64,000 nt of DNA from an uncultured Oscillospiraceae bacterium (GTDB lineage: Bacteria; Bacillota; Clostridia; Oscillospirales; Oscillospiraceae). This document shows positions 1 to 64,000 of this stretch, piece by piece. The first letter of the stretch is position 1; each line of letters begins with the position of its first letter. The DNA lies in assembly GCA_947599875.1 (NCBI GenBank), contig CANQFV010000004.1, forward strand, positions 1 through 64,000, written 5' to 3'. The notes under the pieces were generated by a model. That model ran no database searches, had not been told where the DNA came from, and was given only the letters and a program-made list of their open reading frames with translations. The translations under genes and the position numbers were made by a program.

Positions 1-143
1 GGCCGCCGCCCTCGGCGGCCCACGAATTCCCGACGCATTTCGTACAACGCACCCGTACGGGCCGGACACCCGGCCGGCCCGTGTCTCGAACTTCCGAGTA
101 TCTTCCAACCAGCCCTGTAGGGGCCGCCTCTCCAGGCGGCCCG
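1..143. repeat. GC-rich palindromic intergenic repeats (cluster 1)
   Basis: Three short palindromes lie in the first 143 bases: one around GGCCGCCG/CGGCGGCC at 1-21, one with arms ACGGGCCGG/CCGGCCCGT near 53-82, and one of the form GTAGGGGCCGCC...GGCGGCCC near 116-141. The last is the same family as the copies at 1890-2203. They precede the first gene and code for nothing recognisable. Confidence 0.6.
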
Positions 144-240
144 ACGCACCGCCGAATTCCCCGCAAATCTTTCCCCCAACGCCGTGGGGGCGGTCCCAAA
201 CCCGCCCGGCCATGATCGTCCCAAAAAGGAGTTTTCGCCT

Positions 241-1713
241 ATGGAAAATAAGGAGCTTTTTATGGAAAACGAGAATCAAAAACCTGAGATCCCTCAACCG
301 GCGGAGAGCGGGGAGATGACGCCCGCCGGTAATACATCCCTCTCCCCCGCCCCGGCGGGCGCGGCCGTCCGGTTCGACCCCTTCGACTGGCTGGCAGTGC
401 TGCTTGGCGTGGCGCTGGCGGCGCTGTGGTATCACGTCTTTGATCTTGAAAGCCTTATCAATGTCCCCGGCCTCGGCACCACCGCCTTTGTGCTGGCGGC
501 GCTGGCCTCCGAGGTCATCGTTCTGCGCGGGAGGGTGCGGCCCTCAAAGCAGGGGATCTTCCTTGTGGCCTGCACCGTGCTTCTGGCCGTGGCCACGGGG
601 CTTTTCGGGGCAGCCTCCGTGCGGATGGTGAATCTGGCGCTTCTGGCCTGCCTGACCCCCGCCTCCGCCCTGGTCCTGGCCGGCCGGGACTTCCCGGCCC
701 TGACGGCGCAGGTCATCCCGGAGACGGTGCGGCTCTTTATCCCCAACCTGTTTCGCCACTTTATAAAGCCCTTCCAGGCCCTGGGCAGACGGGGGCGGAG
801 CTTTAACGGTTTCTGGATCGTGCTGCTTTCCCTGCTCATCGCCTTCCCCCTGCTGGCCCTGGTGGTGACGCTGCTCTCCTCCGCCGATCAGGTCTTCGAG
901 GGGCTGTTGGGGGACGTGGGCCAGGCGATTTTGAATTCCCTGAACCGGGGCAGATTCTTGTGGACGTGGCTAAAGTGCGGCGTTTTCGGCCTAATGCTCT
1001 TCTCCTTTCTCTACTCCCTGGCCCGTCCAGTCCCTGAGCGGGAGGAGATAAAGCAGGAGCCCCTCGCCCTCCCCTGCCTGCCCTTTATCGCCGTGCTGAC
1101 GGTGCTGGACATCATCTACGCGGTGTTCGCCGTCATCCAGTTTGTCTTCCTCTTCGGCGGGGCGAAAACGGCGGCCATGCAGGGCGGGTTTGCCCAGTAC
1201 GCCCGCCAGGGCTTCTTTCAGCTGGCGGCGGTGGCGGGGATCAATCTCCTGGCCGCCCTGGCCTGTGTGAAGGCCCAGGGCCGGGGGAAGGGCGCCGTGA
1301 AGGGGCTGGTCTTTGTCCTGGTCGGCCTCACCGCGGTGATCCTGGCCTCCGCACTCTACCGGATGTGCCTGTACATCGGGGCCTACGGGCTGAGCCTTCT
1401 CCGGTGCGCCACCCTGCTTATCATGCTCTGGATCGCCATCGCCCTGGCGGTGGTGGTGTGGAAAACCGTAAAGCCGGATTTCCGGGTGTTCCCGGTGTTC
1501 CTGGTGTCCTTTCTCCTCCTGTGGCTCGCCTTTAACTATGTGGACATCACCGCCCGCATCCGGGATTACAACCTGGCGGCCTACGAGTCCGGGGCGCTGT
1601 CCGAGTTTGACGAGGATTATCTCTCCTCCCTGGCCCCCAGCAAGGAGGAAAACGCCTCCCTCCCCTGGCAGAACAAGGTGATCTTTCCAGGCAGCACCCG
1701 CCCGTTGAACTGA
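241..1713 (+). CDS. DUF4153/DUF4173-type polytopic membrane protein
   Basis: Protein of 490 residues. An N-terminal hydrophilic, Pro/Glu-rich tail of about 40 residues is followed by roughly ten hydrophobic segments spread over residues 45-440. The C-terminus has the pattern RDYNLAAYESG followed by a YLSSL motif, as in DUF4153/DUF4173 membrane proteins of Firmicutes, whose function is unknown. I start at ATG 241 because AAGGAG sits about nine bases upstream; an in-frame GTG at 184 lies inside the repeat-rich leader and has no ribosome site. A second ATG at 262 is possible. It stands alone between two repeat clusters. Confidence 0.72.
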   Translation: MENKELFMENENQKPEIPQPAESGEMTPAGNTSLSPAPAGAAVRFDPFDWLAVLLGVALAALWYHVFDLESLINVPGLGTTAFVLAALASEVIVLRGRVRPSKQGIFLVACTVLLAVATGLFGAASVRMVNLALLACLTPASALVLAGRDFPALTAQVIPETVRLFIPNLFRHFIKPFQALGRRGRSFNGFWIVLLSLLIAFPLLALVVTLLSSADQVFEGLLGDVGQAILNSLNRGRFLWTWLKCGVFGLMLFSFLYSLARPVPEREEIKQEPLALPCLPFIAVLTVLDIIYAVFAVIQFVFLFGGAKTAAMQGGFAQYARQGFFQLAAVAGINLLAALACVKAQGRGKGAVKGLVFVLVGLTAVILASALYRMCLYIGAYGLSLLRCATLLIMLWIAIALAVVVWKTVKPDFRVFPVFLVSFLLLWLAFNYVDITARIRDYNLAAYESGALSEFDEDYLSSLAPSKEENASLPWQNKVIFPGSTRPLN

Positions 1714-1747
1714 CGCGAATCCCCAATAGATCCCCCACCTTTTGAGG

Positions 1748-1832
1748 AGGTGGGACAACGGGGACGGTTTCTTTGTACCACCAGTGCGCACACTGGTGTG
1801 ACTAAAGAACCGTCCCCGTGTCACACCGGCTT
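1748..1832. repeat. REP-like inverted repeat, copy 1
   Basis: A long imperfect inverted repeat: GGGGACGGTT on the left pairs with AACCGTCCCC on the right, with a nested hairpin CACCAGTG/CACTGGTG in the middle. The same unit, including the flank TTTGAGGAGGTGGGACAA, recurs at 2236-2313. The GGGGACGGTTCTTT motif resembles palindromes associated with REP/RAYT transposases in Firmicutes; no such transposase is in this window. Confidence 0.7.
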
Positions 1833-1889
1833 CCCGGTGACGCACGACGCTGCCCTTTCCCCGTTTATTATACCGCCCTCATTCAACGA

Positions 1890-2203
1890 CACGGGCCGCC
1901 GTGGGCGGCGGCCCCTACGGCTAATTTTTAAGTTTTCTATCTTAACGCAACCGCTCTGTCACCCAACCCGCCCGGGCCGATGAGGTCATCGGCCCCTACA
2001 GGGGGACTCTTACAGACTGTAGGGGCCGCCGTCCACGGCGGCCCGCCTGCCGAAATACTCCAACATCTCGCGGTCAACGTACAAACCTTCGTCCTTGTCG
2101 TAGGGGCCGACGACCTCGTCGGCCCGCGCTTCGATAACCACCCAGTATCGATTCAACGCAACTTAAAAAACGCGGGCCTCCGTGGGCGGAGGCCCGTACA
2201 TAT
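1890..2203. repeat. Cluster of GTAGGGGCCG-type palindromes
   Basis: This gene-free stretch holds at least five related short palindromes: GGGCCGCC/GGCGGCCC near 1892-1920, GAGGTCATCGGCCCC near 1981-1998, GTAGGGGCCGCC/GGCGGCCC near 2029-2054, GTAGGGGCCGACGA/TCGTCGGCCC near 2100-2126, and GCGGGCCTCC/GGAGGCCCG near 2172-2199. All share a (G)TAGGGGCC or GGCCC(C)TAC end. No convincing ORF is present between 1714 and 2353. Confidence 0.65.
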
Positions 2204-2235
2204 TTAATTGATGGTAATGCTCTTATTTCGTTCCT

Positions 2236-2313
2236 TTGAGGAGGTGGGACAAAGGGGACGGTTCTTTTGTCACACCGCAGGTGGAACTAAAGAACCGTCC
2301 CCATGTCACACCG
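2236..2313. repeat. REP-like inverted repeat, copy 2
   Basis: Second copy of the element at 1748-1832, with the same left flank TTTGAGGAGGTGGGACAA and the same GGGGACGGTTCTTT / AAAGAACCGTCCCC arms, but a shorter centre. It ends about 40 bases before the 3' end of the RadC-like gene on the opposite strand. Confidence 0.7.
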
Positions 2314-2353
2314 GCCCCCGGTAACGCGCCCTCCCGTGGGGTACTGGCGGCGC

Positions 2354-3118
2354 TCAGTTCTCGCTCCCCTGGGGCGGTGCGCCGGGGACTTCCTTCCTCC
2401 CCTTCCAGTACACCTCCCGGATGGGCTCCTTCTCCTCCCGGAAGAAGCCGTTCTCCGCGAAGGAGCAGTATCTCCCCTCCCCGCCGATCACGATGTGATC
2501 CAGCAGCGTGATCCCCAGCGGGCGCAGGGAATCTAAGAACATCCCCGTTGTGTAAATATCGCTGTCCGACGGGACGGGCGGCTCGAAGGGGTGGTTGTGG
2601 GTCAGGAGCATCACCCCGCAGTCCTCCTCCAGGGCACAGCGGATGGCCCGGTAGGGATCATTCTTCGTCTCCGACGCCGTCCCCTCAAACAACGTGTGGC
2701 AGGACATAAAAGAAAGGTCGTCACGCAGGCAGACGACCATACTTGTTTCCCGTGGGGATTCCCGGAATATGGGCGCCAGAAACGCGGCGGCGCGGGCCGG
2801 CGAGGACAGGATCCGCTTCCCTCTCCGCTCCGCGATGGCCCGCTCGCACAGGAGGAACGCCAGATACAGGCTCTGGGCGTCCTTTCGGCTGATCTCCCGA
2901 AACTGCTCCAGCTCCGCCGGGGAGGCGGCAAGGAGGCGGCTGAGGAAGATGAAGTGGCGCTTCATGCTGACGGCCGTCTCCCGGTCGGGCTGGCGGCGCA
3001 GGACGTGGAAAAGAAGCCCCTCGATCAACTCCTCATCGAAGAAGATCTGGGGGCCGTATTCCTTGAGGCGCTGCTTCATCCGCTCCCAGCGCCCCTCCGG
3101 ATCTCCCGCTCCGCTCAT
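2354..3118 (-). CDS. RadC-like JAB-domain protein
   Basis: Protein of 254 residues of the RadC family, slightly longer than the usual 220-230. The JAMM-type metal site is visible as HNHPFEPPVPSDSD in the C-terminal half, preceded by an acidic residue in LFEGTASE; the N-terminal half is helical (UPF0758-like). RadC proteins were named for DNA repair, but that role is doubtful; the JAB fold suggests a metal-dependent hydrolase. I start at ATG 3118 with GGGGAG about six bases upstream; longer readings run through proline/glycine-rich non-coding-like sequence. It follows the YcxB-like gene on the same strand with a 41-base gap. Confidence 0.85.
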   Translation of the reverse strand: MSGAGDPEGRWERMKQRLKEYGPQIFFDEELIEGLLFHVLRRQPDRETAVSMKRHFIFLSRLLAASPAELEQFREISRKDAQSLYLAFLLCERAIAERRGKRILSSPARAAAFLAPIFRESPRETSMVVCLRDDLSFMSCHTLFEGTASETKNDPYRAIRCALEEDCGVMLLTHNHPFEPPVPSDSDIYTTGMFLDSLRPLGITLLDHIVIGGEGRYCSFAENGFFREEKEPIREVYWKGRKEVPGAPPQGSEN

Positions 3119-3159
3119 CTTTGTCTCCCCTTTTTGGTCTTCTGTGCTGCGGCCTCCGC

Positions 3160-3642
3160 TCAGGACACCGCGTCCCGGAGCTTCTCCCGGGCCGCCTCCC
3201 ACGTCCCGTCGGTGAAGGAGTCCGTGGCGACGATCAGGACGTTGCCGTTTCGGAAGATGATCCGGGCCGTTTTGTCCTCCTTCTCCTGAAGCCCGACGAT
3301 GTTCCTGTATCCCATCTCCTCCGTGGAGCGGCCCTCCAGCACGGTGAGAGAGCTGGTGCGGAAGACCACCGTCCTCAGCCAGTCCTCCCCGCCCCACAGG
3401 GCGGCATACAGCTTATACCGCCTGCGGGCGCGGACGATCCAGTGGAAAAGGAGCAGGTAGAGCAGGATCACAAGGATGATCAGGAAGAACCAGCGGAACC
3501 TGCCCGTCCGGAGCAGAAAGGCGAAAAACAGGGACAGCACCACGAGATACAGGTTTCCGGACAGCGCCCTGCCCCGAAACTGCTCCAAAAAGATCTCCCG
3601 GAAAAACAGCTTCCACGTCACGGGATATTCACAGATCTGCAT
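3160..3642 (-). CDS. YcxB-like membrane protein
   Basis: Protein of 160 residues. Two closely spaced hydrophobic segments (about residues 28-65) are followed by a soluble C-terminal domain ending in FTDGTWEAAREKL, the pattern of the YcxB-like domain (small PH-like beta domain). Function is unknown in the family. ATG 3642 has GGAGGA about ten bases upstream. It lies 27 bases downstream of pfkA on the same strand, close enough to be co-transcribed with it. Confidence 0.7.
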   Translation of the reverse strand: MQICEYPVTWKLFFREIFLEQFRGRALSGNLYLVVLSLFFAFLLRTGRFRWFFLIILVILLYLLLFHWIVRARRRYKLYAALWGGEDWLRTVVFRTSSLTVLEGRSTEEMGYRNIVGLQEKEDKTARIIFRNGNVLIVATDSFTDGTWEAAREKLRDAVS

Positions 3643-3669
3643 CGCTCTGTCCTCCTCCGGGCCGGGCGG

Positions 3670-4758
3670 TCATTCGTCGCCGAAGGAGATGCCCAGCAGG
3701 CGGGCCTCGGCGATGATGTCGTCCTGGGGATCCACCGTCTTCAGCTTCCCGGCGATCTCCTTCAGGGGTACGGAGACGATCTTGTGGTTCTGGATGGCCA
3801 CCAGGTCCCCATACTGCCCGTTTTTGATGTTCAGGGCCGCCTGGGCGCCAAGGCGGGAGGACAGCACCCGGTCATAGGCGCAGGGCATACCGCCGCGCTG
3901 CATGTGGCCGGGGACAGTGACGCGCACGTCCTTGCCCGTGGCCTCCGTGATCTGCGCGGCCAGCTCATAGCTGACGGAGGGATAGGCGGCCGCCAGCTCC
4001 GCCAGGGCCTTCTTCCGCTCCTTCTTGGGCATCTCCGCCCGCTCCTTGGAGATGGCCCCCTCCGCCACGGCCAGGATGGTGAAATCGTGACCGGACTTGC
4101 CCCGCTCCTGGATCTTGTCGATGACGGATTTGAGCTTGTAGGGGATCTCCGGGATCAGGATGATGTCCGCGCCCCCGGCGATACCGGCGTTCAGCGTCAG
4201 CCAGCCCACCTTGTGGCCCATGACCTCCACGATAAAGATGCGGTTGTGGCTGGCCGCCGTTGTGTGGATGCAGTCGATGACGTTGGTGGCCGTGGCAATG
4301 GCGGACTGGAAGCCGAAGGTGGTGTCGGTGCCCCACAGGTCGTTGTCGATGGTCTTGGGCAGGCCGATGACGTTCAGCCCCTCCTCATTCAGCAGGTTGG
4401 CGGTCTTCTGGCTGCCGTTGCCGCCCAGAACCACCAGGCAGTCCAGCTTCAGCTTTTTATAGGTCTCCTTCATGGCCTTGACCTTGTCCAGGCCGTTCCT
4501 GTCCGGCTCCCGGATGAGCTTGAAGGGGGTGCGGGAGGAACCCAGGATGGTGCCGCCCACGGTGAGCAGGCCCGTAAAATCCCGGGGGGTCATGTGCCGG
4601 TATTTTTCATAGATCAGGCCCTTATACCCCTCCAAAAAGCCGATGATCTCCACACCGTCCGCGCCGTACAGGCTGTAAAGCCCCTTGGCCACGCCGCGCA
4701 TGGTGGCGTTCAGCGCCTGGCAGTCGCCGCCGCTTGTGAGTATGCCAACACGTTTCAT
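3670..4758 (-). CDS. pfkA: 6-phosphofructokinase, mixed ATP/PPi subfamily
   Basis: Cytosolic enzyme of 362 residues that phosphorylates fructose 6-phosphate to fructose 1,6-bisphosphate in glycolysis. Visible motifs: LTSGGDCQALNA at the N-terminus, LGGNGSQKTANLL, the catalytic TIDND loop in GLPKTIDNDL, and VEVMGHKVGW. At the phosphoryl-donor positions (E. coli numbering) residue 104 is Gly, as in ATP enzymes, but residue 124 is Lys, as in many PPi enzymes, and Asp103 is Asn. This places it in the mixed clade, where donor preference cannot be read from sequence alone. ATG 4758 has AAAGGAG eight bases upstream. An AT-rich tandem repeat lies just upstream. Confidence 0.93.
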   Translation of the reverse strand: MKRVGILTSGGDCQALNATMRGVAKGLYSLYGADGVEIIGFLEGYKGLIYEKYRHMTPRDFTGLLTVGGTILGSSRTPFKLIREPDRNGLDKVKAMKETYKKLKLDCLVVLGGNGSQKTANLLNEEGLNVIGLPKTIDNDLWGTDTTFGFQSAIATATNVIDCIHTTAASHNRIFIVEVMGHKVGWLTLNAGIAGGADIILIPEIPYKLKSVIDKIQERGKSGHDFTILAVAEGAISKERAEMPKKERKKALAELAAAYPSVSYELAAQITEATGKDVRVTVPGHMQRGGMPCAYDRVLSSRLGAQAALNIKNGQYGDLVAIQNHKIVSVPLKEIAGKLKTVDPQDDIIAEARLLGISFGDE

Positions 4759-4795
4759 AGTGAAATCTCCTTTATTTTCATTATTTTAATAAATT

Positions 4796-4885
4796 TTGCC
4801 TGGTTTTCAGTAATTTTACTTTTTTGTTGCCTGGTTCTCAGTAATGCTGCTTTTTTGTTGCCTGATTTTCAAAAATGTTGCCTGT
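4796..4885. repeat. 31-nt tandem repeat upstream of pfkA
   Basis: TTGCCTG recurs at 4796, 4827, 4858 and 4879. The first two units are 31 bases each and differ at a few positions (TTGCCTGGTTTTCAG versus TTGCCTGGTTCTCAG); the third is shortened to 21 bases and the fourth is partial. The array lies in the untranslated leader of pfkA, between the predicted promoter and the gene. Its local composition is T-rich and unlike the flanking GC-rich DNA. Confidence 0.8.
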
Positions 4886-4991
4886 TTACGGGACTTTACC
4901 GCCCATTTCCGTAAAGCGGAGGGGAAATGCGCCGTACTTCCCGGCGTAATTCAGGGGAAAAACGGCGCGGTTCGGTACCCGTTCTGTGGAT

Positions 4992-5019
4992 ATTATACCA
5001 TAGATTTTTGCCTTTGAAA
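4992..5019 (-). promoter_or_regulatory. Predicted promoter of pfkA
   Basis: On the minus strand a consensus TATAAT (4997-4992) is preceded by an extended TGG and, at 16-base spacing, by a weak TTTCAA. It would give a leader of about 225 bases containing the 31-nt repeats. Confidence 0.5.
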
Positions 5020-5076
5020 GAGGTTTTTGTCTAAATTGCAAAATTTTTTGGAAATCCCCAAAACCGCCGGGATTTG

Positions 5077-5085
5077 TGGTATACT
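5077..5085 (+). promoter_or_regulatory. Predicted extended -10 promoter of the GDSL/TPK/HAD operon
   Basis: TGGTATACT at 5077-5085 is an extended -10 element; no good -35 is present. It lies about 55 bases upstream of the GDSL gene. Confidence 0.5.
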
Positions 5086-5142
5086 CGAACTGTCCTCCCC
5101 ATGCGGGAGGCGGGGGCTTCCCCCATATTTTGAGGTGAGACA

Positions 5143-5874
5143 ATGGTACTCTATCTTGGCGACAGCCTGACACGCGGTCTGGTGGGCTGGTCTTATATCA
5201 AATTCATGCCGCCGGAGCCTCACAAGAACGGCGGGCTTGACGGGGACACCGCCCACGGGGCGCTGCGGCGCCTGCGGATCTACCGGGAGATGCCCTGGTA
5301 TCCCCAGGTGGACACTGTGGTGGTGGGCATCGGCACAAACGACCTTTTGCAGCCGCATCTCATGTCCACGGGTTTTATGTGGAAGGTGATCTTCGGCTGG
5401 CGCGGCAGCTGGAAACGGTGGGCCGACAAGCCGGAATATGAAAAGGTGATGCGCCAGATCATTGAGACAGTCCTGGCGGACGGGAAGCGGTGCGTCCTCA
5501 TGGGCCTGCCGCTGATGCAGCTGCGGGACTACCCCCTGCAGGAGCTGGAGGCCCGGAACGCCATTGTGAAGAAGCTGGCGCTGGCGTACTCCCTGCCCTT
5601 CGCCGACGTGATGGGTGCGGAGCTGGCGGCTGTTCCGGATGCCGGGCGGGACTACGATTTCGGGAAGCTGGGCCTTTCGCGGCTCGGCGATATCCTCCTC
5701 ATGGGTCTCTTCCCCCGCACCAAGGACGGCTTCTCCCGGCGGCGGGGCCTGGAGCTTACGGTAGACGGGGTACACTTCAACACCCGCTCCGCCCGGCTGG
5801 CGGCGGAGACAGTTCAGGCCGCGGCCCTTGGAAAAGGCCCGGAGGGGGCCAGGAAAGGGGATCCGGCGGCATGA
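5143..5874 (+). CDS. SGNH/GDSL-family hydrolase
   Basis: Protein of 243 residues. The SGNH blocks are all recognisable: GDSLTRG near residues 6-12 with the nucleophile Ser, the block II glycine in the GLDGDTAHG stretch, GIGTND near 63-68 (block III Asn), and DGVHF near 207-211 supplying the Asp-His pair. Such enzymes are esterases or lipases acting on acyl, acetyl or thioester substrates; the real substrate cannot be told. There is no signal peptide, so it probably acts in the cytosol. ATG 5143 follows GAGGTGAG. Its stop overlaps the start of the thiamine pyrophosphokinase gene by four bases (ATGA), indicating translational coupling. Confidence 0.85.
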   Translation: MVLYLGDSLTRGLVGWSYIKFMPPEPHKNGGLDGDTAHGALRRLRIYREMPWYPQVDTVVVGIGTNDLLQPHLMSTGFMWKVIFGWRGSWKRWADKPEYEKVMRQIIETVLADGKRCVLMGLPLMQLRDYPLQELEARNAIVKKLALAYSLPFADVMGAELAAVPDAGRDYDFGKLGLSRLGDILLMGLFPRTKDGFSRRRGLELTVDGVHFNTRSARLAAETVQAAALGKGPEGARKGDPAA

Positions 5875-6518
5875 ACACCTGGACGATCTTCGGCTCCGGC
5901 GAATACGGCGACGGTATGCCCGCGCTGGAGCCTGACACCCGCATCCTCGCCGCGGACGGGGGCCTTGTGTTCCTCGCCGGTCACGGCGTCACGCCCCACC
6001 TGATCGTGGGGGATATGGACTCCTACGGCGGCCCCCTGCCGGAGGGCGTGGAGTTCATCCGCCACCCGGTGATGAAGGACGCCACGGACATGGAGCTTTC
6101 CGTTGAGGAGGCCCTGGCCCGCGGGGCCGGGCGGATCCTCATCTACGGCGGCCTGGGGGGACGGCTGGACCACTCCCTGGCCAACATCCAGCTCCTGGTC
6201 AGGCTCTCCCGCAGGGGCGTGGAGGGGTATCTGGTGGGGCGGCGGGAGACAGTCGCCGCCGTCACACGCGCCACGGCCAAATTTTCCCCGGATTTCTCCG
6301 GCACCGTGTCCGTCTTTGCCTACGGGGGCGGGGCGGTCATCACGGAGAGGGGTCTTCTCTACCGGCTGGACCACCGGGACGTGGCGGACGATGAGCCTCT
6401 GGGGGTCAGCAACGAGTTCACCGGCGCACCCGCCGGCGTTGAGATCCACGAGGGCACGGCCATACTCCTCTGGGAAACACGGCCGGACGGGCATCTGCCC
6501 GTGATCACAAGGGGGTGA
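5871..6518 (+). CDS. Thiamine pyrophosphokinase
   Basis: Protein of 215 residues that transfers pyrophosphate from ATP to thiamine to make the cofactor TPP. Family motifs are present in order: AADGG, VGDMDS (Mg2+ binding), KDATDMELSV (the KD-TD-E signature) and GGLGGRLDHSLANI; the C-terminal part corresponds to the thiamine-binding domain. The start ATG 5871 is fixed by the four-base overlap with the upstream GDSL gene. The downstream HAD phosphatase gene begins six bases after its stop, so the three genes form one operon. In many Clostridia the equivalent gene is called thiN. Confidence 0.88.
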   Translation: MNTWTIFGSGEYGDGMPALEPDTRILAADGGLVFLAGHGVTPHLIVGDMDSYGGPLPEGVEFIRHPVMKDATDMELSVEEALARGAGRILIYGGLGGRLDHSLANIQLLVRLSRRGVEGYLVGRRETVAAVTRATAKFSPDFSGTVSVFAYGGGAVITERGLLYRLDHRDVADDEPLGVSNEFTGAPAGVEIHEGTAILLWETRPDGHLPVITRG

Positions 6519-6523
6519 GGCGT

Positions 6524-7159
6524 ATGGATTTTCGCGCCGCGATTTTTGATCTGGACGGCACGCTCCTGGACTCCATGCCCGTGTGGGACGGCGCCTGGGA
6601 GACCTTCTGCACCAAATACGCCGGACGGCGGGACGAGGCGCTCTTCGCCGCCTACAAGACCCGCACCTTAGGCTCCGCCGTGGCGTTTTACAAGGAACAG
6701 CTGGAGATCCCCGCGTCCGTGGACGACCTGTGCCGGGAGGTCAACGGCCTGGTTTGGGAAGGGTACAAGACCGTATCCCTCAAACCCGGCGCGGCGGAGC
6801 TTGTGGACAGCCTGCGCCGCCGGGGCATCCCCGCCTGCGTGGCCACCAACACCGTCCGCCCCCTGGTGGAATTCGTCCTGGGCAGGCTGGGGCTTTTGGA
6901 TAAGCTGGACTTCATCCTCACCTGCACGGAGTTCGGCTCCGGCAAAGACCGGCCGGAGATCTTTTTGGAGTGCGCCCGGCGGCTGGGCGCCCCCCCGGAT
7001 GAGACGGCTGTCTTTGAGGACGCGCCCCATGCCCTGCTCACCGCCCGCGGCGCGGGCTTTCGCACCGCGGCGGTCTATGACCGCTCCTACGCCGGCGACG
7101 CCGGCCTTCTGCGCCGGAGCGCGGACGTGTATTTAAGCTCCTTTTACGAGATCCTGTGA
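6524..7159 (+). CDS. HAD-superfamily hydrolase (beta-phosphoglucomutase/phosphatase-like)
   Basis: Protein of 211 residues. HAD motifs: DLDGTLLDS at residues 9-17 (nucleophile and acid Asp), ATNT as motif II, the lysine in SGKDRPEIF as motif III, and FEDAPHAL as motif IV. The helical cap between motifs I and II marks subfamily IA, which includes phosphoglycolate phosphatase and beta-phosphoglucomutase-like enzymes. ATG 6524 is preferred over an in-frame GTG at 6515 because GGTGAGG lies at the right distance. It is the last gene of the operon and is followed by a strong terminator. Confidence 0.85.
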   Translation: MDFRAAIFDLDGTLLDSMPVWDGAWETFCTKYAGRRDEALFAAYKTRTLGSAVAFYKEQLEIPASVDDLCREVNGLVWEGYKTVSLKPGAAELVDSLRRRGIPACVATNTVRPLVEFVLGRLGLLDKLDFILTCTEFGSGKDRPEIFLECARRLGAPPDETAVFEDAPHALLTARGAGFRTAAVYDRSYAGDAGLLRRSADVYLSSFYEIL

Positions 7160-7168
7160 CCCCCCGCC

Positions 7169-7196
7169 GGCCCCCGCCTCGGGGGGCCGTTTTTTT
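7169..7196 (+). terminator. Rho-independent terminator of the GDSL/TPK/HAD operon
   Basis: A GC-rich hairpin GGCCCCC-GCCTC-GGGGGGCC is followed by G and seven T residues, ten bases after the HAD stop codon. Confidence 0.88.
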
Positions 7197-7231
7197 ATTA
7201 TGAAATTTTTATGAAATCCCCCCTTCCCCCC

Positions 7232-7260
7232 TTGACATTCTCTCCCCTCAGTGATAAATT
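7232..7260 (+). promoter_or_regulatory. Heat-shock operon promoter
   Basis: TTGACA at 7232-7237 is followed after 17 bases by TAAATT at 7255-7260. The CIRCE operator begins six bases downstream, the usual position for HrcA repression of a sigma-A promoter. Confidence 0.78.
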
Positions 7261-7265
7261 ATGGT

Positions 7266-7292
7266 TTGGCACTCGAAGTGAGCGAGTGCTAA
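7266..7292 (+). promoter_or_regulatory. CIRCE operator
   Basis: TTGGCACTC, nine bases, then GAGTGCTAA: a CIRCE element (consensus TTAGCACTC-N9-GAGTGCTAA) with one change in the left arm. HrcA, the product of the first gene, binds this site and represses the operon until heat or unfolded protein titrates the GroE/DnaK system. Confidence 0.96.
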
Positions 7293-7304
7293 GAAGGTGA
7301 GCTT

Positions 7305-8381
7305 ACGGAGCTATCCCAACGAAAAAAGCGTATTCTCCGGGCTGTTGTGGAAGAATATATCGACACGGCCGAGCCGGTGGGCAGCAAAACGGTGCAGGCC
7401 CGGGCAGGTCTTGACTGTTCCTCGGCCACCATCCGCAACGAGCTGATGGCCCTGGACAGGGAGGGCTATTTAGAGCAGCCCCACACCTCCGCCGGCCGGA
7501 TCCCCACGGCCAAGGGCTACCGTCTGTACGTCAATGAGCTGATGGCCCACCGGGACGTGAGCCACGAGGAGGCCGACCGCATCGACGCCGGGTTCTCCGG
7601 CGGGGCGGAGGCGGAGAAGCTGATCTCCCAGATGAGCCACATGGCCACGGAGCTGACAAGCTACCCGTCGCTGACCATCAGCGCCCCCAAGGCCGCCACG
7701 GTGAAGCGGGTGGATCTCATCTATTTGGATCCCAACAGCTTTATTATCGTTCTGCTTCTGTCGGACGACACCGTGAAGAACAAGCTTGTCCATCTGCCCT
7801 TCTCCTTTACCCAGACGATGATCACGCGTCTGGCCGCCGTGTTCAACACCGGCTTCACGGGGCTGACCGAGGAGCATATCACGCCGGAGCTGATCACCCT
7901 GACGGAGCGCTCCACGGGGGACACGATGGGCCTCACCTCCGTCATCGCGGGCTTCGTCATTGAGGTTCTCACCAGCTCCCGGGGCGTGGGCGCGTCGGTA
8001 TCGGGTGAGGCGAATCTCCTGAAGCTCCCGGAGTTCAAGGACCCGGACAAGGCCCACCGGCTTATCAACTACCTGTCCGACGCCAACAACCTCACGGCCC
8101 TCACCGGCCAGCCGGATTTTGGGGATGTGAAGGTTCTCATCGGGCCGGAGAACGCCGCCGCGGAGCTGCGGGACTCCAGCGTCGTGCTGGCAAGCTACAA
8201 CGCCGGGGACAATATGCGCGGCATCATCGGCGTGGTTGGCCCCACCAGGATGGACTACTCCGCCGTGGCGGCAAAACTGAGTTACATCGCCGGGGGGCTC
8301 TCCCGGCTGCTGGGCGGCGGCTCCGCTCCCCCGTCCGGTTTTGGCAAACTGATGATCAAAGGAGAGGAACACGATGGCTGA
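7305..8381 (+). CDS. hrcA: Heat-inducible transcriptional repressor HrcA
   Basis: HrcA binds CIRCE and represses the chaperone operon. The N-terminal winged-helix (AVVEEYIDTAEPVGSKTV, CSSATIRNELMALDREGYL, SAGRIPTAKGYRLYV) and the C-terminal GAF-like domain are complete. Family alignment puts the initiator just before ELSQRKKRILRAVV, but the codon there (7305-7307) is ACG, with AAGGTGAG a few bases upstream. No ATG, GTG or TTG lies between the upstream in-frame stop (7290) and GTG 7347, and starting at GTG 7347 (344 residues) would remove the first helix of the DNA-binding domain. Either ACG initiates, or the start codon is mutated or misread. The 3' end overlaps grpE by eight bases. Confidence 0.9.
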   Translation, partial: TELSQRKKRILRAVVEEYIDTAEPVGSKTVQARAGLDCSSATIRNELMALDREGYLEQPHTSAGRIPTAKGYRLYVNELMAHRDVSHEEADRIDAGFSGGAEAEKLISQMSHMATELTSYPSLTISAPKAATVKRVDLIYLDPNSFIIVLLLSDDTVKNKLVHLPFSFTQTMITRLAAVFNTGFTGLTEEHITPELITLTERSTGDTMGLTSVIAGFVIEVLTSSRGVGASVSGEANLLKLPEFKDPDKAHRLINYLSDANNLTALTGQPDFGDVKVLIGPENAAAELRDSSVVLASYNAGDNMRGIIGVVGPTRMDYSAVAAKLSYIAGGLSRLLGGGSAPPSGFGKLMIKGEEHDG

Positions 8382-8898
8382 TAAAGAGAAGGACAAGGTG
8401 AAGAAGGAGCCGGAGGCGGAAGCGGCGGAGGCCGGCGCGCCGGAGGCGGAGGAGACGGAGAAGGCGGAACCCACCGCCCAGGAACTGCTCAACGCCGAGA
8501 AGGACAAATATGTGCGGCTGTACGCCGAGTACGAAAATTACCGCCGCCGCAGTCAGAAGGAACGGGAGGCCCTCTACGCCCAGGTGAAATCCGACACCGT
8601 CACCGGCTTCCTGCCCGTCTATGACAATCTGGAGCGCGCCCTGAAGCTGGGCTGCTCCGACGAGGCCTTTTTAAAGGGCATCGAGATGACCATGAAGTCC
8701 CTGGAGGGGATCTTTGAGAAGATGGGCGTGAAGAAGATCGACGCCGTGGGCAAGCCCTTCGACGCCAATCTCCACAACGCCGTGATGCATGTGGAGGACG
8801 AGGACGCCGGTGAAAACCAGATCGTGGAGGAGTTCCAGAAGGGCTTCACCCTGGGGGACAAGGTGATCCGGTTCTCTATGGTAAAGGTGGCCAACTAA
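8374..8898 (+). CDS. grpE: Nucleotide exchange factor GrpE
   Basis: Protein of 174 residues, the usual GrpE size. It speeds ADP release from DnaK. A low-complexity Glu/Ala N-terminal tail (about 45 residues) is followed by the dimerising coiled coil (NAEKDKYVRLYAEYENYRRR) and the C-terminal beta domain (FDANLHNAVMHVEDED, GFTLGDKVIRFSMVKVAN), which carries the GrpE signature. ATG 8374 has GGAGAGGA upstream and lies inside the end of hrcA, so the two are translationally coupled. Confidence 0.97.
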   Translation: MADKEKDKVKKEPEAEAAEAGAPEAEETEKAEPTAQELLNAEKDKYVRLYAEYENYRRRSQKEREALYAQVKSDTVTGFLPVYDNLERALKLGCSDEAFLKGIEMTMKSLEGIFEKMGVKKIDAVGKPFDANLHNAVMHVEDEDAGENQIVEEFQKGFTLGDKVIRFSMVKVAN

Positions 8899-9021
8899 GC
8901 CGGCTTGAAAGGGCTTTGCCCTTGAAAAAATGATAAATCGATTTGCGTCTGCGGACGCGAGATCTGCGATGCTCTTGAAAAGTTAACAATTACAATTCAT
9001 ATAAACAGGAGGAAAAAAATC

Positions 9022-10878
9022 ATGGGAAAGATCATAGGTATTGACCTTGGAACAACAAACAGCTGTGTGGCGGTCATGGAGGGCGGCGAGCCGGTGGTCA
9101 TCGCCAACGCGGAGGGTATGCGTACCACGCCCTCTGTCGTGGCCTTCTCCAAGGACGGCGAACGCATGGTGGGCCATGTGGCAAAGCGCCAGGCCATAAC
9201 GAACCCCGACAGAACCGTCAGCTCCATCAAGCGTGAGATGGGCTCCAACTACCGGGTCACCATCGACGGCAAGTCCTACACCCCCCAGGAGATCAGCTCT
9301 ATGGTGCTGATGAAGCTGAAGGCCGACGCCGAGGCGTATCTGGGCCAGAGCGTCACCGAGGCGGTCATCACCGTCCCGGCCTACTTCACCGACTCCCAGC
9401 GCCAGGCCACCAAGGACGCCGGCAAGATCGCGGGTCTTGACGTGAAGCGCATCATCAACGAGCCCACCGCCGCGGCCCTGGCCTACGGCGTGGACAAGGA
9501 GCAGAGCCAGAAGATCATGGTCTATGACCTGGGCGGCGGCACCTTCGACGTGTCCATCCTGAACATCGACGACGGCGTCATCGAGGTTCTGGCCACCGCC
9601 GGCAACAACCGCCTGGGCGGCGACGACTTTGACCAGTGCGTGGTGAAGTACCTGGTGAGCGAGTTCAAGCGCACCGACGGCGTGGATCTCTCCACCGACC
9701 GCGTGGCCATGCAGCGCCTGCGTGAGGCCGCCGAGAAGGCCAAGTGCGACCTCTCCGGCATGATGAGTACCACCGTGAATCTGCCCTATATCACCGCCGA
9801 CGCCAACGGCCCCAAGCACCTGGACGTGACCCTCACCAGGGCCAAGTTCAACGAGCTGACGGCCCATCTGGTGGAGGCCACCGCCGGCCCCGTGCGTCAG
9901 GCCATGTCCGACGCCGGACTCAGCGGCTCCGACATCTCCAAGGTACTTCTGGTGGGCGGCTCCAGCCGTATCCCCGCCGTTCAGGACGAGGTGAAGAAGC
10001 TCACCGGCAAGGACGGCTTCAAGGGCATCAACCCCGACGAGTGCGTGGCCGTGGGCGCGGCCATCCAGGGCGGCGTCCTGGGCGGCGACGTGGAGGGCAT
10101 CCTCCTGCTGGATGTCACCCCCCTGTCCCTGGGCATTGAGACCCTGGGCGGCGTCTTCACCAAGATCATCGAGCGCAACACCACCATCCCCTGCAACCGC
10201 AAGCAGGTGTTCTCCACCGCCGCGGACAACCAGACCTCCGTTGAGGTCAACGTCCTCCAGGGTGAGCGCGAGATGGCCCAGTACAACAAGTCCCTGGGCC
10301 GCTTCCATCTGGACGGCATCGCCCCGGCCCGCCGCGGCGTTCCTCAGATCGAGGTCAGCTTCGATATCGACGCCAACGGCATCGTCAACGTCTCCGCCCG
10401 GGATCTGGGCACCGGCCGTGAGCAGCACATCACCATCACCTCCTCCTCCAACATGTCCAAGGAGGACGTGGAGAAGGCCGTCCGGGAGGCCGAGCAGTAC
10501 GCCGCCGAGGACGCCAAGCGCCGCGAGGAGGTTGACACCCGCAATCAGGGCGACCAGATGGTCTACCAGACGGAGAAGATCCTCAGCGAATCCGGCGACA
10601 AGCTGGACGCCGGCGACAAGCAGGAGGTGGAGTCCGCTCTGGCCAGCCTGAAGACAGCTCTGGCCGGCACGGATACCGCCGCCATCAAGTCCGCCACCGA
10701 CGCCCTGACTCAGACCTTCTACAAGGTGAGCGAGAAGCTCTACGCCAACGCCAACCCCCAGGGCCAGGGCTTTGACCCCAACAACATGGGCGGCAACCCC
10801 GGCGGAAATCAGGGCGGCAACGGCCAGCAGTACTATGACGCCGACTACACCGTAGTGGACGACGACGACAAGAAATAA
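9022..10878 (+). CDS. dnaK: Molecular chaperone DnaK (Hsp70)
   Basis: Protein of 618 residues, full length. The ATPase domain has [44 protein letters not shown] and [10 protein letters not shown]; the substrate-binding domain starts after [17 protein letters not shown]; the lid is helical, and the tail is Gly/Asn-rich, ending [13 protein letters not shown]. It folds and holds client proteins with DnaJ and GrpE. ATG 9022 has AGGAGG about ten bases upstream. The 123-base gap after grpE has no terminator, so it stays in the operon. Codon use is strongly GC-ending, typical of a highly expressed native gene. Confidence 0.98.
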
Positions 10879-10885
10879 TTAAATG

Positions 10886-10908
10886 GCGGAGCCGCTCAGC
10901 GGCTCCGC
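10886..10908 (+). other. dnaK-dnaJ intergenic hairpin
   Basis: Perfect 10-bp stem GCGGAGCCGC / GCGGCTCCGC around a TCA loop, directly after the dnaK stop. No U-run follows, so it is more likely an mRNA-processing or stability element, or a partial attenuator that lowers dnaJ relative to dnaK. Confidence 0.55.
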
Positions 10909-11032
10909 AACCTTGTGAATTACCGGCCCGAAGCCCAGCGGCGCGGGTTCGGGACGGAAAGGAGGAGCAAAATCTGCGCCTGAGCCGTGCCGCGTGCGGC
11001 GCGGCGAGGTAAGCAATTTTCGCGACGACGGC

Positions 11033-12172
11033 ATGGCTGAAAAACGAGACTATTATGAGGTCCTGGGCGTCCCTAAGACGGCCACGGACGCGGAGCTGAA
11101 AAAGGCATTTTACAAGATCGCCAAGGAGAACCACCCGGATCTGCACCCCGGGGACAAGGAGTGCGAGGCCCGGCTCAAGGAGGCGGGAGAGGCCTACGAG
11201 GTTCTCTCCGACAAGGACAAGCGGGCCAAGTATGACCAGTTCGGCTTTGCCGGGGTGGATCCCAGCTACGCCGCCCAGAACGGCGGCTACGGCGGGGGCT
11301 TTGACTTCTCCGGCTTCGGCGGGCTTGACGATCTTTTCAGCAACATATTCGGCGGCGGCTTTGGCGGATTCGGCCAGGGTCGCGCCCGGACACGCAACGG
11401 ACCCCGTCCCGGGGAGGACATACGCGTGGGGATCAGTCTCTCCTTTGAGGAGGCCGCCTTCGGCTGTGATAAGACCGTCACCGTCCAGCGGATCGAGACC
11501 TGCGACGAGTGCGGCGGCTCCGGCTGTGCCAAGGGCGCCACGGCGGAGGTGTGCCCCGACTGCCACGGCTCCGGTGTTGTCACCATCACCCAGCGCACCC
11601 CCTTCGGGGTCATGCAGTCCCAGGGGGAGTGCCCCAAGTGCCGCGGCAAGGGCAAGATCATCCATCAGCCCTGTGCCAAGTGCAAGGGCGCGGGGAGGAT
11701 CCGTCGGAACAGGACGGAGAATCTCCATATCGACGCCGGTATCTCCAACAACGTGACCATCCCCATGTCCGGGCGGGGCAATGCCGGGACAAACGGCGGC
11801 CCCTCCGGCGACCTCTTGATCACCGTGTCCATCCGGCCCCACGATTTCTTTGAGCGGGACGGCAACAGCGTCCTGTGTGAGATCCCCATCACCGTCACCC
11901 AGGCCATCCTGGGCGCGGAGCTGGAGGTCCCCACCCTGGACGGCAAGGTGAAGTACTCCATCCCGGAGGGCACCCAGCACGGGGACACCTTCCGCCTGCG
12001 GGGCAAGGGCATCCCCTATTTCCGCTCCTCCGGCCGGGGCGACCAGTTCGTCACCGTCAACGTGGTCATCCCCCGGAATCTCACCGCCGAACAGCGGGAG
12101 CTGGTGGAGAAGCTGGACGCCACCCTGGGCGGCGGCGCCCCCAAGCCCCGGAAGTCCAAGTGGAAGAAATGA
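11033..12172 (+). CDS. dnaJ: Chaperone protein DnaJ (Hsp40)
   Basis: Protein of 379 residues. J domain at about 1-70 with the HPD motif (KENHPDLHPG), a Gly/Phe-rich linker (about 75-125), four CxxCxGxG zinc-finger repeats (CDECGGSG, CPDCHGSG, CPKCRGKG, CAKCKGAG) and the C-terminal substrate domain. It stimulates DnaK ATPase and delivers clients. The start MAEKRDYYEVLG is fixed by family conservation, but the ribosome site next to ATG 11033 is poor. A strong AAGGAGGAG lies near 10960, far upstream and not paired with an ATG; an in-frame GTG at 10994 could extend the protein by 13 residues. Two strong terminators follow. Confidence 0.95.
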   Translation: MAEKRDYYEVLGVPKTATDAELKKAFYKIAKENHPDLHPGDKECEARLKEAGEAYEVLSDKDKRAKYDQFGFAGVDPSYAAQNGGYGGGFDFSGFGGLDDLFSNIFGGGFGGFGQGRARTRNGPRPGEDIRVGISLSFEEAAFGCDKTVTVQRIETCDECGGSGCAKGATAEVCPDCHGSGVVTITQRTPFGVMQSQGECPKCRGKGKIIHQPCAKCKGAGRIRRNRTENLHIDAGISNNVTIPMSGRGNAGTNGGPSGDLLITVSIRPHDFFERDGNSVLCEIPITVTQAILGAELEVPTLDGKVKYSIPEGTQHGDTFRLRGKGIPYFRSSGRGDQFVTVNVVIPRNLTAEQRELVEKLDATLGGGAPKPRKSKWKK

Positions 12173-12180
12173 GGCTGGCG

Positions 12181-12224
12181 AAAAAGGTGTGCGGTTTCTC
12201 CAAGGAGAAACCGCACACCTTTTT
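12181..12224 (+). terminator. Terminator after dnaJ (first hairpin)
   Basis: Perfect 21-bp stem starting AAAAAGGTGTGCGG with a two-base loop, closing with CCGCACACC and TTTTT. It begins eight bases after the dnaJ stop and can work in both directions. Confidence 0.9.
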
Positions 12225-12291
12225 CTGCCAAGGGGGTGCGTAAGCTGGCTTGGAAGGCCTGAAGGCCTTCCAATGCCAAGGGGATGCGTGC

Positions 12292-12335
12292 GAAAACCCC
12301 CGCTCGAATTCTGCGGAATTCGAGCGGGGGTTTTC
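12292..12335. terminator. Bidirectional terminator between dnaJ and the XRE gene
   Basis: Perfect 20-bp inverted repeat, GAAAACCCCCGCTCG... with a four-base loop, flanked by A- and T-runs within the arms. It lies between the convergent dnaJ and XRE-regulator genes. A smaller GGAAGGCC/GGCCTTCC hairpin lies at about 12252-12271. Nothing in 12173-12488 looks coding. Confidence 0.75.
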
Positions 12336-12488
12336 TGCTGCCGCGCTGCGCCATGTCCCGCGGGTACACACTTGCGCGGCAAGAGAGATTTTTTGCAAGG
12401 CACATGTCCTTGCAAAAAAATATTTGAATGGGGGATGGGACGGGGCTGTTCCCTTGTGGGGACGGCCTCCGGGTTATTGCTACCCTGT

Positions 12489-12683
12489 TCATTCCGGCCA
12501 AAAGATCTCGTCCAGGGTCTTATTCAGGGCGCGGCAGATGACGATGCACAGGTTCACGGTGGGGTTGTAGTCGCCGCTCTCGATGGCGTTGATGGTCTGG
12601 CGGGAGACGCCCACCTCATCCGCCAGGGCCTGCTGGCTCAGGTCCAGGGCCGCACGGGCGGCCTTCAGGCGGAGATTCTTCAT
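12489..12683 (-). CDS. Small XRE-family transcriptional regulator
   Basis: Protein of 64 residues consisting almost only of a Cro/CI-type helix-turn-helix: LDLSQQALADEVGVSRQTINAIESGDYNPTV read in two parts shows the recognition helix SRQTINAIE and the conserved SGDYNP turn, ending DEIF. It closely resembles the YgzD/HipB-like small regulators that accompany membrane proteins in Firmicutes. Its ATG overlaps the stop of the membrane-protein gene by four bases, so the two are coupled; the regulator probably controls its own operon. A second such pair, in the opposite gene order, is at 46409-47090. Confidence 0.9.
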   Translation of the reverse strand: MKNLRLKAARAALDLSQQALADEVGVSRQTINAIESGDYNPTVNLCIVICRALNKTLDEIFWPE

Positions 12684-13207
12684 TCCCGGTTCCTCCGATC
12701 CAGGAGAACCTTAATGAAGAGGCTCAAGAAGATGCTGGCGGCCATCATGCCGAAGCTCAAATACATCCAGCAGCGCCCAAGGCGCCCCTCCGACAGCGTG
12801 CCCTCGTCCCGCATCAGCGTCAGGCCATAAAAGATCTCCCACGCCGCCACAAGGCCCATGCTCAACAAAATCACAGCCCGGCTGCCCTTGATGGCCACAA
12901 AGGCGTCCTTCACAATGCTGTACACGCTCATGACCGTGACGCCCAGGCACACCGTCATCAGCGGCGCCACCCCGGGGACCGCCAGCTCCCGGTCAAAGGT
13001 GGACTCGGCCAGGTAAAAGCAGACCCCGGCCAGCACCATCGCGTAAAAGCCCAGCTCAAAGCCCTTTCCCCTGGCCCTGAGCTGCCGCTCGTCGTACTGT
13101 CCGTTGCCCACCTTGCTCCTGCGGTCCAGGGAACCGAGATAGACAAGGAGCGAAAACCCGCCCACAGTCAAAAGAATGATAACGACAAAAATACCCGTCG
13201 GCCTCAT
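12680..13207 (-). CDS. Four-helix membrane protein paired with XRE regulator
   Basis: Protein of 175 residues with four or five hydrophobic segments (about residues 5-25, 45-70, 75-95, 105-125, 145-170). I do not recognise a named family. The paired organisation with a 64-residue XRE regulator is common in gut Clostridia, where such membrane proteins are annotated only as DUFs. ATG 13207 has GGGGAGGA seven bases upstream; upstream in-frame readings lack a ribosome site. It is the promoter-proximal gene of the pair. Confidence 0.78.
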   Translation of the reverse strand: MRPTGIFVVIILLTVGGFSLLVYLGSLDRRSKVGNGQYDERQLRARGKGFELGFYAMVLAGVCFYLAESTFDRELAVPGVAPLMTVCLGVTVMSVYSIVKDAFVAIKGSRAVILLSMGLVAAWEIFYGLTLMRDEGTLSEGRLGRCWMYLSFGMMAASIFLSLFIKVLLDRRNRE

Positions 13208-13233
13208 GGGATCCTCCCCTTTCCTTTTTCTAT

Positions 13234-13262
13234 ACTGTAGCACTTATCTGATAATTTGTCAA
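13234..13262 (-). promoter_or_regulatory. Promoter of the membrane protein / XRE operon
   Basis: Minus-strand TTGACA (13262-13257), 17 bases, then TACAGT (13239-13234), about 30 bases before the start codon. A near-consensus sigma-A promoter. Confidence 0.75.
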
Positions 13263-13314
13263 GTATATTTTACTATTTTGCCAAAGAGAGAATTTGCTCA
13301 AACCCGCCCAGGCA

Positions 13315-13350
13315 GCAAAAAGGCCGCCTACAGTTTCAGTAAGCGGCCTT
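13315..13350 (-). terminator. Terminator downstream of the giant surface-protein gene
   Basis: On the minus strand the stem AAGGCCGC / GCGGCCTT is followed by TTTTTGC. It lies about 270 bases past the stop of the SLH/vWA gene and just upstream of the next operon's promoter, so it insulates the two. Confidence 0.65.
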
Positions 13351-13370
13351 GCCGGAAGAATAGTTTTTCG

Positions 13371-13564
13371 CACCTGCCGGGACAGTTCAAACACGAAAGC
13401 GGATACATTGTCCCGGTAGGTGTGTACAGATAATCGCGAATAGGCGCAAGGGACGTAGGCCCTTTATAGGAGCGCAACGGCAAAAGTGGGGCGTAATTTC
13501 GCGAATAATGTTTTCCGCCTTTCAGGGGCAGAGCCGTCCTGGCGACGGGTGTCAGGACGGCTCT
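13371..13564. repeat. Two long inverted repeats in the giant gene's 3' region
   Basis: Arms CACCTGCCGGGACA (13371-13384) and TGTCCCGGTAGGTG (13409-13422) pair with one mismatch around a 24-base loop. A second perfect 12-bp pair, AGAGCCGTCCTG / CAGGACGGCTCT, lies at 13530-13564. No ORF is supported between 13208 and 13617. They may be structured 3' UTR or relics of an inserted element. Confidence 0.6.
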
Positions 13565-13617
13565 ACTCTCAGGTAAGAATTGCCGGATATGCTTCACTTA
13601 GCTGCATAAGGGGCGGT

Positions 13618-16600
13618 TTACCATGTACCGCTGCCACCGCCGCTACTACCACCACTGTTGCCGCTTCTGCCACTGTCATGAAAGACGCTGTAATATGGCA
13701 ACTTGCTTGAAAGCGTAAGTCCTAATGCGGACGCACGGGTATAGATGCCACGAGATAAAGTCTTAAACGTATCTTCTATTTCATCATTTCCCATACCCAG
13801 GAACCAACTCGATATCAATTTCCCCAAGTCATTTTTGAGCAAACGTTTCTTTTCATAGTCTTCACCAACCAGTCTGCACTGAGCTAATTGTGTCATATAT
13901 TCAGCTACTGTACCGTCATATGAGAAGAATACATCACCGTGTTCGATATTAGAATCGATATACTCAATGCAGCCATCGGAGAGGGCCTTCATTGTCCTAC
14001 AGCTTACTATGAGTTTGGCTTGGTTGCTCAAACCGGCAACGTTGATTGTTAGCTTGGCAATATCATAGACGGATTTAGCCACTTTTGTATAGGGGCAGAT
14101 ATTCGAGGCAATATCCATGACAATGGAAAGTGAAGTGAGCGCAATTGTTTTAGTATTTGCCGCAACCAATTGCTTCTCATAAGTGTCCCAGGATTCGTCT
14201 TCTATCGCTTTTGCAATGTCATGTGCTGCAACCCGGTCATATTCTTCGGGTGCGTGTTCTGCGATATAATACAGCAAGTCGATATAAGCAACATATGCAT
14301 CGCGGTTTGCCTTCAATTTTCCGTATGTATTGCAAGTTTCTGTAATCTCTATTACTCCGTCCACAACGTCCATTGCGGCGTCAACATAGGTGCTGGTCAT
14401 ATCCCCCTTATCACCTTTTGATTTCAAAAAATCTTTATATCCCCTTGAAATTGCCTTAAAGCCTGTATCGAGTCTCATATACCTAAAACCGTCATAACAG
14501 GTTTTGATTGTGCTGACAGCAACGGCAATCTCGGAAAACGCCTTATCCCAGGCAGTAGTCAGGTCTTCTGTAAATGAGGCAAAATCATCTTTATGTTCCC
14601 GAAATAGATCTTGGAACTCTTCTATTGTGGAGATCGTCGTATTCGCATCGGACAAAACATCTTTCAAAACGCCCTCCAAAACGCCCTCATCCTCATCTGA
14701 AAAGAACTGGTTTGTATTCATCGCGTCCAGGATTTTCTTCCTACTTGCTCTCAGTTGTCGAGAAGCACCCTCTATCTTTATATTTCCTGCCCTGGCTTCA
14801 TCGATGAAGGTTTTTGCATCCCCCGAATCGCTAATATCGTTTACCATGTCCGCCACATCGCCAGTAATAGTATAGATACTCTTTGTTGTCTTGGCGATGT
14901 TGGCAATACTCTGCATATACTTTAGATACTGGTTACGAATTTCCAGCGCGGCGATTTTTTCACTGTTTTTCTCAATGGTATCCGCTGATGCGTAGTCGTA
15001 AAAGAATGCAATCAACTGCTCTTTAGCCTCATCAGTTTTTTCTACGTCGAATAATGCGTTGAAGCGTGACACAAAACTTTTATCATCTGCGACAGAAGTA
15101 TACATATAGCGCTTGTCGTCTTCCAAGGCCTTGAGGTACGAGTACGCATCAGAGGTTCGTTTCATAGGAGGCGTTCCCTGCCTCTTTTCCTCCGCATCAG
15201 AGTAACCATCCCCATCGGAATCCGCAAGAAGTGGATGTGACTCCATTTTAACGTATACTTTATTGCCGGATACGCAGATGTGTATCTCCTCACCATTCTT
15301 CAAGCCATCACCATCCCAGTCGTCGCACTCTTCGCCATACATATCCGTCACATCAATCAAATCAAAGCAAGCGGAAGACAGAGGTAAAATGCCATCGTTC
15401 AACAGCTTAGTATAATAGTCTGAGATTCCGTCGTTGTTCGTGTCAGTCGTATAATCTATTGTTTCAAAAGACACATCTGCGTAGATATCAGGAAGATCAT
15501 CAGCGGAAGCAGCAAAGAAATACTTTCCACCGGTTCCATCGGCAATTGCTCTCAGCGTACTCTCCCGAACGCCTCTCCCCAGACCAATTGTGTATATTAC
15601 AATATTATTATCATGTGCCGTTGTTGTATAATTTGTGTTATAGGAACCGTCCCCGTCCGTCAGAAAAACGATGTACTTATAGGCATCTGTTCTGGTATAA
15701 CTGTCATCTGTAAACAGACTGATTGCTAAACTTATCCCCTTGCTGAGGTTAGTATTACCGCTACTGTTCACACGGTCGATTGCGCTATTTAAGAGGTCAT
15801 GTTCGCTTGTAAACTGCTGGTAAACACTTGCAGAAGAGTCAAAATCAATAACTGCCGCCCGATCGTTTTTTCCAAGCTTTGCAACGAAGTCTTTTGCCGC
15901 CTCTTTGCGCAGATTCGCCTTGTCATTACTTGTCATACTTCCCGAAGAATCAATGACTAACACAATGTCTATACCAGTATACTGAGGATTCTCCTGATTC
16001 TGGGGATTTCTAATTTCAGCTTCCCAGACGCTGTCAAAATCAACTTTATTTAACAAAATATAAGTTGAGAAATGAGACACTGTCGCACAAACTGTACCAT
16101 CTGTCACAGTTTGGTTGGGAAGCTCCTCCAATAGCCCGGTCTCCTCATTAAGATAATATATTCTCGGTTGGAATGTCTCTCCAATTTCCCAGAGTTCTGA
16201 GTCATATTCAAACATTATTACTGCGGATTCAAGTACGCCATCCGTGGAGAAATCATAGGCCGGGCCGCCAAGATATCCCGCTACGTTTTGGGACAAGAGC
16301 AGATTATCCATCGGTGCAAGTTCTTTAATCTGAAGCGTACCAGCACCGGTGGCGTTGGTTTCGGCTTTCGCCGAGACGGTAACTGGCGTGTTCTCATCTA
16401 CGGAGCCGACAGAAACAGCGGTTTCAAATTTGGTCTCAATTTGAAGCGGATCAGATCCAATCTCAGTCTCTACACCATCGTTCACGCCATCTGAATCTGT
16501 ATCTGCATTCAAGGGATCTGTATGATATGTATTTAATTCATCATAATCAGAAAGATAATCACCGTCGGAATCGGAGTGAATCGGGTTAGTACCATAATAT

Positions 16601-17922
16601 GCCTCTTCCCGATTGGTAAGTCCGTCGCTGTCCGGATCCTCATCAGCATCAGAGATACCGTTTTGATCCGTATCAGCGGCAGTTGGATCATAATTCAGCC
16701 AGTCAAGTTCCAGGTAATCGGGGACACCGTCGTCATCCGTATCCGCTTTTGTTGGATCGCTCCCAAATTCCTTTTCAAGCGCATCGGTCAAGCCATCTTC
16801 ATCAGAATCTTTATCATCGTTCTCATTTAACCATTTGGCATAGAGAGTAAGATTATGTTCAACCGGAGTATCAAAATCATATGGCCTGGAATATCCATTA
16901 CTGCAATACCACCCTATAAATATGCAGCTTTCTTTTTCGGGGTCATTTGGCTGCGTCGCGTTCGTATGGCCTTGAACAGTCTGAGGGGCAACCGCACTAC
17001 CTCCGTTGCTGTCAAAGGTGACTGTATAATTTTTGGCAGATACCGGGGGCATGTAGCCACCACCAGAGCTAATGAGACTCCAGTGCGCATATAAAACCAG
17101 ATTACCGTTGATTGTAGTGTTAAAGTCAAACTTGTTCCCGCCGGACTCTGCCGTATACCACCCATCAAACGCATATCCGCTTCTGGTCGGGTTGGCCGGG
17201 CTGCTCACAGTTTTACCGTGTTCGACCTTTGCGGTGTTATATGTACCCTCGCTGCCATAGTTATACATAAAGGTCACTGTATGAAAAGCGATATTTTCAC
17301 AGAACCGCATCAGAACCGTCGCGGCCTGCGCACGATTCGCGCCGCCTGCAGGAGAAAGGGTGTTATTGCCCACACCCTGCAGCAAGCCGGCGCCAACCGC
17401 CCAGTTTACAGCATCGACCGCAAAGGAGCTGACCTGTTCCTCATCTGAAAAACCGGCTACACTGTCTGTGATGTCCGTATCATATTCCTTATACGCGGCA
17501 TAGCGGTACAGGATTACCGCCATCTGCTCGCGGGTAATAGGATCATCTGGTCCAAATCTGCCATTACCATAGCCGTTAACAATATTATTTGCGCTGGCCC
17601 AAGTCACGGCATCCGTGTACCATTTATCTGCAGGAACATCAGAAAATGCCGTTCCTGTGGCAGAGGGAAGCCCCTCCAAGCGGTACAGGATAGTTACGAT
17701 CATTCCGCGGGAAGCGGAGGTGTTAGGCGAAAAGGCTGTACTGCTCGTACCAACCATCATGTCATGCTCATAGACGTATTGGACGGCGTCGCTGTACCAG
17801 GCGTCGTTCGGCACATCGGTAAAAGGATGGTCCCCGCCGGCCGCAAAAGCCACGCTGGGAAGTAACCCCAACAGCAGGCATAGCGATAACAGCACACTAA
17901 GAAAACGCGTTGATTTGTTCAT
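13618..17922 (-). CDS. Giant SLH / InlB-repeat / calcium-repeat / vWA surface protein
   Basis: Secreted cell-surface protein of 1434 residues. Domains in order: signal peptide 1-28 (cleavage after AFA); three SLH domains at about 30-210 (FTDVPNDAWY, FSDVPADKWY, FSDEEQ) that bind cell-wall polymer; two Listeria-Bacteroides (InlB B) repeats at about 213-372; calcium-binding DxDxDG repeats at about 375-500; a vWA domain at about 650-835 with MIDAS DSSGSMTS; more DWDGDG and DSDGDG loops at about 870-920; then roughly 500 mostly helical residues and a Gly/Ser tail. The vWA suggests metal-dependent adhesion. ATG 17922 has AAGGAG eight bases upstream. One sampled line is about 40% GC against over 60% in neighbours, suggesting transfer. 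An apparent invertible promoter lies directly upstream. Confidence 0.93.
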   Translation of the reverse strand: MNKSTRFLSVLLSLCLLLGLLPSVAFAAGGDHPFTDVPNDAWYSDAVQYVYEHDMMVGTSSTAFSPNTSASRGMIVTILYRLEGLPSATGTAFSDVPADKWYTDAVTWASANNIVNGYGNGRFGPDDPITREQMAVILYRYAAYKEYDTDITDSVAGFSDEEQVSSFAVDAVNWAVGAGLLQGVGNNTLSPAGGANRAQAATVLMRFCENIAFHTVTFMYNYGSEGTYNTAKVEHGKTVSSPANPTRSGYAFDGWYTAESGGNKFDFNTTINGNLVLYAHWSLISSGGGYMPPVSAKNYTVTFDSNGGSAVAPQTVQGHTNATQPNDPEKESCIFIGWYCSNGYSRPYDFDTPVEHNLTLYAKWLNENDDKDSDEDGLTDALEKEFGSDPTKADTDDDGVPDYLELDWLNYDPTAADTDQNGISDADEDPDSDGLTNREEAYYGTNPIHSDSDGDYLSDYDELNTYHTDPLNADTDSDGVNDGVETEIGSDPLQIETKFETAVSVGSVDENTPVTVSAKAETNATGAGTLQIKELAPMDNLLLSQNVAGYLGGPAYDFSTDGVLESAVIMFEYDSELWEIGETFQPRIYYLNEETGLLEELPNQTVTDGTVCATVSHFSTYILLNKVDFDSVWEAEIRNPQNQENPQYTGIDIVLVIDSSGSMTSNDKANLRKEAAKDFVAKLGKNDRAAVIDFDSSASVYQQFTSEHDLLNSAIDRVNSSGNTNLSKGISLAISLFTDDSYTRTDAYKYIVFLTDGDGSYNTNYTTTAHDNNIVIYTIGLGRGVRESTLRAIADGTGGKYFFAASADDLPDIYADVSFETIDYTTDTNNDGISDYYTKLLNDGILPLSSACFDLIDVTDMYGEECDDWDGDGLKNGEEIHICVSGNKVYVKMESHPLLADSDGDGYSDAEEKRQGTPPMKRTSDAYSYLKALEDDKRYMYTSVADDKSFVSRFNALFDVEKTDEAKEQLIAFFYDYASADTIEKNSEKIAALEIRNQYLKYMQSIANIAKTTKSIYTITGDVADMVNDISDSGDAKTFIDEARAGNIKIEGASRQLRASRKKILDAMNTNQFFSDEDEGVLEGVLKDVLSDANTTISTIEEFQDLFREHKDDFASFTEDLTTAWDKAFSEIAVAVSTIKTCYDGFRYMRLDTGFKAISRGYKDFLKSKGDKGDMTSTYVDAAMDVVDGVIEITETCNTYGKLKANRDAYVAYIDLLYYIAEHAPEEYDRVAAHDIAKAIEDESWDTYEKQLVAANTKTIALTSLSIVMDIASNICPYTKVAKSVYDIAKLTINVAGLSNQAKLIVSCRTMKALSDGCIEYIDSNIEHGDVFFSYDGTVAEYMTQLAQCRLVGEDYEKKRLLKNDLGKLISSWFLGMGNDEIEDTFKTLSRGIYTRASALGLTLSSKLPYYSVFHDSGRSGNSGGSSGGGSGTW

Positions 17923-17979
17923 GCTCTTTTCTCCTTTTTTTCTCATTTTTCACAGGGCGATCTTGCGGAAAATGGTACA

Positions 17980-18143
17980 TTGCAAATAAGTGTACTTTTT
18001 TGCAAGGGCAAAATCTGACTGTAAGTTTTTCTCTAAAGGCGGGAAATATTTTGCAAAAGGCATTGAAATCCATGTTTTGTTATGATATACTCGTAGCCAG
18101 AATTGGGGCCGAGCATCCTGCAAAAAAGTACACTTTTTTGCGA
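17980..18143. promoter_or_regulatory. Putative invertible promoter segment (two hix-like sites)
   Basis: Site L, 17980-18005: arm TTGCAAATAAGT, core GT, arm ACTTTTTTGCAA. Site R, 18118-18143, best arms at 18120-18141: GCAAAAAAGT, core AC, ACTTTTTTGC. Over the central 22 bp, site L matches the reverse complement of site R at 21 positions, but site R read directly at only 19, because the cores GT and AC are complementary; the sites are therefore in inverted orientation. A 26-bp site of 12+2+12 is the layout of crossover sites of Hin-type serine recombinases. The 112 bp between them hold a strong promoter. A serine recombinase gene ends 13 bases beyond site R, and the giant surface gene starts 57 bases beyond site L. 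Confidence 0.75.
18063..18091 (+). promoter_or_regulatory. Near-consensus promoter inside the invertible segment
   Basis: TTGAAA (18063-18068), 17 bases, TATACT (18086-18091), with an extended TG at 18083-18084. It fires toward higher coordinates, away from the minus-strand giant gene and antisense to the recombinase. Exchange at the two sites would turn it to read minus-strand from about 18025, giving a leader of about 100 bases to the start codon at 17922. No comparable minus-strand promoter is seen in 17923-18119. Confidence 0.75.
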
Positions 18144-18156
18144 CTTCTCCCCCCCT

Positions 18157-18824
<668 letters not shown>

Positions 18825-18848
18825 GTTGTCCCCCGTATGCGGGTTTTT

Positions 18849-19472
18849 TCAGCGGATGAAATTTGTATTGATCTTCTGCTGTCTCTCCGGCGGGTTGATC
18901 CCGGCGTCCTTCCCGGCCTGGATGCACTTTAAAAGCCAGGCCATATTCTCCCCCAAGAGGCGCATGGTCTGGAGGCCCTCCAGATCCTGGGCCACCTCCG
19001 CGGGGGTGTTGCCGTGGACCATAGGCCAATATTGGCTTGTGGGGATGGGCATACCGGTGATGTAGAAATACTTGTTCAGCTGATCCAGCGCCGCCGTGGT
19101 GCCGCCCCTGCGGGCGGAGACGATGCCGGCGGCCGGCTTTGAGCGCAGCTTCCCGCCCACGGAGTAGAACACCCGGTCCATAAAGCCGGTCATAGTGCCG
19201 CTCATGGCCGCGTAGTGGACGGGGGAACCGAAGATGAAGCCGTCATAGCTGTCGCAGATGTCCGTAAACTCCGTGACCTTATCCCCGGCGAACACGCACC
19301 GCCCGGCCTTGCGGCAGCCGCCGCAGCCGCGGCATCCGGCCACGGGAACGGCGCCCAGCCAGAAGACATCCGTTTCGATCCCCGCCCCGTTCAGCGCCTT
19401 GGCGCACTCGGACAGTGCGGTGTAAGTACAGCCCTTCTCATGGGGGCTTCCGTTTACCAAAAGAACTTTCAT
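18849..19472 (-). CDS. Flavodoxin-family / FMN-dependent reductase protein
   Basis: Protein of 207 residues with a flavodoxin-like fold (NADPH-dependent FMN reductase group). The FMN phosphate loop is VNGSPHEKGCTYTAL near the N-terminus; a cysteine cluster CRGCGGCRKAGRC at about residues 48-60 resembles that of iron-sulfur flavoproteins; GSPVHYAAMSG is the second flavin-contact loop. It probably transfers electrons in the cytosol. ATG 19472 lies 17 bases after the stop of the Fe-S aldo-keto reductase gene, so both are one redox operon ending at the terminator at 18781-18824. Confidence 0.85.
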   Translation of the reverse strand: MKVLLVNGSPHEKGCTYTALSECAKALNGAGIETDVFWLGAVPVAGCRGCGGCRKAGRCVFAGDKVTEFTDICDSYDGFIFGSPVHYAAMSGTMTGFMDRVFYSVGGKLRSKPAAGIVSARRGGTTAALDQLNKYFYITGMPIPTSQYWPMVHGNTPAEVAQDLEGLQTMRLLGENMAWLLKCIQAGKDAGINPPERQQKINTNFIR

Positions 19473-19489
19473 ATCCGTCCTCCCTGAAC

Positions 19490-20611
19490 TTATTCCTCAA
19501 AGGCCGCAGCCACATCCCGCAGCAGCCCCACGATCTCCAGGTGCTGGGGACATGCGCCCTCGCACTGGCGGCAGTGGATGCAGTCGGAGGCCTTGGAGTG
19601 GGTCTGAGTGAATTCCCGGTACTGCTCCTTGGACTTGTCGCCCCAGCGGTGAAGGAGCTTGGCCTTCATGTAGGTGTTGTAAAAGCCGAAGATGTCCGGG
19701 ATCTGGATGCCCATCGGGCACCCCTCGGTGCAGTACCGACAGGCGGTGCAGGGCACAGCGGTGTAGTTGTTGATGATGTCCGCGCACCGGAACAGCATGG
19801 CCCGCTCCTCCCCTGTCAGGGGGCGGAAATCCCGCATAAAGCCTGTGTTGTCCTCCAGCTGCGCCACGTCGCTCATGCCGGACAGCACAACATGAACCTC
19901 CGGCAGGCCGGCGGCAAACCGGATGGCCCAGGAGGCCACGCTGGCCTGGGGATCGGCGTCACGCAGGAGCTTCTCCGCCTCCTCCGGGAGCTTGGCCAAG
20001 GCCCCGCCCTTCACCGGCTCCATGATGATCACCTTTTTCCCGTGGCGTACAGCCGTCTCATAGCAGAGCCGGGACTGGACGCGCTCCGACTCCCAATCCA
20101 GATAGTTGATCTGGAGCTGGACAAATTCCTCCTCCGGATGCTCGGTGAGGATCCGATCCAGCACCTCCGCCTTGTCGTGGAAGGAGAAACCCATGTGCCG
20201 GATCTTCCCCTCCTCCAAAAGGCGCCTCTGGAAGCCGAAGGCGTCAAAGGACTTGGCCCTCTCGTAGTTATCCGTATTCAGGTTGTGGAGAAGATAATAG
20301 TCGAAATACTCCACCCCGCACTTTTTCCTCTGCTCCTCAAAGATCCGCTCCATATCCCCCTGCTCCCGGAGGAACATGGTGGGCAGCTTTGTGGTCAGCG
20401 TGAAGCTGTCCCGGGGGTGGCGCTCCACCAGCGCCTCCCGGATGGCCGTCTCGCTGCGGTACTCGTGGTACATGTACGCCGTGTCAAAATAGGTAAAGCC
20501 CCTCTCCAAAAACGTGTCCACCATCCGGCACAGCTGCGGCATGTCGATGCTGCCGCCGTCGTTTTTGTCCGTCACAGGCAAACGCATAAGCCCAAATCCC
20601 AGTTTTTTCAT
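19490..20611 (-). CDS. Aldo/keto reductase with C-terminal 4Fe-4S clusters
   Basis: Protein of 373 residues. The N-terminal 270 residues form an aldo-keto reductase barrel with the expected Asp-Tyr-Lys-His set (FDTAYMYHEY, TTKLP, LLHNL). The C-terminus adds two ferredoxin-like cysteine motifs, CTACRYCTEGCP and CIHCRQCEGACP, as in the Fe-S oxidoreductase subgroup of anaerobes. It likely reduces a carbonyl using NAD(P)H or ferredoxin; the substrate is unknown. The start ATG 20611 is supported by a purine-rich site and by the conserved KKLGFGLMRLP N-terminus. It leads the operon with the flavodoxin-like gene. Confidence 0.9.
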   Translation of the reverse strand: MKKLGFGLMRLPVTDKNDGGSIDMPQLCRMVDTFLERGFTYFDTAYMYHEYRSETAIREALVERHPRDSFTLTTKLPTMFLREQGDMERIFEEQRKKCGVEYFDYYLLHNLNTDNYERAKSFDAFGFQRRLLEEGKIRHMGFSFHDKAEVLDRILTEHPEEEFVQLQINYLDWESERVQSRLCYETAVRHGKKVIIMEPVKGGALAKLPEEAEKLLRDADPQASVASWAIRFAAGLPEVHVVLSGMSDVAQLEDNTGFMRDFRPLTGEERAMLFRCADIINNYTAVPCTACRYCTEGCPMGIQIPDIFGFYNTYMKAKLLHRWGDKSKEQYREFTQTHSKASDCIHCRQCEGACPQHLEIVGLLRDVAAAFEE

Positions 20612-20725
20612 ATTTCGCTCCCCTTCCAGGCTTATTTCTAAAATAGATTATACAATCTTTTCCCTCGAAACGCAACCCCGAACGGAAAAAACGTCCTTTT
20701 TTTATGCATTTTTGAAAAATAATGC

Positions 20726-20754
20726 TTACATCCGGCAAAAATCTATGATATAAT
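20726..20754 (+). promoter_or_regulatory. Promoter of the CarD-family gene
   Basis: TTACAT (20726-20731), 17 bases, TATAAT (20749-20754), about 55 bases before the start codon. A second TTGACA at 20763-20768 lacks a good -10. Confidence 0.65.
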
Positions 20755-20808
20755 GACCTTAATGTTGACATAACTGGTTTTATTTTGAAATTTGGGAGAG
20801 AATGCGGT

Positions 20809-21336
20809 ATGTACACGGCGGGGGATTATATTGTTTACGCGGGGGAGGGCGTCTGTGTTGTGGAGGACGTGGGCGCGCCAAAGGTCTCCGGTGCTAATAA
20901 GGACAGGCTCTATTATACCCTGTCCCCACTGTACCGGACGGGCCGGGTCTTCGCGCCGGTGGATACTCATGTGTTCATGCGCCCGGTCATCAGCCGGGAG
21001 GAGGCCATCGACCTGATCCGCTCCATCCCCTCCGTCACAGCGGAGCTGTATGAGAACTCCAACCTGCGCTTTTTGACCGAACACTACCAGCAGGCCATCC
21101 AATCCTATAGCTGCGCCGGGCTTGTGAAGCTCATCAAGGACGTGTACCTGAAGCGCCAGCACGCCACCTCTCAGGGCAAGAAGCTGGGCCAGATCGACGA
21201 GCGGTACATGAAGCGTGCGGAGGATATGCTCTATGGGGAGCTGGCCGTTGCGCTGGATATCGACCGCAGCGAGGTGGGGCCATACATCAAGAACGCAATG
21301 GCACAGATCGAGTCCGGCCAGGACTTCACCGGCTGA
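20809..21336 (+). CDS. CarD-family transcriptional regulator
   Basis: Protein of 175 residues. The N-terminal CarD/CdnL/TRCF RNA-polymerase-interaction domain (about 1-65, MYTAGDYIVYAGEGVCVVEDVG) is followed by a helical C-terminal domain with LVKLIKDVYLKRQ and the basic ERYMKRAEDMLYGELAVAL stretch. CarD proteins bind the RNA polymerase beta subunit and stabilise open complexes, often at rRNA or stress promoters. I start at ATG 20809, where GGGAGAG is well placed, rather than the upstream TTG at 20785. It is monocistronic, with its own promoter and terminator. Confidence 0.9.
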   Translation: MYTAGDYIVYAGEGVCVVEDVGAPKVSGANKDRLYYTLSPLYRTGRVFAPVDTHVFMRPVISREEAIDLIRSIPSVTAELYENSNLRFLTEHYQQAIQSYSCAGLVKLIKDVYLKRQHATSQGKKLGQIDERYMKRAEDMLYGELAVALDIDRSEVGPYIKNAMAQIESGQDFTG

Positions 21337-21383
21337 GCTTCCCCGCGCCCGTCGGAGGGTAAAGTGAAAAGTAAAAAGTAAAA

Positions 21384-21408
21384 GAGCGCCCCCGGGCGCT
21401 CTTTTTTT
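21384..21408. terminator. Bidirectional terminator between CarD and acyltransferase genes
   Basis: Stem GAGCGCCC / GGGCGCTC with a two-base loop, preceded by A-rich sequence and followed by seven T residues. It serves the convergent genes on both sides. Confidence 0.88.
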
Positions 21409-21421
21409 GTTTATACTATTA

Positions 21422-22438
21422 TTATGCTTTAAGCTTCTTTTTTACGTCTCTCCATTCCCGCCCGACGCAGAGCCGAAAGAGCGGGATGCGGTTGAGGATG
21501 TAGGTCACAAGCACCCATATCACCGCGACGATCACCGCCGCGTACAGAATTTGCAGAACCTGCCCGGCCACGCCGTCCACCGCCGGGAGCAGGGGGAGCA
21601 GCTTGACAAAGAACATGTGCAAAACATAGATCTCGAGGCTGATCTGCCCCACCGGCGCGGCCCACCTTATGGCCTTCTCGCCCAGAGTCCCGGATAGCCC
21701 CATCACGAGGCAAACGGACAGACCGCTGACAACATAATACCCCGCACCGGCCAAGACACTCCCCGCGCCGGTGTAGGCGCATGTGATGTACTGGTCAAAG
21801 GAGGCCCCTCCCGCAAGCGTCCACCCCAGGATGGGGAACAGACATCCGGCGCACAGCACGGCCCGCTTATTTGCCCTCTCATAGAGGGCAAACTCATTTG
21901 AGGCCGCCCCAAAAATAAAGAAGGGCATGAGCCACTTGACCTTATAAAATTGGAATATGCCGTCCAGCGGCAGGGCCACCGACCCGATCCAGAAGGCCGT
22001 CAGGAGGATATATTTGTTCAGCCGGAGCTTGCGGGAGAGGACACAGGCCAGCGACCCCATCAGCTCCACGATCCACAGTGCCGCCAGGAACCAGGCCGAG
22101 CGGGCATAGAGGAAAATATCCGTAAACTCCCGTGCGGCGGCATCCAGGGAAAAGCTCCCCTTCGGCAAAAGGGGCAGGATGTTCAGCGCAAGGGCCGCCG
22201 CCGACCATATGAGATAGGGAAGCAAAAGCCGCCGGTTCTTCCTGACAGCTTGGTTCCACCACTCCCGTCAGGAGGTACACCTCCTCATAAAATAGCCGCT
22301 TATCCAGAAAAACAGCGGCATATGGCAGAGGGTGATCAACGTGGAGCATTGTCCCGCCACCGCCTGCTGGACATGACCCAGCACCACCAAATAGGCGCCC
22401 AGCCCCTTGGCAATATCAAAGTCGATCTTTCTTTCCAC
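21422..22438 (-). pseudogene. Acyltransferase-3 family gene interrupted by an in-frame TGA
   Basis: One reading frame from GTG 22438 to 21422 encodes a multipass membrane O-acyltransferase (family 3), beginning ERKIDFDIAKGLGAYLVVLG, which carries the LGH signature, then CHMPLFFWISGYF. Codon 57 is TGA (22270-22268), after which the frame resumes with REWWNQAVRKNRRLLLPYLIW and about nine more membrane segments. Such enzymes acylate exported sugars or lipids. With the stop, only a 56-residue fragment is made, unless the 267-residue part is reinitiated from TTG 22225. The stop lies at the end of a palindrome AGGAGGT-GT-ACCTCCT. A sequencing error or recoding cannot be excluded. Confidence 0.8.
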
Positions 22439-22490
22439 TTATTCCCACCGCCGATCCGCTCTCTGTCCGATCTTTATTGGCGTATAAGGC

Positions 22491-22521
22491 TCATCATGTT
22501 TTCAAAGAAAACATGATGAGG
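22491..22521. other. Strong hairpin upstream of the acyltransferase remnant
   Basis: Perfect 14-bp arms CTCATCATGTTTTC / GAAAACATGATGAG around a three-base loop, adjoining GGGGGCGCCCCC. It lies downstream of ydcF and upstream of the acyltransferase remnant, so it may be a terminator-like element for the ABC-F/YdcF transcript, although no clean U-run follows. Confidence 0.5.
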
Positions 22522-22564
22522 GGGCGCCCCCTCAAAAATTTTTCCCCCGCCGTGTGGCGCGGTC

Positions 22565-23326
22565 TCAGCTTGTGATCAAATACCACCAGATGCCGGCGCA
22601 CTCCCGCAGGTAGTAATTAAACTCCAGCACCGGGTAGCCCGTACTGGCGGGGCGGGCGGTGACGGAGGCGTAGCCCAGATCCAGGGCCATGAGCTTGGCT
22701 CTGGCGATGTGGTATCCACCGGTGATGATACATACGTTCTCCTCCCCGGCCCCCAGCTCCCGGAGCTTCTCCAGGGAGAAGGTGAGGTTCTCGGCTGTGC
22801 TGGTGGAGCGATCCTCCAGCACCAGGCGTTCCGGAGCCACGCCGTGTTGTGTCAGCCAGTTGGCCATACACTGGGCCTCGGAGATGTCCTCCCCCGGCCC
22901 CTGGCCCCCGGAGAGGATCAGGATGGCCTGAGGTCTCTCGGCGGCAAACTTCTCCGCCGCCCGGAGCCTGGCCCACAGCGCCCTGGAGGGCACCGTCCCG
23001 TTGACCCCGGCGCCCAAAACTACGGCGTAGTCCTCCCGGGTCTCCCCCTTCTTCGCCGTCAGCACCTGGGAGACGATGTACCCCTCGGTGGCGATAACGG
23101 CCGCCAGGCCCAGGACGACGCAGGCGGTGAGGGCGTTTCTGACTCTCCCCGCCCCCTTGGGGTGCTTTTCCGCCAGGAGCTTCAGGCCCATATACATAAG
23201 GATCAGAACCGCCAGCCCGGCAAAGCACAGGCCCAGGAACTTATACCCCACCATCACAAAGCGGAACACGGCGGCAATCACAAGCAGTATGGCCGCCGCG
23301 GCCACATATCCCCTCACCTTTTTCAC
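22565..23326 (-). CDS. YdcF-family (DUF218) membrane protein
   Basis: Protein of 253 residues. Three or four N-terminal membrane segments (to about residue 110) precede the DUF218 domain with AVVLGAGVNG, LILSGGQGPGEDISEA and LEDRSTSTAENL, which form the conserved core of the ElyC/SanA/YdcF family. Relatives affect cell-envelope integrity and vancomycin tolerance, but no reaction is established. I start at GTG 23326, which follows GGGAGGAGG and overlaps the ABC-F stop by four bases (GTGA), so the two genes are translationally coupled. Confidence 0.85.
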   Translation of the reverse strand: MKKVRGYVAAAAILLVIAAVFRFVMVGYKFLGLCFAGLAVLILMYMGLKLLAEKHPKGAGRVRNALTACVVLGLAAVIATEGYIVSQVLTAKKGETREDYAVVLGAGVNGTVPSRALWARLRAAEKFAAERPQAILILSGGQGPGEDISEAQCMANWLTQHGVAPERLVLEDRSTSTAENLTFSLEKLRELGAGEENVCIITGGYHIARAKLMALDLGYASVTARPASTGYPVLEFNYYLRECAGIWWYLITS

Positions 23327-25197
23327 TGAGATACCTCCTCCCACTGGGTGTAAAGCGCCTCCAGGCGCTCCGTCAGCTCCTGATGCTCCCGGGTAAGCTC
23401 CATGAGGCGCTCATAATCCGTGGCGGCGGCCTCCTGGTTTTGCTCATTCTCCCCGATCTTCTCCTCGGTCTGGGCGATCTCCCGCTCGATCCGGGCGGCC
23501 TGCCGCTCCCGGGAGACGGCCCGTGCGGCCCGCTCCGGCTTCTTCCCGCCGGGGGCCTTGGCCGCGGCTGTCTGGGCCAGCTGTCTCTGCCGCTCCAGGT
23601 AATCCCGGTACTCCCCGTAGCCCATGCGGTAGTCCTTCAGCTCTCCCCCGCCCATGACCCAGATCCGGGTGGCGAAGCGGTTGATGAAGTACCTGTCGTG
23701 GGAGACGAACAGCAGCGTCTCCGTGTAGTCGGCCAGCGCCTCCTCGATCCACTCCCGGCTGGCCGCGTCCAGGTGGTTTGTCGGCTCGTCCAAAATGAGG
23801 AAATTGATGTCCGATTTCATCAGCATACACAGCTTCAGTCGGCTCCTCTCCCCGCCGGACAGGGCGTTGACCGGGGTGAACACCTGCTCCCCCCGGAAGA
23901 GGTAGGCCGCCAGCCTGTCCCTGGCCTCCTGCTGGGTACACTTCCCCTCGTACATCATGCACTCCAGAACGGACGGGGAGTCGTCCTGAAACGTCACCGT
24001 CTGGGGCAGATACGCCGTCTTCACCGCGGGGCCGATGCGGGTAAAGCCGGTGTCCGCCGGCTCCTCCCCCAAAATCATCCGGATCAGGGTGGATTTTCCC
24101 GTGCCGTTGTCCCCGATGAGGGCCACGCGCTCCCCCGGCTCGATGAGAAGCTCCGTCTCCCCCAGGATCCGCTTCTCCCCAAAGGCCTTCGTCAGGCCCC
24201 GGGCGACAAGCACCTCGTCCCCGCGAAACTCCGTCTCCCCGAAGCGGGTCTTCATCTTGGCCTCCTGCCGGGGCCGGTCGGTGACGCGCATCTTATCCAT
24301 ACGCTTCTCAATGGAGAAGGCCCGCTTGTGGAGCTTATCCGCCCCCATAAAGGCCCACAGGTGCAGGTCGTCCGCCGCCTTTTGCAGCTGGGCGATCTTG
24401 GCCTCCTGCTTCTCATAGCGCTTCAGGCGCTCCTCGTACCTTCTGCGCTTCTCCTCCAGATAAAAGCTGTAATTTCCGCTGTAAAACTCCGGGAGGCCGT
24501 CCACGATCTCGATGACGCGGCTCACCGTTCTGTCCAGGAAATACCGGTCGTGGGAGATGGCCAGCACCGTCCCCTTGAATTTGTTGATGTAGTCCTCCAG
24601 CCACTCGGCGGCGGACATATCCAGGTGGTTTGTGGGCTCGTCCAGCAGCAGGATGTCCGTGTCCTCCAGGATGAGCCGGGCCAGGTTGAGCCGTGTCCGC
24701 TCCCCGCCGGAGAGCTGGGCGTACATCTGCTCCCGCTGTCTGCGGGGGATCCCCAGGCCGTTGGCCACCGTGTCCCGGAAGCGCTCCAGCTCCCAGCCGC
24801 CCAGGCGCTGGAACTCCGCCGACAGTCTGTCATAGGCCCTCAGGGTGTCCGCGTCGCTGTCCCCGGCGGCCATTTTTTCCTCCAGCTCCTCCATCTGGCG
24901 GCCCATCCGCTGGATGCGGCGCTGGGCCTGGCGAAGCACGTCCTCCCCGGTGTAATCCTCCGGGTACACGGGGATCTGGCTGAGGACCCCCACCCGTTTC
25001 CCCGGGGGCGTCACCACCACGCCCTCGTCCGACTCCAGCTCGCCGGAGATGATCCGGAAGAGGGTGGTCTTCCCCGCCCCGTTCCGTCCCAGGACGCCCA
25101 CATGCTCCCCGGCGGTGATGTCGAAGGAGACGCCCTTCAGGATGTCGTTGCCCTTTTCAAAGGCGATGCGAATTTTTTGAACAGATAAATCGATCAT
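23323..25197 (-). CDS. ABC-F family ATPase
   Basis: Protein of 624 residues with two ABC domains and no membrane part. First domain: Walker A LGRNGAGKTT, signature LSGGERTRLNLARL, Walker B ILLLDEPTNHLD. An ABC-F type arm/linker rich in charged residues lies between (RRRYEERLKRYEKQEAKIA). Second domain: IGDNGTGKST, LSGGERSRLKL, FLILDEPTNHLD. A coiled-coil C-terminal tail of about 90 residues (IEREIAQTEEKIGENEQNQE) resembles Uup/YdiF-type members. ABC-F proteins act on the ribosome, either as translation factors or as antibiotic-resistance proteins; which applies here is not clear. It is first in a two-gene operon with ydcF. Confidence 0.93.
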   Translation of the reverse strand: MIDLSVQKIRIAFEKGNDILKGVSFDITAGEHVGVLGRNGAGKTTLFRIISGELESDEGVVVTPPGKRVGVLSQIPVYPEDYTGEDVLRQAQRRIQRMGRQMEELEEKMAAGDSDADTLRAYDRLSAEFQRLGGWELERFRDTVANGLGIPRRQREQMYAQLSGGERTRLNLARLILEDTDILLLDEPTNHLDMSAAEWLEDYINKFKGTVLAISHDRYFLDRTVSRVIEIVDGLPEFYSGNYSFYLEEKRRRYEERLKRYEKQEAKIAQLQKAADDLHLWAFMGADKLHKRAFSIEKRMDKMRVTDRPRQEAKMKTRFGETEFRGDEVLVARGLTKAFGEKRILGETELLIEPGERVALIGDNGTGKSTLIRMILGEEPADTGFTRIGPAVKTAYLPQTVTFQDDSPSVLECMMYEGKCTQQEARDRLAAYLFRGEQVFTPVNALSGGERSRLKLCMLMKSDINFLILDEPTNHLDAASREWIEEALADYTETLLFVSHDRYFINRFATRIWVMGGGELKDYRMGYGEYRDYLERQRQLAQTAAAKAPGGKKPERAARAVSRERQAARIEREIAQTEEKIGENEQNQEAAATDYERLMELTREHQELTERLEALYTQWEEVSQ

Positions 25198-25211
25198 ACC
25201 GTTTTCCTACA

Positions 25212-25243
25212 TAAAAAAGGCCGTCCAGCGGGCGGCCTTTTTT
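25212..25243 (-). terminator. Terminator downstream of the CD1247-like gene
   Basis: A-run, stem AAAGGCCG / CGGCCTTT with a short loop, then seven T residues; it works on the minus strand, 18 bases after the CD1247-like stop, and possibly in both directions. Confidence 0.8.
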
Positions 25244-25260
25244 TCTCTGATGATGCGGGA

Positions 25261-25743
25261 TCACTCCTCGGGTTCCAGATCCTCGTCGTCGTACTCCTCG
25301 TAATCGTCGTCGTCATCGTCGTCGGCGTCCTCCTGGGTGAGATCCAGCTCCAGGCTCTCGCCGCACTCGGGGCACTGGACAACGCCCTGCTCCAGGTCGG
25401 ACTCCTCCAGCACAAACTCGGCTCCGCAGGCGGGGCACTCCACCTCGTACTCGAACTCCTCGTCCTCGTCGCCGTGATGGTGGTGATGGTGGTGACAGCA
25501 GCACTCCTCATCGTCGTCATCGTCGTCATAGACGATGTCCTCCACCATCTCCAGATCCTCGGAGACGGCGTCCAGCCCGTCGTTTAGCTCGTCGATGGCG
25601 TCGATCAGGTCGTCCTGACCCAGTGCCAGATCCTCCAGCACATCGGCAATGGCCGCCAGGATCTTGCCCTCGCCCTTCTCGGTGTCCATGCCCATGCCTT
25701 CCATCAGGCCCTTGATATAAGCGACTTTCTCAGCGGGTGTCAT
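25261..25743 (-). CDS. CD1247-type acidic zinc-ribbon protein
   Basis: Protein of 160 residues. The N-terminal 60 residues (EKVAYIKGLMEGMGMDTEKG) match the CD1247 N-terminal domain, a Clostridia-specific helical module of unknown function. Then come an Asp/Glu run, the unusual string CCCHHHHHHHG at about residues 80-90, and a zinc ribbon with CPACG and CPECG. The C-terminus is almost all Asp, Glu and Tyr. The His/Cys string suggests metal binding. It is very acidic and probably cytosolic. ATG 25743 has GGGAGG upstream. Its position next to efp may reflect a conserved neighbourhood in this group, but that is inference. Confidence 0.8.
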   Translation of the reverse strand: MTPAEKVAYIKGLMEGMGMDTEKGEGKILAAIADVLEDLALGQDDLIDAIDELNDGLDAVSEDLEMVEDIVYDDDDDDEECCCHHHHHHHGDEDEEFEYEVECPACGAEFVLEESDLEQGVVQCPECGESLELDLTQEDADDDDDDDYEEYDDEDLEPEE

Positions 25744-25844
25744 AGCAAAAACCTCCCATAAATTATTGCCGGTGAAAAATGCTCTCTTCCATAGCTTCCC
25801 CTGTTTTTCGGCAGTGTAACCGAAAAGACGGGGAAAACGCGGTC

Positions 25845-26414
25845 TCAGCCCTTGGCGCGCTCAAGATACTCGCCGGTGCGGGTGTCGATCCGGATCTTGT
25901 CGCCCACGTTGATGAAGAGGGGCACCTTGATCTCGGCGCCGGTCTCCAGGGTGGCGGGCTTTAAGGTGTTGGTGGCGGTATTTCCGGCGAAGCCGGGGTC
26001 GGTGTCGGTGATCTCCAGCTCCACAAAGTTGGGGGGCTCCACGGAGAAGACGTCGCCCTTGTAGGAGCTGATGACGCAGACCATGTTCTCCTTCACAAAG
26101 CGGAAGTTGTCCCCAAGCTTGGACTTGTTCACCGGCTCCTGCTCATAGGTCTCAGGATCCATGAAGTAGTAGAGATCCCCGTCCTGATACAGGTACTCCG
26201 CCTCCTTGCGCTCCACAAACGCCTCCTCAAACTTGGCGGTGGGGTTGAAGGAAGTCTCGGTGACGGCGCCGGTGATGAGGTTCTTCATCTTGGTGCGCAC
26301 GAAGGCCGCGCCCTTGCCGGGCTTGACGTGCTGGAACTCCACGACCATGACGGGTTTCCCCTCGTACTCAAAGGTCTTGCCGTTCCGAAAATCGCTGGCG
26401 GTAATTGTTGCCAT
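25845..26414 (-). CDS. efp: Translation elongation factor P
   Basis: Protein of 189 residues, standard for EF-P. Three beta domains are recognisable: an N-terminal KOW-like domain with the loop [10 protein letters not shown], whose lysine is the position modified in other bacteria, an OB domain, and the C-terminal OB domain ending [10 protein letters not shown] with the signature around [18 protein letters not shown] rescues ribosomes stalled on polyproline. The loop carries the lysine rather than arginine type; no modification enzyme is encoded nearby. ATG 26414 has GGGAGG about ten bases upstream. It is followed downstream by the M24 peptidase on the same strand only at higher coordinates, so it ends that transcript. 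Confidence 0.97.
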
Positions 26415-26621
26415 GTTTTTTATCCTCCCGTAGAGTATTGTTCAAATATAGAAGACGAACAGATAAATCTCATATATTTTACCGTATATCCGCCGATTTT
26501 GCAAGTACAAATCTGCGTAAAAACCCAAAAGTTCCGACGCTTTCCGGATTTTTCTCCGGCCGGGCGCCGGCGCGCCCCTTTTTCCCCCGGGTGCGGCGGG
26601 GTTTTCCGCGGCCAGCGGCCC

Positions 26622-27692
26622 TTACGCGCAGAAGACAAGCAACTCCCGGGGAAGCTGGGTGAGGTCGAAGCACCCGTCCTCCCGGATCTGGATCACGTCC
26701 TCGATGCGCACGCCGAAGCGTCCGGGCAGGTAGATCCCCGGCTCCATAGAGATCACGTCCCCCGCTTTCAGAACGGCCTCGCTCTTGGGGGAGCAGTTGG
26801 GGTACTCGTGGATGTCGATGCCCACGCCGTGGCTCAGGGAGTGGGTGAAATACTCCCCGTATCCGGCGTCGGCGATGACCTTCCGGGCCACGCCGTCCAG
26901 CTCCCGCCCCGTCATACCGGCCCGGGCCGCGGCGATGGCCTCCTTCTGGGCGCTGAGGACGGTGTTGTAGACCTTTACCATCTCCTCCGTCGGCTCCCCG
27001 ATGGCCACCGTCCTTGTAGTGTCGGAGCAGTAGCCCCGGTACAGGGCGCCGAAATCCATTGTCAAGAAGCCCCGCTGGAGCTTGACGTCCCGGGGTTTGC
27101 CGTGGGGGACGCTGGACAGGCTCCCGGAGACCACAATGGGATCGAAGGACTTGTCCTGGGCGCCCAGGCGGAGCATCTGGCATGTCAGCTCCGCGGCAAG
27201 CTCCCGCTCGGTGATGTCCGGGGTGATGAGCTTCAGCACGTTTGTATACGCCTGGTCGGCGATGCGCTGGGCGGCGATGAGAATCTCCATCTCCTCCGGG
27301 GACTTCACGGCCCTGAGATCCCGCAGCAGCTGCTGACCCGGGACAAACTCCGGCTCCAGCTTGCCCTGGAGGCCGGTGTAGGCGGCGTAGCTCAGGGATC
27401 CCTCCTCCACCGCCAGCTTCGTCACGCCGTGATCCTTGAAATATTCGTTCATCAGCTGGTAGACGGGCTTATCGTTGGAGCAGATCACCTCCGCCTCCCG
27501 GATGCTCCGGCTGGCCTCCTCAAAATACCGGGCGTCGATAAACAGCGCGGCGCTGCCGTCGCCGCAGACGATCAGCTCCCCGGCGCTGGAGGCAAAGCCC
27601 GTGGCGTAATACCGGTTCTGATCCGAGGTGATGAGAAGCGCCTGCGCCTCGGAGGCCTCCACGGCCTTGGAAATCTTTTTGATGTTGTTCAT
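26622..27692 (-). CDS. M24-family Xaa-Pro aminopeptidase
   Basis: Protein of 356 residues. An N-terminal creatinase-like domain (1-125) precedes the pita-bread catalytic domain, where the five metal ligands are visible: Asp in LTMDFGALYRGYCSD (two Asp), His in SLSHGVGIDIHE, Glu in SMEPGIY and Glu in GVRIEDV. It removes N-terminal residues preceding proline, or cleaves Xaa-Pro dipeptides, in the cytosol. ATG 27692 has AAAGGAG upstream. It follows yqeG by three bases and in many Firmicutes lies next to efp, as here, fitting proline peptide recycling. Confidence 0.93.
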   Translation of the reverse strand: MNNIKKISKAVEASEAQALLITSDQNRYYATGFASSAGELIVCGDGSAALFIDARYFEEASRSIREAEVICSNDKPVYQLMNEYFKDHGVTKLAVEEGSLSYAAYTGLQGKLEPEFVPGQQLLRDLRAVKSPEEMEILIAAQRIADQAYTNVLKLITPDITERELAAELTCQMLRLGAQDKSFDPIVVSGSLSSVPHGKPRDVKLQRGFLTMDFGALYRGYCSDTTRTVAIGEPTEEMVKVYNTVLSAQKEAIAAARAGMTGRELDGVARKVIADAGYGEYFTHSLSHGVGIDIHEYPNCSPKSEAVLKAGDVISMEPGIYLPGRFGVRIEDVIQIREDGCFDLTQLPRELLVFCA

Positions 27693-27695
27693 CCT

Positions 27696-28190
27696 TCAAA
27701 CTCCTTTCCTTTTTTCCCGTCTGAACGGAAGCTCCAACCCGTACCGTATGGCCAAAAACGGGTTTGAAAACCTGATAGGCTCCACCAACAGCATCTTCAC
27801 ACCGGCCAGATTGGCCGCGATGGTGTCGGTGTAGATCTGGTCCCCGGCCAGAGCCGCCCTCTCCGGCGGGATCCCCGCCAGGGACAGGGCCTGCCGGATC
27901 CCCCGGGGACTTGGCTTTCCGGCCCTTTTGATATACGGCACACCCAGGAGCTTTGCGAATACCTCCGGCCGCTCCCCCTTGTTGTTGGAGACGATGTAAA
28001 GCCCCACGCCCCCGGCCTTCACCGCCGCCGCCCAGTCCGTCACCGCCCTGTCCAGGGTCAGCGTCCCGTAGGGGGCGATGGTGTTGTCCACATCCAGGAT
28101 GAGAAGCTCCACGCCCAGCTCTGCCAGCAACCGGGGCGTCAGCTCCGTCACCTTTTTTCGTTTCACGTCCGGGAACAGGGAAAAGCTCAT
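27696..28190 (-). CDS. YqeG-family HAD phosphatase
   Basis: Protein of 164 residues, subfamily IIIA HAD. Motif I is LILDVDNTIAPYG with both Asp residues, motif II SNN in LYIVSNNKGE, motif III the lysine in RAGKPSPRG, and motif IV AGDQIYTDTIAAN. The family is close to mitochondrial phosphatidylglycerophosphatase Gep4 and may act in phospholipid synthesis or as a general phosphatase. ATG 28190 has GAGGTG upstream. It is the first gene of the unit yqeG - M24 peptidase, divergently oriented to the gene at 28268 across a 77-base region. Confidence 0.9.
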   Translation of the reverse strand: MSFSLFPDVKRKKVTELTPRLLAELGVELLILDVDNTIAPYGTLTLDRAVTDWAAAVKAGGVGLYIVSNNKGERPEVFAKLLGVPYIKRAGKPSPRGIRQALSLAGIPPERAALAGDQIYTDTIAANLAGVKMLLVEPIRFSNPFLAIRYGLELPFRREKRKGV

Positions 28191-28267
28191 AAAACACCTC
28201 GCCGGGAATATATAATAGGTGAGATCCGTACCAAGTCAGAGTATACCATACAATCGGAGAAAAGTAC

Positions 28268-29029
28268 ATGAAAGATTTTCATTTTTTTATCTCCTCTCCC
28301 CCGGACACCGCCCTCCAGGCCGGGCGCCTGGGGCAGGTCTCCCTGATGGCCTACCGGGTGGGCCGGAGCTTTCGGTTAGAGCGCGCCGCCCTGCCCAATG
28401 TCCGCTGCGCCCTGATGGAGGTGGATATGACCGGCTTTACCGGCTACGGCCCCCACCAGGGGCTGGCGGAGGAGCTGACGCGGGAGTGCTGTCTGCGGGG
28501 GTACGGGGGGATCGTCCCCCACCTGCCAAGGCCCAGCGTCAGCGTGGTGCGGTTTTTGGAGACCCTGTCCCGGGAGCTGGCCCGCCGGCGCCTTGTCCTC
28601 TGGCTCTCCCCCGCCTACGCCCGGGTGGTCCCCGGCTCCCGCCTGCTCCTGCCCTCCCGCGGCGCCTGGGGGAGCTTCCGGGGGTATGTGGAGAGAAACC
28701 GGCTGCCGGGGAGGACAGCCCTGAGCTTTTCCCTCTTGGCGGAGGACTTCACCCTCCCCGACCTCACCGGCCGGGGGTGTGTCCTGCCGTCCCGGGCCTT
28801 CGCGGCCCTGCCGGCACAGAGGCTCCACTACTCCCCGGAGCTGGAGATCAGCTACGTCACATATGTCCGGGACGGTCGGGCGCATGTGGTTTTGCAGGAG
28901 GATGAAAGATCCGTGAAAAACCGAATGAAAATCGGGGAGGAGCTGGACATCTCCGCGTTTTTCTTTCCCTACTCCGCCATAGAAAGTCCGAAAACAGTCT
29001 TGAAAAACGGCGATGATGTGATAAAATAG
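28268..29029 (+). CDS. Hypothetical protein
   Basis: Protein of 253 residues that I do not recognise. It lacks a signal peptide and membrane segments. It alternates beta and helical stretches (ALMEVDMTGFTGYG, GIVPHLPRPSVSVVRFLETL, RLVLWLSPAYARVV, ISYVTYVRDGRAHVV), which could be an alpha/beta barrel or a Rossmann-like fold, but no catalytic motif stands out. ATG 28268 has CGGAGAAAAG upstream. It is divergent from yqeG. GC-rich codon use matches the neighbours, so it looks native. The downstream DUF362 gene is 92 bases away, across a duplicated 32-base unit. Confidence 0.7.
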   Translation: MKDFHFFISSPPDTALQAGRLGQVSLMAYRVGRSFRLERAALPNVRCALMEVDMTGFTGYGPHQGLAEELTRECCLRGYGGIVPHLPRPSVSVVRFLETLSRELARRRLVLWLSPAYARVVPGSRLLLPSRGAWGSFRGYVERNRLPGRTALSFSLLAEDFTLPDLTGRGCVLPSRAFAALPAQRLHYSPELEISYVTYVRDGRAHVVLQEDERSVKNRMKIGEELDISAFFFPYSAIESPKTVLKNGDDVIK

Positions 29030-29044
29030 GTTTTACGGTAAAAT

Positions 29045-29110
29045 ACACCCGGTCAATTTCAGGTCACACGGCAAAGCTAAAACCCGGTTTATTTCGGATC
29101 ACACAGCAAA
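29045..29110. repeat. Imperfect tandem duplication upstream of the DUF362 gene
   Basis: Two adjacent units of about 33 bases: ACCCGGTCAATTTCAGGTC-ACACGGCAAAG and ACCCGGTTTATTTCGGATC-ACACAGCAAAG. The second runs into the ribosome site of the gene at 29122. Confidence 0.75.
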
Positions 29111-29121
29111 GGAGACACATT

Positions 29122-30009
29122 ATGTCCAAATCAAAGGTTTATTTCACAAAATCCCTCTCTCCGGAGACGGTGGTAGAGATGTACAAGCTCCTGGGCATCT
29201 CTCTGCCCGGCAAGGTGGCCGTAAAGGTCCACTCCGGCGAGGAGGGGAACCAGAACTACCTCCACCCCGATTTTATGAAGCCGATGGTGGAGTATGTGGG
29301 CGGCACGGTGGTGGAGACGAACACCGCCTACGGCGGCTCCCGCAGCACCAATGAGAAGCATCTGAAGCTCCTGCACGACCACGGCTGGAGCCAGTACTTT
29401 GACGTGGACCTCCTGGACGAACACGGCCCGGACGAGATCCTGCCCATCCCCCAGGGGAAGGTGCTGAAGAAGGACATCGTGGGCAGGGATCTGCTGAAAT
29501 ATGACTCCATGCTGGTTCTGGCCCACTTCAAGGGACATCCTATGGGCGGCTACGGCGGGGCGCTGAAGCAGCTGTCCATCGGCTGCGCCTCCGCCGCGGG
29601 GAAGGCGTATATCCACTCCGGCGGCAGGGACACGAACCCCGGCACCTGCTGGAAGAACCATGCCAGCAAGGAGGGCTTTACCGAGTCTATGGCCGACGCC
29701 GCCAGCGCCGTCTACCGGCATTTTCAGGGGCGGATCGCCTTCGTCAGCATGATGTGCAACCTGTCCGTGGACTGTGACTGCTGTGAGGACGCGGAGGGCC
29801 CCTGCATGAGGGATATCGGCACCCTCTCCTCCCTGGATCCCGTGGCTCTGGACAAGGCCTGCATGGATCTGATTGACAAGGCCGTGGACGACCCGGGACA
29901 GAAGCACTTCCTGGAGCGGGTGGAGTCCCGCCACGGCCGCCACACCATCGAGGCGGCCCAGGCCCTGGGCTTCGGAACGACGGACTACGAGCTGATAATC
30001 GTGGACTGA
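29122..30009 (+). CDS. DUF362 domain-containing protein
   Basis: Protein of 295 residues covering the DUF362 domain: KVAVKVHSGEEGNQNYLHPDF near the N-terminus, VETNTAYGGSRS, then LAHFKGHPMGGYGGALKQLSIGCAS and the cysteine-rich DCDCCEDAEGPCM. The usual C-terminal ferredoxin domain of longer DUF362 proteins is absent. Family function is not established, though related proteins bind Fe-S clusters and sit with corrinoid or redox genes. ATG 29122 has AAAGGAG about nine bases upstream. A terminator follows. Confidence 0.85.
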   Translation: MSKSKVYFTKSLSPETVVEMYKLLGISLPGKVAVKVHSGEEGNQNYLHPDFMKPMVEYVGGTVVETNTAYGGSRSTNEKHLKLLHDHGWSQYFDVDLLDEHGPDEILPIPQGKVLKKDIVGRDLLKYDSMLVLAHFKGHPMGGYGGALKQLSIGCASAAGKAYIHSGGRDTNPGTCWKNHASKEGFTESMADAASAVYRHFQGRIAFVSMMCNLSVDCDCCEDAEGPCMRDIGTLSSLDPVALDKACMDLIDKAVDDPGQKHFLERVESRHGRHTIEAAQALGFGTTDYELIIVD

Positions 30010-30035
30010 AAAGATACAGATCTTTTGGCAAATAC

Positions 30036-30074
30036 AAAGCGGCAAGGGAAACCCCTTGCCGCTTTGCGCTTTTT
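30036..30074 (+). terminator. Terminator after the DUF362 gene
   Basis: Stem AAAGCGGCAAGGG / CCCTTGCCGCTTT with a four-base loop, then GCGCTTTTT. Confidence 0.82.
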
Positions 30075-30135
30075 CCAGTCGCGCAGTCCTTTCAGCAGTC
30101 TGACGCGGCAGCAGAGAAACGCTTTTTTCGTAAAT

Positions 30136-30906
30136 TCAATCATGACGAACGAGCCTTATAAGGCGTCTGCAAGCCGCCCACCCGAAAAGCGCCAGAAGTC
30201 CCGCTGTCAGGGTGAGCTTCAGCAAAATGGAGCGGGCGGGGGTTCCGGCGTTATAGACCGACACCACCAGATTGCTTAAATCGAGGGGCGCGGGGAGAGC
30301 GAAGCATTCGGATAGACGGATGGCGATCATATACAGGACTACCGGCATGACCGCGGCAGTATAGCGGTTTGGGAAAAAGGTCGAGACCAGCAGGGCCAGT
30401 ACCGCAAAAACCGAGGACGAGAGGGAGATGTGCGTCATCAGCAGTAAAAGATAGGCGTATGGCCTGCCGTGAATCAGATAGACGGAGTAGGCGTTGCCGA
30501 CGCTGGGGAATGAGAACAGAGGAAAACGCGCACAGAAGGCCGCTGTGAAGAGAGCCATCCCCAAAAAGGACGTGAGAAAGCCGCTGACGGCACATGCCGC
30601 GATCTTCGTAAGCGCGTAGACGCGCAGGCCGCAGCGAACCGACCAGAATCTGAAGGAGCGCTCCGCCCAATCCGTGGCAAAGGAGGTTGAAAACGGCAGT
30701 GTGGAGAACACGCAGACCATCAGCACCGCAGCGGAGCCGCCGTTCAGGGCAAGCCCGAGGTAGTAGAGGACGTCTCCGCCCTGCGTGTACAGGCCGGTTG
30801 ACTCAAGAGCCAGGACTGAAAATGCGGCAAAAACCGCCGTTATGAAATTTACGGAGAAAACCGCCCTCCTGAGGCAGGCCCGGAGTGTCCTCAAAAGCAC
30901 CGTCAT
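30136..30906 (-). CDS. ABC-2-type membrane protein (permease-like)
   Basis: Protein of 256 residues with six hydrophobic segments spread along the chain and short basic loops, resembling ABC-2 permease subunits. No ATPase partner is adjacent, so an independent membrane role is equally possible. The start ATG 30906 overlaps the stop of the upstream gene by four bases (ATGA), making it the last gene of the BlaI - M56 - lipoprotein-like operon. That association suggests a part in the envelope-stress response sensed by the M56 protein, but nothing in the sequence proves it. Confidence 0.7.
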   Translation of the reverse strand: MTVLLRTLRACLRRAVFSVNFITAVFAAFSVLALESTGLYTQGGDVLYYLGLALNGGSAAVLMVCVFSTLPFSTSFATDWAERSFRFWSVRCGLRVYALTKIAACAVSGFLTSFLGMALFTAAFCARFPLFSFPSVGNAYSVYLIHGRPYAYLLLLMTHISLSSSVFAVLALLVSTFFPNRYTAAVMPVVLYMIAIRLSECFALPAPLDLSNLVVSVYNAGTPARSILLKLTLTAGLLALFGWAACRRLIRLVRHD

Positions 30907-32147
30907 AACACGCTGAGCAGCTCTCCTGTGGCCGCGTCGAAGACATAGGAGGTGTAAAACTGAAAATCCGTACCGTCATGGAGCCTTTCCGTCTTGATCA
31001 TGTCAAAGCTCCAAGCCGGTCTCATGACCGTGCCGTCGCCGGAGGGGAGCTTCACATAGATAAGCTCCATTGTGACGGCGTTGTACTTGTATTCGGATAT
31101 AACATCCGAGAGAAGGCGTATAAGGGCCTCCACCGCCTCGCTGGGCGAGATAAGGGGGAGCGTATCGCCGGTGCCGGTCAGGGAGACCAGGTTCCAAAAA
31201 TCCGCGTATTCGATGCCCCGGGCCGTGTACCAGACCTCGCCGGATGTGCTGCCGTGCGGATATACGCTGCCGTTGACATTTTGCTCCCATTGTATATCCA
31301 TGATCGGGATATCATCAACGACCTGGGCGAAGTTGAAATAATACCCCTCGTCGGCCTCACCGAATTCATACTCCACGCCGCTCAGCTCCGCGTGGGCTTT
31401 TATCGTTGGAAGATCCATAAAACAGCAGGATCTCACCGTAAGCTCCGGCGCCCCTGCGTTGGACAGGCGGCTCACAATGTCACGGAGGGCGGCGGAGCGG
31501 GCAGGGCCCGCCAGTTCTCCCTCGGTGGAATAATCCTCCCGCGATAATCCGGGATTTGCCAGTGTTGACATAGACACCACGCGGCTTGAGGATATTATGG
31601 ACTGGAGCTTGTATCCGGCCATGACGCCGTCCCGCTCCAGGTTATAGTTAAACCCGCCGTCCGTGCCGCTTTGCGTTCCAAAGCTCTCCCCACCGTCATA
31701 GACCGTGAGATAGTCGCGCACTCCGGCACTTTCCGAGCGGTACTGCATCCCCTCCGCGTAGGAGACGGTCTCCGAGACGTCGCCGCTCATGAGGGCGGGG
31801 ATCAGCCGATCTGCGGAGAACCTGATGGGCGTGACGTAATACACCGTGGCGCTCCCCCGGGATGCGACCTCGGCGGGGTCGAAGCTGAGGGTCAGGTTCT
31901 CCGGGAGGGAGACGTCCTTTAGGTATTTTTCAAGGGACGCGTAGTCCTTCGCGTTGGGGGCGGCGGCGCAGGAGACCAGGTTCACGCAGAGAAGGCAGAG
32001 GAAGAAAGCCAGCGCCGCCGCAGGTGCGCCGGTGCGTCCGCGCTGTCCCCCGGAGTCATCCACAACGGCCCGGATCCGCTGCGCCATCAGCTTTTTTCGC
32101 GGCTCAAAGGGCAGAGAAAAACGGGTATTCGGAAAATTGGGTTTCAT
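30903..32147 (-). CDS. Membrane-anchored extracellular protein linked to M56
   Basis: Protein of 414 residues. The first 25 residues end in FEPRKKLMAQRIRAVV, which looks like the juxtamembrane tail that follows the peptidase domain in M56/BlaR1 proteins. A single membrane segment follows (about residues 42-62, with a Cys in LVSCAAAPN that could be a lipobox), and then about 350 extracellular residues rich in beta structure that I do not recognise. It may be the sensor half of a split BlaR1-like receptor. Two adjacent ATGs exist (32150 and 32147); the second has better spacing from GGAGGG. It lies 13 bases after the M56 stop, in another frame. Confidence 0.7.
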   Translation of the reverse strand: MKPNFPNTRFSLPFEPRKKLMAQRIRAVVDDSGGQRGRTGAPAAALAFFLCLLCVNLVSCAAAPNAKDYASLEKYLKDVSLPENLTLSFDPAEVASRGSATVYYVTPIRFSADRLIPALMSGDVSETVSYAEGMQYRSESAGVRDYLTVYDGGESFGTQSGTDGGFNYNLERDGVMAGYKLQSIISSSRVVSMSTLANPGLSREDYSTEGELAGPARSAALRDIVSRLSNAGAPELTVRSCCFMDLPTIKAHAELSGVEYEFGEADEGYYFNFAQVVDDIPIMDIQWEQNVNGSVYPHGSTSGEVWYTARGIEYADFWNLVSLTGTGDTLPLISPSEAVEALIRLLSDVISEYKYNAVTMELIYVKLPSGDGTVMRPAWSFDMIKTERLHDGTDFQFYTSYVFDAATGELLSVL

Positions 32148-32160
32148 CATGTCCCTCCGT

Positions 32161-33078
32161 TCAGTCCACTTTGTTTTTGGACGCCAGCTCTAAAAGAGTC
32201 CTCCCGTAGGCCCGGTACTCCTCCGGCGGGAGGGAGCGCAAAACGCACCCGTCACAGGCAAGCTCCATGTCCCCCTCGGCCCAGCGAACCAGGAGCCACA
32301 TCAGCGGGTTAAACCAGTGGAGCAGATTGACCCAAAGCGTCAAGGCCCTGATCCACAGATCCTTCCGGCGGCAGTGCGTAAACTCGTGGAGGAGCGCATA
32401 GCGCAGCTCCTCCGGGGGCATCGGCTCCTCCGGCAGGAGCAGGACGGGCCGCAGCAGCCCCGCCAGCATGGGGGAGCGCAGTCCGGGGCACCGCATGAGC
32501 CGGGGGCGGCGGCGAAGCCCCAGCCTGTCCGTGAGGAGATCACAGTACGCCAGCGTCTCCGGGTCCTCCACAGGCTTGGCCCAGCGGCGGCGGTAACGCA
32601 GAAACCGGAGGTGTCCGCCCAAAAGCCACAGCCCCATGCCGGCTGCCCCGGCGGCCCAGAGACCGAAGATGATCTGCACAGCGGACAGCCTGACCGTGCC
32701 CCTCCCCCCAGGGACAGGCCCCGGGGAGGCCGCTGGATCCTGGGGATCCTCCGGAACAACGGTCCCGGAGGAGGTACTCGGCCCGGAGGGGATCGTCCCC
32801 TCCACCGCGTGCGGCGGGGAGGCTGCCCCGCTGTCCCCGGGGACTGCCGGCCCGGCACCCCCCGCCGGTTCCTCGACGGCGGGGACGGTGAGGTGAAAGA
32901 GCGCCGGAAGTCCCGGAGCGACGGGGACGGCCAGCCGCAGGCACAGCGCCGCCCAGAGGACGCACCGCCAAGCGGCGCTCACCGGGGAGCGCCTCACCCG
33001 GGAGATGGCCGCTAAAAGCAGGGCGGCAAGGCCGCCGCCCAGAGTCAGGGAGAGAAGCGCCCAGAGAAATTCGCTCAA
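32161..33078 (-). CDS. M56-family (BlaR1-like) metallopeptidase
   Basis: Protein of 305 residues. Membrane segments lie at about 5-25, 38-60 and 125-145, and the zinc peptidase motif HEFTH is in LLHEFTHCRRKDLW near residue 225; LLHWFNPLMWLL and MELACDGCVL are typical BlaR1/MecR1 features. A proline/glycine-rich insert lies at about 65-125. It ends soon after the catalytic domain (LLELASKNKVD), without the sensor domain of BlaR1; the missing tail seems to be at the start of the next gene. It probably inactivates the BlaI-like repressor on a signal. Start TTG 33078 overlaps the blaI stop by four bases. Confidence 0.87.
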   Translation of the reverse strand: MSEFLWALLSLTLGGGLAALLLAAISRVRRSPVSAAWRCVLWAALCLRLAVPVAPGLPALFHLTVPAVEEPAGGAGPAVPGDSGAASPPHAVEGTIPSGPSTSSGTVVPEDPQDPAASPGPVPGGRGTVRLSAVQIIFGLWAAGAAGMGLWLLGGHLRFLRYRRRWAKPVEDPETLAYCDLLTDRLGLRRRPRLMRCPGLRSPMLAGLLRPVLLLPEEPMPPEELRYALLHEFTHCRRKDLWIRALTLWVNLLHWFNPLMWLLVRWAEGDMELACDGCVLRSLPPEEYRAYGRTLLELASKNKVD

Positions 33079-33449
33079 GGGTTCTCCCCCTCCAGATCGT
33101 CAAGTAAAGTCCGCAGTTCCTCCAGATCCTCCCGCTCCAGCCCCTCCCGGGCCAGGGCGGCCAGGAAATTCCGGGGTGTGCCGTAGAGGCGGGAGATCAC
33201 CTGACGGCTGTCAAAGGCCAAATACGCCTCCCGGCTCACGAGGGCGGTGTAGCGATTCGTCTTCTGCTCCCGGCGGATGGAGACGAAGCCCTTTTCCGCA
33301 AGGCGGGTGAGATAGGTGTTGATGGTATTCGGCGCCCAGTGAAACGCCTCCAGCGCCTGGCCCAGCGCGGCCCTGGACGTGTCCGGCCCCCGGTCCCACA
33401 GGGCCTTCATGACCTCCAGCTCCGCGTCCGGCAGTCTTCTCAGCTTCAT
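33075..33449 (-). CDS. BlaI/MecI-family repressor (operon 1)
   Basis: Protein of 124 residues, standard for BlaI/MecI/CopY. Winged helix at 1-75 (LPDAELEVMKALWDRGP, TINTYLTRLAEKGFVSIRREQ) with a C-terminal helical dimerisation and cleavage region. It represses its own operon by binding the two dyads at 33471-33512 and is probably inactivated through the M56 peptidase encoded next. ATG 33449 has GAGGAGG nine bases upstream. The regulated genes here are not beta-lactamases, so the target is more likely envelope homeostasis. Confidence 0.9.
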   Translation of the reverse strand: MKLRRLPDAELEVMKALWDRGPDTSRAALGQALEAFHWAPNTINTYLTRLAEKGFVSIRREQKTNRYTALVSREAYLAFDSRQVISRLYGTPRNFLAALAREGLEREDLEELRTLLDDLEGENP

Positions 33450-33470
33450 GATCCGGCCTCCTCATATCTT

Positions 33471-33523
33471 CTACATATGTAGTGGTTGTGTACTATACTA
33501 CTACATGTGTAGAGGTTCGTCAA
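33471..33523 (-). promoter_or_regulatory. BlaI operators and promoter (operon 1)
   Basis: Two dyads, CTACATATGTAG (33471-33482) and CTACATGTGTAG (33501-33512). A minus-strand promoter TTGACG (33523-33518), 17 bases, TAGTAT (33500-33495) has the second dyad filling its spacer and the first one just downstream of the start site, so bound repressor would block RNA polymerase. Confidence 0.82.
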
Positions 33524-33693
33524 GTTACAAAGTGGTAACAACCCGGCCGTTCTCCCGCCGCGTGTGCCGCCGGGGAAATATATGTCAGGCTTTTTGACAA
33601 AAAATGTGAGCCGCCTGTTGGCGGCTCGCACTTTTATATGGTTTTCCCGGCGGGTAAGGGCGGTCTGACCCCCACTGTCCCCGTGCGCGGGTC

Positions 33694-34014
33694 TCATGGA
33701 GAGGTGCGGCTAATGGCGTAAAGGGCGGTCACCAGGACGACCAGGGCGACCAGGAGAACGGCCTCCAGGGTGCTGAGCAGGAGCATTTTGGCAAACTTCC
33801 TCCGCCCCTCACGGTCGCCGCCCATGTCCCGGCGGATGGCGGCGATGCGCCAGATCCCCACGGGGACGGTGAGGAGCAGGTAGTAGGTGGGCAGTCTGGA
33901 CATGGGGCGTCCCGTTGTGACGTGGGCGTACATCTCATAAAGCACATAGAGCATAAAGGCCACTGCCACAAGCAAAAGGACGGTATGGATGATCTTTTTG
34001 GCCCTGGCGTTCAT
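33694..34014 (-). CDS. Small membrane protein
   Basis: Protein of 106 residues with three hydrophobic segments (about 7-30, 42-60 and 80-100) and a short cytosolic Asp/Arg-rich loop. I do not recognise a family. The start is uncertain: ATG 34014 gives a compact protein (MNARAKKII); ATG 34035 would add seven residues (MPEWGIK). Neither ribosome site is strong. It lies downstream of a lipoprotein gene on the same strand with a 56-base gap. Confidence 0.6.
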   Translation of the reverse strand: MNARAKKIIHTVLLLVAVAFMLYVLYEMYAHVTTGRPMSRLPTYYLLLTVPVGIWRIAAIRRDMGGDREGRRKFAKMLLLSTLEAVLLVALVVLVTALYAISRTSP

Positions 34015-34070
34015 TTTTATCCCCCATTCCGGCATCTTTTCCCGCTGTTTTCACGCAAAGGGAGAGCGCG

Positions 34071-34745
34071 TTACGTTTTGGGCAGGAAGGACACCATCTG
34101 CCAGTCGTCGCCGGTCTCCCTGATCGTCAACGTGTGGTCGAAGGAGTTGAGGATCAGCACATCGCCCTGGCGGCAGCCGTCGGTGGGGACAAATACGCCC
34201 GGGCCGTAGTCGCTGACAAAGGTGTAGACGGTATCATATTCGGGCAGGTAGATGTACGCCTCCCCGTTTTTCCAGTCCTGGGTGAGATCGTCCACGGTGA
34301 TCCCGGCGTACTTGGTGAGCGCGGCGTTTATGGCAGCGACCGGGATCGCGTGGATGGGCACTTCGCCGTTGAAGGGCTCGCCGTGCTTCTCCTCATAGGC
34401 CGCCATCAGCTCGGTATATCCCTCGTCTCCATTTTTCAGCTGCGTCTGCATGGGGAAATAGCTGATAAACCCGTAGAAATCGAGCTGGCGCGGATCGGCC
34501 CAATCCGAGAGGAAGAAGCCGTTTACCTCCGACGTGGTAAACTCCCCCTCTGTCCCCTCGGACTGCACCTCTGCCTTCAGTCTGTCCGCCCAGACAGACA
34601 GCTCGCCGGCTGAAAGCGCCGTCTCCACCGGGGAATCGCCCAAATCCCCGTCGCCCTTGGAGTCGCTCCCCTGCTGACAGCCGGCGAGAAGCGCCGCCAG
34701 AAGCATCGTCAACGCGATGACCATGCTGAGTGTTTTCTTCTTCAT
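34071..34745 (-). CDS. Predicted lipoprotein
   Basis: Protein of 224 residues. An N-terminal signal with lipobox LLAGC (cleavage before Cys23) is followed by a Gly/Asp/Ser-rich linker and an extracellular domain of about 180 residues with no recognised motif. It should be lipid-anchored on the outer face of the membrane. ATG 34745 is preceded by GGAAGAAATT. Probably co-transcribed with the small membrane protein downstream. Confidence 0.75.
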   Translation of the reverse strand: MKKKTLSMVIALTMLLAALLAGCQQGSDSKGDGDLGDSPVETALSAGELSVWADRLKAEVQSEGTEGEFTTSEVNGFFLSDWADPRQLDFYGFISYFPMQTQLKNGDEGYTELMAAYEEKHGEPFNGEVPIHAIPVAAINAALTKYAGITVDDLTQDWKNGEAYIYLPEYDTVYTFVSDYGPGVFVPTDGCRQGDVLILNSFDHTLTIRETGDDWQMVSFLPKT

Positions 34746-34881
34746 TGTAATTTCTTCCTGTATTTTGTAAGTTTATTTTTTCCGCTCCGATGCGCCGCCC
34801 GCCAGGGGGCTTTCGGGCATTAGGGGTATGCTGATGATCTTCAAGCCGTGCTTTTCCTCATCTGCCCCCCAACGCCCGGCA

Positions 34882-35496
34882 TCAGGAGAGGGGAAAGACG
34901 ATCTCCACATTCTCCAGCTTCGCAAAGGCCTTTTTTAGCCAGTAGATGTGTTCTGCGCCGAACACCGCCAGCACATTCGCGCCGGGATTTTCCCGTATCA
35001 CACGCAGGATATTGTCCACGATGGCGTTGTTTCGCCGAACCCAGACGATCTCCTGCTCCTCCGGGTGGAGCCTGCCCTGGAAGGCCTGCTTCTCCTCCAC
35101 CGCGGCGTTGAACGCGTCGGAGTTGAAGGGCACCGGGCTGGAGGTTCCGGTTTTCATATACGCCTCCATGATGCGCTGTGCCTCCTCTTCTATGCGCCGG
35201 GCCTCCTCTTCGCTCTCCACCTCGATCGTCTCCATCCGGCGGACGTACTCCACGTCGGCATCCTCGTATTGGTCGCAGGGGACGAACCGGATCCCGCGCT
35301 CCTTGCAGTACGGGAAGATGAACCGCCGGTATTCCGCCGGCCCCTGATAGGCGCGGTTTTGCTCCAAGTCCTCGCGACGCACCTCGCCGCAGAGAATGTC
35401 CGGCTTGAACCGGTCAAAAAGCTCGCAGACTCTCTTATCATCAAGCCCATACTGCTGCATATCGCTGTGTAATGAACCGAAAAGCCCTAATTTCAT
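34882..35496 (-). CDS. Hypothetical protein, TraB/EreA-like features
   Basis: Protein of 204 residues, no signal peptide or membrane segment. It begins MKLGLFGSLHSDM and ends with VLAVFGAEHIYWLKKAF, a pattern reminiscent of TraB/PrgY or erythromycin-esterase-like folds, where a Gly-x-x-His near the end is conserved; this similarity is weak. A central Glu/Arg-rich helix (EVESEEEARRIEEEAQRIME) may form a coiled coil. ATG 35496 has GGAGGAACAGCC upstream. It stands alone in the accessory region. Confidence 0.6.
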   Translation of the reverse strand: MKLGLFGSLHSDMQQYGLDDKRVCELFDRFKPDILCGEVRREDLEQNRAYQGPAEYRRFIFPYCKERGIRFVPCDQYEDADVEYVRRMETIEVESEEEARRIEEEAQRIMEAYMKTGTSSPVPFNSDAFNAAVEEKQAFQGRLHPEEQEIVWVRRNNAIVDNILRVIRENPGANVLAVFGAEHIYWLKKAFAKLENVEIVFPLS

Positions 35497-35636
35497 GGCT
35501 GTTCCTCCATAATCAAGTTTTTCAAAGGGGTTTGTAATCGCGCAAGAAACGGGGAGTTGTCAGGCCTTCTTTTCGGGCAGGAAGGTCATCACAACGCCCG
35601 CAGCGCCGAGCTGTTTTTCTCATAGTGAAACCTTTT

Positions 35637-35888
35637 TTACTTCTTATGTTGTTGGATGGCCTCTATTACGGTGTTGATCATGGCGATAAGTAAACATACG
35701 GCAGCTATCAGGATCAGCAGCTGTTGAACCGGTTCGCAGTTTATCTGCCAATCACTGCTCCCGTAGCTGGCCTGCGCCGCTATAAGCCGCACACGGCAGG
35801 CTGTTTCTATCGCTTCCTCACAAAAATGTACGATTGCACAAAGGAAAAGGGAAATAACGGATAAAACCGCAAACTTGTCTTTAAACAT
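35637..35888 (-). CDS. Small two-helix membrane protein
   Basis: Protein of 83 residues with hydrophobic segments at about 7-25 and 55-75, and a loop containing two cysteines (ACRVRL, INCEPV) that would face outside. No family recognised. ATG 35888 has GGAGGACAG upstream. It is followed by the small zinc-ribbon membrane gene upstream on the same strand (105-base gap), perhaps one unit. Confidence 0.6.
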   Translation of the reverse strand: MFKDKFAVLSVISLFLCAIVHFCEEAIETACRVRLIAAQASYGSSDWQINCEPVQQLLILIAAVCLLIAMINTVIEAIQQHKK

Positions 35889-35993
35889 ACTCTGTCCTCC
35901 TTGGCTAAACTTGCATGATGCGTTTATTTTGTACGATGTCCAGCCGGTAATCGCCCCGGGAAAGAGGCATCTTTCCGCAGCTGGGGCTGTCTT

Positions 35994-36254
35994 TCATCCC
36001 TCGCCTCCGCATTTCTGTCCGCAGCGGGAGCAGTATTTTCCTCCCGCCGGCATGGGGATACCGCAGCGGGGGCACCTGCTGTGGAACACCTTGTAAACGG
36101 CACAGGCGGCGATCACCGCAAGGCAGGCCAGGGCAACACAGCTGTCTGTCAGGATGTTTTTATTGCCGTTGAGCAGCTTCAGCCCCAGAATGCCGCAATC
36201 TACCGTCATGCTGACCATAGCGGCGCAAGTGAGTCCGGACACGATTTTATTCAT
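35994..36254 (-). CDS. Small membrane protein with C-terminal zinc ribbon
   Basis: Protein of 86 residues. Two hydrophobic segments (about 5-25 and 33-55) precede a zinc ribbon, CPRCGIPM...CSRCGQKC. Such proteins are common in Clostridia, without known function. I start at ATG 36254, which has AAGGAGG about nine bases upstream; longer readings enter the interspersed repeat at 36289-36450. The repeat carries a possible minus-strand promoter that would drive this gene. Confidence 0.68.
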   Translation of the reverse strand: MNKIVSGLTCAAMVSMTVDCGILGLKLLNGNKNILTDSCVALACLAVIAACAVYKVFHSRCPRCGIPMPAGGKYCSRCGQKCGGEG

Positions 36255-36288
36255 ACCACAAGCCTCCTTCCGCAAGTTCATACGAGTC

Positions 36289-36450
36289 CGTTGGACATGA
36301 TCAATATGCACCCTGATCAAGCGATTTGCAATAGCCCCGGCACGACATGCGCTTTTCGCGGCACGAACGGCGCCCGGCCCCTTACGCGCAAATACTATCA
36401 TGCCGGTTTGCGCGCTTTCAAGCGGCGGTGCAAAAGTGCAAGAAAAACGC
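36289..36450. repeat. Interspersed repeat family A, copy 1
   Basis: About 160 bases closely matching 39347-39508 and, over its first 85 bases, 41638-41722. Core: CAATAGCCCCGGCACGACAT, GCGCTTTTCGCGGCACGAAC, GGCGCCCGGCCCCTTACGCG. On the minus strand it holds TTGAAA, 18 bases, TAGTAT (extended TGA), a plausible promoter toward the gene at 36254. Confidence 0.85.
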
Positions 36451-36669
36451 GCAGATAGAGAAAAGGACGCCGTTGCCCGTGTGAGGTCTGCCTACGGGGA
36501 GCAGTACCAGCCCCTTGTCATGTCAGATGCGAAATGGGATGTGGCGAAAATGCTCAGTGAGGAAACTGAGAGAAAGTCTGTCCGGGAGCAACTCAAAGAG
36601 AAACAGCCTGAGCATAAAGCACCGCAGCCCAAAAAAGCGGAAACGGGACGAGTGGGAAAGATAAAATAG
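36451..36669 (+). pseudogene. Orphan C-terminal fragment, possibly mobile-element derived
   Basis: An open frame from 36400 reads out of repeat A into about 70 residues: VRSAYGEQYQPLV, SDAKWDVAKMLSEETERKSV, REQLKEKQPEHKAPQPKKAE. It is highly charged and helical with a basic tail, resembling C-termini of mobilisation (relaxase-type) proteins in Clostridia, but this is a weak impression. The reading frame has no ribosome site and its first 17 codons are repeat sequence, so it is more likely debris than a gene. Confidence 0.4.
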
Positions 36670-36769
36670 GCTATACGGGAAAGCATGGTCAGTGCGCTCC
36701 CGTACAATGCTGTTTCTATAGCAAGAATAGACCTCTTTCATTTAAGGAAACTGTACTTAAACAGGCGCA

Positions 36770-36857
36770 TCCCACAGAGCCGTGGAAGCGATGTGGAATG
36801 TCCGCTCCCTGGTCTGGGCGAACCATTCTTCCACATCCGTACCGTACAATGCTTCAT
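36770..36857 (-). pseudogene. Remnant of a transglutaminase-like gene 3' end
   Basis: The minus strand encodes EALYGTDVEEWFAQTRERTF then HIASTALWDAP, nearly the same as the last 30 residues of the transglutaminase-like protein at 37719-38594 (KELYGTDVEERIARTRERTF, RIASTALWDDP). The DNA match covers about 85 bases. The rest of the paralogue is gone, so this is a decayed duplicate end lying downstream of the metallopeptidase-like gene. Confidence 0.78.
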
Positions 36858-36876
36858 CTCTACAAACGGGAAGTCG

Positions 36877-37620
36877 TCACTCGTCGAAGTCTTTTACCAT
36901 CAGCAGGCGGATGTCCTCGCGCAGATTGAACATTTTCATGTAGCCGAGGAAGTCCTTTTCGAGAAGAGCGGCGCTGATCCCAAAGGTCTTCTCAAGAGCC
37001 TGCGCCGTCTTTTCAGCGCACCGCTTATAAAACGCGACGTATTTTTCCGTGCCGAAGCGTTCCATCAGGTATCCCGTAAACGCTCCGGCAATGGGATAGG
37101 TCAACTCACAGTCATATTCACGGAAATGTCTGTTTTCCAAGAGACCGGCAATAGACGGGTTCTTTCCCTGCTCAATATACCATTTCGTCCAGGAATAATT
37201 GTCAATCCCCCACCAGTACCGGTCAAAAAACATGGCAAGCCCTTCGCTGATGAACCGGGAATCCGGTCTGCAAATCGAATAGGAAATGATATGCGCGTCT
37301 TCATGGAAGCCGATGCACTTTATCGTCTCACTGTATACGGCGTAAACGTGATTTGTGCCGTCCTTGCTCATATTCTCCGGGAGGGCAAAGCCGTTGCACG
37401 GCTCATCGTCGTCCTCGTCATGGAGAATTGCGTATTGCTTTCCAACCTCCTGTGGAGTGTCGAACAAATGATAGTGAATCTTGCCCTTTGCGTCAGCATG
37501 AAGACAATCGCTGATAAATATGTAGCATCCTTCTTGAAGATCAGCGATTTGATTGATTTCCTTTTCAGCCAAGCTGTTTTTCTCGTAATGAAAAACATAG
37601 TGAGTCGTTGACATTTCCAT
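36877..37620 (-). CDS. Peptidase-MA-like zinc metallopeptidase
   Basis: Protein of 247 residues. The HExxH motif is in IGFHEDAHIISYS and a downstream Glu in RFISEGLAMFFDRYWW fits the third zinc ligand of the gluzincin/peptidase-MA type. There is no signal peptide, so it would be cytosolic. The substrate is unknown. ATG 37620 has GAGGTGAAG about ten bases upstream; an earlier ATG at 37653 has none. It lies 98 bases after the transglutaminase-like gene, same strand, and GC content is lower than in core regions, consistent with accessory origin. Confidence 0.68.
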   Translation of the reverse strand: MEMSTTHYVFHYEKNSLAEKEINQIADLQEGCYIFISDCLHADAKGKIHYHLFDTPQEVGKQYAILHDEDDDEPCNGFALPENMSKDGTNHVYAVYSETIKCIGFHEDAHIISYSICRPDSRFISEGLAMFFDRYWWGIDNYSWTKWYIEQGKNPSIAGLLENRHFREYDCELTYPIAGAFTGYLMERFGTEKYVAFYKRCAEKTAQALEKTFGISAALLEKDFLGYMKMFNLREDIRLLMVKDFDE

Positions 37621-37718
37621 ACCGGCTTCACCTCTACAAATTTGATTTGTCAAACAGTTGTTCGTTCGACATTTGGTGTTATATGATCTCAGTTGGCTTT
37701 AAAGACGGTTACTTTACT

Positions 37719-38594
37719 TCACGTGGGGTCGTCCCACAGTGCCGTGGAAGCGATACGGAAGGTTCGCTCCCTGGTCCGGGCAATCCGTTCTTCCACGTCC
37801 GTACCGTACAATTCTTTATGATATTCAAGGTCCATGATCCGCTGCCGCCGCAGGTCGAAATCCTCCGGGACCACATAGAAGGTGTCGCACCCCTCCGGCT
37901 CGCCGAAGGCGGACACCGAATCGAAGAAGAAATAATATGAGTTCTTGGCATAATACCAGTTCACACCGGCATTCCGTTTTTGCAGTTCCTCGATTTTAGC
38001 CGGATTTTGGCGGTTGAGAACGACGGATACCAGGGTCCTCTCCGCAAAAGCCCGCCGCAGTTCCAGACAGGAGAGCGGATTCGCGCCGTCAGAGAAGTAA
38101 CTGCCGTAGGTGGGGTCGAGGGCGATCCATTTTTTGCGCTTTCGGTCAAAAATCTCCGTGACCACATGGTTGTCCCCGTCATATGGGGAACAGGGCATCC
38201 CGCCAACCCGGCGGGCGTATATGCCAATGGCGAGGCAGCACTCGGCCAATATCTTTGCTTTGTTCAGACAGTTGATCCCCACGTCAGGCTTTTCAAAGCA
38301 ATACTCCAGCAAGGCGAGCGAATTGCAGGGAATATGGTTGTCATAGTTGCTTTCGTGCTTCAGCCGGGGTGCGAGCCAGCGGCACAACCTCAGCGCCCGT
38401 TCAAAGTCTCCGCCCTTTCCCGCCACCCGCTCAATAGGATATTGCTCCCGGAGCGTTTGAAACTCGGGGCAGTCAAAGACATACTCGATTTTCAGCGGTT
38501 CCCCCGCGGCAAACGCCGGGGCGTTAAAAAGACTGCCGCTGAAAATATCCAGCACATAGTCATACGGAAATACTCCGTTTTCTTTTTGCGACAT
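37719..38594 (-). CDS. Transglutaminase-like protein
   Basis: Protein of 291 residues. The Cys-His-Asp triad of the transglutaminase-like superfamily is visible: Cys in GINCLNKAKILAECCLAIGI, His in GDNHVVTEIF and Asp in WIALDPTYGSYF. The N- and C-terminal parts are specific to this group and unassigned. No signal peptide. It may be a cytosolic peptidase or amidase rather than a cross-linking enzyme. ATG 38594 follows GGAGGACATATTT. Its 3' end has a decayed copy at 36770-36857. Confidence 0.78.
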   Translation of the reverse strand: MSQKENGVFPYDYVLDIFSGSLFNAPAFAAGEPLKIEYVFDCPEFQTLREQYPIERVAGKGGDFERALRLCRWLAPRLKHESNYDNHIPCNSLALLEYCFEKPDVGINCLNKAKILAECCLAIGIYARRVGGMPCSPYDGDNHVVTEIFDRKRKKWIALDPTYGSYFSDGANPLSCLELRRAFAERTLVSVVLNRQNPAKIEELQKRNAGVNWYYAKNSYYFFFDSVSAFGEPEGCDTFYVVPEDFDLRRQRIMDLEYHKELYGTDVEERIARTRERTFRIASTALWDDPT

Positions 38595-38633
38595 AAATAT
38601 GTCCTCCGTTTCTTTATTTTGATTGAATTTGTC

Positions 38634-39071
38634 TTAATCAGCTTTTTCTATCAGTTTTATAAACTCCCCGATAAAGGCGTCCGCGCCGTTCATTATGTAA
38701 TTCGTGCCACCAGCGGATAACTCGCCGGAATCGGAAATGATAACGGAATCGATCAACGCGCCGCCCTCGTATACCGAGATGACAAGCAGCTTTTCACGGG
38801 GCATCATACTGCTGCCCGAAAACGGAAGGTTCCGCCTGAAAGTGTGTTCGTCCAGTAGGCTCAGAATATCCTTTGTGACAGCGATACTCTCCCAGGTCTG
38901 TGTGTCGTTATTTGCCGCTCCGTCCTCGGCGCCGAGGGTTGTGCAGGTAACAAAGAGCGAATTGTTTTCCGTGATTCTGTCGGTAAGACTGTGGGGCCAG
39001 AAATAGACTATCGCCCCCGCAACAAGGATCGCTGCTAATTGAATCCTCCTTTTCAGATTTGCATTAAACAT
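38634..39071 (-). CDS. Membrane-anchored hypothetical protein
   Basis: Protein of 145 residues. A basic start (NANLKRRIQ) and one membrane segment at about 9-28 are followed by an extracytoplasmic domain of about 115 residues with no recognised motif (WESIAVTKDILSLLDEHTF, LLVISVYEGGALIDSVIIS). ATG 39071 has AAAGGAGG... only in the opposite direction, so the start is chosen because it overlaps the stop of the 58-residue gene by eight bases, suggesting coupling; an upstream in-frame start at 39116 lies inside that gene. Confidence 0.62.
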   Translation of the reverse strand: MFNANLKRRIQLAAILVAGAIVYFWPHSLTDRITENNSLFVTCTTLGAEDGAANNDTQTWESIAVTKDILSLLDEHTFRRNLPFSGSSMMPREKLLVISVYEGGALIDSVIISDSGELSAGGTNYIMNGADAFIGEFIKLIEKAD

Positions 39072-39240
39072 ATGGATACGCCGCGAAAACGATACAGGCA
39101 AGCATACAAAGGCCAAACGTCAGGCAAGACAACAGGGTTGGTTTCAACGCCTTATCATCTTTAGCGCGTATTGCCTTGATGAAGAAAAGCGGAAACGCAA
39201 ATCCCGCCAGTATCCCGGTAAGCCAAAGAACTATCAGCAT
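39064..39240 (-). CDS. Small two-helix membrane protein (58 residues)
   Basis: Short ORF beginning MLIVLWLTGILAGFAFPLFF, with a charged loop (KAIRAKDDKALKP) and a second hydrophobic segment ending AAYPYV. ATG 39240 has GAGGAGATAAATCT, an excellent ribosome site. The stop overlaps the next gene's ATG (ATGTTTAA). This pattern of two hydrophobic helices is seen in many small membrane peptides of Firmicutes; function unknown. The minus-strand promoter in repeat A copy 2 could drive this two-gene unit. Confidence 0.7.
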   Translation of the reverse strand: MLIVLWLTGILAGFAFPLFFIKAIRAKDDKALKPTLLSCLTFGLCMLACIVFAAYPYV

Positions 39241-39346
39241 AGATTTATCTCCTCATTTGTATTTAGCTCTATTGTCCTTTGCTTTTTCATATTAAGTCAC
39301 CTTTCTTTGAAATAAATTGATTTTGTTCATGATGTGTCCATCGGAC

Positions 39347-39508
39347 AGTACCAATATGCGCCCTGAACAAAAAATAATCAATAGCCCCGGCACGACATGC
39401 GCTTTTCGCGGCACGAACGGCGCCCGGCCCCTTACGCGCAAATACTATCACGCCGGTTTGCGCACTTTCAAGCGGCGGTGCAAAAGTGCAAGAAAAACGC
39501 GCAGATAA
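39347..39508. repeat. Interspersed repeat family A, copy 2
   Basis: Second copy of the unit at 36289-36450; from CAATAGCCCCGGCACG on the two differ at only a few positions. Its left part GGACAGTACCAATATGCGC is shared with copy 3 at 41638. It lies between a divergent pair: the 58-residue membrane-protein gene (minus) and the first LytTR regulator (plus). Confidence 0.88.
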
Positions 39509-39533
39509 AGAGATGGGAAGGACTTTACGCCTA

Positions 39534-39562
39534 TTGATGAACGGGCCGGTAAATGGTAAAAT
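39534..39562 (+). promoter_or_regulatory. Promoter of LytTR system 1
   Basis: TTGATG (39534-39539), 17 bases, TAAAAT (39557-39562), about 48 bases before the TTG start of the response regulator and 25 bases after repeat A. Confidence 0.6.
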
Positions 39563-39610
39563 AGACTGGCGGGTTTCACGCAGGCTTTTCATAAATTCGG
39601 AGGGGTCAAA

Positions 39611-40309
39611 TTGAAAATACTGATTTGCGACGACGAGATCCAATATCTCAACTCCCTGCGCAGCCATGTTCAGGAATATATGAACAACCGGCTGATTGCG
39701 TGCAATATCGTCACGGCCACATCCCCCGGAGAGGTGCTTTCCGGCGATATGAGCTTTGATCTTGCGTTCCTGGATATCCAAATGGATGATATGGACGGGA
39801 TCACGCTGGCCAAGGATCTGAAAAAGCGCAACGGCAAGCTTGCGCTGTTTTTCATCACGAACCATGACGAGTACCAGGACGACGCTATGGATGTGAACGC
39901 CTTCCGCTTCTTCTCCAAGCCCTTTGATGTGAAGAGGCTGTATTCCGGGCTTGACAAGGCGATGGAATACATCGACGAGGCGTATGTGGACATCTTTCTC
40001 TACGGGGACAACGCCCAGCAGCGGGTGCTTATCGACGACATCCTCTATATCACCCGGTCAAACAGAAAGGTGATCCTGAAAACGAACCGCCAAACCTTTA
40101 CGCTCCACTGCAATTTTGACCAGCTGTGCGAGAAAATGCCCCCGTTGTTCTTCTATCAGGTTCATAAATCCTTCTTTGTCAATCTCCACTATGTACAAAA
40201 ATACGCCTACACCGAGCTTATCCTGACGGACGGCACCAGGATCCCCGTCGCCCCCAGAAAACAGGCCGCTTTTCATCAATACTGGTTTGAATACTTAAGG
40301 AGGCGGTAA
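39611..40309 (+). CDS. LytTR-family response regulator (system 1)
   Basis: Protein of 232 residues. REC domain at 1-120: KILICDDEIQYL (acidic pocket), phospho-acceptor Asp in LAFLDIQMDDMDG, Thr in FFITNHDEYQ and Lys in FFSKPFDVKRL. C-terminal LytTR DNA-binding domain at about 135-230 (YITRSNRKVILKTN, FYQVHKSFFVNLHYV). It resembles AgrA/VirR and should respond to the kinase encoded two bases downstream. Start TTG 39611 has GGAGGGG at good distance and gives the conserved N-terminus. No agrB/agrD genes lie nearby. Confidence 0.9.
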   Translation: MKILICDDEIQYLNSLRSHVQEYMNNRLIACNIVTATSPGEVLSGDMSFDLAFLDIQMDDMDGITLAKDLKKRNGKLALFFITNHDEYQDDAMDVNAFRFFSKPFDVKRLYSGLDKAMEYIDEAYVDIFLYGDNAQQRVLIDDILYITRSNRKVILKTNRQTFTLHCNFDQLCEKMPPLFFYQVHKSFFVNLHYVQKYAYTELILTDGTRIPVAPRKQAAFHQYWFEYLRRR

Positions 40310-40311
40310 GA

Positions 40312-41601
40312 ATGCGCGACCCGGTCATTTCCTGCGTGGTGTACGCCTTTGACATGCTAATCGTATACATCTTTTATTCCCGCATCGCGGAAAAGAGATT
40401 TTCAACGGGCAAGTGCGTCCTTTTGGGGCTGATTCTCTTTGAGCTTGGCTCCGCCGTCAACCTGGTGTTCCAGAATAACGCGCTGGTGAATGCCATCGTG
40501 TCCATCGTCACCCACTTGTGCTTCGGCGTCTGGTGCTTCAAGTTCCGCCCCTTTCAGGCGGCGGGATACGCCGTCTGCCTCACGGTGATCAATTTTGCGC
40601 TGGAATTGGGATCCGTCCTGGCTTTTTCCGCCCTCACCCACACCCAGCCCACGGACTACAACACAAATCTCGCCCTGCTGATCGTGGAGTGTTCCACCTG
40701 CAAGGCCCTGCTGTTTCTGACGTGCCTCATTTTGTCCTACATCGCCGTGCCCAGCGCCAGGTGGTCAAGGCACCAGCTGTCGCTGTTGCTCTTCCCGACT
40801 TTATCCAGCGTGTGTCTTGCGATTTTCTGGTATATCTGTCTGCAGGACGGCATAGCGCCTAAGATCCAATATTTGCTGGCGGTCGCCAGTCTGCTCTTCT
40901 TCGGCTCAACAGTCCTCCTGTTTATCACCTATCAGCACGAGCTGGAGATGGACAGGGAGCGGATGCAAATGAAGAGTGAAAACCAGCGGCTCCTGACGGA
41001 GAAATCCTACTATGACATTCTGGATCAGCAAAACCAGCAGCTGATGGCCTACGCCCACGACGCCAAAAACCACCTTTCGGCGATCCAGTCTTTAAACACA
41101 GACCCGGCAATAGACCGGTACATCGTCGCCCTGTCGGATCAACTGAAAAGCTACACCAGCAACTGCCACAGCGGGAATATGATGCTGGACGTGATGATCA
41201 ATAAATACGTTTTGGAATGTGAGCGCCGGAATATTCGGTTTGACTACTATGTCCGCTCCTGCAACCTGAGGGATGTGGAGGACATCGACCTGGTGGCGAT
41301 CCTGGGGAATTTGATGGACAACGCTTTGACTGCGGCGGAACAGTCTCTAAAACGCTTCGTGTCCCTGGAAACCACCACGCGCAACGGATACAGCGTCATC
41401 GTCATCAGCAACGGCTGCGATGCCGCGCCCGAGACACGCGGAGGGCGTTTAGTCACCGCCAAGGAGGACAAAAAGCTCCACGGATACGGGCTGAAAAGCG
41501 TCTATAAGACCCTCAAAAAATATCACGGTGATTACAGCTGGGAATACAGCGAACCGGAGAAAACCTTCGTCGTCACGGTGATGATAGGAAGCTCACAGTA
41601 A
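40312..41601 (+). CDS. GHKL-domain sensor histidine kinase (system 1)
   Basis: Protein of 429 residues. Six membrane segments (about residues 5-205) form an AgrC-like sensor; a short coiled coil (HELEMDRERMQMKSENQRLL) leads to the phospho-acceptor region YAHDAKNHLSAIQS, with the His two positions before Asp. The GHKL ATPase domain has the N box LMDNALTAAEQ and a G box KLHGYGLKSV. It senses an unknown, possibly peptide, signal at the membrane. ATG 40312 has AAGGAGG and lies two bases after the regulator stop. Confidence 0.9.
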   Translation: MRDPVISCVVYAFDMLIVYIFYSRIAEKRFSTGKCVLLGLILFELGSAVNLVFQNNALVNAIVSIVTHLCFGVWCFKFRPFQAAGYAVCLTVINFALELGSVLAFSALTHTQPTDYNTNLALLIVECSTCKALLFLTCLILSYIAVPSARWSRHQLSLLLFPTLSSVCLAIFWYICLQDGIAPKIQYLLAVASLLFFGSTVLLFITYQHELEMDRERMQMKSENQRLLTEKSYYDILDQQNQQLMAYAHDAKNHLSAIQSLNTDPAIDRYIVALSDQLKSYTSNCHSGNMMLDVMINKYVLECERRNIRFDYYVRSCNLRDVEDIDLVAILGNLMDNALTAAEQSLKRFVSLETTTRNGYSVIVISNGCDAAPETRGGRLVTAKEDKKLHGYGLKSVYKTLKKYHGDYSWEYSEPEKTFVVTVMIGSSQ

Positions 41602-41637
41602 AAGACTGTATCCGATCCGGAATATCGCGTGGGCCCA

Positions 41638-41722
41638 CCGGACAGTACCAATATGCGCGCTGAACAAAAAATAATCAAGTGCCCCGGCACGACACGCGCT
41701 TTTCGCGGCATGAACGGCATGG
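41638..41722. repeat. Interspersed repeat family A, copy 3 (partial)
   Basis: GGACAGTACCAATATGCGC, then CTGAACAAAAAATAATCAA, GCCCCGGCACGACACGCG and CTTTTCGCGGCATGAACGGC match copies 1 and 2, but the second half is missing; instead the sequence runs into a promoter for the second LytTR system. Confidence 0.85.
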
Positions 41723-41730
41723 GGCCATTC

Positions 41731-41759
41731 TTGCTATTCGGGCAGCTGTGCGATATAAT
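41731..41759 (+). promoter_or_regulatory. Promoter of LytTR system 2
   Basis: TTGCTA (41731-41736), 17 bases, TATAAT (41754-41759), about 32 bases before the response-regulator start codon. Confidence 0.7.
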
Positions 41760-41791
41760 ATTACCATCCGTTACAGAAAGGGGGCGTGGAT

Positions 41792-42478
41792 ATGCTGGTT
41801 GCGATCTGCGACGACTCTCCCGACGATCTGGCACTTCTGCGCGGGTACTGCCGACAGTATGATCCCGGTCTTGCGGTCAGAACGTATTCCTCGGCAAAGG
41901 AGCTGCTGGCCTCCTACCCCACGGAAAAGCCGGACATCGTGTTTATGGACATCGAGATGGAGCCTCCCAACGGCTTTGAGGCCGCCCAGAGGCTCCGGGC
42001 GGAGCGGGACGGGCCGGTCATCGTGTTCACCACCCAGACCCTGAACTACGCCGTCCGGGGCTATGGGCTGGCGCTGCGGTATCTGCCAAAGCCCATCGAC
42101 TACGATACCTTCTCCCAGGTTCTGGAGCTTGCCCTGCGGGAGCGGACGCCCCAGAAAATCAGCGTATCTTCGGACAGCGGCACCGAGATTTTGAATGTGT
42201 CGGAACTTTACTGGTTTGAGGTCTATGGCCACAACGTCTGTTTCCACCTGGCGGACGGGCGGGAGCTTCAGGTGCGGTGTACCTTCTCCTCCATTTTGGA
42301 GCAGGTGCGGCCCTACGCCTTCGCCCAGATCCACAAGAGCTACTGCGTGAATCTGGCCTTTGTGGAGCGGGCGGAGCCAAACAGCGTGACCCTGACGGAC
42401 GGGGCCGCGCTCCCCGTGGGGAGGAGCTTTGTCAAGTCCTTCCGGGAGCGGTTGGGAAACTATCTGAGGGGGCGATAA
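41792..42478 (+). CDS. LytTR-family response regulator (system 2)
   Basis: Protein of 228 residues. REC domain 1-120 with AICDDSPDDLALL, phospho-acceptor Asp in IVFMDIEMEPPNG, Thr in VFTTQTLNYAVRG and Lys in YLPKPIDYDTF. LytTR domain at about 132-228 (ELYWFEVYGHNVCFHL, FAQIHKSYCVNLAFV). It is a paralogue of the regulator at 39611. ATG 41792 is favoured over GTG 41786 because AAAGGGGG lies eight bases before it. Its stop overlaps the possible ATA start of the downstream kinase. Confidence 0.9.
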   Translation: MLVAICDDSPDDLALLRGYCRQYDPGLAVRTYSSAKELLASYPTEKPDIVFMDIEMEPPNGFEAAQRLRAERDGPVIVFTTQTLNYAVRGYGLALRYLPKPIDYDTFSQVLELALRERTPQKISVSSDSGTEILNVSELYWFEVYGHNVCFHLADGRELQVRCTFSSILEQVRPYAFAQIHKSYCVNLAFVERAEPNSVTLTDGAALPVGRSFVKSFRERLGNYLRGR

Positions 42479-43677
42479 GCTGTGACCACTACGAGGGGCT
42501 GTTCGCGGAGCATCGGCGGCCATACGCGGCGTTTATCTATTACGCCGTGTGGTTCGTGGTCGGGGAGCTGGAGACGTTTTACCTGCCGATCCCCTGGCTG
42601 CGGTCACTGATCCTTTTCCTCATCGCGCTTGTGGGGAACTATGTCACCTATAAGACGAAGCCCCTGCCGTGCCTCTACAATACGGCGCTGTATTTTTTGG
42701 TCATCGTCTTCTCTGACGTGCTGTGCGCGGCGATCCTGACGGCGGCGGGATACGGGACGGAAATCGATATGGGCGGGTCGGAACGGATAGCCCTTATCGT
42801 CATGGCGCGGACAGTCAATCTCCTGCTCATCCAGATCCTGCTTCTCATCTTCCGGCGGGACAAGCCCCGCGCCTTCCCGCTGATATCCGTGCCCCTGTTT
42901 ATCTGCCAGATCCTCAGCTTTTGTGCCTGCTACAGGAGCTTCTCCGCTCTGAGCAGCGGCGAAAACTCAGGGACGATCCTGTTCACCACGCTGTCGCTGA
43001 TGGTGGTCAATATCATTATCTGCTTCTATGTGCGGATTTTAGAGGACTACTACCAGCGCCGGGCCGCTGACGCGGCGGCTGAGAGCCTGGCGGAGCTGCA
43101 GCGGCAGTATTTTGAGAACATGACCTCCCGCCAGGAGGAAACACGCGCCCTGTGGCACGACATCAAAAAATACGTCTCCGCAATGGAGACGATGGTCGCC
43201 TCGGACAACACCGACGAGGCCAAAAGGTGCTTTGAGGAGATCCGGGAGAAGTACGAAAAGGTGAGCATGAGCGTGGACGTGGGCAACACCGTGGTGGACA
43301 GCATTCTCAGCGACGCCGTGCGCCGGGCCGGGGAGGCGGATATTGATCTGCGGCTCAATGTCTGGGTGGCCCCGGAGATGAATATCCCCCCGGCGGATCT
43401 CTACATCATCATGGGGAACACCCTGGACAACGCCCTGGCGGCCTGTGGGGGACTCCCCCGGGAGGAGCGGGTCATAGAGCTTCTTCTGCGCCAGAGCAAC
43501 CGTCTTCTCTACTACGAGCTGAAGAACCCCTGTCCGCCTGACGGGGCGCCGAAAAAGGGCGGCATCCACGGCTACGGCCTCAGAAATGTCCGCGCCTGCG
43601 TGGAGAAGAACAAAGGGGCGATGGAGCTTTCCACGGCCGGGGGCATCTTCACCGTCAGCGTGCAGCTGAATGTTTGA
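42475..43677 (+). CDS. GHKL-domain sensor histidine kinase (system 2), start unclear
   Basis: About 400 residues. Six membrane segments (to about residue 190), a coiled coil (AAAESLAELQRQYFENMTS), the phospho-acceptor His in ETRALWHDIKKYVSAME, and a GHKL ATPase domain with N box MGNTLDNALAACGG and G box GIHGYGLRNVRACVE. The frame has no ATG, GTG or TTG near its natural beginning. The best-placed start, GTG 42482 after GAGGGGG, is out of frame; one extra G in the GGGG run at 42494-42497 would restore it. An in-frame ATA at 42475 overlaps the regulator stop, and GTG 42549 would cut into the first helix. Treat the first 25 residues as unresolved. Confidence 0.82.
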   Translation: MSCDHYEGLFAEHRRPYAAFIYYAVWFVVGELETFYLPIPWLRSLILFLIALVGNYVTYKTKPLPCLYNTALYFLVIVFSDVLCAAILTAAGYGTEIDMGGSERIALIVMARTVNLLLIQILLLIFRRDKPRAFPLISVPLFICQILSFCACYRSFSALSSGENSGTILFTTLSLMVVNIIICFYVRILEDYYQRRAADAAAESLAELQRQYFENMTSRQEETRALWHDIKKYVSAMETMVASDNTDEAKRCFEEIREKYEKVSMSVDVGNTVVDSILSDAVRRAGEADIDLRLNVWVAPEMNIPPADLYIIMGNTLDNALAACGGLPREERVIELLLRQSNRLLYYELKNPCPPDGAPKKGGIHGYGLRNVRACVEKNKGAMELSTAGGIFTVSVQLNV

Positions 43678-43776
43678 CAGCGGCACTTTGGTTTCCAGGT
43701 GATTTTTAGCCAAAAAGATAAAAGATATAATTTAGGGGGATGCGTCTCGGGCTGAGACGCATCCCCTTTTCGGTCT

Positions 43777-43886
43777 GTCAAAAATCTCAATATCCATATT
43801 TTATCCGGCGACATGTGCGTCGGATAAAATCCCATTTGTCGCACGTTCCCCTTGTCGGGAAAAGGCCGAAGGCCTTTTCCCGACAG
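43777..43886. repeat. Interspersed repeat family B, copy 1
   Basis: Two modules: a hairpin TTTTATCCGGCGACA/TGTGCGTCGGATAAAA near 43799-43830 and a second one, GTCGGGAAAAGGCC/GGCCTTTTCCCGAC, near 43854-43884, joined by TTTGTCGCACGTTCCCCTT. Related copies are at 47190-47424 and, second module only, 56716-56762. It could double as terminator for the convergent kinase and BlaR1 genes. Confidence 0.8.
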
Positions 43887-43889
43887 TCT

Positions 43890-45860
43890 TTATATCTCCC
43901 CCATCATGGTCAGGAGCAGGTAGACGGCGGGCCGGTTTTCCTCGATCCACTCCGCGTCGTGCTGATCCCTCACGGACAGCGCGGAGGCCTTCCACGCGTC
44001 AAAATACTCCTGCCCGGTTTCCGCCTCCAGCCAGAGTCGGGACTCCGGGGCTATGTCGTCAAGGGCGGCTCTCATAATTTGCCCCCGCAGATCCGTCTGG
44101 CCGCCCTTTAAAAACTCCGCAAAGCAGTATTCCAGGGTGCGCATACTGTAATCGACCAGCTCCCGGAATTCCTCCGGGTGGGCCTGGATATAGGCCGAAG
44201 GATCGGAGGCGTATGTGGGGCCGCCGCAGATCGTCAGGAAAAGCTTCTCCAGGGTCTGGAAGGCCTCGGTCTGATCCGGGGAGAGCGCGGCGGTCTCCCC
44301 GGCGGTTTGTCCGCCCACGGTCGAGTCCGTGACAAGGGGTTGGGGCACGTCGTTTTTGTGCGCCTCAATGAACGCCGGGATGTCATCCGTCTCAAGATCG
44401 GCGCAGTCGCCCGCCTCGTTTCTGACCTGCAGGTAGATATACAGAGGCTCCGCCTCCGGAAGACCGCCCACCAGGACTTCAAAGAGGTCGTCGATCTCAT
44501 AGCGCATGATGTAGAGACCCGAGCCGATCTCCCACCCCTGATACCGGTCAAAATCCGTCCAGGTCAGGGACTCCCCCTTGCGGGAGAGCATGACCACCTC
44601 GTCCAGGGTCAGTCTCCGCCCGACGGCATCGTTGCCCTCCTGCACCCAGCGGACGTAGGCCCACTGGCGCTGTGTGCTGTCCACCCTGTCCAGGTCAACG
44701 AGCGTCCCGCACTCCTGATAGGTATAAAAATCCTCCGTCCGGGACGGATAGGTGAAATACTTGACGCCCCGCAGCCCCGTATTGCCCGCCTGCTCCGGGG
44801 TCAGCTTCCCGGCGTACTCGTAGCCGTAGGGCAGTGAGGACACCGGCGTATAGGGGGCCAGATAGCTGACGCCGTCCATTTGCAGGGTGGGCGCCCCGTC
44901 GGAGGGGAGCTTGGCAGGCTCCTGATCCGTCTTATTCGTGGCAAAGCACACCGTCACCGCCACGCAGGCGGCCACAGCCGCGACGATCACCCAAAAGGCC
45001 GGTTTTTTGTAGTTCAGCACGTTCTTCACCCTCTCCCTTACGCCCACCTCCCCGAAGGCCAGGGGGCAGCTTATCACCGGCCGCCGTTGGACACTGCACT
45101 CCAGGAGGGCGATGGAATACTGCTTCTTCCCCTCCACGTCCATCTGCCGGATGACCTTTTCGTCGCAGGCAAGCTCGATATCCCGGCTCAACAGCGCGTA
45201 GGCCGCCCAGCACAGGGGGTTGAACCAGTGGATCGACAGGATCAGAAAGCCCAGCGGCTTCCACCAGTTGTCCCGCCTTGCCAGATGGGCCTTCTCATGG
45301 GCGATCACCGGCCCTAAGGAGGCACCGGCGATGTGGGAGGGCAGGTAGATCCGGGGCCGGACAAGGCCCAGGATAAACGGGGATTTGACCCGGTCGCACA
45401 AGTAGACGTTTCCCTCGCAGGGCACCCCCTCCGCCACGCTCCGGCGCACCCGCACATAGCTGATCAGCGCGTACAACAGCATCGCGGCGATGCCGGCGAG
45501 CCAGATGGCGGACGCCGCCAGCGTCCAGACGTAGAGGGGGTTGACCCCGGCGCCCGGATCCGGGGCAAAGGACTCCGTGAGGGCGGGGTTGACCGCGTTG
45601 TTCAGGGCGGGAATGCCGCTGTTGACGGCGGGCGCCCCGTACCGGATGTCACTGACGACGATGGCCTCGTTGCTGGGCAGCAGACTCATGGCGCTTTTCA
45701 GGGAGAGGGGAACCGTCAACCGCAGGGCCACGACCCCCCACAGGAGGACGGAGAGCCACTTGGGCGCCCTCTTCATCACAAGGCGGAAGAGGAACACCGC
45801 CAGGATCAGCCAGCTTGCGGCGATGCTCATGTTCAGCGTTTTCAGGAAGATATCGGTCAT
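43890..45860 (-). CDS. BlaR1-like M56 metallopeptidase receptor (operon 2)
   Basis: Protein of 656 residues, longer than BlaR1. N-terminal membrane segments (about 7-30, 38-58, 112-135), the zinc motif HEKAH in VIAHEKAHLARRDNWW near 195, then IHWFNPLCW and DIELACDEKV, all typical of M56. A last membrane segment at about 300-320 (AFWVIVAAVAACVAVTV) is followed by an extracellular domain of over 300 residues that is not a penicillin-binding sensor. It probably cleaves or triggers loss of the BlaI-like repressor. ATG 45860 comes one base after the repressor stop; GTG 45869 is an alternative. Confidence 0.88.
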   Translation of the reverse strand: MTDIFLKTLNMSIAASWLILAVFLFRLVMKRAPKWLSVLLWGVVALRLTVPLSLKSAMSLLPSNEAIVVSDIRYGAPAVNSGIPALNNAVNPALTESFAPDPGAGVNPLYVWTLAASAIWLAGIAAMLLYALISYVRVRRSVAEGVPCEGNVYLCDRVKSPFILGLVRPRIYLPSHIAGASLGPVIAHEKAHLARRDNWWKPLGFLILSIHWFNPLCWAAYALLSRDIELACDEKVIRQMDVEGKKQYSIALLECSVQRRPVISCPLAFGEVGVRERVKNVLNYKKPAFWVIVAAVAACVAVTVCFATNKTDQEPAKLPSDGAPTLQMDGVSYLAPYTPVSSLPYGYEYAGKLTPEQAGNTGLRGVKYFTYPSRTEDFYTYQECGTLVDLDRVDSTQRQWAYVRWVQEGNDAVGRRLTLDEVVMLSRKGESLTWTDFDRYQGWEIGSGLYIMRYEIDDLFEVLVGGLPEAEPLYIYLQVRNEAGDCADLETDDIPAFIEAHKNDVPQPLVTDSTVGGQTAGETAALSPDQTEAFQTLEKLFLTICGGPTYASDPSAYIQAHPEEFRELVDYSMRTLEYCFAEFLKGGQTDLRGQIMRAALDDIAPESRLWLEAETGQEYFDAWKASALSVRDQHDAEWIEENRPAVYLLLTMMGEI

Positions 45861-45861
45861 G

Positions 45862-46221
45862 CTATTCACCCGCCTTGTCGATCAGATCCCGGATCTGGGC
45901 AATTTCCTGGGCGGTGAGCTTCTTTTCGCTGGTAAAGGCGGCCAGAAAGGCGGGGAGCGACCCGGCGAAGGTCTCATCCACATATTTTTTGCTGTGGCGG
46001 GCGTAAAATTCCTGCCGGGACAGGAGGGATGTCACCACGCCGTTGTTGTTTTGGAACAGGCCCTTGTCGCACAGCCGGCGCAGGACGGTGTGCGTTGTGG
46101 TGCGCTTCCAGGTAAGCTTCGCCGCGGCGAGCTTGATAAGCTCCGAGGACGTCACCGGCTCCTTTTCCCAGATGATGTCCGCAAACCGGGCCTCCACGGC
46201 CCCCAGTTGGATCTCTGCCAT
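45862..46221 (-). CDS. BlaI/MecI-family repressor (operon 2)
   Basis: Protein of 119 residues. Winged helix 1-72 (LGAVEARFADIIWEKEPVTS, TTTHTVLRRLCDKGLFQNNNG) and a C-terminal dimerisation region ending AQIRDLIDKAGE. It should bind the two 17-bp dyads at 46235-46277 and repress its own transcript. ATG 46221 has GGGAGG ten bases upstream. It shares little beyond family features with the repressor at 33075, so the two operons are likely independent. Confidence 0.9.
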   Translation of the reverse strand: MAEIQLGAVEARFADIIWEKEPVTSSELIKLAAAKLTWKRTTTHTVLRRLCDKGLFQNNNGVVTSLLSRQEFYARHSKKYVDETFAGSLPAFLAAFTSEKKLTAQEIAQIRDLIDKAGE

Positions 46222-46234
46222 AGGTTGACCTCCC

Positions 46235-46288
46235 GTCTACACATTGTAGTCTCACCGATAGACTACACTATGTAGACGCACTTGTCAA
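46235..46288 (-). promoter_or_regulatory. BlaI operators and promoter (operon 2)
   Basis: Two perfect dyads, GTCTACA-CAT-TGTAGTC (46235-46251) and GACTACA-CTA-TGTAGAC (46261-46277), of consensus GWCTACA-N3-TGTAGWC. A minus-strand TTGACA (46288-46283), 17 bases, TAGTCT (46265-46260) has the upstream dyad across its spacer and -10. Confidence 0.87.
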
Positions 46289-46359
46289 GTCTTTTTTTCA
46301 AAATCCTTCGCTCATGCTTTGTCCCCGGTCAAAAAACCCAAAAAATATGTCACATATAC

Positions 46360-46388
46360 TTGACTTATATTCGGATATATGTTACTAT
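46360..46388 (+). promoter_or_regulatory. Promoter of XRE plus membrane protein pair 2
   Basis: TTGACT (46360-46365), 17 bases, TACTAT (46383-46388), about 20 bases before the XRE start codon. Confidence 0.72.
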
Positions 46389-46408
46389 TTGTGCGAGGGG
46401 TGGTCACA

Positions 46409-46648
46409 ATGGGCAGGAACGTAAAAATCAAAGCGGCGAGGGGGGCGTTGGACATGACGCAAAAGGCACTTGCGGAGGCCGTGGGCATCTCCCGGCAGAC
46501 AATGAACGCCATAGAGCAGGGGGATTACAATCCGACGATCAAACTATGCCGCGCAATTTGCAAGGTACTGGGAAAATCGCTTGATGAATTGTTTGGTGAG
46601 GAGGAAAATGAACATGAAAAACAAGAAAGCGGAAAATATGCTGGATGA
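46409..46648 (+). CDS. Small XRE-family regulator (pair 2)
   Basis: Protein of 79 residues. Helix-turn-helix MTQKALAEAVGISRQTMNAI followed by EQGDYNPTIKLCRAICKVLG and SLDELFG is closely similar to the regulator at 12489; here a Glu/Lys tail of about 15 residues is added because the frame runs into the next gene. ATG 46409 has GAGGGGTGG upstream. It overlaps the membrane-protein gene by 35 bases. Likely autoregulates the pair. Confidence 0.9.
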   Translation: MGRNVKIKAARGALDMTQKALAEAVGISRQTMNAIEQGDYNPTIKLCRAICKVLGKSLDELFGEEENEHEKQESGKYAG

Positions 46649-47090
46649 AATGCAGGACAACAAATTGCTGAAAATTGAGGAGTTCGGTTTTTGGCTGGTG
46701 TTCTGGGTGCTGTTTGCCGTCATCCTTGTGCAGGCGCTGATGGGGGCAACGCTGAAGGAGCTGGCCGGTGAGGTCATAGCCCTGCTGGCGGCAAGCGTCA
46801 CTATCGCCTTTTCCAGCCTAAAAAACGGCCTGTGGACGCGAAAATATGCCCCAACTCTTAAAGGGAACGTCATGGCAAGCGCCGTTCCATCCCTCATCTT
46901 CGGGGTTTTCAACGCCGTCCGGGCGTTTGTCATTCTGAAAAAGCCCATCGCGTTTCGCCCCACCGTCCAAATCGTCGCAATGTGTGCCGGCGTGTATGTC
47001 CTGTGCTTTGCGCTTCTGGAGGTCTTCCGCCTGATCTATGGGAGAAGGCGGAAGAAGTTGGACGATATTGAGGAGGAAAAGGATCGGTAA
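46614..47090 (+). CDS. Membrane protein paired with XRE regulator (DUF6773-like)
   Basis: Protein of 158 residues with four hydrophobic segments (about 22-45, 52-72, 92-112, 122-145) between charged ends (KNKKAENMLDEMQDNK and GRRRKKLDDIEEEKDR). It resembles DUF6773-type proteins that are always found beside a small XRE regulator. ATG 46614 has GAGGAGGA at eight bases; ATG 46608 is too close to it. It may be the target whose dosage the regulator controls. Confidence 0.75.
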   Translation: MKNKKAENMLDEMQDNKLLKIEEFGFWLVFWVLFAVILVQALMGATLKELAGEVIALLAASVTIAFSSLKNGLWTRKYAPTLKGNVMASAVPSLIFGVFNAVRAFVILKKPIAFRPTVQIVAMCAGVYVLCFALLEVFRLIYGRRRKKLDDIEEEKDR

Positions 47091-47189
47091 AGGCGCGGTA
47101 GATGCCGTGCTCCACAGGGGACGCCGGTGTTCCGGTGACGTCAGGCTCTCTCCCGGCGTCAATGTCCGGGGCTTTTTCGACAGAGTCAA

Positions 47190-47424
47190 ATACCCCATCG
47201 GCGATTGCCGATGGGGTATCTCAGTTTGTCAAAAAACTCTTTTTTCAATGATTTTTCCGGCGGCATGTACGTCGGAAAAATCCCCTTTTGTCGCCCAAGT
47301 GTGCCCCAGCGGGGCGCGCGCAGGGCGACGGCAGGAAGATTTGGCGTAAATTCCGCAGAATTTACGGCGAATCTTCCGCACGTTCCCCCTCTGTCGGAAA
47401 AGGCCAAAGGCCTTTTTCGACAGG
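47190..47424. repeat. Interspersed repeat family B, copy 2, with extra hairpins
   Basis: Contains a perfect 13-bp stem ATACCCCATCGGC/GCCGATGGGGTAT (47190-47219), module 1 of family B (TTTTTCCGGCGGCA/TGTACGTCGGAAAAA, near 47249-47278), an inserted stretch with the dyad GCGTAAATTC/GAATTTACG, and module 2 (GTCGGAAAAGGCC/GGCCTTTTTCGAC, near 47393-47421). Nothing in 47091-47493 looks coding. Confidence 0.75.
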
Positions 47425-47493
47425 CTGATCTTCTATTCTCAACTTTGGATGACCATTTTCCCCTTCTGCGGGGCGGGTTTCCTGTAACGGGAA

Positions 47494-49110
47494 TCATCCC
47501 CAGAGAACTGACAGCATGGGGACCACCTGTTTTTTCCGGCTCATGACGCCGGGGAGGAAGGCCTCGCAGTCGTGCAGCTCGGTATTGAAGGCCTGGGTGA
47601 AGTAGTCCTCGCCCCCCAGGCACAGAATCTTGCTCCCCTCCAAAAGCACATCGGTGAGCATAAGGATCATCATGCTGTAGCCGTTTTTCTCCTTGATCCG
47701 GGCCATCTCCTCCAAAAACTCCGCCTTGCGCTTTAAGTGGCGGTCGGAGTCCACGCAGGTGATCTGGCTGATACCGAAGGCGTGGCTGGCGATGTGGAAC
47801 TCCTTGAAATCCGTGAGGAGCAGCTCCCGGACGGGCTTGTCCTCCGGGGCGGAGGCGGAGAAGATGAACTGCCCCAGCTCCGCAAGGTCCACCCCGGCGA
47901 TGGCCGCCAGTCTCTCGGCCATTTTCACGTCCCGGGGGGTGCAGGTGGGGGATTTGAACATCACCGTGTCGGAGACGATGGCGGCGGCCATAAGGCCCGC
48001 CAGCTTTCCGGAGGGCATCAGGCCCCGCTCCTGGTACATCCCGGCCACGATGGTGCAGGTGCTGCCCACCGGCTCGTTGCGCACATAGACGGGGTTCTGG
48101 GTCTGGATATCCGCCAGCCTGTGGTGGTCGATGATGGCCAGGATCTCCGTCTCGTCCAGCCCCGGCACGGACTGGGCCAGCTCGTTGTGATCCACCAGCA
48201 CCACCTTTTTCCTTCGGGGGCGGATCAGATGGAACCGGGACAGGGTGCCCACCACCCGATCCTCCCCGTCCAGGACGGGGTAGCTGCGGTAGCGGCTCTG
48301 GAGGACAACTTCCTTCACGTCGTCAATATAGTCAGTGAGGTGGAACGCCTGGATCCCCTTGGAGGCGGCAATGCGCTCCGCCGGGATAGCCTGAAAGATC
48401 CGTCGCACGGCGTGGAGGCTGTCGTAGGGGGTGGAGATCACGGTGGTCCCGTCCGCCTCCGTCCCCATGTCCTCCGGCAGGCGGGCGCGGCAGAGGATGA
48501 CGCACCGGACCCCCCGCTCCACGGCCAGGCGGATCAGCTCCGGCTGGTCGCCGCAGACAAGCACGGTGTCCGGGCTTTTGATCAGCTCCTCCCCTCCCCC
48601 CAGGGGCAGGGCCAGCACCACCTCGCCGGAGATGGTGTTCACCATCCGGCGGCTCTCCACCACGATCTGTCCCTCCAGGACGGACAGGACGTTGAACAGG
48701 GGCACGTCCCGAAGCTCCGGCTCCTCCATTGTGGCGATGTCGTAGGCCGCAATGTCCCCGGCGGTCATCATCCCGGCCAGGTGGCCCTCGTCGTCGGCGA
48801 TGGGGATGGCGGAGATGTGCCTGTCCGCCTCCATAGCCGACCAGACCCGGTTCACCGTCACGCCCTTGTTCAGGATGGGGGGCACGTCAAACATAAGGTC
48901 CCGCACCTGGGTGCGCATGTCCTTCACATAGACCGGCGGCTCAAAGCCGAACCGCTCCAGGATCTTCTGGGTCTCGTCGCTGAGATGTCCCAGCCTGGCG
49001 GCCACATAGTTGCGCTCCCCGGTGGCGTTTTGCAGGGCGGCGTAGCCCAGGGCCGAGACGACGGAATCCGTATCCGGATTCCTGTGCCCGGTGACATAGA
49101 TCTCCTCCAT
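47494..49110 (-). CDS. CBS/DRTGG-domain manganese-dependent inorganic pyrophosphatase
   Basis: Protein of 538 residues, a family II pyrophosphatase with a regulatory insert. The DHH catalytic part shows GHRNPDTDSVVSAL at the N-terminus, VVLVDHNEL and IDHHRLADI; the DHHA2 C-terminal part has the basic substrate site near DSDRHLKRKAEF. Between them (about residues 65-290) lie CBS and DRTGG domains, which in Clostridial relatives bind AMP, ADP or Ap4A to tune activity. It hydrolyses pyrophosphate in the cytosol to drive biosynthesis. ATG 49110 has GGAGTGAGG upstream. Monocistronic. Confidence 0.93.
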   Translation of the reverse strand: MEEIYVTGHRNPDTDSVVSALGYAALQNATGERNYVAARLGHLSDETQKILERFGFEPPVYVKDMRTQVRDLMFDVPPILNKGVTVNRVWSAMEADRHISAIPIADDEGHLAGMMTAGDIAAYDIATMEEPELRDVPLFNVLSVLEGQIVVESRRMVNTISGEVVLALPLGGGEELIKSPDTVLVCGDQPELIRLAVERGVRCVILCRARLPEDMGTEADGTTVISTPYDSLHAVRRIFQAIPAERIAASKGIQAFHLTDYIDDVKEVVLQSRYRSYPVLDGEDRVVGTLSRFHLIRPRRKKVVLVDHNELAQSVPGLDETEILAIIDHHRLADIQTQNPVYVRNEPVGSTCTIVAGMYQERGLMPSGKLAGLMAAAIVSDTVMFKSPTCTPRDVKMAERLAAIAGVDLAELGQFIFSASAPEDKPVRELLLTDFKEFHIASHAFGISQITCVDSDRHLKRKAEFLEEMARIKEKNGYSMMILMLTDVLLEGSKILCLGGEDYFTQAFNTELHDCEAFLPGVMSRKKQVVPMLSVLWG

Positions 49111-49171
49111 TAACCTCACTCCTTTGCTGTGTCCAGCATACACGATTTTTCCCAAAAAAGAAAGGGCCTTG

Positions 49172-49200
49172 TTGAAATTTTCCGGGGGAAAAGTTATAAT
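49172..49200 (+). promoter_or_regulatory. Promoter of recQ
   Basis: TTGAAA (49172-49177), 17 bases, TATAAT (49195-49200), about 90 bases before the recQ start. Confidence 0.72.
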
Positions 49201-49289
49201 GCTGTGTGCCGGAGGGCGCTCCGGCCGTCTGGCGGGGCAAAAGGCGCCTGCCGGGTCTTACATTTATCTTTTTGGGAGGGGGCCGCACG

Positions 49290-50786
49290 GTGGACAGGGC
49301 GCTTTCGCTGTTAAAGAGCATATTCGGCTACTCCTCCTTCCGGGAGGGACAGGGGGATCTGGTGGACGCCGTCCTCCGGGGGCGGGACGTGCTGGGCGTC
49401 ATGCCCACCGGCGGGGGCAAAAGCCTTTGCTATCAGCTGCCGGCGCTGATGCTCCCCGGGCCGACTCTCGTCATCTCCCCTCTCATCTCCCTGATGCGCG
49501 ACCAGGTCATGGCTCTTGGCTCCCTGGGGCTGCCGGCGGCCTATGTCAACAGCTCCCAGTCCCTTGACGAGTCCCACGCCGTTCTGACGGGCTTTCGCCA
49601 GGGGCGTTTCCGGCTGCTGTACGCCGCACCGGAGCGGCTGGAGACCAGGAGCTTTCTGGAGGCCGCCTCCCGGGCGGGCATCAGCTTTGTGGCCGTGGAC
49701 GAGGCCCACTGCATCTCCCAGTGGGGACAGGATTTCCGCCCCAGCTATCTGCGGATCCCGGCTTTTCTTGACCGTCTCCCCTCCCGGCCCGTGACGGGGG
49801 CCTTCACCGCCACGGCCACGGCCCAGGTGAGGGCCGACATCGCAAGGCTCTTGGGCCTTCGCTCCCCCTTAGTGCGGGTGACGGGCTTTGACAGGCCGAA
49901 TCTGCGCTTCGACGTGACACACGTCAGGAGCAAATATCCGGCCCTGACGGCCCTTTTAAACCGGTTCTCCGGCCGCAGCGGCATTGTGTACTGCACCACA
50001 AGGAAGACCGTGGAGACCGTCCACGCGTCCCTCTGCCGGGACGGCTGCCGCGCCGCCCGGTATCACGCCGGCCTTACCCTCCAGGAGCGGCGGCAGGCCC
50101 AGGAGGATTTTATCTACGACCGGGTACCGGTCATGGTGGCCACAAACGCCTTCGGGATGGGGATCGACAAGTCCAACGTGGGCTTTGTCATCCACTACAA
50201 CATGCCAAAGAGCCTGGAGGCGTACTATCAGGAGGCGGGGCGGGCCGGACGGGACGGCGCCCCGGCGGACTGCGTGCTGCTGTATAACCGCTCCGACGTG
50301 GAGATCGCCCGGTATCTCATTGCCGGCTCCGGGGAGGAGGGGACGGATCCGGACCGCCGGCGCGTCCTGGAGCAAAACTACCGGCGACTGGAGGAGATGC
50401 GGGCCTACTGCGAGACGAAGCGGTGCTACCGGGGGCAGATTTTGGACTACTTCGGCCAGGAGCATGGAGAAAAATGCGGCAACTGCGGAAACTGCCTGTC
50501 CCCCGCCCCCGTCCGGGCGGCGGAGGATACGGCGGAGGACGGGGAGAGCCGGCTTTTGGAGCGGCTGAAGCTCCTGCGGCTGAATATCGCCCGGGAGGAG
50601 GGAGTCCCGCTGTATGTGGTGTTCACCAACGCCACGCTCCTGGAGCTTGCGCGGCTCCGGCCCACGACAGCCCAGGAGCTTCCGGACATCCCCGGCGTGG
50701 GCACGGTGAAGGCCCGGCGGTACGGGGAGCGGATCCTTCGGGAGATTTCCGGTTTTTCTCAGGAATTAAACGGAAAAAAATCATAA
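49290..50786 (+). CDS. recQ: ATP-dependent DNA helicase RecQ
   Basis: Protein of 498 residues. Helicase motifs: FREGQGDLV (motif 0), MPTGGGKSLCYQLPA (Walker A), VDEAHCISQWGQDFRPSY (Walker B and aromatic loop), TATAT (III), FGMGIDKSNV (V) and YYQEAGRAGRDG (VI). A zinc site with four Cys (CETKRC and CGNCGNC) follows, then a short linker and a compact HRDC domain (LRPTTAQELPDIPGVGTVKA); a full winged-helix RQC domain is not evident, so it is a short RecQ. It unwinds DNA in recombination and repair. GTG 49290 has GGGAGGGGG upstream; longer starts lack family similarity. Confidence 0.93.
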   Translation: MDRALSLLKSIFGYSSFREGQGDLVDAVLRGRDVLGVMPTGGGKSLCYQLPALMLPGPTLVISPLISLMRDQVMALGSLGLPAAYVNSSQSLDESHAVLTGFRQGRFRLLYAAPERLETRSFLEAASRAGISFVAVDEAHCISQWGQDFRPSYLRIPAFLDRLPSRPVTGAFTATATAQVRADIARLLGLRSPLVRVTGFDRPNLRFDVTHVRSKYPALTALLNRFSGRSGIVYCTTRKTVETVHASLCRDGCRAARYHAGLTLQERRQAQEDFIYDRVPVMVATNAFGMGIDKSNVGFVIHYNMPKSLEAYYQEAGRAGRDGAPADCVLLYNRSDVEIARYLIAGSGEEGTDPDRRRVLEQNYRRLEEMRAYCETKRCYRGQILDYFGQEHGEKCGNCGNCLSPAPVRAAEDTAEDGESRLLERLKLLRLNIAREEGVPLYVVFTNATLLELARLRPTTAQELPDIPGVGTVKARRYGERILREISGFSQELNGKKS

Positions 50787-50794
50787 AATCGCCC

Positions 50795-50823
50795 TTGCAA
50801 ACCGCCCCGAAGGGTGATATTCT
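50795..50823 (+). promoter_or_regulatory. Promoter of the M3/SLH peptidase gene
   Basis: TTGCAA (50795-50800), 17 bases, TATTCT (50818-50823), about 50 bases before the start codon. Confidence 0.55.
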
Positions 50824-50874
50824 TGTAGAGGATCGCAACACAGAATTCCGAAAAAAAGAATGGAGGAAATCAAC

Positions 50875-53229
50875 ATGAAAAGCAGAATCCTGTCCCTGCT
50901 CCTGGTGTTGGCGGTTGTCTTTACCTGCGTGCCGTCAGCGCTGGCGGAGGAGGGCGTCCGTGAGACAAACTTCCTCACGGATCAGACCCACGCGGATGTG
51001 GACTACGCCGACATGGACGTGACGCCCGTCACCCAGGAGGAGTTCCTGGCGGCGGTGGACGCCGTGGAGGCGCTCCTTGGCGACGCGGCCAACGAGGCCA
51101 AGGTGGAGGAGGGCTTCAACAAGGTGGCCGACCTCTTCCAGACCGTCAAGGGCAACCTGTCGCTGCTGAACATCCGGATGTACCACAATGCCGTGGACGA
51201 GACCGTTGGCGAAGCCTATGGGGAGACTTACGCCCTCTATGTGTCCGTCTTTGACGAGTTTATCTTCCTGATCCAGGATATTCTCAAATCCGACTGCGAC
51301 GGGTTCCTGCGCCGGCAGCTCACCGAGGACGACATCCTCAGCTACGAGAGCTACGGCGGCATGACGGCGGAACAGGAGGATCTGAACAACCAGATCGCCG
51401 CCATCTCCAGCGAGTACAACCGCAAGTACGCCGAGGCCCAGGCCTTCTCCTACACCTACAACGGCAAGACCTGGACGGTGGACGAGCTGGAGAACGCCCT
51501 GAACAACGGCGACGTGGATGTGGAGGAGTACAACGAGGTGGCCTATCAGCTTGCCAAGCTGCGCAACGACTACCTCGGCCCCGTCTACCTCAAGGGGCTG
51601 GAGCTGAACACCCGGCTTGCCAAGACCTACGGCTACAACGACTACGGGACCTTCTCCTACATCGAGGAGTACGGGCGGGATTACGATTTTGACGACGTGG
51701 CGGAGTTTGCCGGCGCCGTGAAGGAGTACATCGTCCCCCTGTACGACGACATCTACAGCCTGTTCGTCCAGGACGCCCTCAGCGATTATGACGCGTATTA
51801 CCAGGTGTTCACCGCCGACTACACCGGCGAGGACACGCTGGAGGTCATCCGGCCCTACATCGCCAGGATGTCCAGCGAGCTGCTGGACGCCTGGGACTAC
51901 ATGACCGGCCACGGGCTTTACGATATCGCCCCCGGGGCCTACAAGGCCCAGGCCGGCTTCACCACCATGATCGCCGGGTACGGCGCGCCCTTCTTCTTCA
52001 ACTGCCCCACCCAGTCGCTGTATGACTTCACCACCGTTATTCACGAGTTCGGCCACTACGACAACTTCTTCTATCACCCCAACGGCTGGAACGACTCCAG
52101 CTCCCTGACGGACGTGGCGGAGGTCCACTCCCAGGGGATGGAGCTGCTGTTCTCCCGGTTCTACGACGAGATCTTCGGGGACAGCGGCAAGCTGGTGGAG
52201 GACTACCTGATGGGCAACCTGCTCAGCGCCATCATCGACGGCGCTATGTACGGCGAGCTGGAGGTCTACGCCGCCACCACGCCCAACGTGACCCTCACGC
52301 AGCTTAACGAGAAGTACCGGGAGATCGCCCAGGAGTACGGGAATGTGGCCGAGGACGACCAGCGCACGGAGCTTTACGGCTGGATCGACATCCCCCACCT
52401 GACCACTCAGCCCATGTACTACATAAGCTACGCCACCTCCGCCGCCGGGGCTTTCAGCTTCTGGCTGGAGGCGCAGGAGGACTTCAACTCCGCCGTTGAC
52501 CACTATCTGCAGTTCGTCTCCCAGTCCGTGTACGAGCCGTTCCTCTCCCAGTTTGAGCTGGCCGGGCTGGAGAACCCCATCTCCCAGGAGTATGTGGAGG
52601 AGCTGGCCGGCGCCATCTACCAGGCTCTGGACGTGGAGAACCGCCTGGCCGCCCCGGAGCCGGAGAGCCCCTTCTCCGACGTGAGTACGAGCGCCTGGTA
52701 CTTTGAGAGCGTGTACACCGTCTACCTGTACGGCATCATGCAGGGCAGCGGCGACGGGACCTTCGATCCCCACGGCGATGCCAGCCGCGGCATGGCCGCC
52801 ACCGTCCTGTGGAACCTGTCGGAGTCCCCTGCCCCGGAGGGTGAGGGCTACTTCACGGATGTGAAGAGCCAGTGGTACAGCGAGGCCGTCAACTGGGCCT
52901 TTGAGAACGACATCGTCCACGGCGACGCCGGAAAGTTCAAGGGCGGAGCCAACATCTCCCGGGAGGAGATCGCCGTGATGCTCTACAACTACACCGCCGC
53001 TGCCGGCGGGGATATGAGCGTCACCGCCACGGAGCTTGACTTCAAGGACGCCGCCTCTGTCCACAGCTGGGCGCGTCAGGAGATGACCTGGTGCGTGGAG
53101 AACCAGATCTTCAACGGCACCGACAGCAATCTGCTGAAGCCCCGGGATCAGATCACCCGCGCAGAGCTGGCCACCGTCATGTATAACTACCTGGTGTACC
53201 TGATGACCATGTCCCAGGCCGCGGAATAA
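50875..53229 (+). CDS. SLH-anchored M3-family (oligoendopeptidase F-like) peptidase
   Basis: Secreted protein of 784 residues. Signal peptide 1-24 (cleavage after SALA); a helical M3-type peptidase domain to about residue 595 with HEFGHYDNFFYHPNGW carrying HExxH near residue 397 and a Glu in VAEVHSQGMELLF as third ligand; then three SLH domains at about 600-780 (FSDVSTSAWYFE, FTDVKSQWYSEA, FKDAASVHSWAR). It would cleave oligopeptides at the cell wall to feed amino-acid uptake. Most oligoendopeptidase F enzymes are cytosolic, so the signal peptide and SLH anchor are unusual. ATG 50875 has GGAGGA upstream. A terminator follows. Confidence 0.92.
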   Translation: MKSRILSLLLVLAVVFTCVPSALAEEGVRETNFLTDQTHADVDYADMDVTPVTQEEFLAAVDAVEALLGDAANEAKVEEGFNKVADLFQTVKGNLSLLNIRMYHNAVDETVGEAYGETYALYVSVFDEFIFLIQDILKSDCDGFLRRQLTEDDILSYESYGGMTAEQEDLNNQIAAISSEYNRKYAEAQAFSYTYNGKTWTVDELENALNNGDVDVEEYNEVAYQLAKLRNDYLGPVYLKGLELNTRLAKTYGYNDYGTFSYIEEYGRDYDFDDVAEFAGAVKEYIVPLYDDIYSLFVQDALSDYDAYYQVFTADYTGEDTLEVIRPYIARMSSELLDAWDYMTGHGLYDIAPGAYKAQAGFTTMIAGYGAPFFFNCPTQSLYDFTTVIHEFGHYDNFFYHPNGWNDSSSLTDVAEVHSQGMELLFSRFYDEIFGDSGKLVEDYLMGNLLSAIIDGAMYGELEVYAATTPNVTLTQLNEKYREIAQEYGNVAEDDQRTELYGWIDIPHLTTQPMYYISYATSAAGAFSFWLEAQEDFNSAVDHYLQFVSQSVYEPFLSQFELAGLENPISQEYVEELAGAIYQALDVENRLAAPEPESPFSDVSTSAWYFESVYTVYLYGIMQGSGDGTFDPHGDASRGMAATVLWNLSESPAPEGEGYFTDVKSQWYSEAVNWAFENDIVHGDAGKFKGGANISREEIAVMLYNYTAAAGGDMSVTATELDFKDAASVHSWARQEMTWCVENQIFNGTDSNLLKPRDQITRAELATVMYNYLVYLMTMSQAAE

Positions 53230-53324
53230 AAATCCTACCCCAAGAGGCCGCCGGCCTTTTGGAAAAAGGGATGCGAGCCTCCGGCGTGAATCTCGCCAAA
53301 TTCAGAGATTTTTCATAATCTGCT

Positions 53325-53354
53325 TCTCCCCCGGAATTCCGGGGGAGATTTTTT
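53325..53354 (+). terminator. Terminator after the M3/SLH peptidase gene
   Basis: Perfect stem TCTCCCCCGGAA / TTCCGGGGGAGA followed by six T residues. A weaker GGCCGCCGGCC hairpin lies at about 53243-53263. Confidence 0.9.
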
Positions 53355-53397
53355 ATGTGGGCGGGGGTGGAATCGATATTTTTTTAACGATTCCCTC

Positions 53398-53450
53398 TTG
53401 ACGGCGGCGGGCCGTTCTGCTATACTAATTATAGTGTCTCATGTGAGACA
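53398..53450 (+). promoter_or_regulatory. Promoter and dyad operator of the Crp/Fnr-importer operon
   Basis: TTGACG (53398-53403), 17 bases, TATACT (53421-53426). Eight bases later comes TGTCTCA-TG-TGAGACA (53435-53450), a perfect 16-bp dyad at the start site, where a bound regulator would repress. The Crp/Fnr protein encoded next is the obvious candidate. Confidence 0.78.
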
Positions 53451-53468
53451 ATTTCTGGAGGTGAAAGC

Positions 53469-54116
53469 ATGTTGACCGACTGGGAAGTCCATGTACTGGC
53501 CAATACGTTCCTCTTCCGTGGCATCCAGCCGGAGGCCATCCGGGATCTGCTGGAGACCGTCCCGTACACCAAGCAGGTCTTTCGCCGGGGGGCCGTCATC
53601 TACTCGCCGGAGAGCTTCAACCGGGATCTGGGGATCATCCTCGCGGGCCAGGTGGTCGTGACGAAAGGCTCCTTCACGGTGAGCGAGCTGGGCGCCGGGG
53701 ATCTCTTCGGCGCGGCGGCGCTGTTCACGGATGAGGCGCAGTATGTCTCCACCCTGACCCCCCGCCAGCGCACACAGCTTTTATTCCTCAGCCAGCAGTC
53801 CGTCCAGGAGCTGATCGACCGGGAGCGGATCATCCGGGACAACTACATCCGGTATCTGGCCCAGCGGATCCGGTTCCTGTCGGCCAAGGTGGACACCCTG
53901 TCCTCCGGCACCGGCGGGCGGAAGCTCAGCGCCTTCCTCATGGACAACGTGGGGGAGGACGGCAGCCTGACCGTCAGCTCCATGACGCAGCTCGCCTCGC
54001 GTCTGGGGATGGGCCGCGCCACGCTGTACCGGGAGCTGGACAGGCTCCAATCCCGGAATATCATCTCCCGGGACGGGAAAACCATTTTACTGTTAAAGCC
54101 GGAGCTTTTACAATAG
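53469..54116 (+). CDS. Crp/Fnr-family transcriptional regulator
   Basis: Protein of 215 residues. Cyclic-nucleotide-like beta-barrel at about 15-115 (FRRGAVIYSPESFNRDLGII, VSELGAGDLFGAAALFTDEA), dimer helix, and a C-terminal helix-turn-helix at about 160-215 (MTQLASRLGMGRATLYRELD). The cAMP-contact Arg-Ser pair is not evident and there are no Fnr-type cysteines, so the effector is unknown. ATG (read as MLTDWEVH) 53469 has GGAGGTGAAAGC upstream. It leads an operon with a NitT/TauT-type importer 23 bases downstream and may respond to its substrate. Confidence 0.9.
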   Translation: MLTDWEVHVLANTFLFRGIQPEAIRDLLETVPYTKQVFRRGAVIYSPESFNRDLGIILAGQVVVTKGSFTVSELGAGDLFGAAALFTDEAQYVSTLTPRQRTQLLFLSQQSVQELIDRERIIRDNYIRYLAQRIRFLSAKVDTLSSGTGGRKLSAFLMDNVGEDGSLTVSSMTQLASRLGMGRATLYRELDRLQSRNIISRDGKTILLLKPELLQ

Positions 54117-54139
54117 CTCCGGCTGGAAAGGAAAACACC

Positions 54140-55279
54140 ATGAAAAAATTTGTACTTCTCTTGCTGATTTTTGCCCTGACGCTGTCCCTGGCCTCCTGTG
54201 CCGGGAAGAACGGGGACAACGACTCCCCCGACGACGGCAATACCCCTGTTGACGGCAACACTCCCGACGACGGCAACACCCCCGACGACGGAAACACCCC
54301 CGACGACGGAAACACCCCCGACGACGGAAACACCCCCGACGACGGGCAGGAGAGCCAGCCGGTTCAGGTGAATTTCGCCGTTCTCACCGGCCCCACCGGC
54401 GTGGGCGCCGTGGATCTGTGGGAGAAGGCCGACGCCAAGGAGACCTTTGACACCTACACCGTCAGCGCCGTGGCCGACAACAGCCAGATCCAGGCCGGGC
54501 TGATCAACGGCGACTACGACATCGCCGCCGTGGCCACCAACGTGGCCGCCGCCCTGTACAACAAGACGGAGGGGCAGATCCAAATCATCGCCATCAACAC
54601 CCTGGGCGTCCTCTATGTGCTGGAGAAGGGCGACAGCGTCCACTCCGTGGCGGATCTGAAGGGCAAGACCATCTACTCCGCCGGCCAGGGCGCCAATCCG
54701 GAGTATGTCCTCACCCACATCCTCACCGCCAACGGTCTCACCGTCAGCACCCCCACCAACGAGGTGGCGGACGCGGATGTGAACGTGATCTTTGACGACG
54801 CCTCCGTCATCCAGACCAAGATGGCCGCCGGGGAGATCGAGCTTGCCATGCTCCCCGTGCCCGCCGCCACGGCCGTACTCATTCAGAACCAGGATGTGCG
54901 CTCCGCCCTGGATATGACGAAGGAGTGGGACGCCCTCCAGTCCGGCGGACAGCTGACGATGGGCTGTGTGGCCGTGAGGGCGGAGTTTGCCAAGAACAAT
55001 CCCGACGCCGTTGTGCGCTTTTTGGAGGAATATGAGAAGTCCATTGAGGCCGTGAAGGCCGATCCCGACCACGCCGCTCAGCTCTGCGAGCAGTACGGCA
55101 TCGTCCCCAAGGCGGCCATTGCCAAGCGGGCCATCCCCGATTGCAGCCTGACCTTTGTGGCCGGGGCGGAGGAGATCAGGGCCACCCTGGAGCCGTACTA
55201 TCAGGTACTCTTCGACGCCAATCCCGCCTCCGTGGGCGGCGCTGTGCCGGATGAGGCCTTCTACTGGGCCAAGCCGTGA
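54140..55279 (+). CDS. NitT/TauT-type ABC substrate-binding lipoprotein
   Basis: Protein of 379 residues. Lipobox LASCA at about 18-22 gives a lipid-anchored, extracellular protein. A repetitive acidic linker, six copies of DDGNTP-type units (about residues 31-66), separates the anchor from a periplasmic-binding-protein fold of the NMT1/THI5-like type (AVLTGPTGVGAVDLWEKA, LKGKTIYSAGQGANPEYVL). Ligand candidates include sulfonates, nitrate-like ions or pyrimidine thiamine precursors; none can be chosen. ATG 54140 has GGAAAGGA upstream. Its stop overlaps the permease start (GTGA). Confidence 0.9.
   Translation: MKKFVLLLLIFALTLSLASCAGKNGDNDSPDDGNTPVDGNTPDDGNTPDDGNTPDDGNTPDDGNTPDDGQESQPVQVNFAVLTGPTGVGAVDLWEKADAKETFDTYTVSAVADNSQIQAGLINGDYDIAAVATNVAAALYNKTEGQIQIIAINTLGVLYVLEKGDSVHSVADLKGKTIYSAGQGANPEYVLTHILTANGLTVSTPTNEVADADVNVIFDDASVIQTKMAAGEIELAMLPVPAATAVLIQNQDVRSALDMTKEWDALQSGGQLTMGCVAVRAEFAKNNPDAVVRFLEEYEKSIEAVKADPDHAAQLCEQYGIVPKAAIAKRAIPDCSLTFVAGAEEIRATLEPYYQVLFDANPASVGGAVPDEAFYWAKP
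54230..54337 (+). repeat. 18-nt coding tandem repeat (lipoprotein linker)
   Basis: Six in-frame 18-base units of the form GACGACGGAAACACCCCC, three of them identical, encoding the DDGNTP linker. Such arrays change copy number by slippage and so vary the distance of the binding domain from the membrane. Confidence 0.9.
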
Positions 55280-56064
55280 GCGGGCCGGAGAAAAACAAAA
55301 AAGCCCCTCCCCTCTCCCGGGGGAAACAGGTCATAAAAGTCCTGGCCCCAGCCGTTTTTTGGCTGGGGCTGTGGCAGCTTGCGGCGTGTCTTGTGCGCCA
55401 GGAGCTTTTTATCCCCTACCCCGCGACCGTGGCAAGGCGGCTCTGGGAGCTTCTCCCCACCGCCGCCTTCTGGCAGATCACCGGCGCCACGCTCCTGCGG
55501 ATCTTAGTGGGGACCATACTCGGTGTAGGGGCGGGGTGCGTGCTTGCCATGCTCACCTTTCTGTCCCCCGCCGCTTCGGCGGTACTCTCCCCGGCGATCC
55601 GGGTGATCCGGGCCACGCCGGTGGCCAGCTTTATCGTCCTGATCCTGCTGTGGGTTGGCTCCTCCCTGCTGCCGGTGCTGATCGCCGCGCTGATGGTTCT
55701 CCCCGTGGTGTGGCAGGACGCCTCGGCGGGGCTGAACAGCCCCCCGGAGGAGCTTTTGGAGATGGCGGACGCCTATGAGATGGGCCTGTGGCGCAGGTTC
55801 CGGTATATCCGTCTCCCCGCCGCCCTGCCCTATCTGAAGAGCGCGGTTTTAAGCTCCATCGGCCTTGCCTGGAAATCCGGCGTGGCCGCGGAGGTGCTGG
55901 CCTACCCCCGCCGGGCCGTGGGGACCCAGATCTACACCTCCAAGCTGTATTTGGAGATCCCCTCCCTGTTTGCCTGGACTATCGTAGTTGTGGTGTTGTC
56001 CCTCATTATCGAGGGGGTCGTCCGCCGGGCGCTCAGGGGGAAGGGAGGGACAGATGAAGCTTGA
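55276..56064 (+). CDS. ABC transporter permease (SsuC/TauC type)
   Basis: Protein of 262 residues with six membrane segments and the ABC-importer EAA loop MADAYEMGLWRRFRYIRLPA at about residues 155-175, which contacts the ATPase. It forms the channel of the NitT/TauT-type importer. GTG 55276 is fixed by the four-base overlap with the binding-protein stop. It overlaps the ATPase gene by 11 bases. Confidence 0.92.
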   Translation: MSGPEKNKKAPPLSRGKQVIKVLAPAVFWLGLWQLAACLVRQELFIPYPATVARRLWELLPTAAFWQITGATLLRILVGTILGVGAGCVLAMLTFLSPAASAVLSPAIRVIRATPVASFIVLILLWVGSSLLPVLIAALMVLPVVWQDASAGLNSPPEELLEMADAYEMGLWRRFRYIRLPAALPYLKSAVLSSIGLAWKSGVAAEVLAYPRRAVGTQIYTSKLYLEIPSLFAWTIVVVVLSLIIEGVVRRALRGKGGTDEA

Positions 56065-56611
56065 ACACGTCTCCTTCTCCTACGGGGAAAAGGTGATTTT
56101 TCACGATTTCAGCCTGGCGCTCCCGGACACGGGGGTCACGGCCCTGTCCGGCCCCTCCGGGTGCGGAAAGACCACCCTTCTGCGCCTTCTGGCCGGGCTG
56201 GAAAAACCGGACTCCGGCCGGATCGACGCCCCCGGCCCCGCCGGGACAACCATTCTCTTCCAGGAGGACCGGCTCCTCCCGGGCCTGACGGCCGCCGCCC
56301 AGCTCCGGGCGGTGCTGGGCCGGGGCGTGGACGCGGAGGGCCTTCTCCGGGCCGTGGGTCTGGAGGGGGAGGGCGGCACCGGGACGCGGCAGCTGTCCGG
56401 CGGGATGCGCCGCCGCGTGGCCCTGGCCCGGGCCTTGGGCCGGGCCGGAAGGTCGCGCCTTGTGCTTCTGGATGAGCCGTTCACCGGCGTGGATCCCCCC
56501 ACCGCCCGGAGGATCATGGACGCCTTCCGGGGGCTCGATATCCCCGTGATCCTCACCGCCCACGACGACCACTCCCTGTCTCTGGCGGATAAAATGATAC
56601 CGGTCAAATAA
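56054..56611 (+). CDS. ABC transporter ATPase (NitT/TauT type, short)
   Basis: Protein of 185 residues. Walker A GPSGCGKTTLLRLLAGL, Q-loop LFQEDRLLPGLTA, signature RQLSGGMRRRVALARALG, Walker B RLVLLDEPFTGVD and H-loop TAHDDHSL are all present, so it should be active, but it is about 55 residues shorter than usual SsuB/TauB (around 240), mostly for lack of a C-terminal extension. It powers the importer with the permease encoded before it. ATG 56054 lies within the end of the permease gene after AGGGAGGGAC. A perfect terminator follows. Confidence 0.92.
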   Translation: MKLEHVSFSYGEKVIFHDFSLALPDTGVTALSGPSGCGKTTLLRLLAGLEKPDSGRIDAPGPAGTTILFQEDRLLPGLTAAAQLRAVLGRGVDAEGLLRAVGLEGEGGTGTRQLSGGMRRRVALARALGRAGRSRLVLLDEPFTGVDPPTARRIMDAFRGLDIPVILTAHDDHSLSLADKMIPVK

Positions 56612-56620
56612 GGCCAAAAA

Positions 56621-56668
56621 AGTCCCGTCCGTGAATCCTGAGAGATTCACGGACGGGACTCTTTTTTT
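56621..56668. terminator. Terminator of the importer operon
   Basis: Perfect 17-bp stem AGTCCCGTCCGTGAATC / GATTCACGGACGGGACT with a six-base loop, then CTTTTTTT; a run of six A precedes it, so it can act both ways. Confidence 0.92.
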
Positions 56669-56715
56669 AACCTAACATCAATAGTTTTTGCGGGGCTTTG
56701 CCCTGCAAAAACTCC

Positions 56716-56762
56716 GCAGTTTCCCCTTGTCGGGAAAAGGCCAAAGGCCTTTTTCCGGCAGG
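56716..56762. repeat. Interspersed repeat family B, copy 3 (second module only)
   Basis: TTCCCCTTGTCGGGAAAAGG, then CCAAAGGCCTTTTTCCGGCAG: the same hairpin as at 43848-43886 and 47378-47424. It lies between convergent operons, next to the ABC exporter gene end. Confidence 0.78.
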
Positions 56763-56770
56763 ATTAAGCT

Positions 56771-58663
56771 TTACGCCTTTTTCAGCGCCCTCTGCTGTTC
56801 ATCAAACTGCAGGGTGTAGAGCTTGTAGTATCTCCCCTTCCGGTGGAGCAGCTCCTGGTGGGTGCCCTGCTCCTGAATGACGCCGTGGGAGAGGAGGATA
56901 ATGTTGTCCGAGTGCTGGATGGTACTGAGCCGGTGGGCCACGATGAGCATGGTGCCGATGTTCTTCATCTTCTCCAGGGAGTCCTGGATCAGGATCTCCG
57001 TCTCCGTGTCGATGTTGGCGGTGGCCTCGTCCAGGATCATCACCTCCGGCCGGTGGAGGATCGTCCTGGCGAAGGAGAGAAGCTGGCGCTGGCCGGCGGA
57101 GAAGTTGTTGCCCCGCTCCCGGACCACCTCGTCAAGGCCGCCCTCCAGGCGGTTGATAAAGTGGTCGGCGTTGACGTACCGGCAGGCCTGCCAGATCTCC
57201 TCGTCGGTGAAGGAGTCCTCCCGCAGGACGATGTTGGAGCGGATGGTGCCGGAGAACAGGAACACGTCCTGGAGCATCTGGCCGAAGTGGCGGCGGAGGG
57301 AGGCGATCTTGATGTGGCGGATGTCAATGCCGTCAATGAGGATCTGGCCCTTCTGGATGTCGTAGTTGCGGCAGATCAGGCTGAGGATGGTGGTCTTGCC
57401 GGAGCCTGTGGCCCCCACGAAGGCCACGGTCTCCCGGGGCTTCACATGGAAGCTCACGCCCTTCAGCACCCACTCCCCGGGGACATAGGAGAACCACACG
57501 TCGCGGAACTCGATGTCGCCCTGGATGTGATCCAGCTCAATGGCATCCGGCTCGTCCGTAAGCTCCGGCTCCAGGTCGAAGATGGCGTAGATCTTCTCCG
57601 CCGAGGCGAAGGCGGATTGCAGCTGGTTAAACTGCTCGGCCAGGGTCTGGATGGGGTTGAAGAATTTGGAGATATACATGTAGAAGGTGACCAGGGTGCC
57701 GCTCTCGATGGTCTGGCCCAGGAAGACGGTATTCCTGATATACCCCCGCCCGCACAGGTACAGAAGGCACAGCACGGAGCTGATGTACAGCATGTACACC
57801 ATTGGCCGGAAGATACCGAAGACCAGGGTCATGTTCCGCCGGGCCACACGCAGGCCGTTGGATTTCTCCAAAAACTCCTGCATCTTGGCGTCCTCCCGGT
57901 TGAAGATCTGGGTGATCTTGATGCCGGACAGGTTCTCGGAGAGGTAGGTATTGATGTCGGTAGTCCGATCCTTCACCGTGCGGAAAACCCGGCGGGTGAA
58001 GGTGCGGAAGATGACGGTGAACAGCACCAAAAACGGGATGAAGCACAGCACCATCAGCGTAAGCTCCAGGTTCAAAATGAGCATGGCCGCCAGGACGCCG
58101 GCGATAACGAAGACGTTGCGGATCATGTTCACCAGGATGTTGGTGAACATCATGGAGATGGCGTTTGTGTCGTTGGTGACGCGGGTCACAAGCTTTCCCA
58201 CGGGGATCTGGTTCAGCTGGTTGTGGGAGAGGCTCTCGATGTGGGTGAACAGATCCTGGCGCAGGGCGGACAGGATCTTCTGGCCCGTCTTTTGCAGGAT
58301 GATGGACTGGAAATATGTGCTGACCAGGGACACGATCAGGATGCTGGCGTAGAGCGCCACCCGGACGAACAGTTCCCGAAGCTCAAAGTCGTCCTTGATC
58401 ACCGTCTCGATATCGCCCACAAGGATGGGGGAGATGATGTCGTAGGCGATGGACACGATCATCATAAACAGCACCGCCAGAAAGCTCTTCCAGTGGGGCT
58501 TGGCGTAGGGCAGCATCCGGGCCATGATCTCCCCGTCCGGCATGTTCCGGTCGAAGGTGACGGCGGCCTTTTTGCGCTTCAGGGTTATGTAGGCAGCGAT
58601 GAACAGCACGGAGAAGACGCCCACAATGGCGCCCACGATATAGAGGGGGGTAAACTCACCCAT
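56771..58663 (-). CDS. Heterodimeric ABC exporter, catalytic-E subunit (pair 1)
   Basis: Protein of 630 residues, a half-transporter with six membrane segments (about 10-320) and an ATPase domain. Walker A FVGATGSGKTTI, signature NFSAGQRQLL (a degenerate LSGGQ), Walker B MILDEATANID with the catalytic Glu, and H-loop VAHRLSTIQ. With the partner at 58656, which has Asp at the catalytic position, it should form a BmrCD/TM287-288-type heterodimer exporting drugs or lipids. ATG 58663 has AAGGAGG nine bases upstream and overlaps the partner's stop by eight bases. Confidence 0.92.
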   Translation of the reverse strand: MGEFTPLYIVGAIVGVFSVLFIAAYITLKRKKAAVTFDRNMPDGEIMARMLPYAKPHWKSFLAVLFMMIVSIAYDIISPILVGDIETVIKDDFELRELFVRVALYASILIVSLVSTYFQSIILQKTGQKILSALRQDLFTHIESLSHNQLNQIPVGKLVTRVTNDTNAISMMFTNILVNMIRNVFVIAGVLAAMLILNLELTLMVLCFIPFLVLFTVIFRTFTRRVFRTVKDRTTDINTYLSENLSGIKITQIFNREDAKMQEFLEKSNGLRVARRNMTLVFGIFRPMVYMLYISSVLCLLYLCGRGYIRNTVFLGQTIESGTLVTFYMYISKFFNPIQTLAEQFNQLQSAFASAEKIYAIFDLEPELTDEPDAIELDHIQGDIEFRDVWFSYVPGEWVLKGVSFHVKPRETVAFVGATGSGKTTILSLICRNYDIQKGQILIDGIDIRHIKIASLRRHFGQMLQDVFLFSGTIRSNIVLREDSFTDEEIWQACRYVNADHFINRLEGGLDEVVRERGNNFSAGQRQLLSFARTILHRPEVMILDEATANIDTETEILIQDSLEKMKNIGTMLIVAHRLSTIQHSDNIILLSHGVIQEQGTHQELLHRKGRYYKLYTLQFDEQQRALKKA

Positions 58664-60437
58664 TGTGATCGCCTCCTTCCTCCTCCAGCTTCTGGAGGTC
58701 CACCATATGCTTATATTCCGGACACGTCTCACAAAGCTCGGCGTGGCTCCCCACAGCCAGGAGCTTCCCGTCCTCCAGATAGAGGATCTTGTCCATCCGC
58801 TCGATGGTGGAGATGCGGTGGGCGATGAGGATGGTGGTCTTGCCCTTGCGGGTCCTCTCCAGATTGTCCAGAATGGTTTTTTCCGTACTTGTATCCACGG
58901 CGGATACGGAGTCGTCCAAAATCAGGATGGGCGCGTCCTTCAGCAGGGCGCGGGCAATGGAGATCCGCTGCTTCTGCCCGCCGGAGACGGTGACGCCCCG
59001 CTCGCCCAGGACGGTCTCATACCCCTCGGTAAATTCCCGGATGTTGCCGTCCACGTCGGACAGGACGGCGGCCTCGGTGACCTTGTCCATATCGGGCTGG
59101 CCGTTTGTAAAGGCGATGTTCCTGGCGATGGTGTCGGAGAACAGGAAGTTGTCCTGGGGCACATAGGCGCAGGCGGCCCGGACATCGTGGATCTTCACCG
59201 TATTCACGTCGTGCCCGTCCACAAAGACCGTGCCGTCCGGCACGTTGTAGGTGCGCAGGATCAGATCCACAAGGGTGGTCTTCCCCGCCCCCGTGCGGCC
59301 CACGATGCCCACGCTCTCCCCGGCGTTGACGGTGAAGGACACGTCCTTCAGAACGTCATACTCCCCGCCGGGATAGCGGAAGGTCAGATCCTTAAAGGTG
59401 ATGGCGCCGCGCACGTCCGTAAGCTCCGCGACGCCCTCCCGGTCCACCACGTCCTGCTTGGCGTCCAGAAGCTCGGAGATGCGCTTCAGGGAGGCCTTGC
59501 CCCGGCTTGTCATGTCGATAAGCTCGGAGACGGCCATAATGGGCCAGACAATGGCGTTGAAGTAGCCGATGTACTCCACCAGTTGACCGGCGTTGAACAC
59601 GTCCTTGTGGACGAGGTAGCCGCCGTAGCCCAGCACCACGCAGACCACGGACTCCACAAACAGCGTCACCAGGATGTGCAGGAGAACGGAGGCCCGGGTA
59701 AAGTCCACGTTGGCCTTCTCGTTCTCCCGGTTCAGCTCCTTAAACGCCCACAGCTCCTTTGCCTCCTTGACGAAGGCCTTGATGACGGCGATGCCGGAGA
59801 AGGACTCCTGGGAGAAATCGGACAGCTTGGAAAAGGCCGCCTGGCGGATGTCCCATTTCTTCTCCATGTACCGGCCCACAACGGTGCTGGCGCCGAACAG
59901 GAGGGCCATCGGGATCAGGGAGAGGCCGGTGAGCAGATGGTCCATCTGCCACATCCGGTAGATGGACAGCGCCCCCAGCATCAGCGCGTCCGCCGCCATA
60001 AGCAGGCCGTTGCCGTAGCAGTCCTGCACCGTGTCAAGGTCGTTGGTGAAAAGGCTCATCAGATTGCCCACCTTGTTCACCTGGTAAAACTGCTGGCTCA
60101 GATCCTTGCAGTGGTCGAACATGGTGTTGCGGATCCCCGCCTCCACCCAGATGGCGGAGCCGAAGAAGCAGATACGCCAGAGGAAGCGGCCGAACACCAT
60201 ACTGATCACGACCACCAGCATGGGCAGGCAAATCTCATCCAGGAGGAAGGTCATATCAAATGTGCGCAGGACCCCGTCCACCATGACCACGCCGTCGTTC
60301 ATGCCGTTGACCACCATCTGGTAGAGGCGGGGCACAACCAGCTGCATGTAGTCCACCACGCCCAGGGCCAGAAGGCCCAGCAGCAGCAACGGGCCGTACT
60401 TTAAGTAGTATTTATTTATGTACTTTCCGAATATCAT
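58656..60437 (-). CDS. Heterodimeric ABC exporter, degenerate-site subunit (pair 1)
   Basis: Protein of 593 residues: six membrane segments to about 315, then Walker A IVGRTGAGKTTL, an intact signature VTVSGGQKQRISIA, Walker B LILDDSVSAVD and H-loop IAHRISTIE. The Asp in place of the catalytic Glu marks the degenerate nucleotide site of heterodimeric exporters. Starts at ATG 60437 (MIFGKYINKYY) with GAGAGGTT upstream. First gene of the pair; the 148-base gap to the second pair has no clear terminator, so all four may be linked. Confidence 0.92.
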   Translation of the reverse strand: MIFGKYINKYYLKYGPLLLLGLLALGVVDYMQLVVPRLYQMVVNGMNDGVVMVDGVLRTFDMTFLLDEICLPMLVVVISMVFGRFLWRICFFGSAIWVEAGIRNTMFDHCKDLSQQFYQVNKVGNLMSLFTNDLDTVQDCYGNGLLMAADALMLGALSIYRMWQMDHLLTGLSLIPMALLFGASTVVGRYMEKKWDIRQAAFSKLSDFSQESFSGIAVIKAFVKEAKELWAFKELNRENEKANVDFTRASVLLHILVTLFVESVVCVVLGYGGYLVHKDVFNAGQLVEYIGYFNAIVWPIMAVSELIDMTSRGKASLKRISELLDAKQDVVDREGVAELTDVRGAITFKDLTFRYPGGEYDVLKDVSFTVNAGESVGIVGRTGAGKTTLVDLILRTYNVPDGTVFVDGHDVNTVKIHDVRAACAYVPQDNFLFSDTIARNIAFTNGQPDMDKVTEAAVLSDVDGNIREFTEGYETVLGERGVTVSGGQKQRISIARALLKDAPILILDDSVSAVDTSTEKTILDNLERTRKGKTTILIAHRISTIERMDKILYLEDGKLLAVGSHAELCETCPEYKHMVDLQKLEEEGGDHNG

Positions 60438-60585
60438 GTCAAACCTCTCGCCAAAAAATGAAATCGCGTGCAACCCGTCTTTTCGCAAGGATGCTCATTA
60501 TACCATACGGTGACGAAAAAAGCCATATAGTTTTGAAAAAAATCATTGCATTTCTTGCGGACTTTCAGGGGCAAAAGTCATTCCC

Positions 60586-62391
60586 TTATTCGTACTGGCT
60601 GGCGTAAAGCTTGTAATAGAACCCCTGGAGGGCCATCAGCTCCTGATGTGTCCCCTGCTCCACCACCTCGCCGTGGTCGATGACCAGGATCCGGTCGGCG
60701 TTCTGGACGGTGGACAGCCTGTGGGCGATGACGAAGCTGGTGCGGCCCTTCATGATGCCCCGGATGGCCTTTTGCACCTGGCGCTCCGTGGTGGTGTCCA
60801 CGTTGGAGGTGGCCTCGTCCAAAATCAGCATACTGGTGTTGTAGAGCATGGCCCGGGCGATGGTGAGCAGCTGCTTCTGGCCCTTGGAGATGTTGCCGCC
60901 GTCCTCGGAGATCACCGTATTGTACCCCTCGGGCAGGCGCATGATGTAGCTGTGAATCATAGCCGCCTTGGCCGCAACCACCACCTCCTCCTGGGTGGCG
61001 TTCTCCTTGCCGTAGGCGATGTTGTCAAAGATCGTCCCGTTAAAGACCCAGGTGTCCTGCAGCACCATCGCGTAGCTTCGGCGCAGGGAATCCATCGTGT
61101 ATGTCCTGGACTCCCGCCCGTCCACGCTGATGCTGCCGGAGTTCACGTCGTAAAACCGCATGAGCAGGTTGATGATGGTGGTCTTCCCCGCCCCCGTGGG
61201 GCCGACGATGGCCACGGTCTGGCCGGGTTGGGCGTCCAGGGACACGTTTTTCAAGATCATCTTGTCCCGGGTGTAGCCGAAGTTCACGTTCTCCACGCTC
61301 ACGGCGCCCTTGCAGTCGGTGAGGCGCGCCGCCTCCGGGCCGTCCTTAGGCTCCTCCGGCTCATCCAAGAATTGGAACACCCTCTCCGCCGCCGCCAGGG
61401 CGGAATAGATCTCGTTGATGATGTTGGAGATCTCGTTGATGGGGCCGGAGAACTTCCTGGAGTACAGCACAAAGCTGGAGATCTGGGTCAGGCCCACGAT
61501 CTTCAAAAGGTACAGCACCGCGCCGCCCATGCCGATGGCGGAGAGGCCGAAGTTGTTGATCATGCCGATGGTTGGCCCCATTGTCACGCCCAGGCTGTCG
61601 GAATTTTTGTACGCCTCGGCGGCGCTGCGGTTGATGGCGCTGAAATTCTCCGTCACCCGATCCTCGTTGGCGTAGGCCAGGATGGTCTTCTGCCCGGAGA
61701 ACATCTCCTCGGCGAAGCCGTTCATGGTGCCGTAGGCCGCGCTGCGCTTGGAGTACAGGGGCCGCGTCTTTTTGGACATGTATCTGGTGAACCAGATGGA
61801 CACGGGGATGGTGAAGATCATGCACGCCAGCAGCGGCGGGGAGATGATGACCATCATCACAAAGCTACCCACCACGGTGACAAGGCTTGTGATGATCTGC
61901 ACCACGTCGGAGGACAGGCTGGTGGTCACCACATCCACGTCGTAGCTGACGCGGGAGATGATGTCGCCAGCCTGGTTCTTGTCAAAAAAGCTCACGGGCA
62001 TGACCATCAGCTTGTGGAACACGTCCCGGCGCATGTGGTTGGCGATCCTCCGCGCCACGCGGGCCATACCGATGCTCACCAGGAAGCTGAGCAGCGAGCT
62101 GCCCACATAGAAGATGAGCATCTGCACCGCGTAGTAGGTCACCCCGGCCATATCCACGTTGCCGGTGGTCCCCGTATCCCTGTTCCGGTTGAAGCCCTCT
62201 TCCACGATCCCGATGGCCTCGCCGGCCAGCTTAGGCCCCGCCAGATTCCCCAGGTTGCTGAGGAACGCCAGCGCCACAAGGCCTAAAACCACCCATTTAT
62301 ACACGGCCAGATATTTGATGATCCTGATCAGGGTCCCCTTTGTATCCTTCGGGCGGCGTTTTTCTCCGCCCCTGTCGCCTTTTCCCGGCAT
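60586..62391 (-). CDS. Heterodimeric ABC exporter, catalytic-E subunit (pair 2)
   Basis: Protein of 601 residues. A basic tail (GKGDRGGEKRRPKDTKG) precedes six membrane segments, then Walker A IVGPTGAGKTTI, signature NISKGQKQLLTIA (degenerate), Walker B LILDEATSNVD with catalytic Glu, and H-loop IAHRLSTVQ. It pairs with the gene at 62407, which carries the Asp variant. ATG 62391 lies 15 bases after that gene's stop and has GGGGAATAAG upstream. It resembles the common Firmicute pair of multidrug-type exporters. Confidence 0.92.
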   Translation of the reverse strand: MPGKGDRGGEKRRPKDTKGTLIRIIKYLAVYKWVVLGLVALAFLSNLGNLAGPKLAGEAIGIVEEGFNRNRDTGTTGNVDMAGVTYYAVQMLIFYVGSSLLSFLVSIGMARVARRIANHMRRDVFHKLMVMPVSFFDKNQAGDIISRVSYDVDVVTTSLSSDVVQIITSLVTVVGSFVMMVIISPPLLACMIFTIPVSIWFTRYMSKKTRPLYSKRSAAYGTMNGFAEEMFSGQKTILAYANEDRVTENFSAINRSAAEAYKNSDSLGVTMGPTIGMINNFGLSAIGMGGAVLYLLKIVGLTQISSFVLYSRKFSGPINEISNIINEIYSALAAAERVFQFLDEPEEPKDGPEAARLTDCKGAVSVENVNFGYTRDKMILKNVSLDAQPGQTVAIVGPTGAGKTTIINLLMRFYDVNSGSISVDGRESRTYTMDSLRRSYAMVLQDTWVFNGTIFDNIAYGKENATQEEVVVAAKAAMIHSYIMRLPEGYNTVISEDGGNISKGQKQLLTIARAMLYNTSMLILDEATSNVDTTTERQVQKAIRGIMKGRTSFVIAHRLSTVQNADRILVIDHGEVVEQGTHQELMALQGFYYKLYASQYE

Positions 62392-62406
62392 CTTATTCCC
62401 CTCCCC

Positions 62407-64000
62407 TCACGCGATCTCGCCCATCTGTACCTGGAAGGTCTCCCGGTACGTCCGGCAGGTCTTCATCAGCTCCTCGTGGGTGCCGTAGCCGATGCACTTT
62501 CCGTTGTCCAGCACCAGGATCCTGGTCATGTTCATAACGCTGGACACCCGCTGGGCGATCATGATGATGGTACTCTCGTCATATTCCTGGCCGATGGCCT
62601 TGCGCATGGCCGCGTCCGTCTTGTAGTCCAGGGCGGAGGAGGAGTCATCCAGCACCAGGATATCGGGCTTGGCCGCCAGGGCGCGGGCCACAAAGATCCT
62701 CTGCTTCTGGCCGCCGGAGAGGTTGGCGCCCTTAATGGCCGCCTCGTGTTCCAGTCCGTCAGGCAGACCCGCCACAAACTCCGCGGCCTGGGCGTCCCGG
62801 ACGGCCTGCAAGATGTCATCCTCCGGCACCTCCCGGCCGAAGGTGATGTTCTCCCGCAGGGTGTCCTGGAAGATCATGTCGTTCTGGAACACCGTGCCGA
62901 AGCGCCGGCGCAGCTCGTCCTTCTCGTAGGAGCGCACGTCCCGGCCGTCCACAAAGATCCCGCCGGAGGAGGCGTCATAAAACCGCATCAGCAGGTTGAT
63001 AATGGTGGTCTTTCCGCATCCGGTGGGGCCGATGATGCCCAGGCTCTCCCCCCGCTTCAGGGTGAAGGAGATATCAGACAGGGCTTTCTCCCTGGTCTCC
63101 CCCACAAAGCCCGTCTTGTCGGCGGAATCCGCGCCGTAGCTGAAATCCACGTTCTCAAACCGGATGAAGCCCTCCCCGGAGGGCTTTTTGGCCTCCTCGG
63201 GCATCAAAATGTGGAGATCCGTGTCCGCGCAGATCACCGTGTCGATCCTGTTGGCGCTGGCGGAGGCCCGGGACATGGTCATAAAGATCCGGGAGAGGCC
63301 CATAATGCCCATCGTCACCATGTTGAAGTATGTGAGAAACGCCAGGATGACGCCCGGCTCCATGTTGCCGTTGTTCACCCGGCGGGCGCCGATGATGACC
63401 ACCAGGGCCAGGCCGATGTTCAGGCACATCTGCATAAACGGCCCGGGAATGGCCATCACCGTGGTGGCGGTGATGTCGCTTTTTGTCATGTCCTCGTTGA
63501 CGGCGGCGAAGCGGCGGGTCTCATAGTCCGCCTTGGACAGGGCCTTCACCACACGGATGCCGGTTATGTTCTCCCGCATCACCCGCACCACCGCGTCGAG
63601 CTTGGCCTGAACCTTGGCATAGAGGGGCAGGCCCTTGGCCGAGACGCCCAGGATGATGATCAGCAGCAGCGGCAGCATCACCACCATGATGAGGGCGAGG
63701 CGCAGATCCATGAGCATGGACACCAGGATCCCGCCCACCAGCATCATGGGTGCGCGCACGCACATGAGCTGGAGCTGCTGGACGGCCGACTGGACGTTGT
63801 AGCTGTCGGAGGTCATGCGGGAGATGAGGCTGGGCAGACCGAAGGCGTCAAACTGATTTCCTGACAGGTTCACCGTCTTGCGGAAAAGATCCTGGCGCAC
63901 ATCGTAGCTCACATGGTGGGCGTTGTCGATGGCCCTCCTGTTGGCCCGGACATTCAGCTCCCGGCAGACAAGCGCTGTGAGGAACATCCCCAGCCCCCAG
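62407..64000 (-). CDS. Heterodimeric ABC exporter, degenerate-site subunit (pair 2), partial
   Basis: The reading frame is open to the window edge, so the N-terminus (roughly the first membrane helices) lies outside. Visible: membrane domain ending near 63200, Walker A IIGPTGCGKTTI, intact signature NLSGGQKQRIFVA, Walker B LVLDDSSSALD with Asp in the catalytic position, and H-loop IAQRVSSVM, where the usual His is Gln, a second mark of the degenerate site. It is the promoter-proximal partner of the gene at 60586. Confidence 0.92.
   Translation of the reverse strand, partial: WGLGMFLTALVCRELNVRANRRAIDNAHHVSYDVRQDLFRKTVNLSGNQFDAFGLPSLISRMTSDSYNVQSAVQQLQLMCVRAPMMLVGGILVSMLMDLRLALIMVVMLPLLLIIILGVSAKGLPLYAKVQAKLDAVVRVMRENITGIRVVKALSKADYETRRFAAVNEDMTKSDITATTVMAIPGPFMQMCLNIGLALVVIIGARRVNNGNMEPGVILAFLTYFNMVTMGIMGLSRIFMTMSRASASANRIDTVICADTDLHILMPEEAKKPSGEGFIRFENVDFSYGADSADKTGFVGETREKALSDISFTLKRGESLGIIGPTGCGKTTIINLLMRFYDASSGGIFVDGRDVRSYEKDELRRRFGTVFQNDMIFQDTLRENITFGREVPEDDILQAVRDAQAAEFVAGLPDGLEHEAAIKGANLSGGQKQRIFVARALAAKPDILVLDDSSSALDYKTDAAMRKAIGQEYDESTIIMIAQRVSSVMNMTRILVLDNGKCIGYGTHEELMKTCRTYRETFQVQMGEIA

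What the first reader, a model, noticed from the sequence alone, without database searches (positions are those of the whole stretch)
17980..18143. Apparent phase-variable promoter inversion switch for a giant surface protein
Seen: two 26-bp sites (12-bp arms, 2-bp core), L at 17980-18005 with core GT and R at 18118-18143 with core AC; over the central 22 bp L matches the reverse complement of R at 21 positions. Between them is TTGAAA-17-TATACT with extended TG, pointing away from the surface gene that starts at 17922. A serine recombinase gene ends 13 bases beyond R. Known: Hin/Gin-type recombinases act on 26-bp sites of exactly this form, and core asymmetry sets orientation. Inference: the 137-bp segment between cores inverts, turning the SLH/vWA protein ON or OFF; this assembly shows OFF. 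In the OFF state the promoter also fires antisense toward the recombinase gene.
Basis: partly seen in the sequence, partly recalled or inferred. Interest (0 to 1): 0.95.

Follow-up and report, generated by a model that had tools for sequence, protein, structure and literature searches.

The report
Invertible promoter cassette with swappable cargo
A gut bacterium carries a tiny flippable promoter next to the enzyme that should flip it, placed to turn a giant surface protein on or off, and relatives carry the same cassette in front of anti-phage defence genes and other surface genes, sometimes caught in the flipped state.

Summary
The two 26-bp sites, their opposed GT/AC cores, the outward promoter and the adjacent serine-recombinase gene are present as described; 20 Markov windows give no such pair. 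In 54 of 80 named relatives (6 cannot be judged, 1 is masked, 19 have none) the recombinase gene is followed by such a pair. In several collinear relatives the promoter segment is found reversed, including L049 against G005, the closest relatives of this recombinase. Genus-wide, 16 of 18 genomes with the recombinase have site pairs, 0 of 16 without. In sequence the recombinase is nearest to Sin, so it works like Hin/Gin but is not shown to belong there.

Its cargo includes a BREX operon, restriction-modification systems, SPFH and surface genes, and cargo differs behind a conserved recombinase, also at the window's locus. One congener has eleven such switches, ten before different giant surface-type proteins. 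Site spacing is helically phased. The recombinase often lacks an AUG-type start. Flipping at this very locus is not shown.

The parts
17980..18005 (+). Recombination site L (12-bp arms, core GT at 17992-17993)
   Evidence: same-type pairs in 54 of 80 named recombinase loci
18118..18143 (-). Recombination site R (core AC at 18130-18131, i.e. GT on the minus strand)
18006..18117 (.). 112-bp invertible segment between the two sites
   Evidence: corresponding segments are found reversed between collinear relatives
18063..18091 (+). Promoter TTGAAA-17-TATACT with extended TG; points away from the surface gene (OFF state); its -10 ends 26 bp before site R
   Evidence: -10-to-site distance 26-27 bp in 52 of 72 oriented switches
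18157..18762 (-). Small serine recombinase (P0001); catalytic R14, S16, Q20, D73, R74, R77 invariant in 36 aligned sequences; likely start codon AUC at 18762-18760
18771..18776 (-). Shine-Dalgarno-like GGGAGG of the recombinase gene
18783..18824 (-). Strong hairpin whose 3' arm runs into six T (four inside the stem), directly upstream of the recombinase Shine-Dalgarno; terminator-like by eye, not listed by the terminator scan
   Evidence: 14-bp perfect arms; -27.5 kcal/mol, z -5.15; not listed
13618..17922 (-). Cargo: 1434-aa surface protein, signal-peptide-like start, 3 SLH, List_Bact repeats, TSP3 repeats, vWA domain
13279..18171 (.). Stretch with no DNA match in the syntenic relative L053 (there a STAS-phosphotransferase gene behind the recombinase): differing cargo plus switch

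Best explanation
It is a self-contained phase-variation cassette. A small serine recombinase binds the two 26-bp dyad sites, pairs them across a very short loop, cuts at the 2-bp cores and rejoins, and because the GT cores lie in opposite orientation the 138-bp segment inverts. The promoter inside then reads either into the surface gene (ON) or away from it, against the 3' end of the recombinase gene (OFF, the state assembled here). Shown: sites, promoter-like sequence, gene order, their conservation, and inverted segments in collinear relatives. Inferred: that P0001 is the enzyme, that this copy still flips, that flipping sets expression of the surface gene, and that the recombinase is kept scarce by a hairpin just upstream and an AUC start codon.
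For: Architecture: 46 of 80 named recombinase loci plus the window have a pair by motif, cores GT then AC in 47 of 47 with the core left free in the search; 8 more by de novo search with opposed cores in 8 of 8 (a 9th flagged row, L099, is a run of N and was dropped). Site 1 begins 8-13 bp after the recombinase stop in 51 of these 55. Reversed segments with collinear flanks: L049 vs L143 (93.75% over 112 bp reversed; upstream 89% over 389 bp, downstream 98% over 64 bp), L101 vs L106 and L110 (86% over 101 and 85% over 96 bp), L168 vs L169 (84% over 77 bp), L167 vs L168 (82% over 61 bp); L101 vs L117 has only the upstream flank to compare. In L101 vs L106 the inner arms are exchanged and the outer arms stay. 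Two copies in G002 have an identical 89-bp segment in opposite orientation. Co-occurrence in the genus: pairs in 16 of 18 genomes with the recombinase, 0 of 16 without. Spacing: 43 spacer clusters at 113-116, 126-128, 134-139 and 147-148 bp, resultant 0.84 at period 11.0, null maximum 0.43 in 2000 draws; the 8 de novo pairs, not used there, also fall in these ranges. Catalytic residues invariant.
Against: No reads, strains or expression data for this locus, so flipping of this copy is unseen. 19 of 80 named loci with the recombinase have no detectable pair next to it, and 2 of 18 genus genomes with the recombinase have none. Many genus site hits are weak (E up to 3), and the genomes are related, so the co-occurrence test overstates independence. 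The uniform null for spacing is crude. Promoters were called by consensus only. In L049 vs L143 and L168 vs L169 the inner arms are too alike to show the exchange, and in L117 the outer arm of site 2 differs from that of L101. P0001 has no ATG/GTG/TTG start, which could also mean a decayed gene, although the same kind of start recurs in relatives.
Confidence: 0.9

Rival explanations
1. The two dyads are operators for a dimeric regulator (perhaps the recombinase acting only as a repressor), and no DNA is inverted.
For: Each site is itself a near-perfect dyad, and paired operators around a promoter are common (recalled).
Against: Operators do not need opposed asymmetric cores, yet 47 of 47 motif pairs have GT then AC, and relatives show the segment reversed between unchanged flanks, once with visible exchange of the inner arms.
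Confidence: 0.04
2. A switch that is real in relatives but dead here: the window copy is locked OFF by drift or because the recombinase is no longer translated.
For: No canonical start codon for P0001 and a strong hairpin directly upstream; no inverted copy of this locus was seen.
Against: 28 of 80 recombinase rows lack a canonical start within 10 codons, 27 of them with AUC, AUU or AUA there (17 with AUC at the fifth codon before the motif), while the protein stays 78-92% identical in 32 named relatives and its catalytic residues are invariant. Both sites keep 21 of 22 central matches.
Confidence: 0.08
3. The inversion is catalysed by another enzyme: P0001 is a resolvase left by a mobile element, and a second serine or tyrosine recombinase in the genome works on these sites.
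For: The genome has two further relatives over most of the length at 43% and 35% identity; P0001 is nearest to a resolvase. Tyrosine recombinases were not searched for.
Against: The site pair sits just after this recombinase gene in relative after relative; recombinases at 61-63% (L167-L169) and at 75% (L174) go with differently spelled arms, as expected if site and enzyme evolve together.
Confidence: 0.05

Closest known systems
Hin/Gin/Cin DNA invertases (serine recombinases)
   Same: 26-bp dyad sites with 2-bp asymmetric core in inverted orientation, serine recombinase encoded next to the segment (site form of hix/gix recalled)
   Different: Segment of about 115-150 bp rather than about 1 kb or more (recalled); recombinase outside the segment, whereas Hin lies inside (PMC5903667 passage); Fis enhancer not looked for; P0001 scores Sin 99.9 and gamma-delta 69.0 against 62.3 bits for the best entry titled DNA-invertase
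Mpi of Bacteroides fragilis (master DNA invertase)
   Same: Serine recombinase turning at least thirteen scattered regions, seven polysaccharide loci among them (PMC5903667, passage seen)
   Different: P0001 scores 47.3 bits against the Mpi equivalog cut-off of 272; here a switch is usually joined to its own recombinase gene, in Clostridia, and cargo includes phage defence
CwpV switch of Clostridioides difficile
   Same: Phase-variable expression of the largest member of a cell-wall protein family (PMC2784873, start of abstract in the listing)
   Different: Inverted by the tyrosine recombinase RecV (PMC5903667 passage), not encoded beside the switch (recalled)
Inverton groups of hCom2 (PMC11892184)
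   Same: Short invertons with promoters near surface and invertase genes; two groups with new motifs dominated by Firmicutes_A (passages)
   Different: The most significant inverton-invertase link, of a Clostridia group, is with a tyrosine recombinase; the word serine does not occur in the main text; its supplementary motifs could not be read, so overlap is possible

Membership tests
Small serine recombinases (resolvase/invertase) | Resolvase catalytic domain | tested here: met
   PF00239 101.5 bits, cut-off 23.3
Small serine recombinases (resolvase/invertase) | Catalytic Ser with conserved Arg, Gln, Asp | tested here: met
   R14, S16, Q20, D73, R74, R77 invariant in 36 sequences; roles of the residues recalled
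Hin/Gin DNA invertases | Two inverted 26-bp dyad sites with 2-bp asymmetric core | tested here: met
Hin/Gin DNA invertases | Nearest sequence relatives are Hin/Gin | tested here: not met
   Among 15 PDB sequences Sin scores highest (99.9 bits); longer gamma-delta and Tn3 entries (64-69) lie only slightly above the two titled DNA-invertase (62.3, 62.0; that they are Gin is recalled), shorter gamma-delta constructs below. No tree with Hin or Gin was built
Hin/Gin DNA invertases | Fis-bound recombinational enhancer | not tested
   No search made
Mpi-type master invertase | NCBIfam equivalog NF009949 above cut-off | tested here: not met
   47.3 against 272 bits
Invertible promoter (inverton) | Promoter between inverted repeats | tested here: met
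   (promoter by consensus)
Invertible promoter (inverton) | Both orientations observed | tested here: inconclusive
   Met in relatives; this locus known from one assembly only
Invertible promoter (inverton) | Orientation changes expression of the adjacent gene | not testable with these tools
   No RNA data

The most novel reading that the evidence does not exclude
The recombinase plus micro-switch is a docking place for variable cargo in gut Clostridia: an invertible promoter that stays at a locus while the gene set behind it (surface protein, restriction-modification, BREX, others) is replaced, so that newly acquired defence or surface genes come under bet-hedging control at once; in some genomes the same recombinase family also drives unlinked copies of the switch as a regulon.
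Probability: 0.45. Interest if true: 0.85.

Novelty: new variant of a known kind. Interest (0 to 1): 0.72.

Why it matters
The abstract of PMC12529663 states that recombinases are often found beside anti-phage genes but that their function in phage defence is unknown. Here is a concrete and testable answer for one family: the recombinase flips the promoter of the defence operon. It makes phase-variable BREX and restriction-modification in gut Clostridia testable in cultured strains. It also gives a set of natural ON/OFF pairs and a candidate helical-phase rule for synapsis over 115-150 bp, and it warns that gene presence in such genomes does not mean expression.

Tried and rejected
Looked for an inverted copy of the window's own segment: none among the sequences held; the one spacer with clear similarity (L059) and the switches of G020 (L137) and G032 contig 6 (L135) have the promoter in the same direction. 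Looked for a further site in the fetched loci that could explain capture of cargo by the recombinase: one extra site in 46 named loci (L086, upstream of the pair), so capture by site-specific recombination has no support; homologous recombination in shared flanks is as likely. Tested whether recombinase-linked switches are more often OFF than unlinked ones: 44 away and 13 toward against 7 and 6, Fisher p 0.16, not established; 2 switches (L165, L148b) were excluded and 2 were unclear. The four other dyad pairs at 1.9-2.2 kb in the window lie in GC-rich intergenic repeats and look unrelated. Considered the Hin/Gin label and did not adopt it. Structure prediction never ran.

Full report
Observation. 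Sites L and R are 26-bp dyads with 12-bp arms and a 2-bp core, GT in L and AC in R, so that they form an inverted pair. Their central 22 bp match at 21 positions. The segment between them carries one clear sigma-A-type promoter on the + strand; the consensus scan of 17900-18900 lists no promoter on the minus strand, toward the surface gene. In the genome the site pattern occurs here and once more on contig 30, and the backwards control is empty. The criterion that finds this pair finds none in 20 Markov windows, though four further pairs in a repeat cluster of the window. The core-to-core distance is 138 bp.

Gene content. P0002, 1434 aa from ATG 17922, has a signal-peptide-like start, three SLH stretches, List_Bact and TSP3 repeats and a vWA domain. 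P0001 is a resolvase-type recombinase (PF00239). Among solved structures it is nearest to Sin (99.9 bits), then gamma-delta and Tn3 resolvases (64-69 for the longer entries), then two entries titled DNA-invertase (62.3 and 62.0; Gin, recalled). It is far below the cut-off of the Mpi equivalog. The catalytic Arg, Ser, Gln, Asp, Arg, Arg are invariant in 36 aligned family members (roles recalled).

The cassette in other genomes. With the core left free, 46 of these 80 and the window have a site pair after the recombinase stop, cores GT then AC in all 47. A de novo search of the other 34 found 8 more pairs, against none in shuffles of the same stretches; five contigs end too soon, one has no stop, one (L099) is masked by N and 19 have no pair, several of these with a first site only. 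Cores are opposed in all 8 (GT/AC in 7, CT/AG in 1), and several have changed bases beside the core mirrored in the partner site (L063, L108, L126). Site 1 begins 8-13 bp after the stop in 51 of 55. In the window's genus (34 genomes), a sequence model of the site gives opposite-strand pairs 90-170 bp apart in 16 of 18 genomes with a recombinase of at least 57% identity and in 0 of 16 without (genomes with only more distant recombinases, such as G010 at 40%, were counted as without). There are 30 opposite-strand and 2 same-strand pairs, the latter being palindromic sites scored on both strands. Hits up to E = 3 were used, so single pairs can be wrong, and the genomes are relatives: this is association, not independent proof.

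Caught in both states. L049 and G005 (locus L143) carry the nearest named and the nearest same-genus relative of P0001, each 92% identical. Their flanks are collinear (upstream 89% over 389 bp, downstream 98% over 64 bp of the 138 bp held), but the 112-bp segment is 93.75% identical in reverse. L101 against L106 and L110 shows the same with downstream flanks 92-93% identical; L101 against L117 shows the reversed segment with only the upstream flank to compare. In L101 vs L106 the inner arms are exchanged while the outer arms stay, which places the breakpoints at the core. L168 vs L169 and L167 vs L168 are further cases with recombinases at 61-63% to P0001. In G002 two copies have an identical 89-bp segment in opposite orientation; their upstream flanks are 97% identical and their downstream flanks do not match; that genome is listed with 4% contamination. 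Inversion is therefore well supported for this family. For the window's own copy it is inference.

Geometry. The -10 hexamer ends 26-27 bp before the next site in 52 of 72 oriented switches. Site spacings of 74 switches, reduced to 43 clusters of similar spacers, fall at 113-116, 126-128, 134-139 and 147-148 bp; the resultant length is 0.84 at period 11.0 against at most 0.43 in 2000 uniform draws. The 8 de novo pairs, not used there, have spacings 115, 116, 116, 136, 136, 137, 138 and 139. My reading is that two sites on so short a DNA can only meet when they lie on the proper face of the helix. Among recombinase-linked switches 44 point away from the cargo, 13 toward and 1 is unclear; among unlinked ones 7, 6 and 1, with 2 switches excluded; the difference is not significant (p 0.16).

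Cargo. The genes behind the switch differ widely. I scanned 30 proteins from 29 loci, a non-redundant choice, against Pfam and 15 against PADLOC. At least 14 of 46 named pair loci have defence-type genes first or second: Eco57I-like methylases (L083 scanned, with a type IIG-like third gene; L080, L087, L088, L103 by DNA similarity to it; L105 scanned), MmeI-type IIG (L094 scanned, L097 by similarity), PLD-SNF2 helicase followed by a IIG enzyme (L101 scanned, L106 and L110 by similarity), C5 methylase with a restriction enzyme (L111 scanned, L116 by similarity), and a BREX operon brxA-brxB-brxC with the promoter toward it (L089). Others are LRR/BspA surface proteins (L075, L127), MBOAT (L056, L102) and acyltransferase-3 enzymes (L067, L078), a sugar transferase (L086), a polysaccharide deacetylase (L113), an SPFH protein (L052) and a STAS-phosphotransferase (L053). 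Several fit no class (Sel1, WG, zinc-ribbon, bacterial PH, FtsK-like), and four (L090, L098, L114, L120) have no Pfam match. In the window's own genome the second site pair (contig 30, 17914-17939 and 18040-18065) lies before an SPFH gene, and no relative of P0001 lies on that contig; L052 and L100 have an SPFH gene directly behind a recombinase-linked switch. One recombinase serving two loci is the simplest reading.

Cargo exchange. L083 and L101 share 92% identity over 3 kb up to 14 bp past site 1 and again 91% over 447 bp beyond the cargo, but have no DNA match between. L094 and L111 share 92% over 2.7 kb up to the end of site 2 and nothing after it in the 4.8 kb held of L111. The window and L053 are collinear at 18172-21317 and 22580-26042 and again at 12491-13278 (76-79%), but the window has the SLH/vWA gene where L053 has a STAS-phosphotransferase gene. 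So the gene behind the switch differs at one and the same locus; replacement is the natural reading. Of 25 locus pairs with recombinase DNA at least 84% identical, 12 share the upstream flank and 7 of these 12 do not share the downstream gene; 12 share neither flank and 1 the downstream gene only. How cargo changes is not known; no extra recombination sites were found at the far ends.

A set of switches in a congener. G002 has eleven switches of 114-115 bp spacing with GTTTG-type arms. Ten stand before ten different giant proteins (670-1509 aa read, six cut by a contig end) that share a signal-peptide type; only one pair of them exceeds 50% identity over residues 41-440. The eleventh (L148b) I could not assign. 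No relative of P0001 lies on these ten contigs, though several lie elsewhere in G002. By score five of the ten point toward their gene, four away and one is unclear. This resembles the Mpi network in logic, in a Gram-positive lineage; which recombinase serves it is not shown.

Low expression of the enzyme. 28 of 80 readable recombinase genes, the window's included, have no ATG, GTG or TTG in the ten codons before the YIRVS motif; 27 of the 28 have AUC, AUU or AUA in the last eight codons (17 with AUC at the fifth), 22 of 28 at 8-11 nt from a Shine-Dalgarno-like stretch. In 11 an in-frame stop leaves no canonical start at all; 13 of the 28 do have one further upstream (L115 lacked the motif and was dropped). 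In the window a hairpin of -27.5 kcal/mol (z -5.15) with a T-run in its 3' arm ends just before the Shine-Dalgarno; the terminator scan did not list it, its loop being longer than the scan allows. I infer that the recombinase is made rarely.

Literature. I used nine paper searches. I saw passages of PMC11892184, PMC8987985, PMC11868660, PMC5903667, PMC12839542, PMC10333322 and PMC12529663 and only listings for the rest. None of what I saw describes this serine-recombinase cassette or its defence cargo. Jiang et al. 2019 and Johnson 2015 are not held and supplements could not be read, so individual copies may already be listed as invertons.

Verdict. An ordinary kind of device (invertible promoter) in a compact, portable form whose cargo changes, which was not in the papers I could see. 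New variant of a known kind.

Noticed in passing
18760-18776 (minus) and homologous starts in L049-L128: Recombinase genes without ATG/GTG/TTG near the motif in 28 of 80 rows; AUC, AUU or AUA in its place in 27 of them.
   Followed up: partly
L148-L157 (G002): Eleven switches of 114-115 bp spacing, ten before different giant surface-type proteins, in both orientations.
   Followed up: partly
L167, L168, L169: Recombinases at 61-63% to P0001 with GTCCCAAAAGGT-type arms and cores in the order AC then GT, in front of giant proteins with a type IV pilin-like N terminus (N_methyl found in L168; the others by eye).
   Followed up: partly
1740-2320: Cluster of GC-rich inverted repeats around the text GGGGACGGTTCTTT, intergenic by eye; found by the chance control.
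   Followed up: no
L082 and L084, about 1 kb behind the switch: A gene that looks like a 23S rRNA adenine methylase (resemblance recalled, not searched) lies downstream of a switch that points away from it; the 1 kb between was not examined.
   Followed up: no
L166 (G023 contig 45): An unlinked switch between a regulator gene (GntR-like by eye) and a divergent surface-type gene, so that either orientation might drive something.
   Followed up: no
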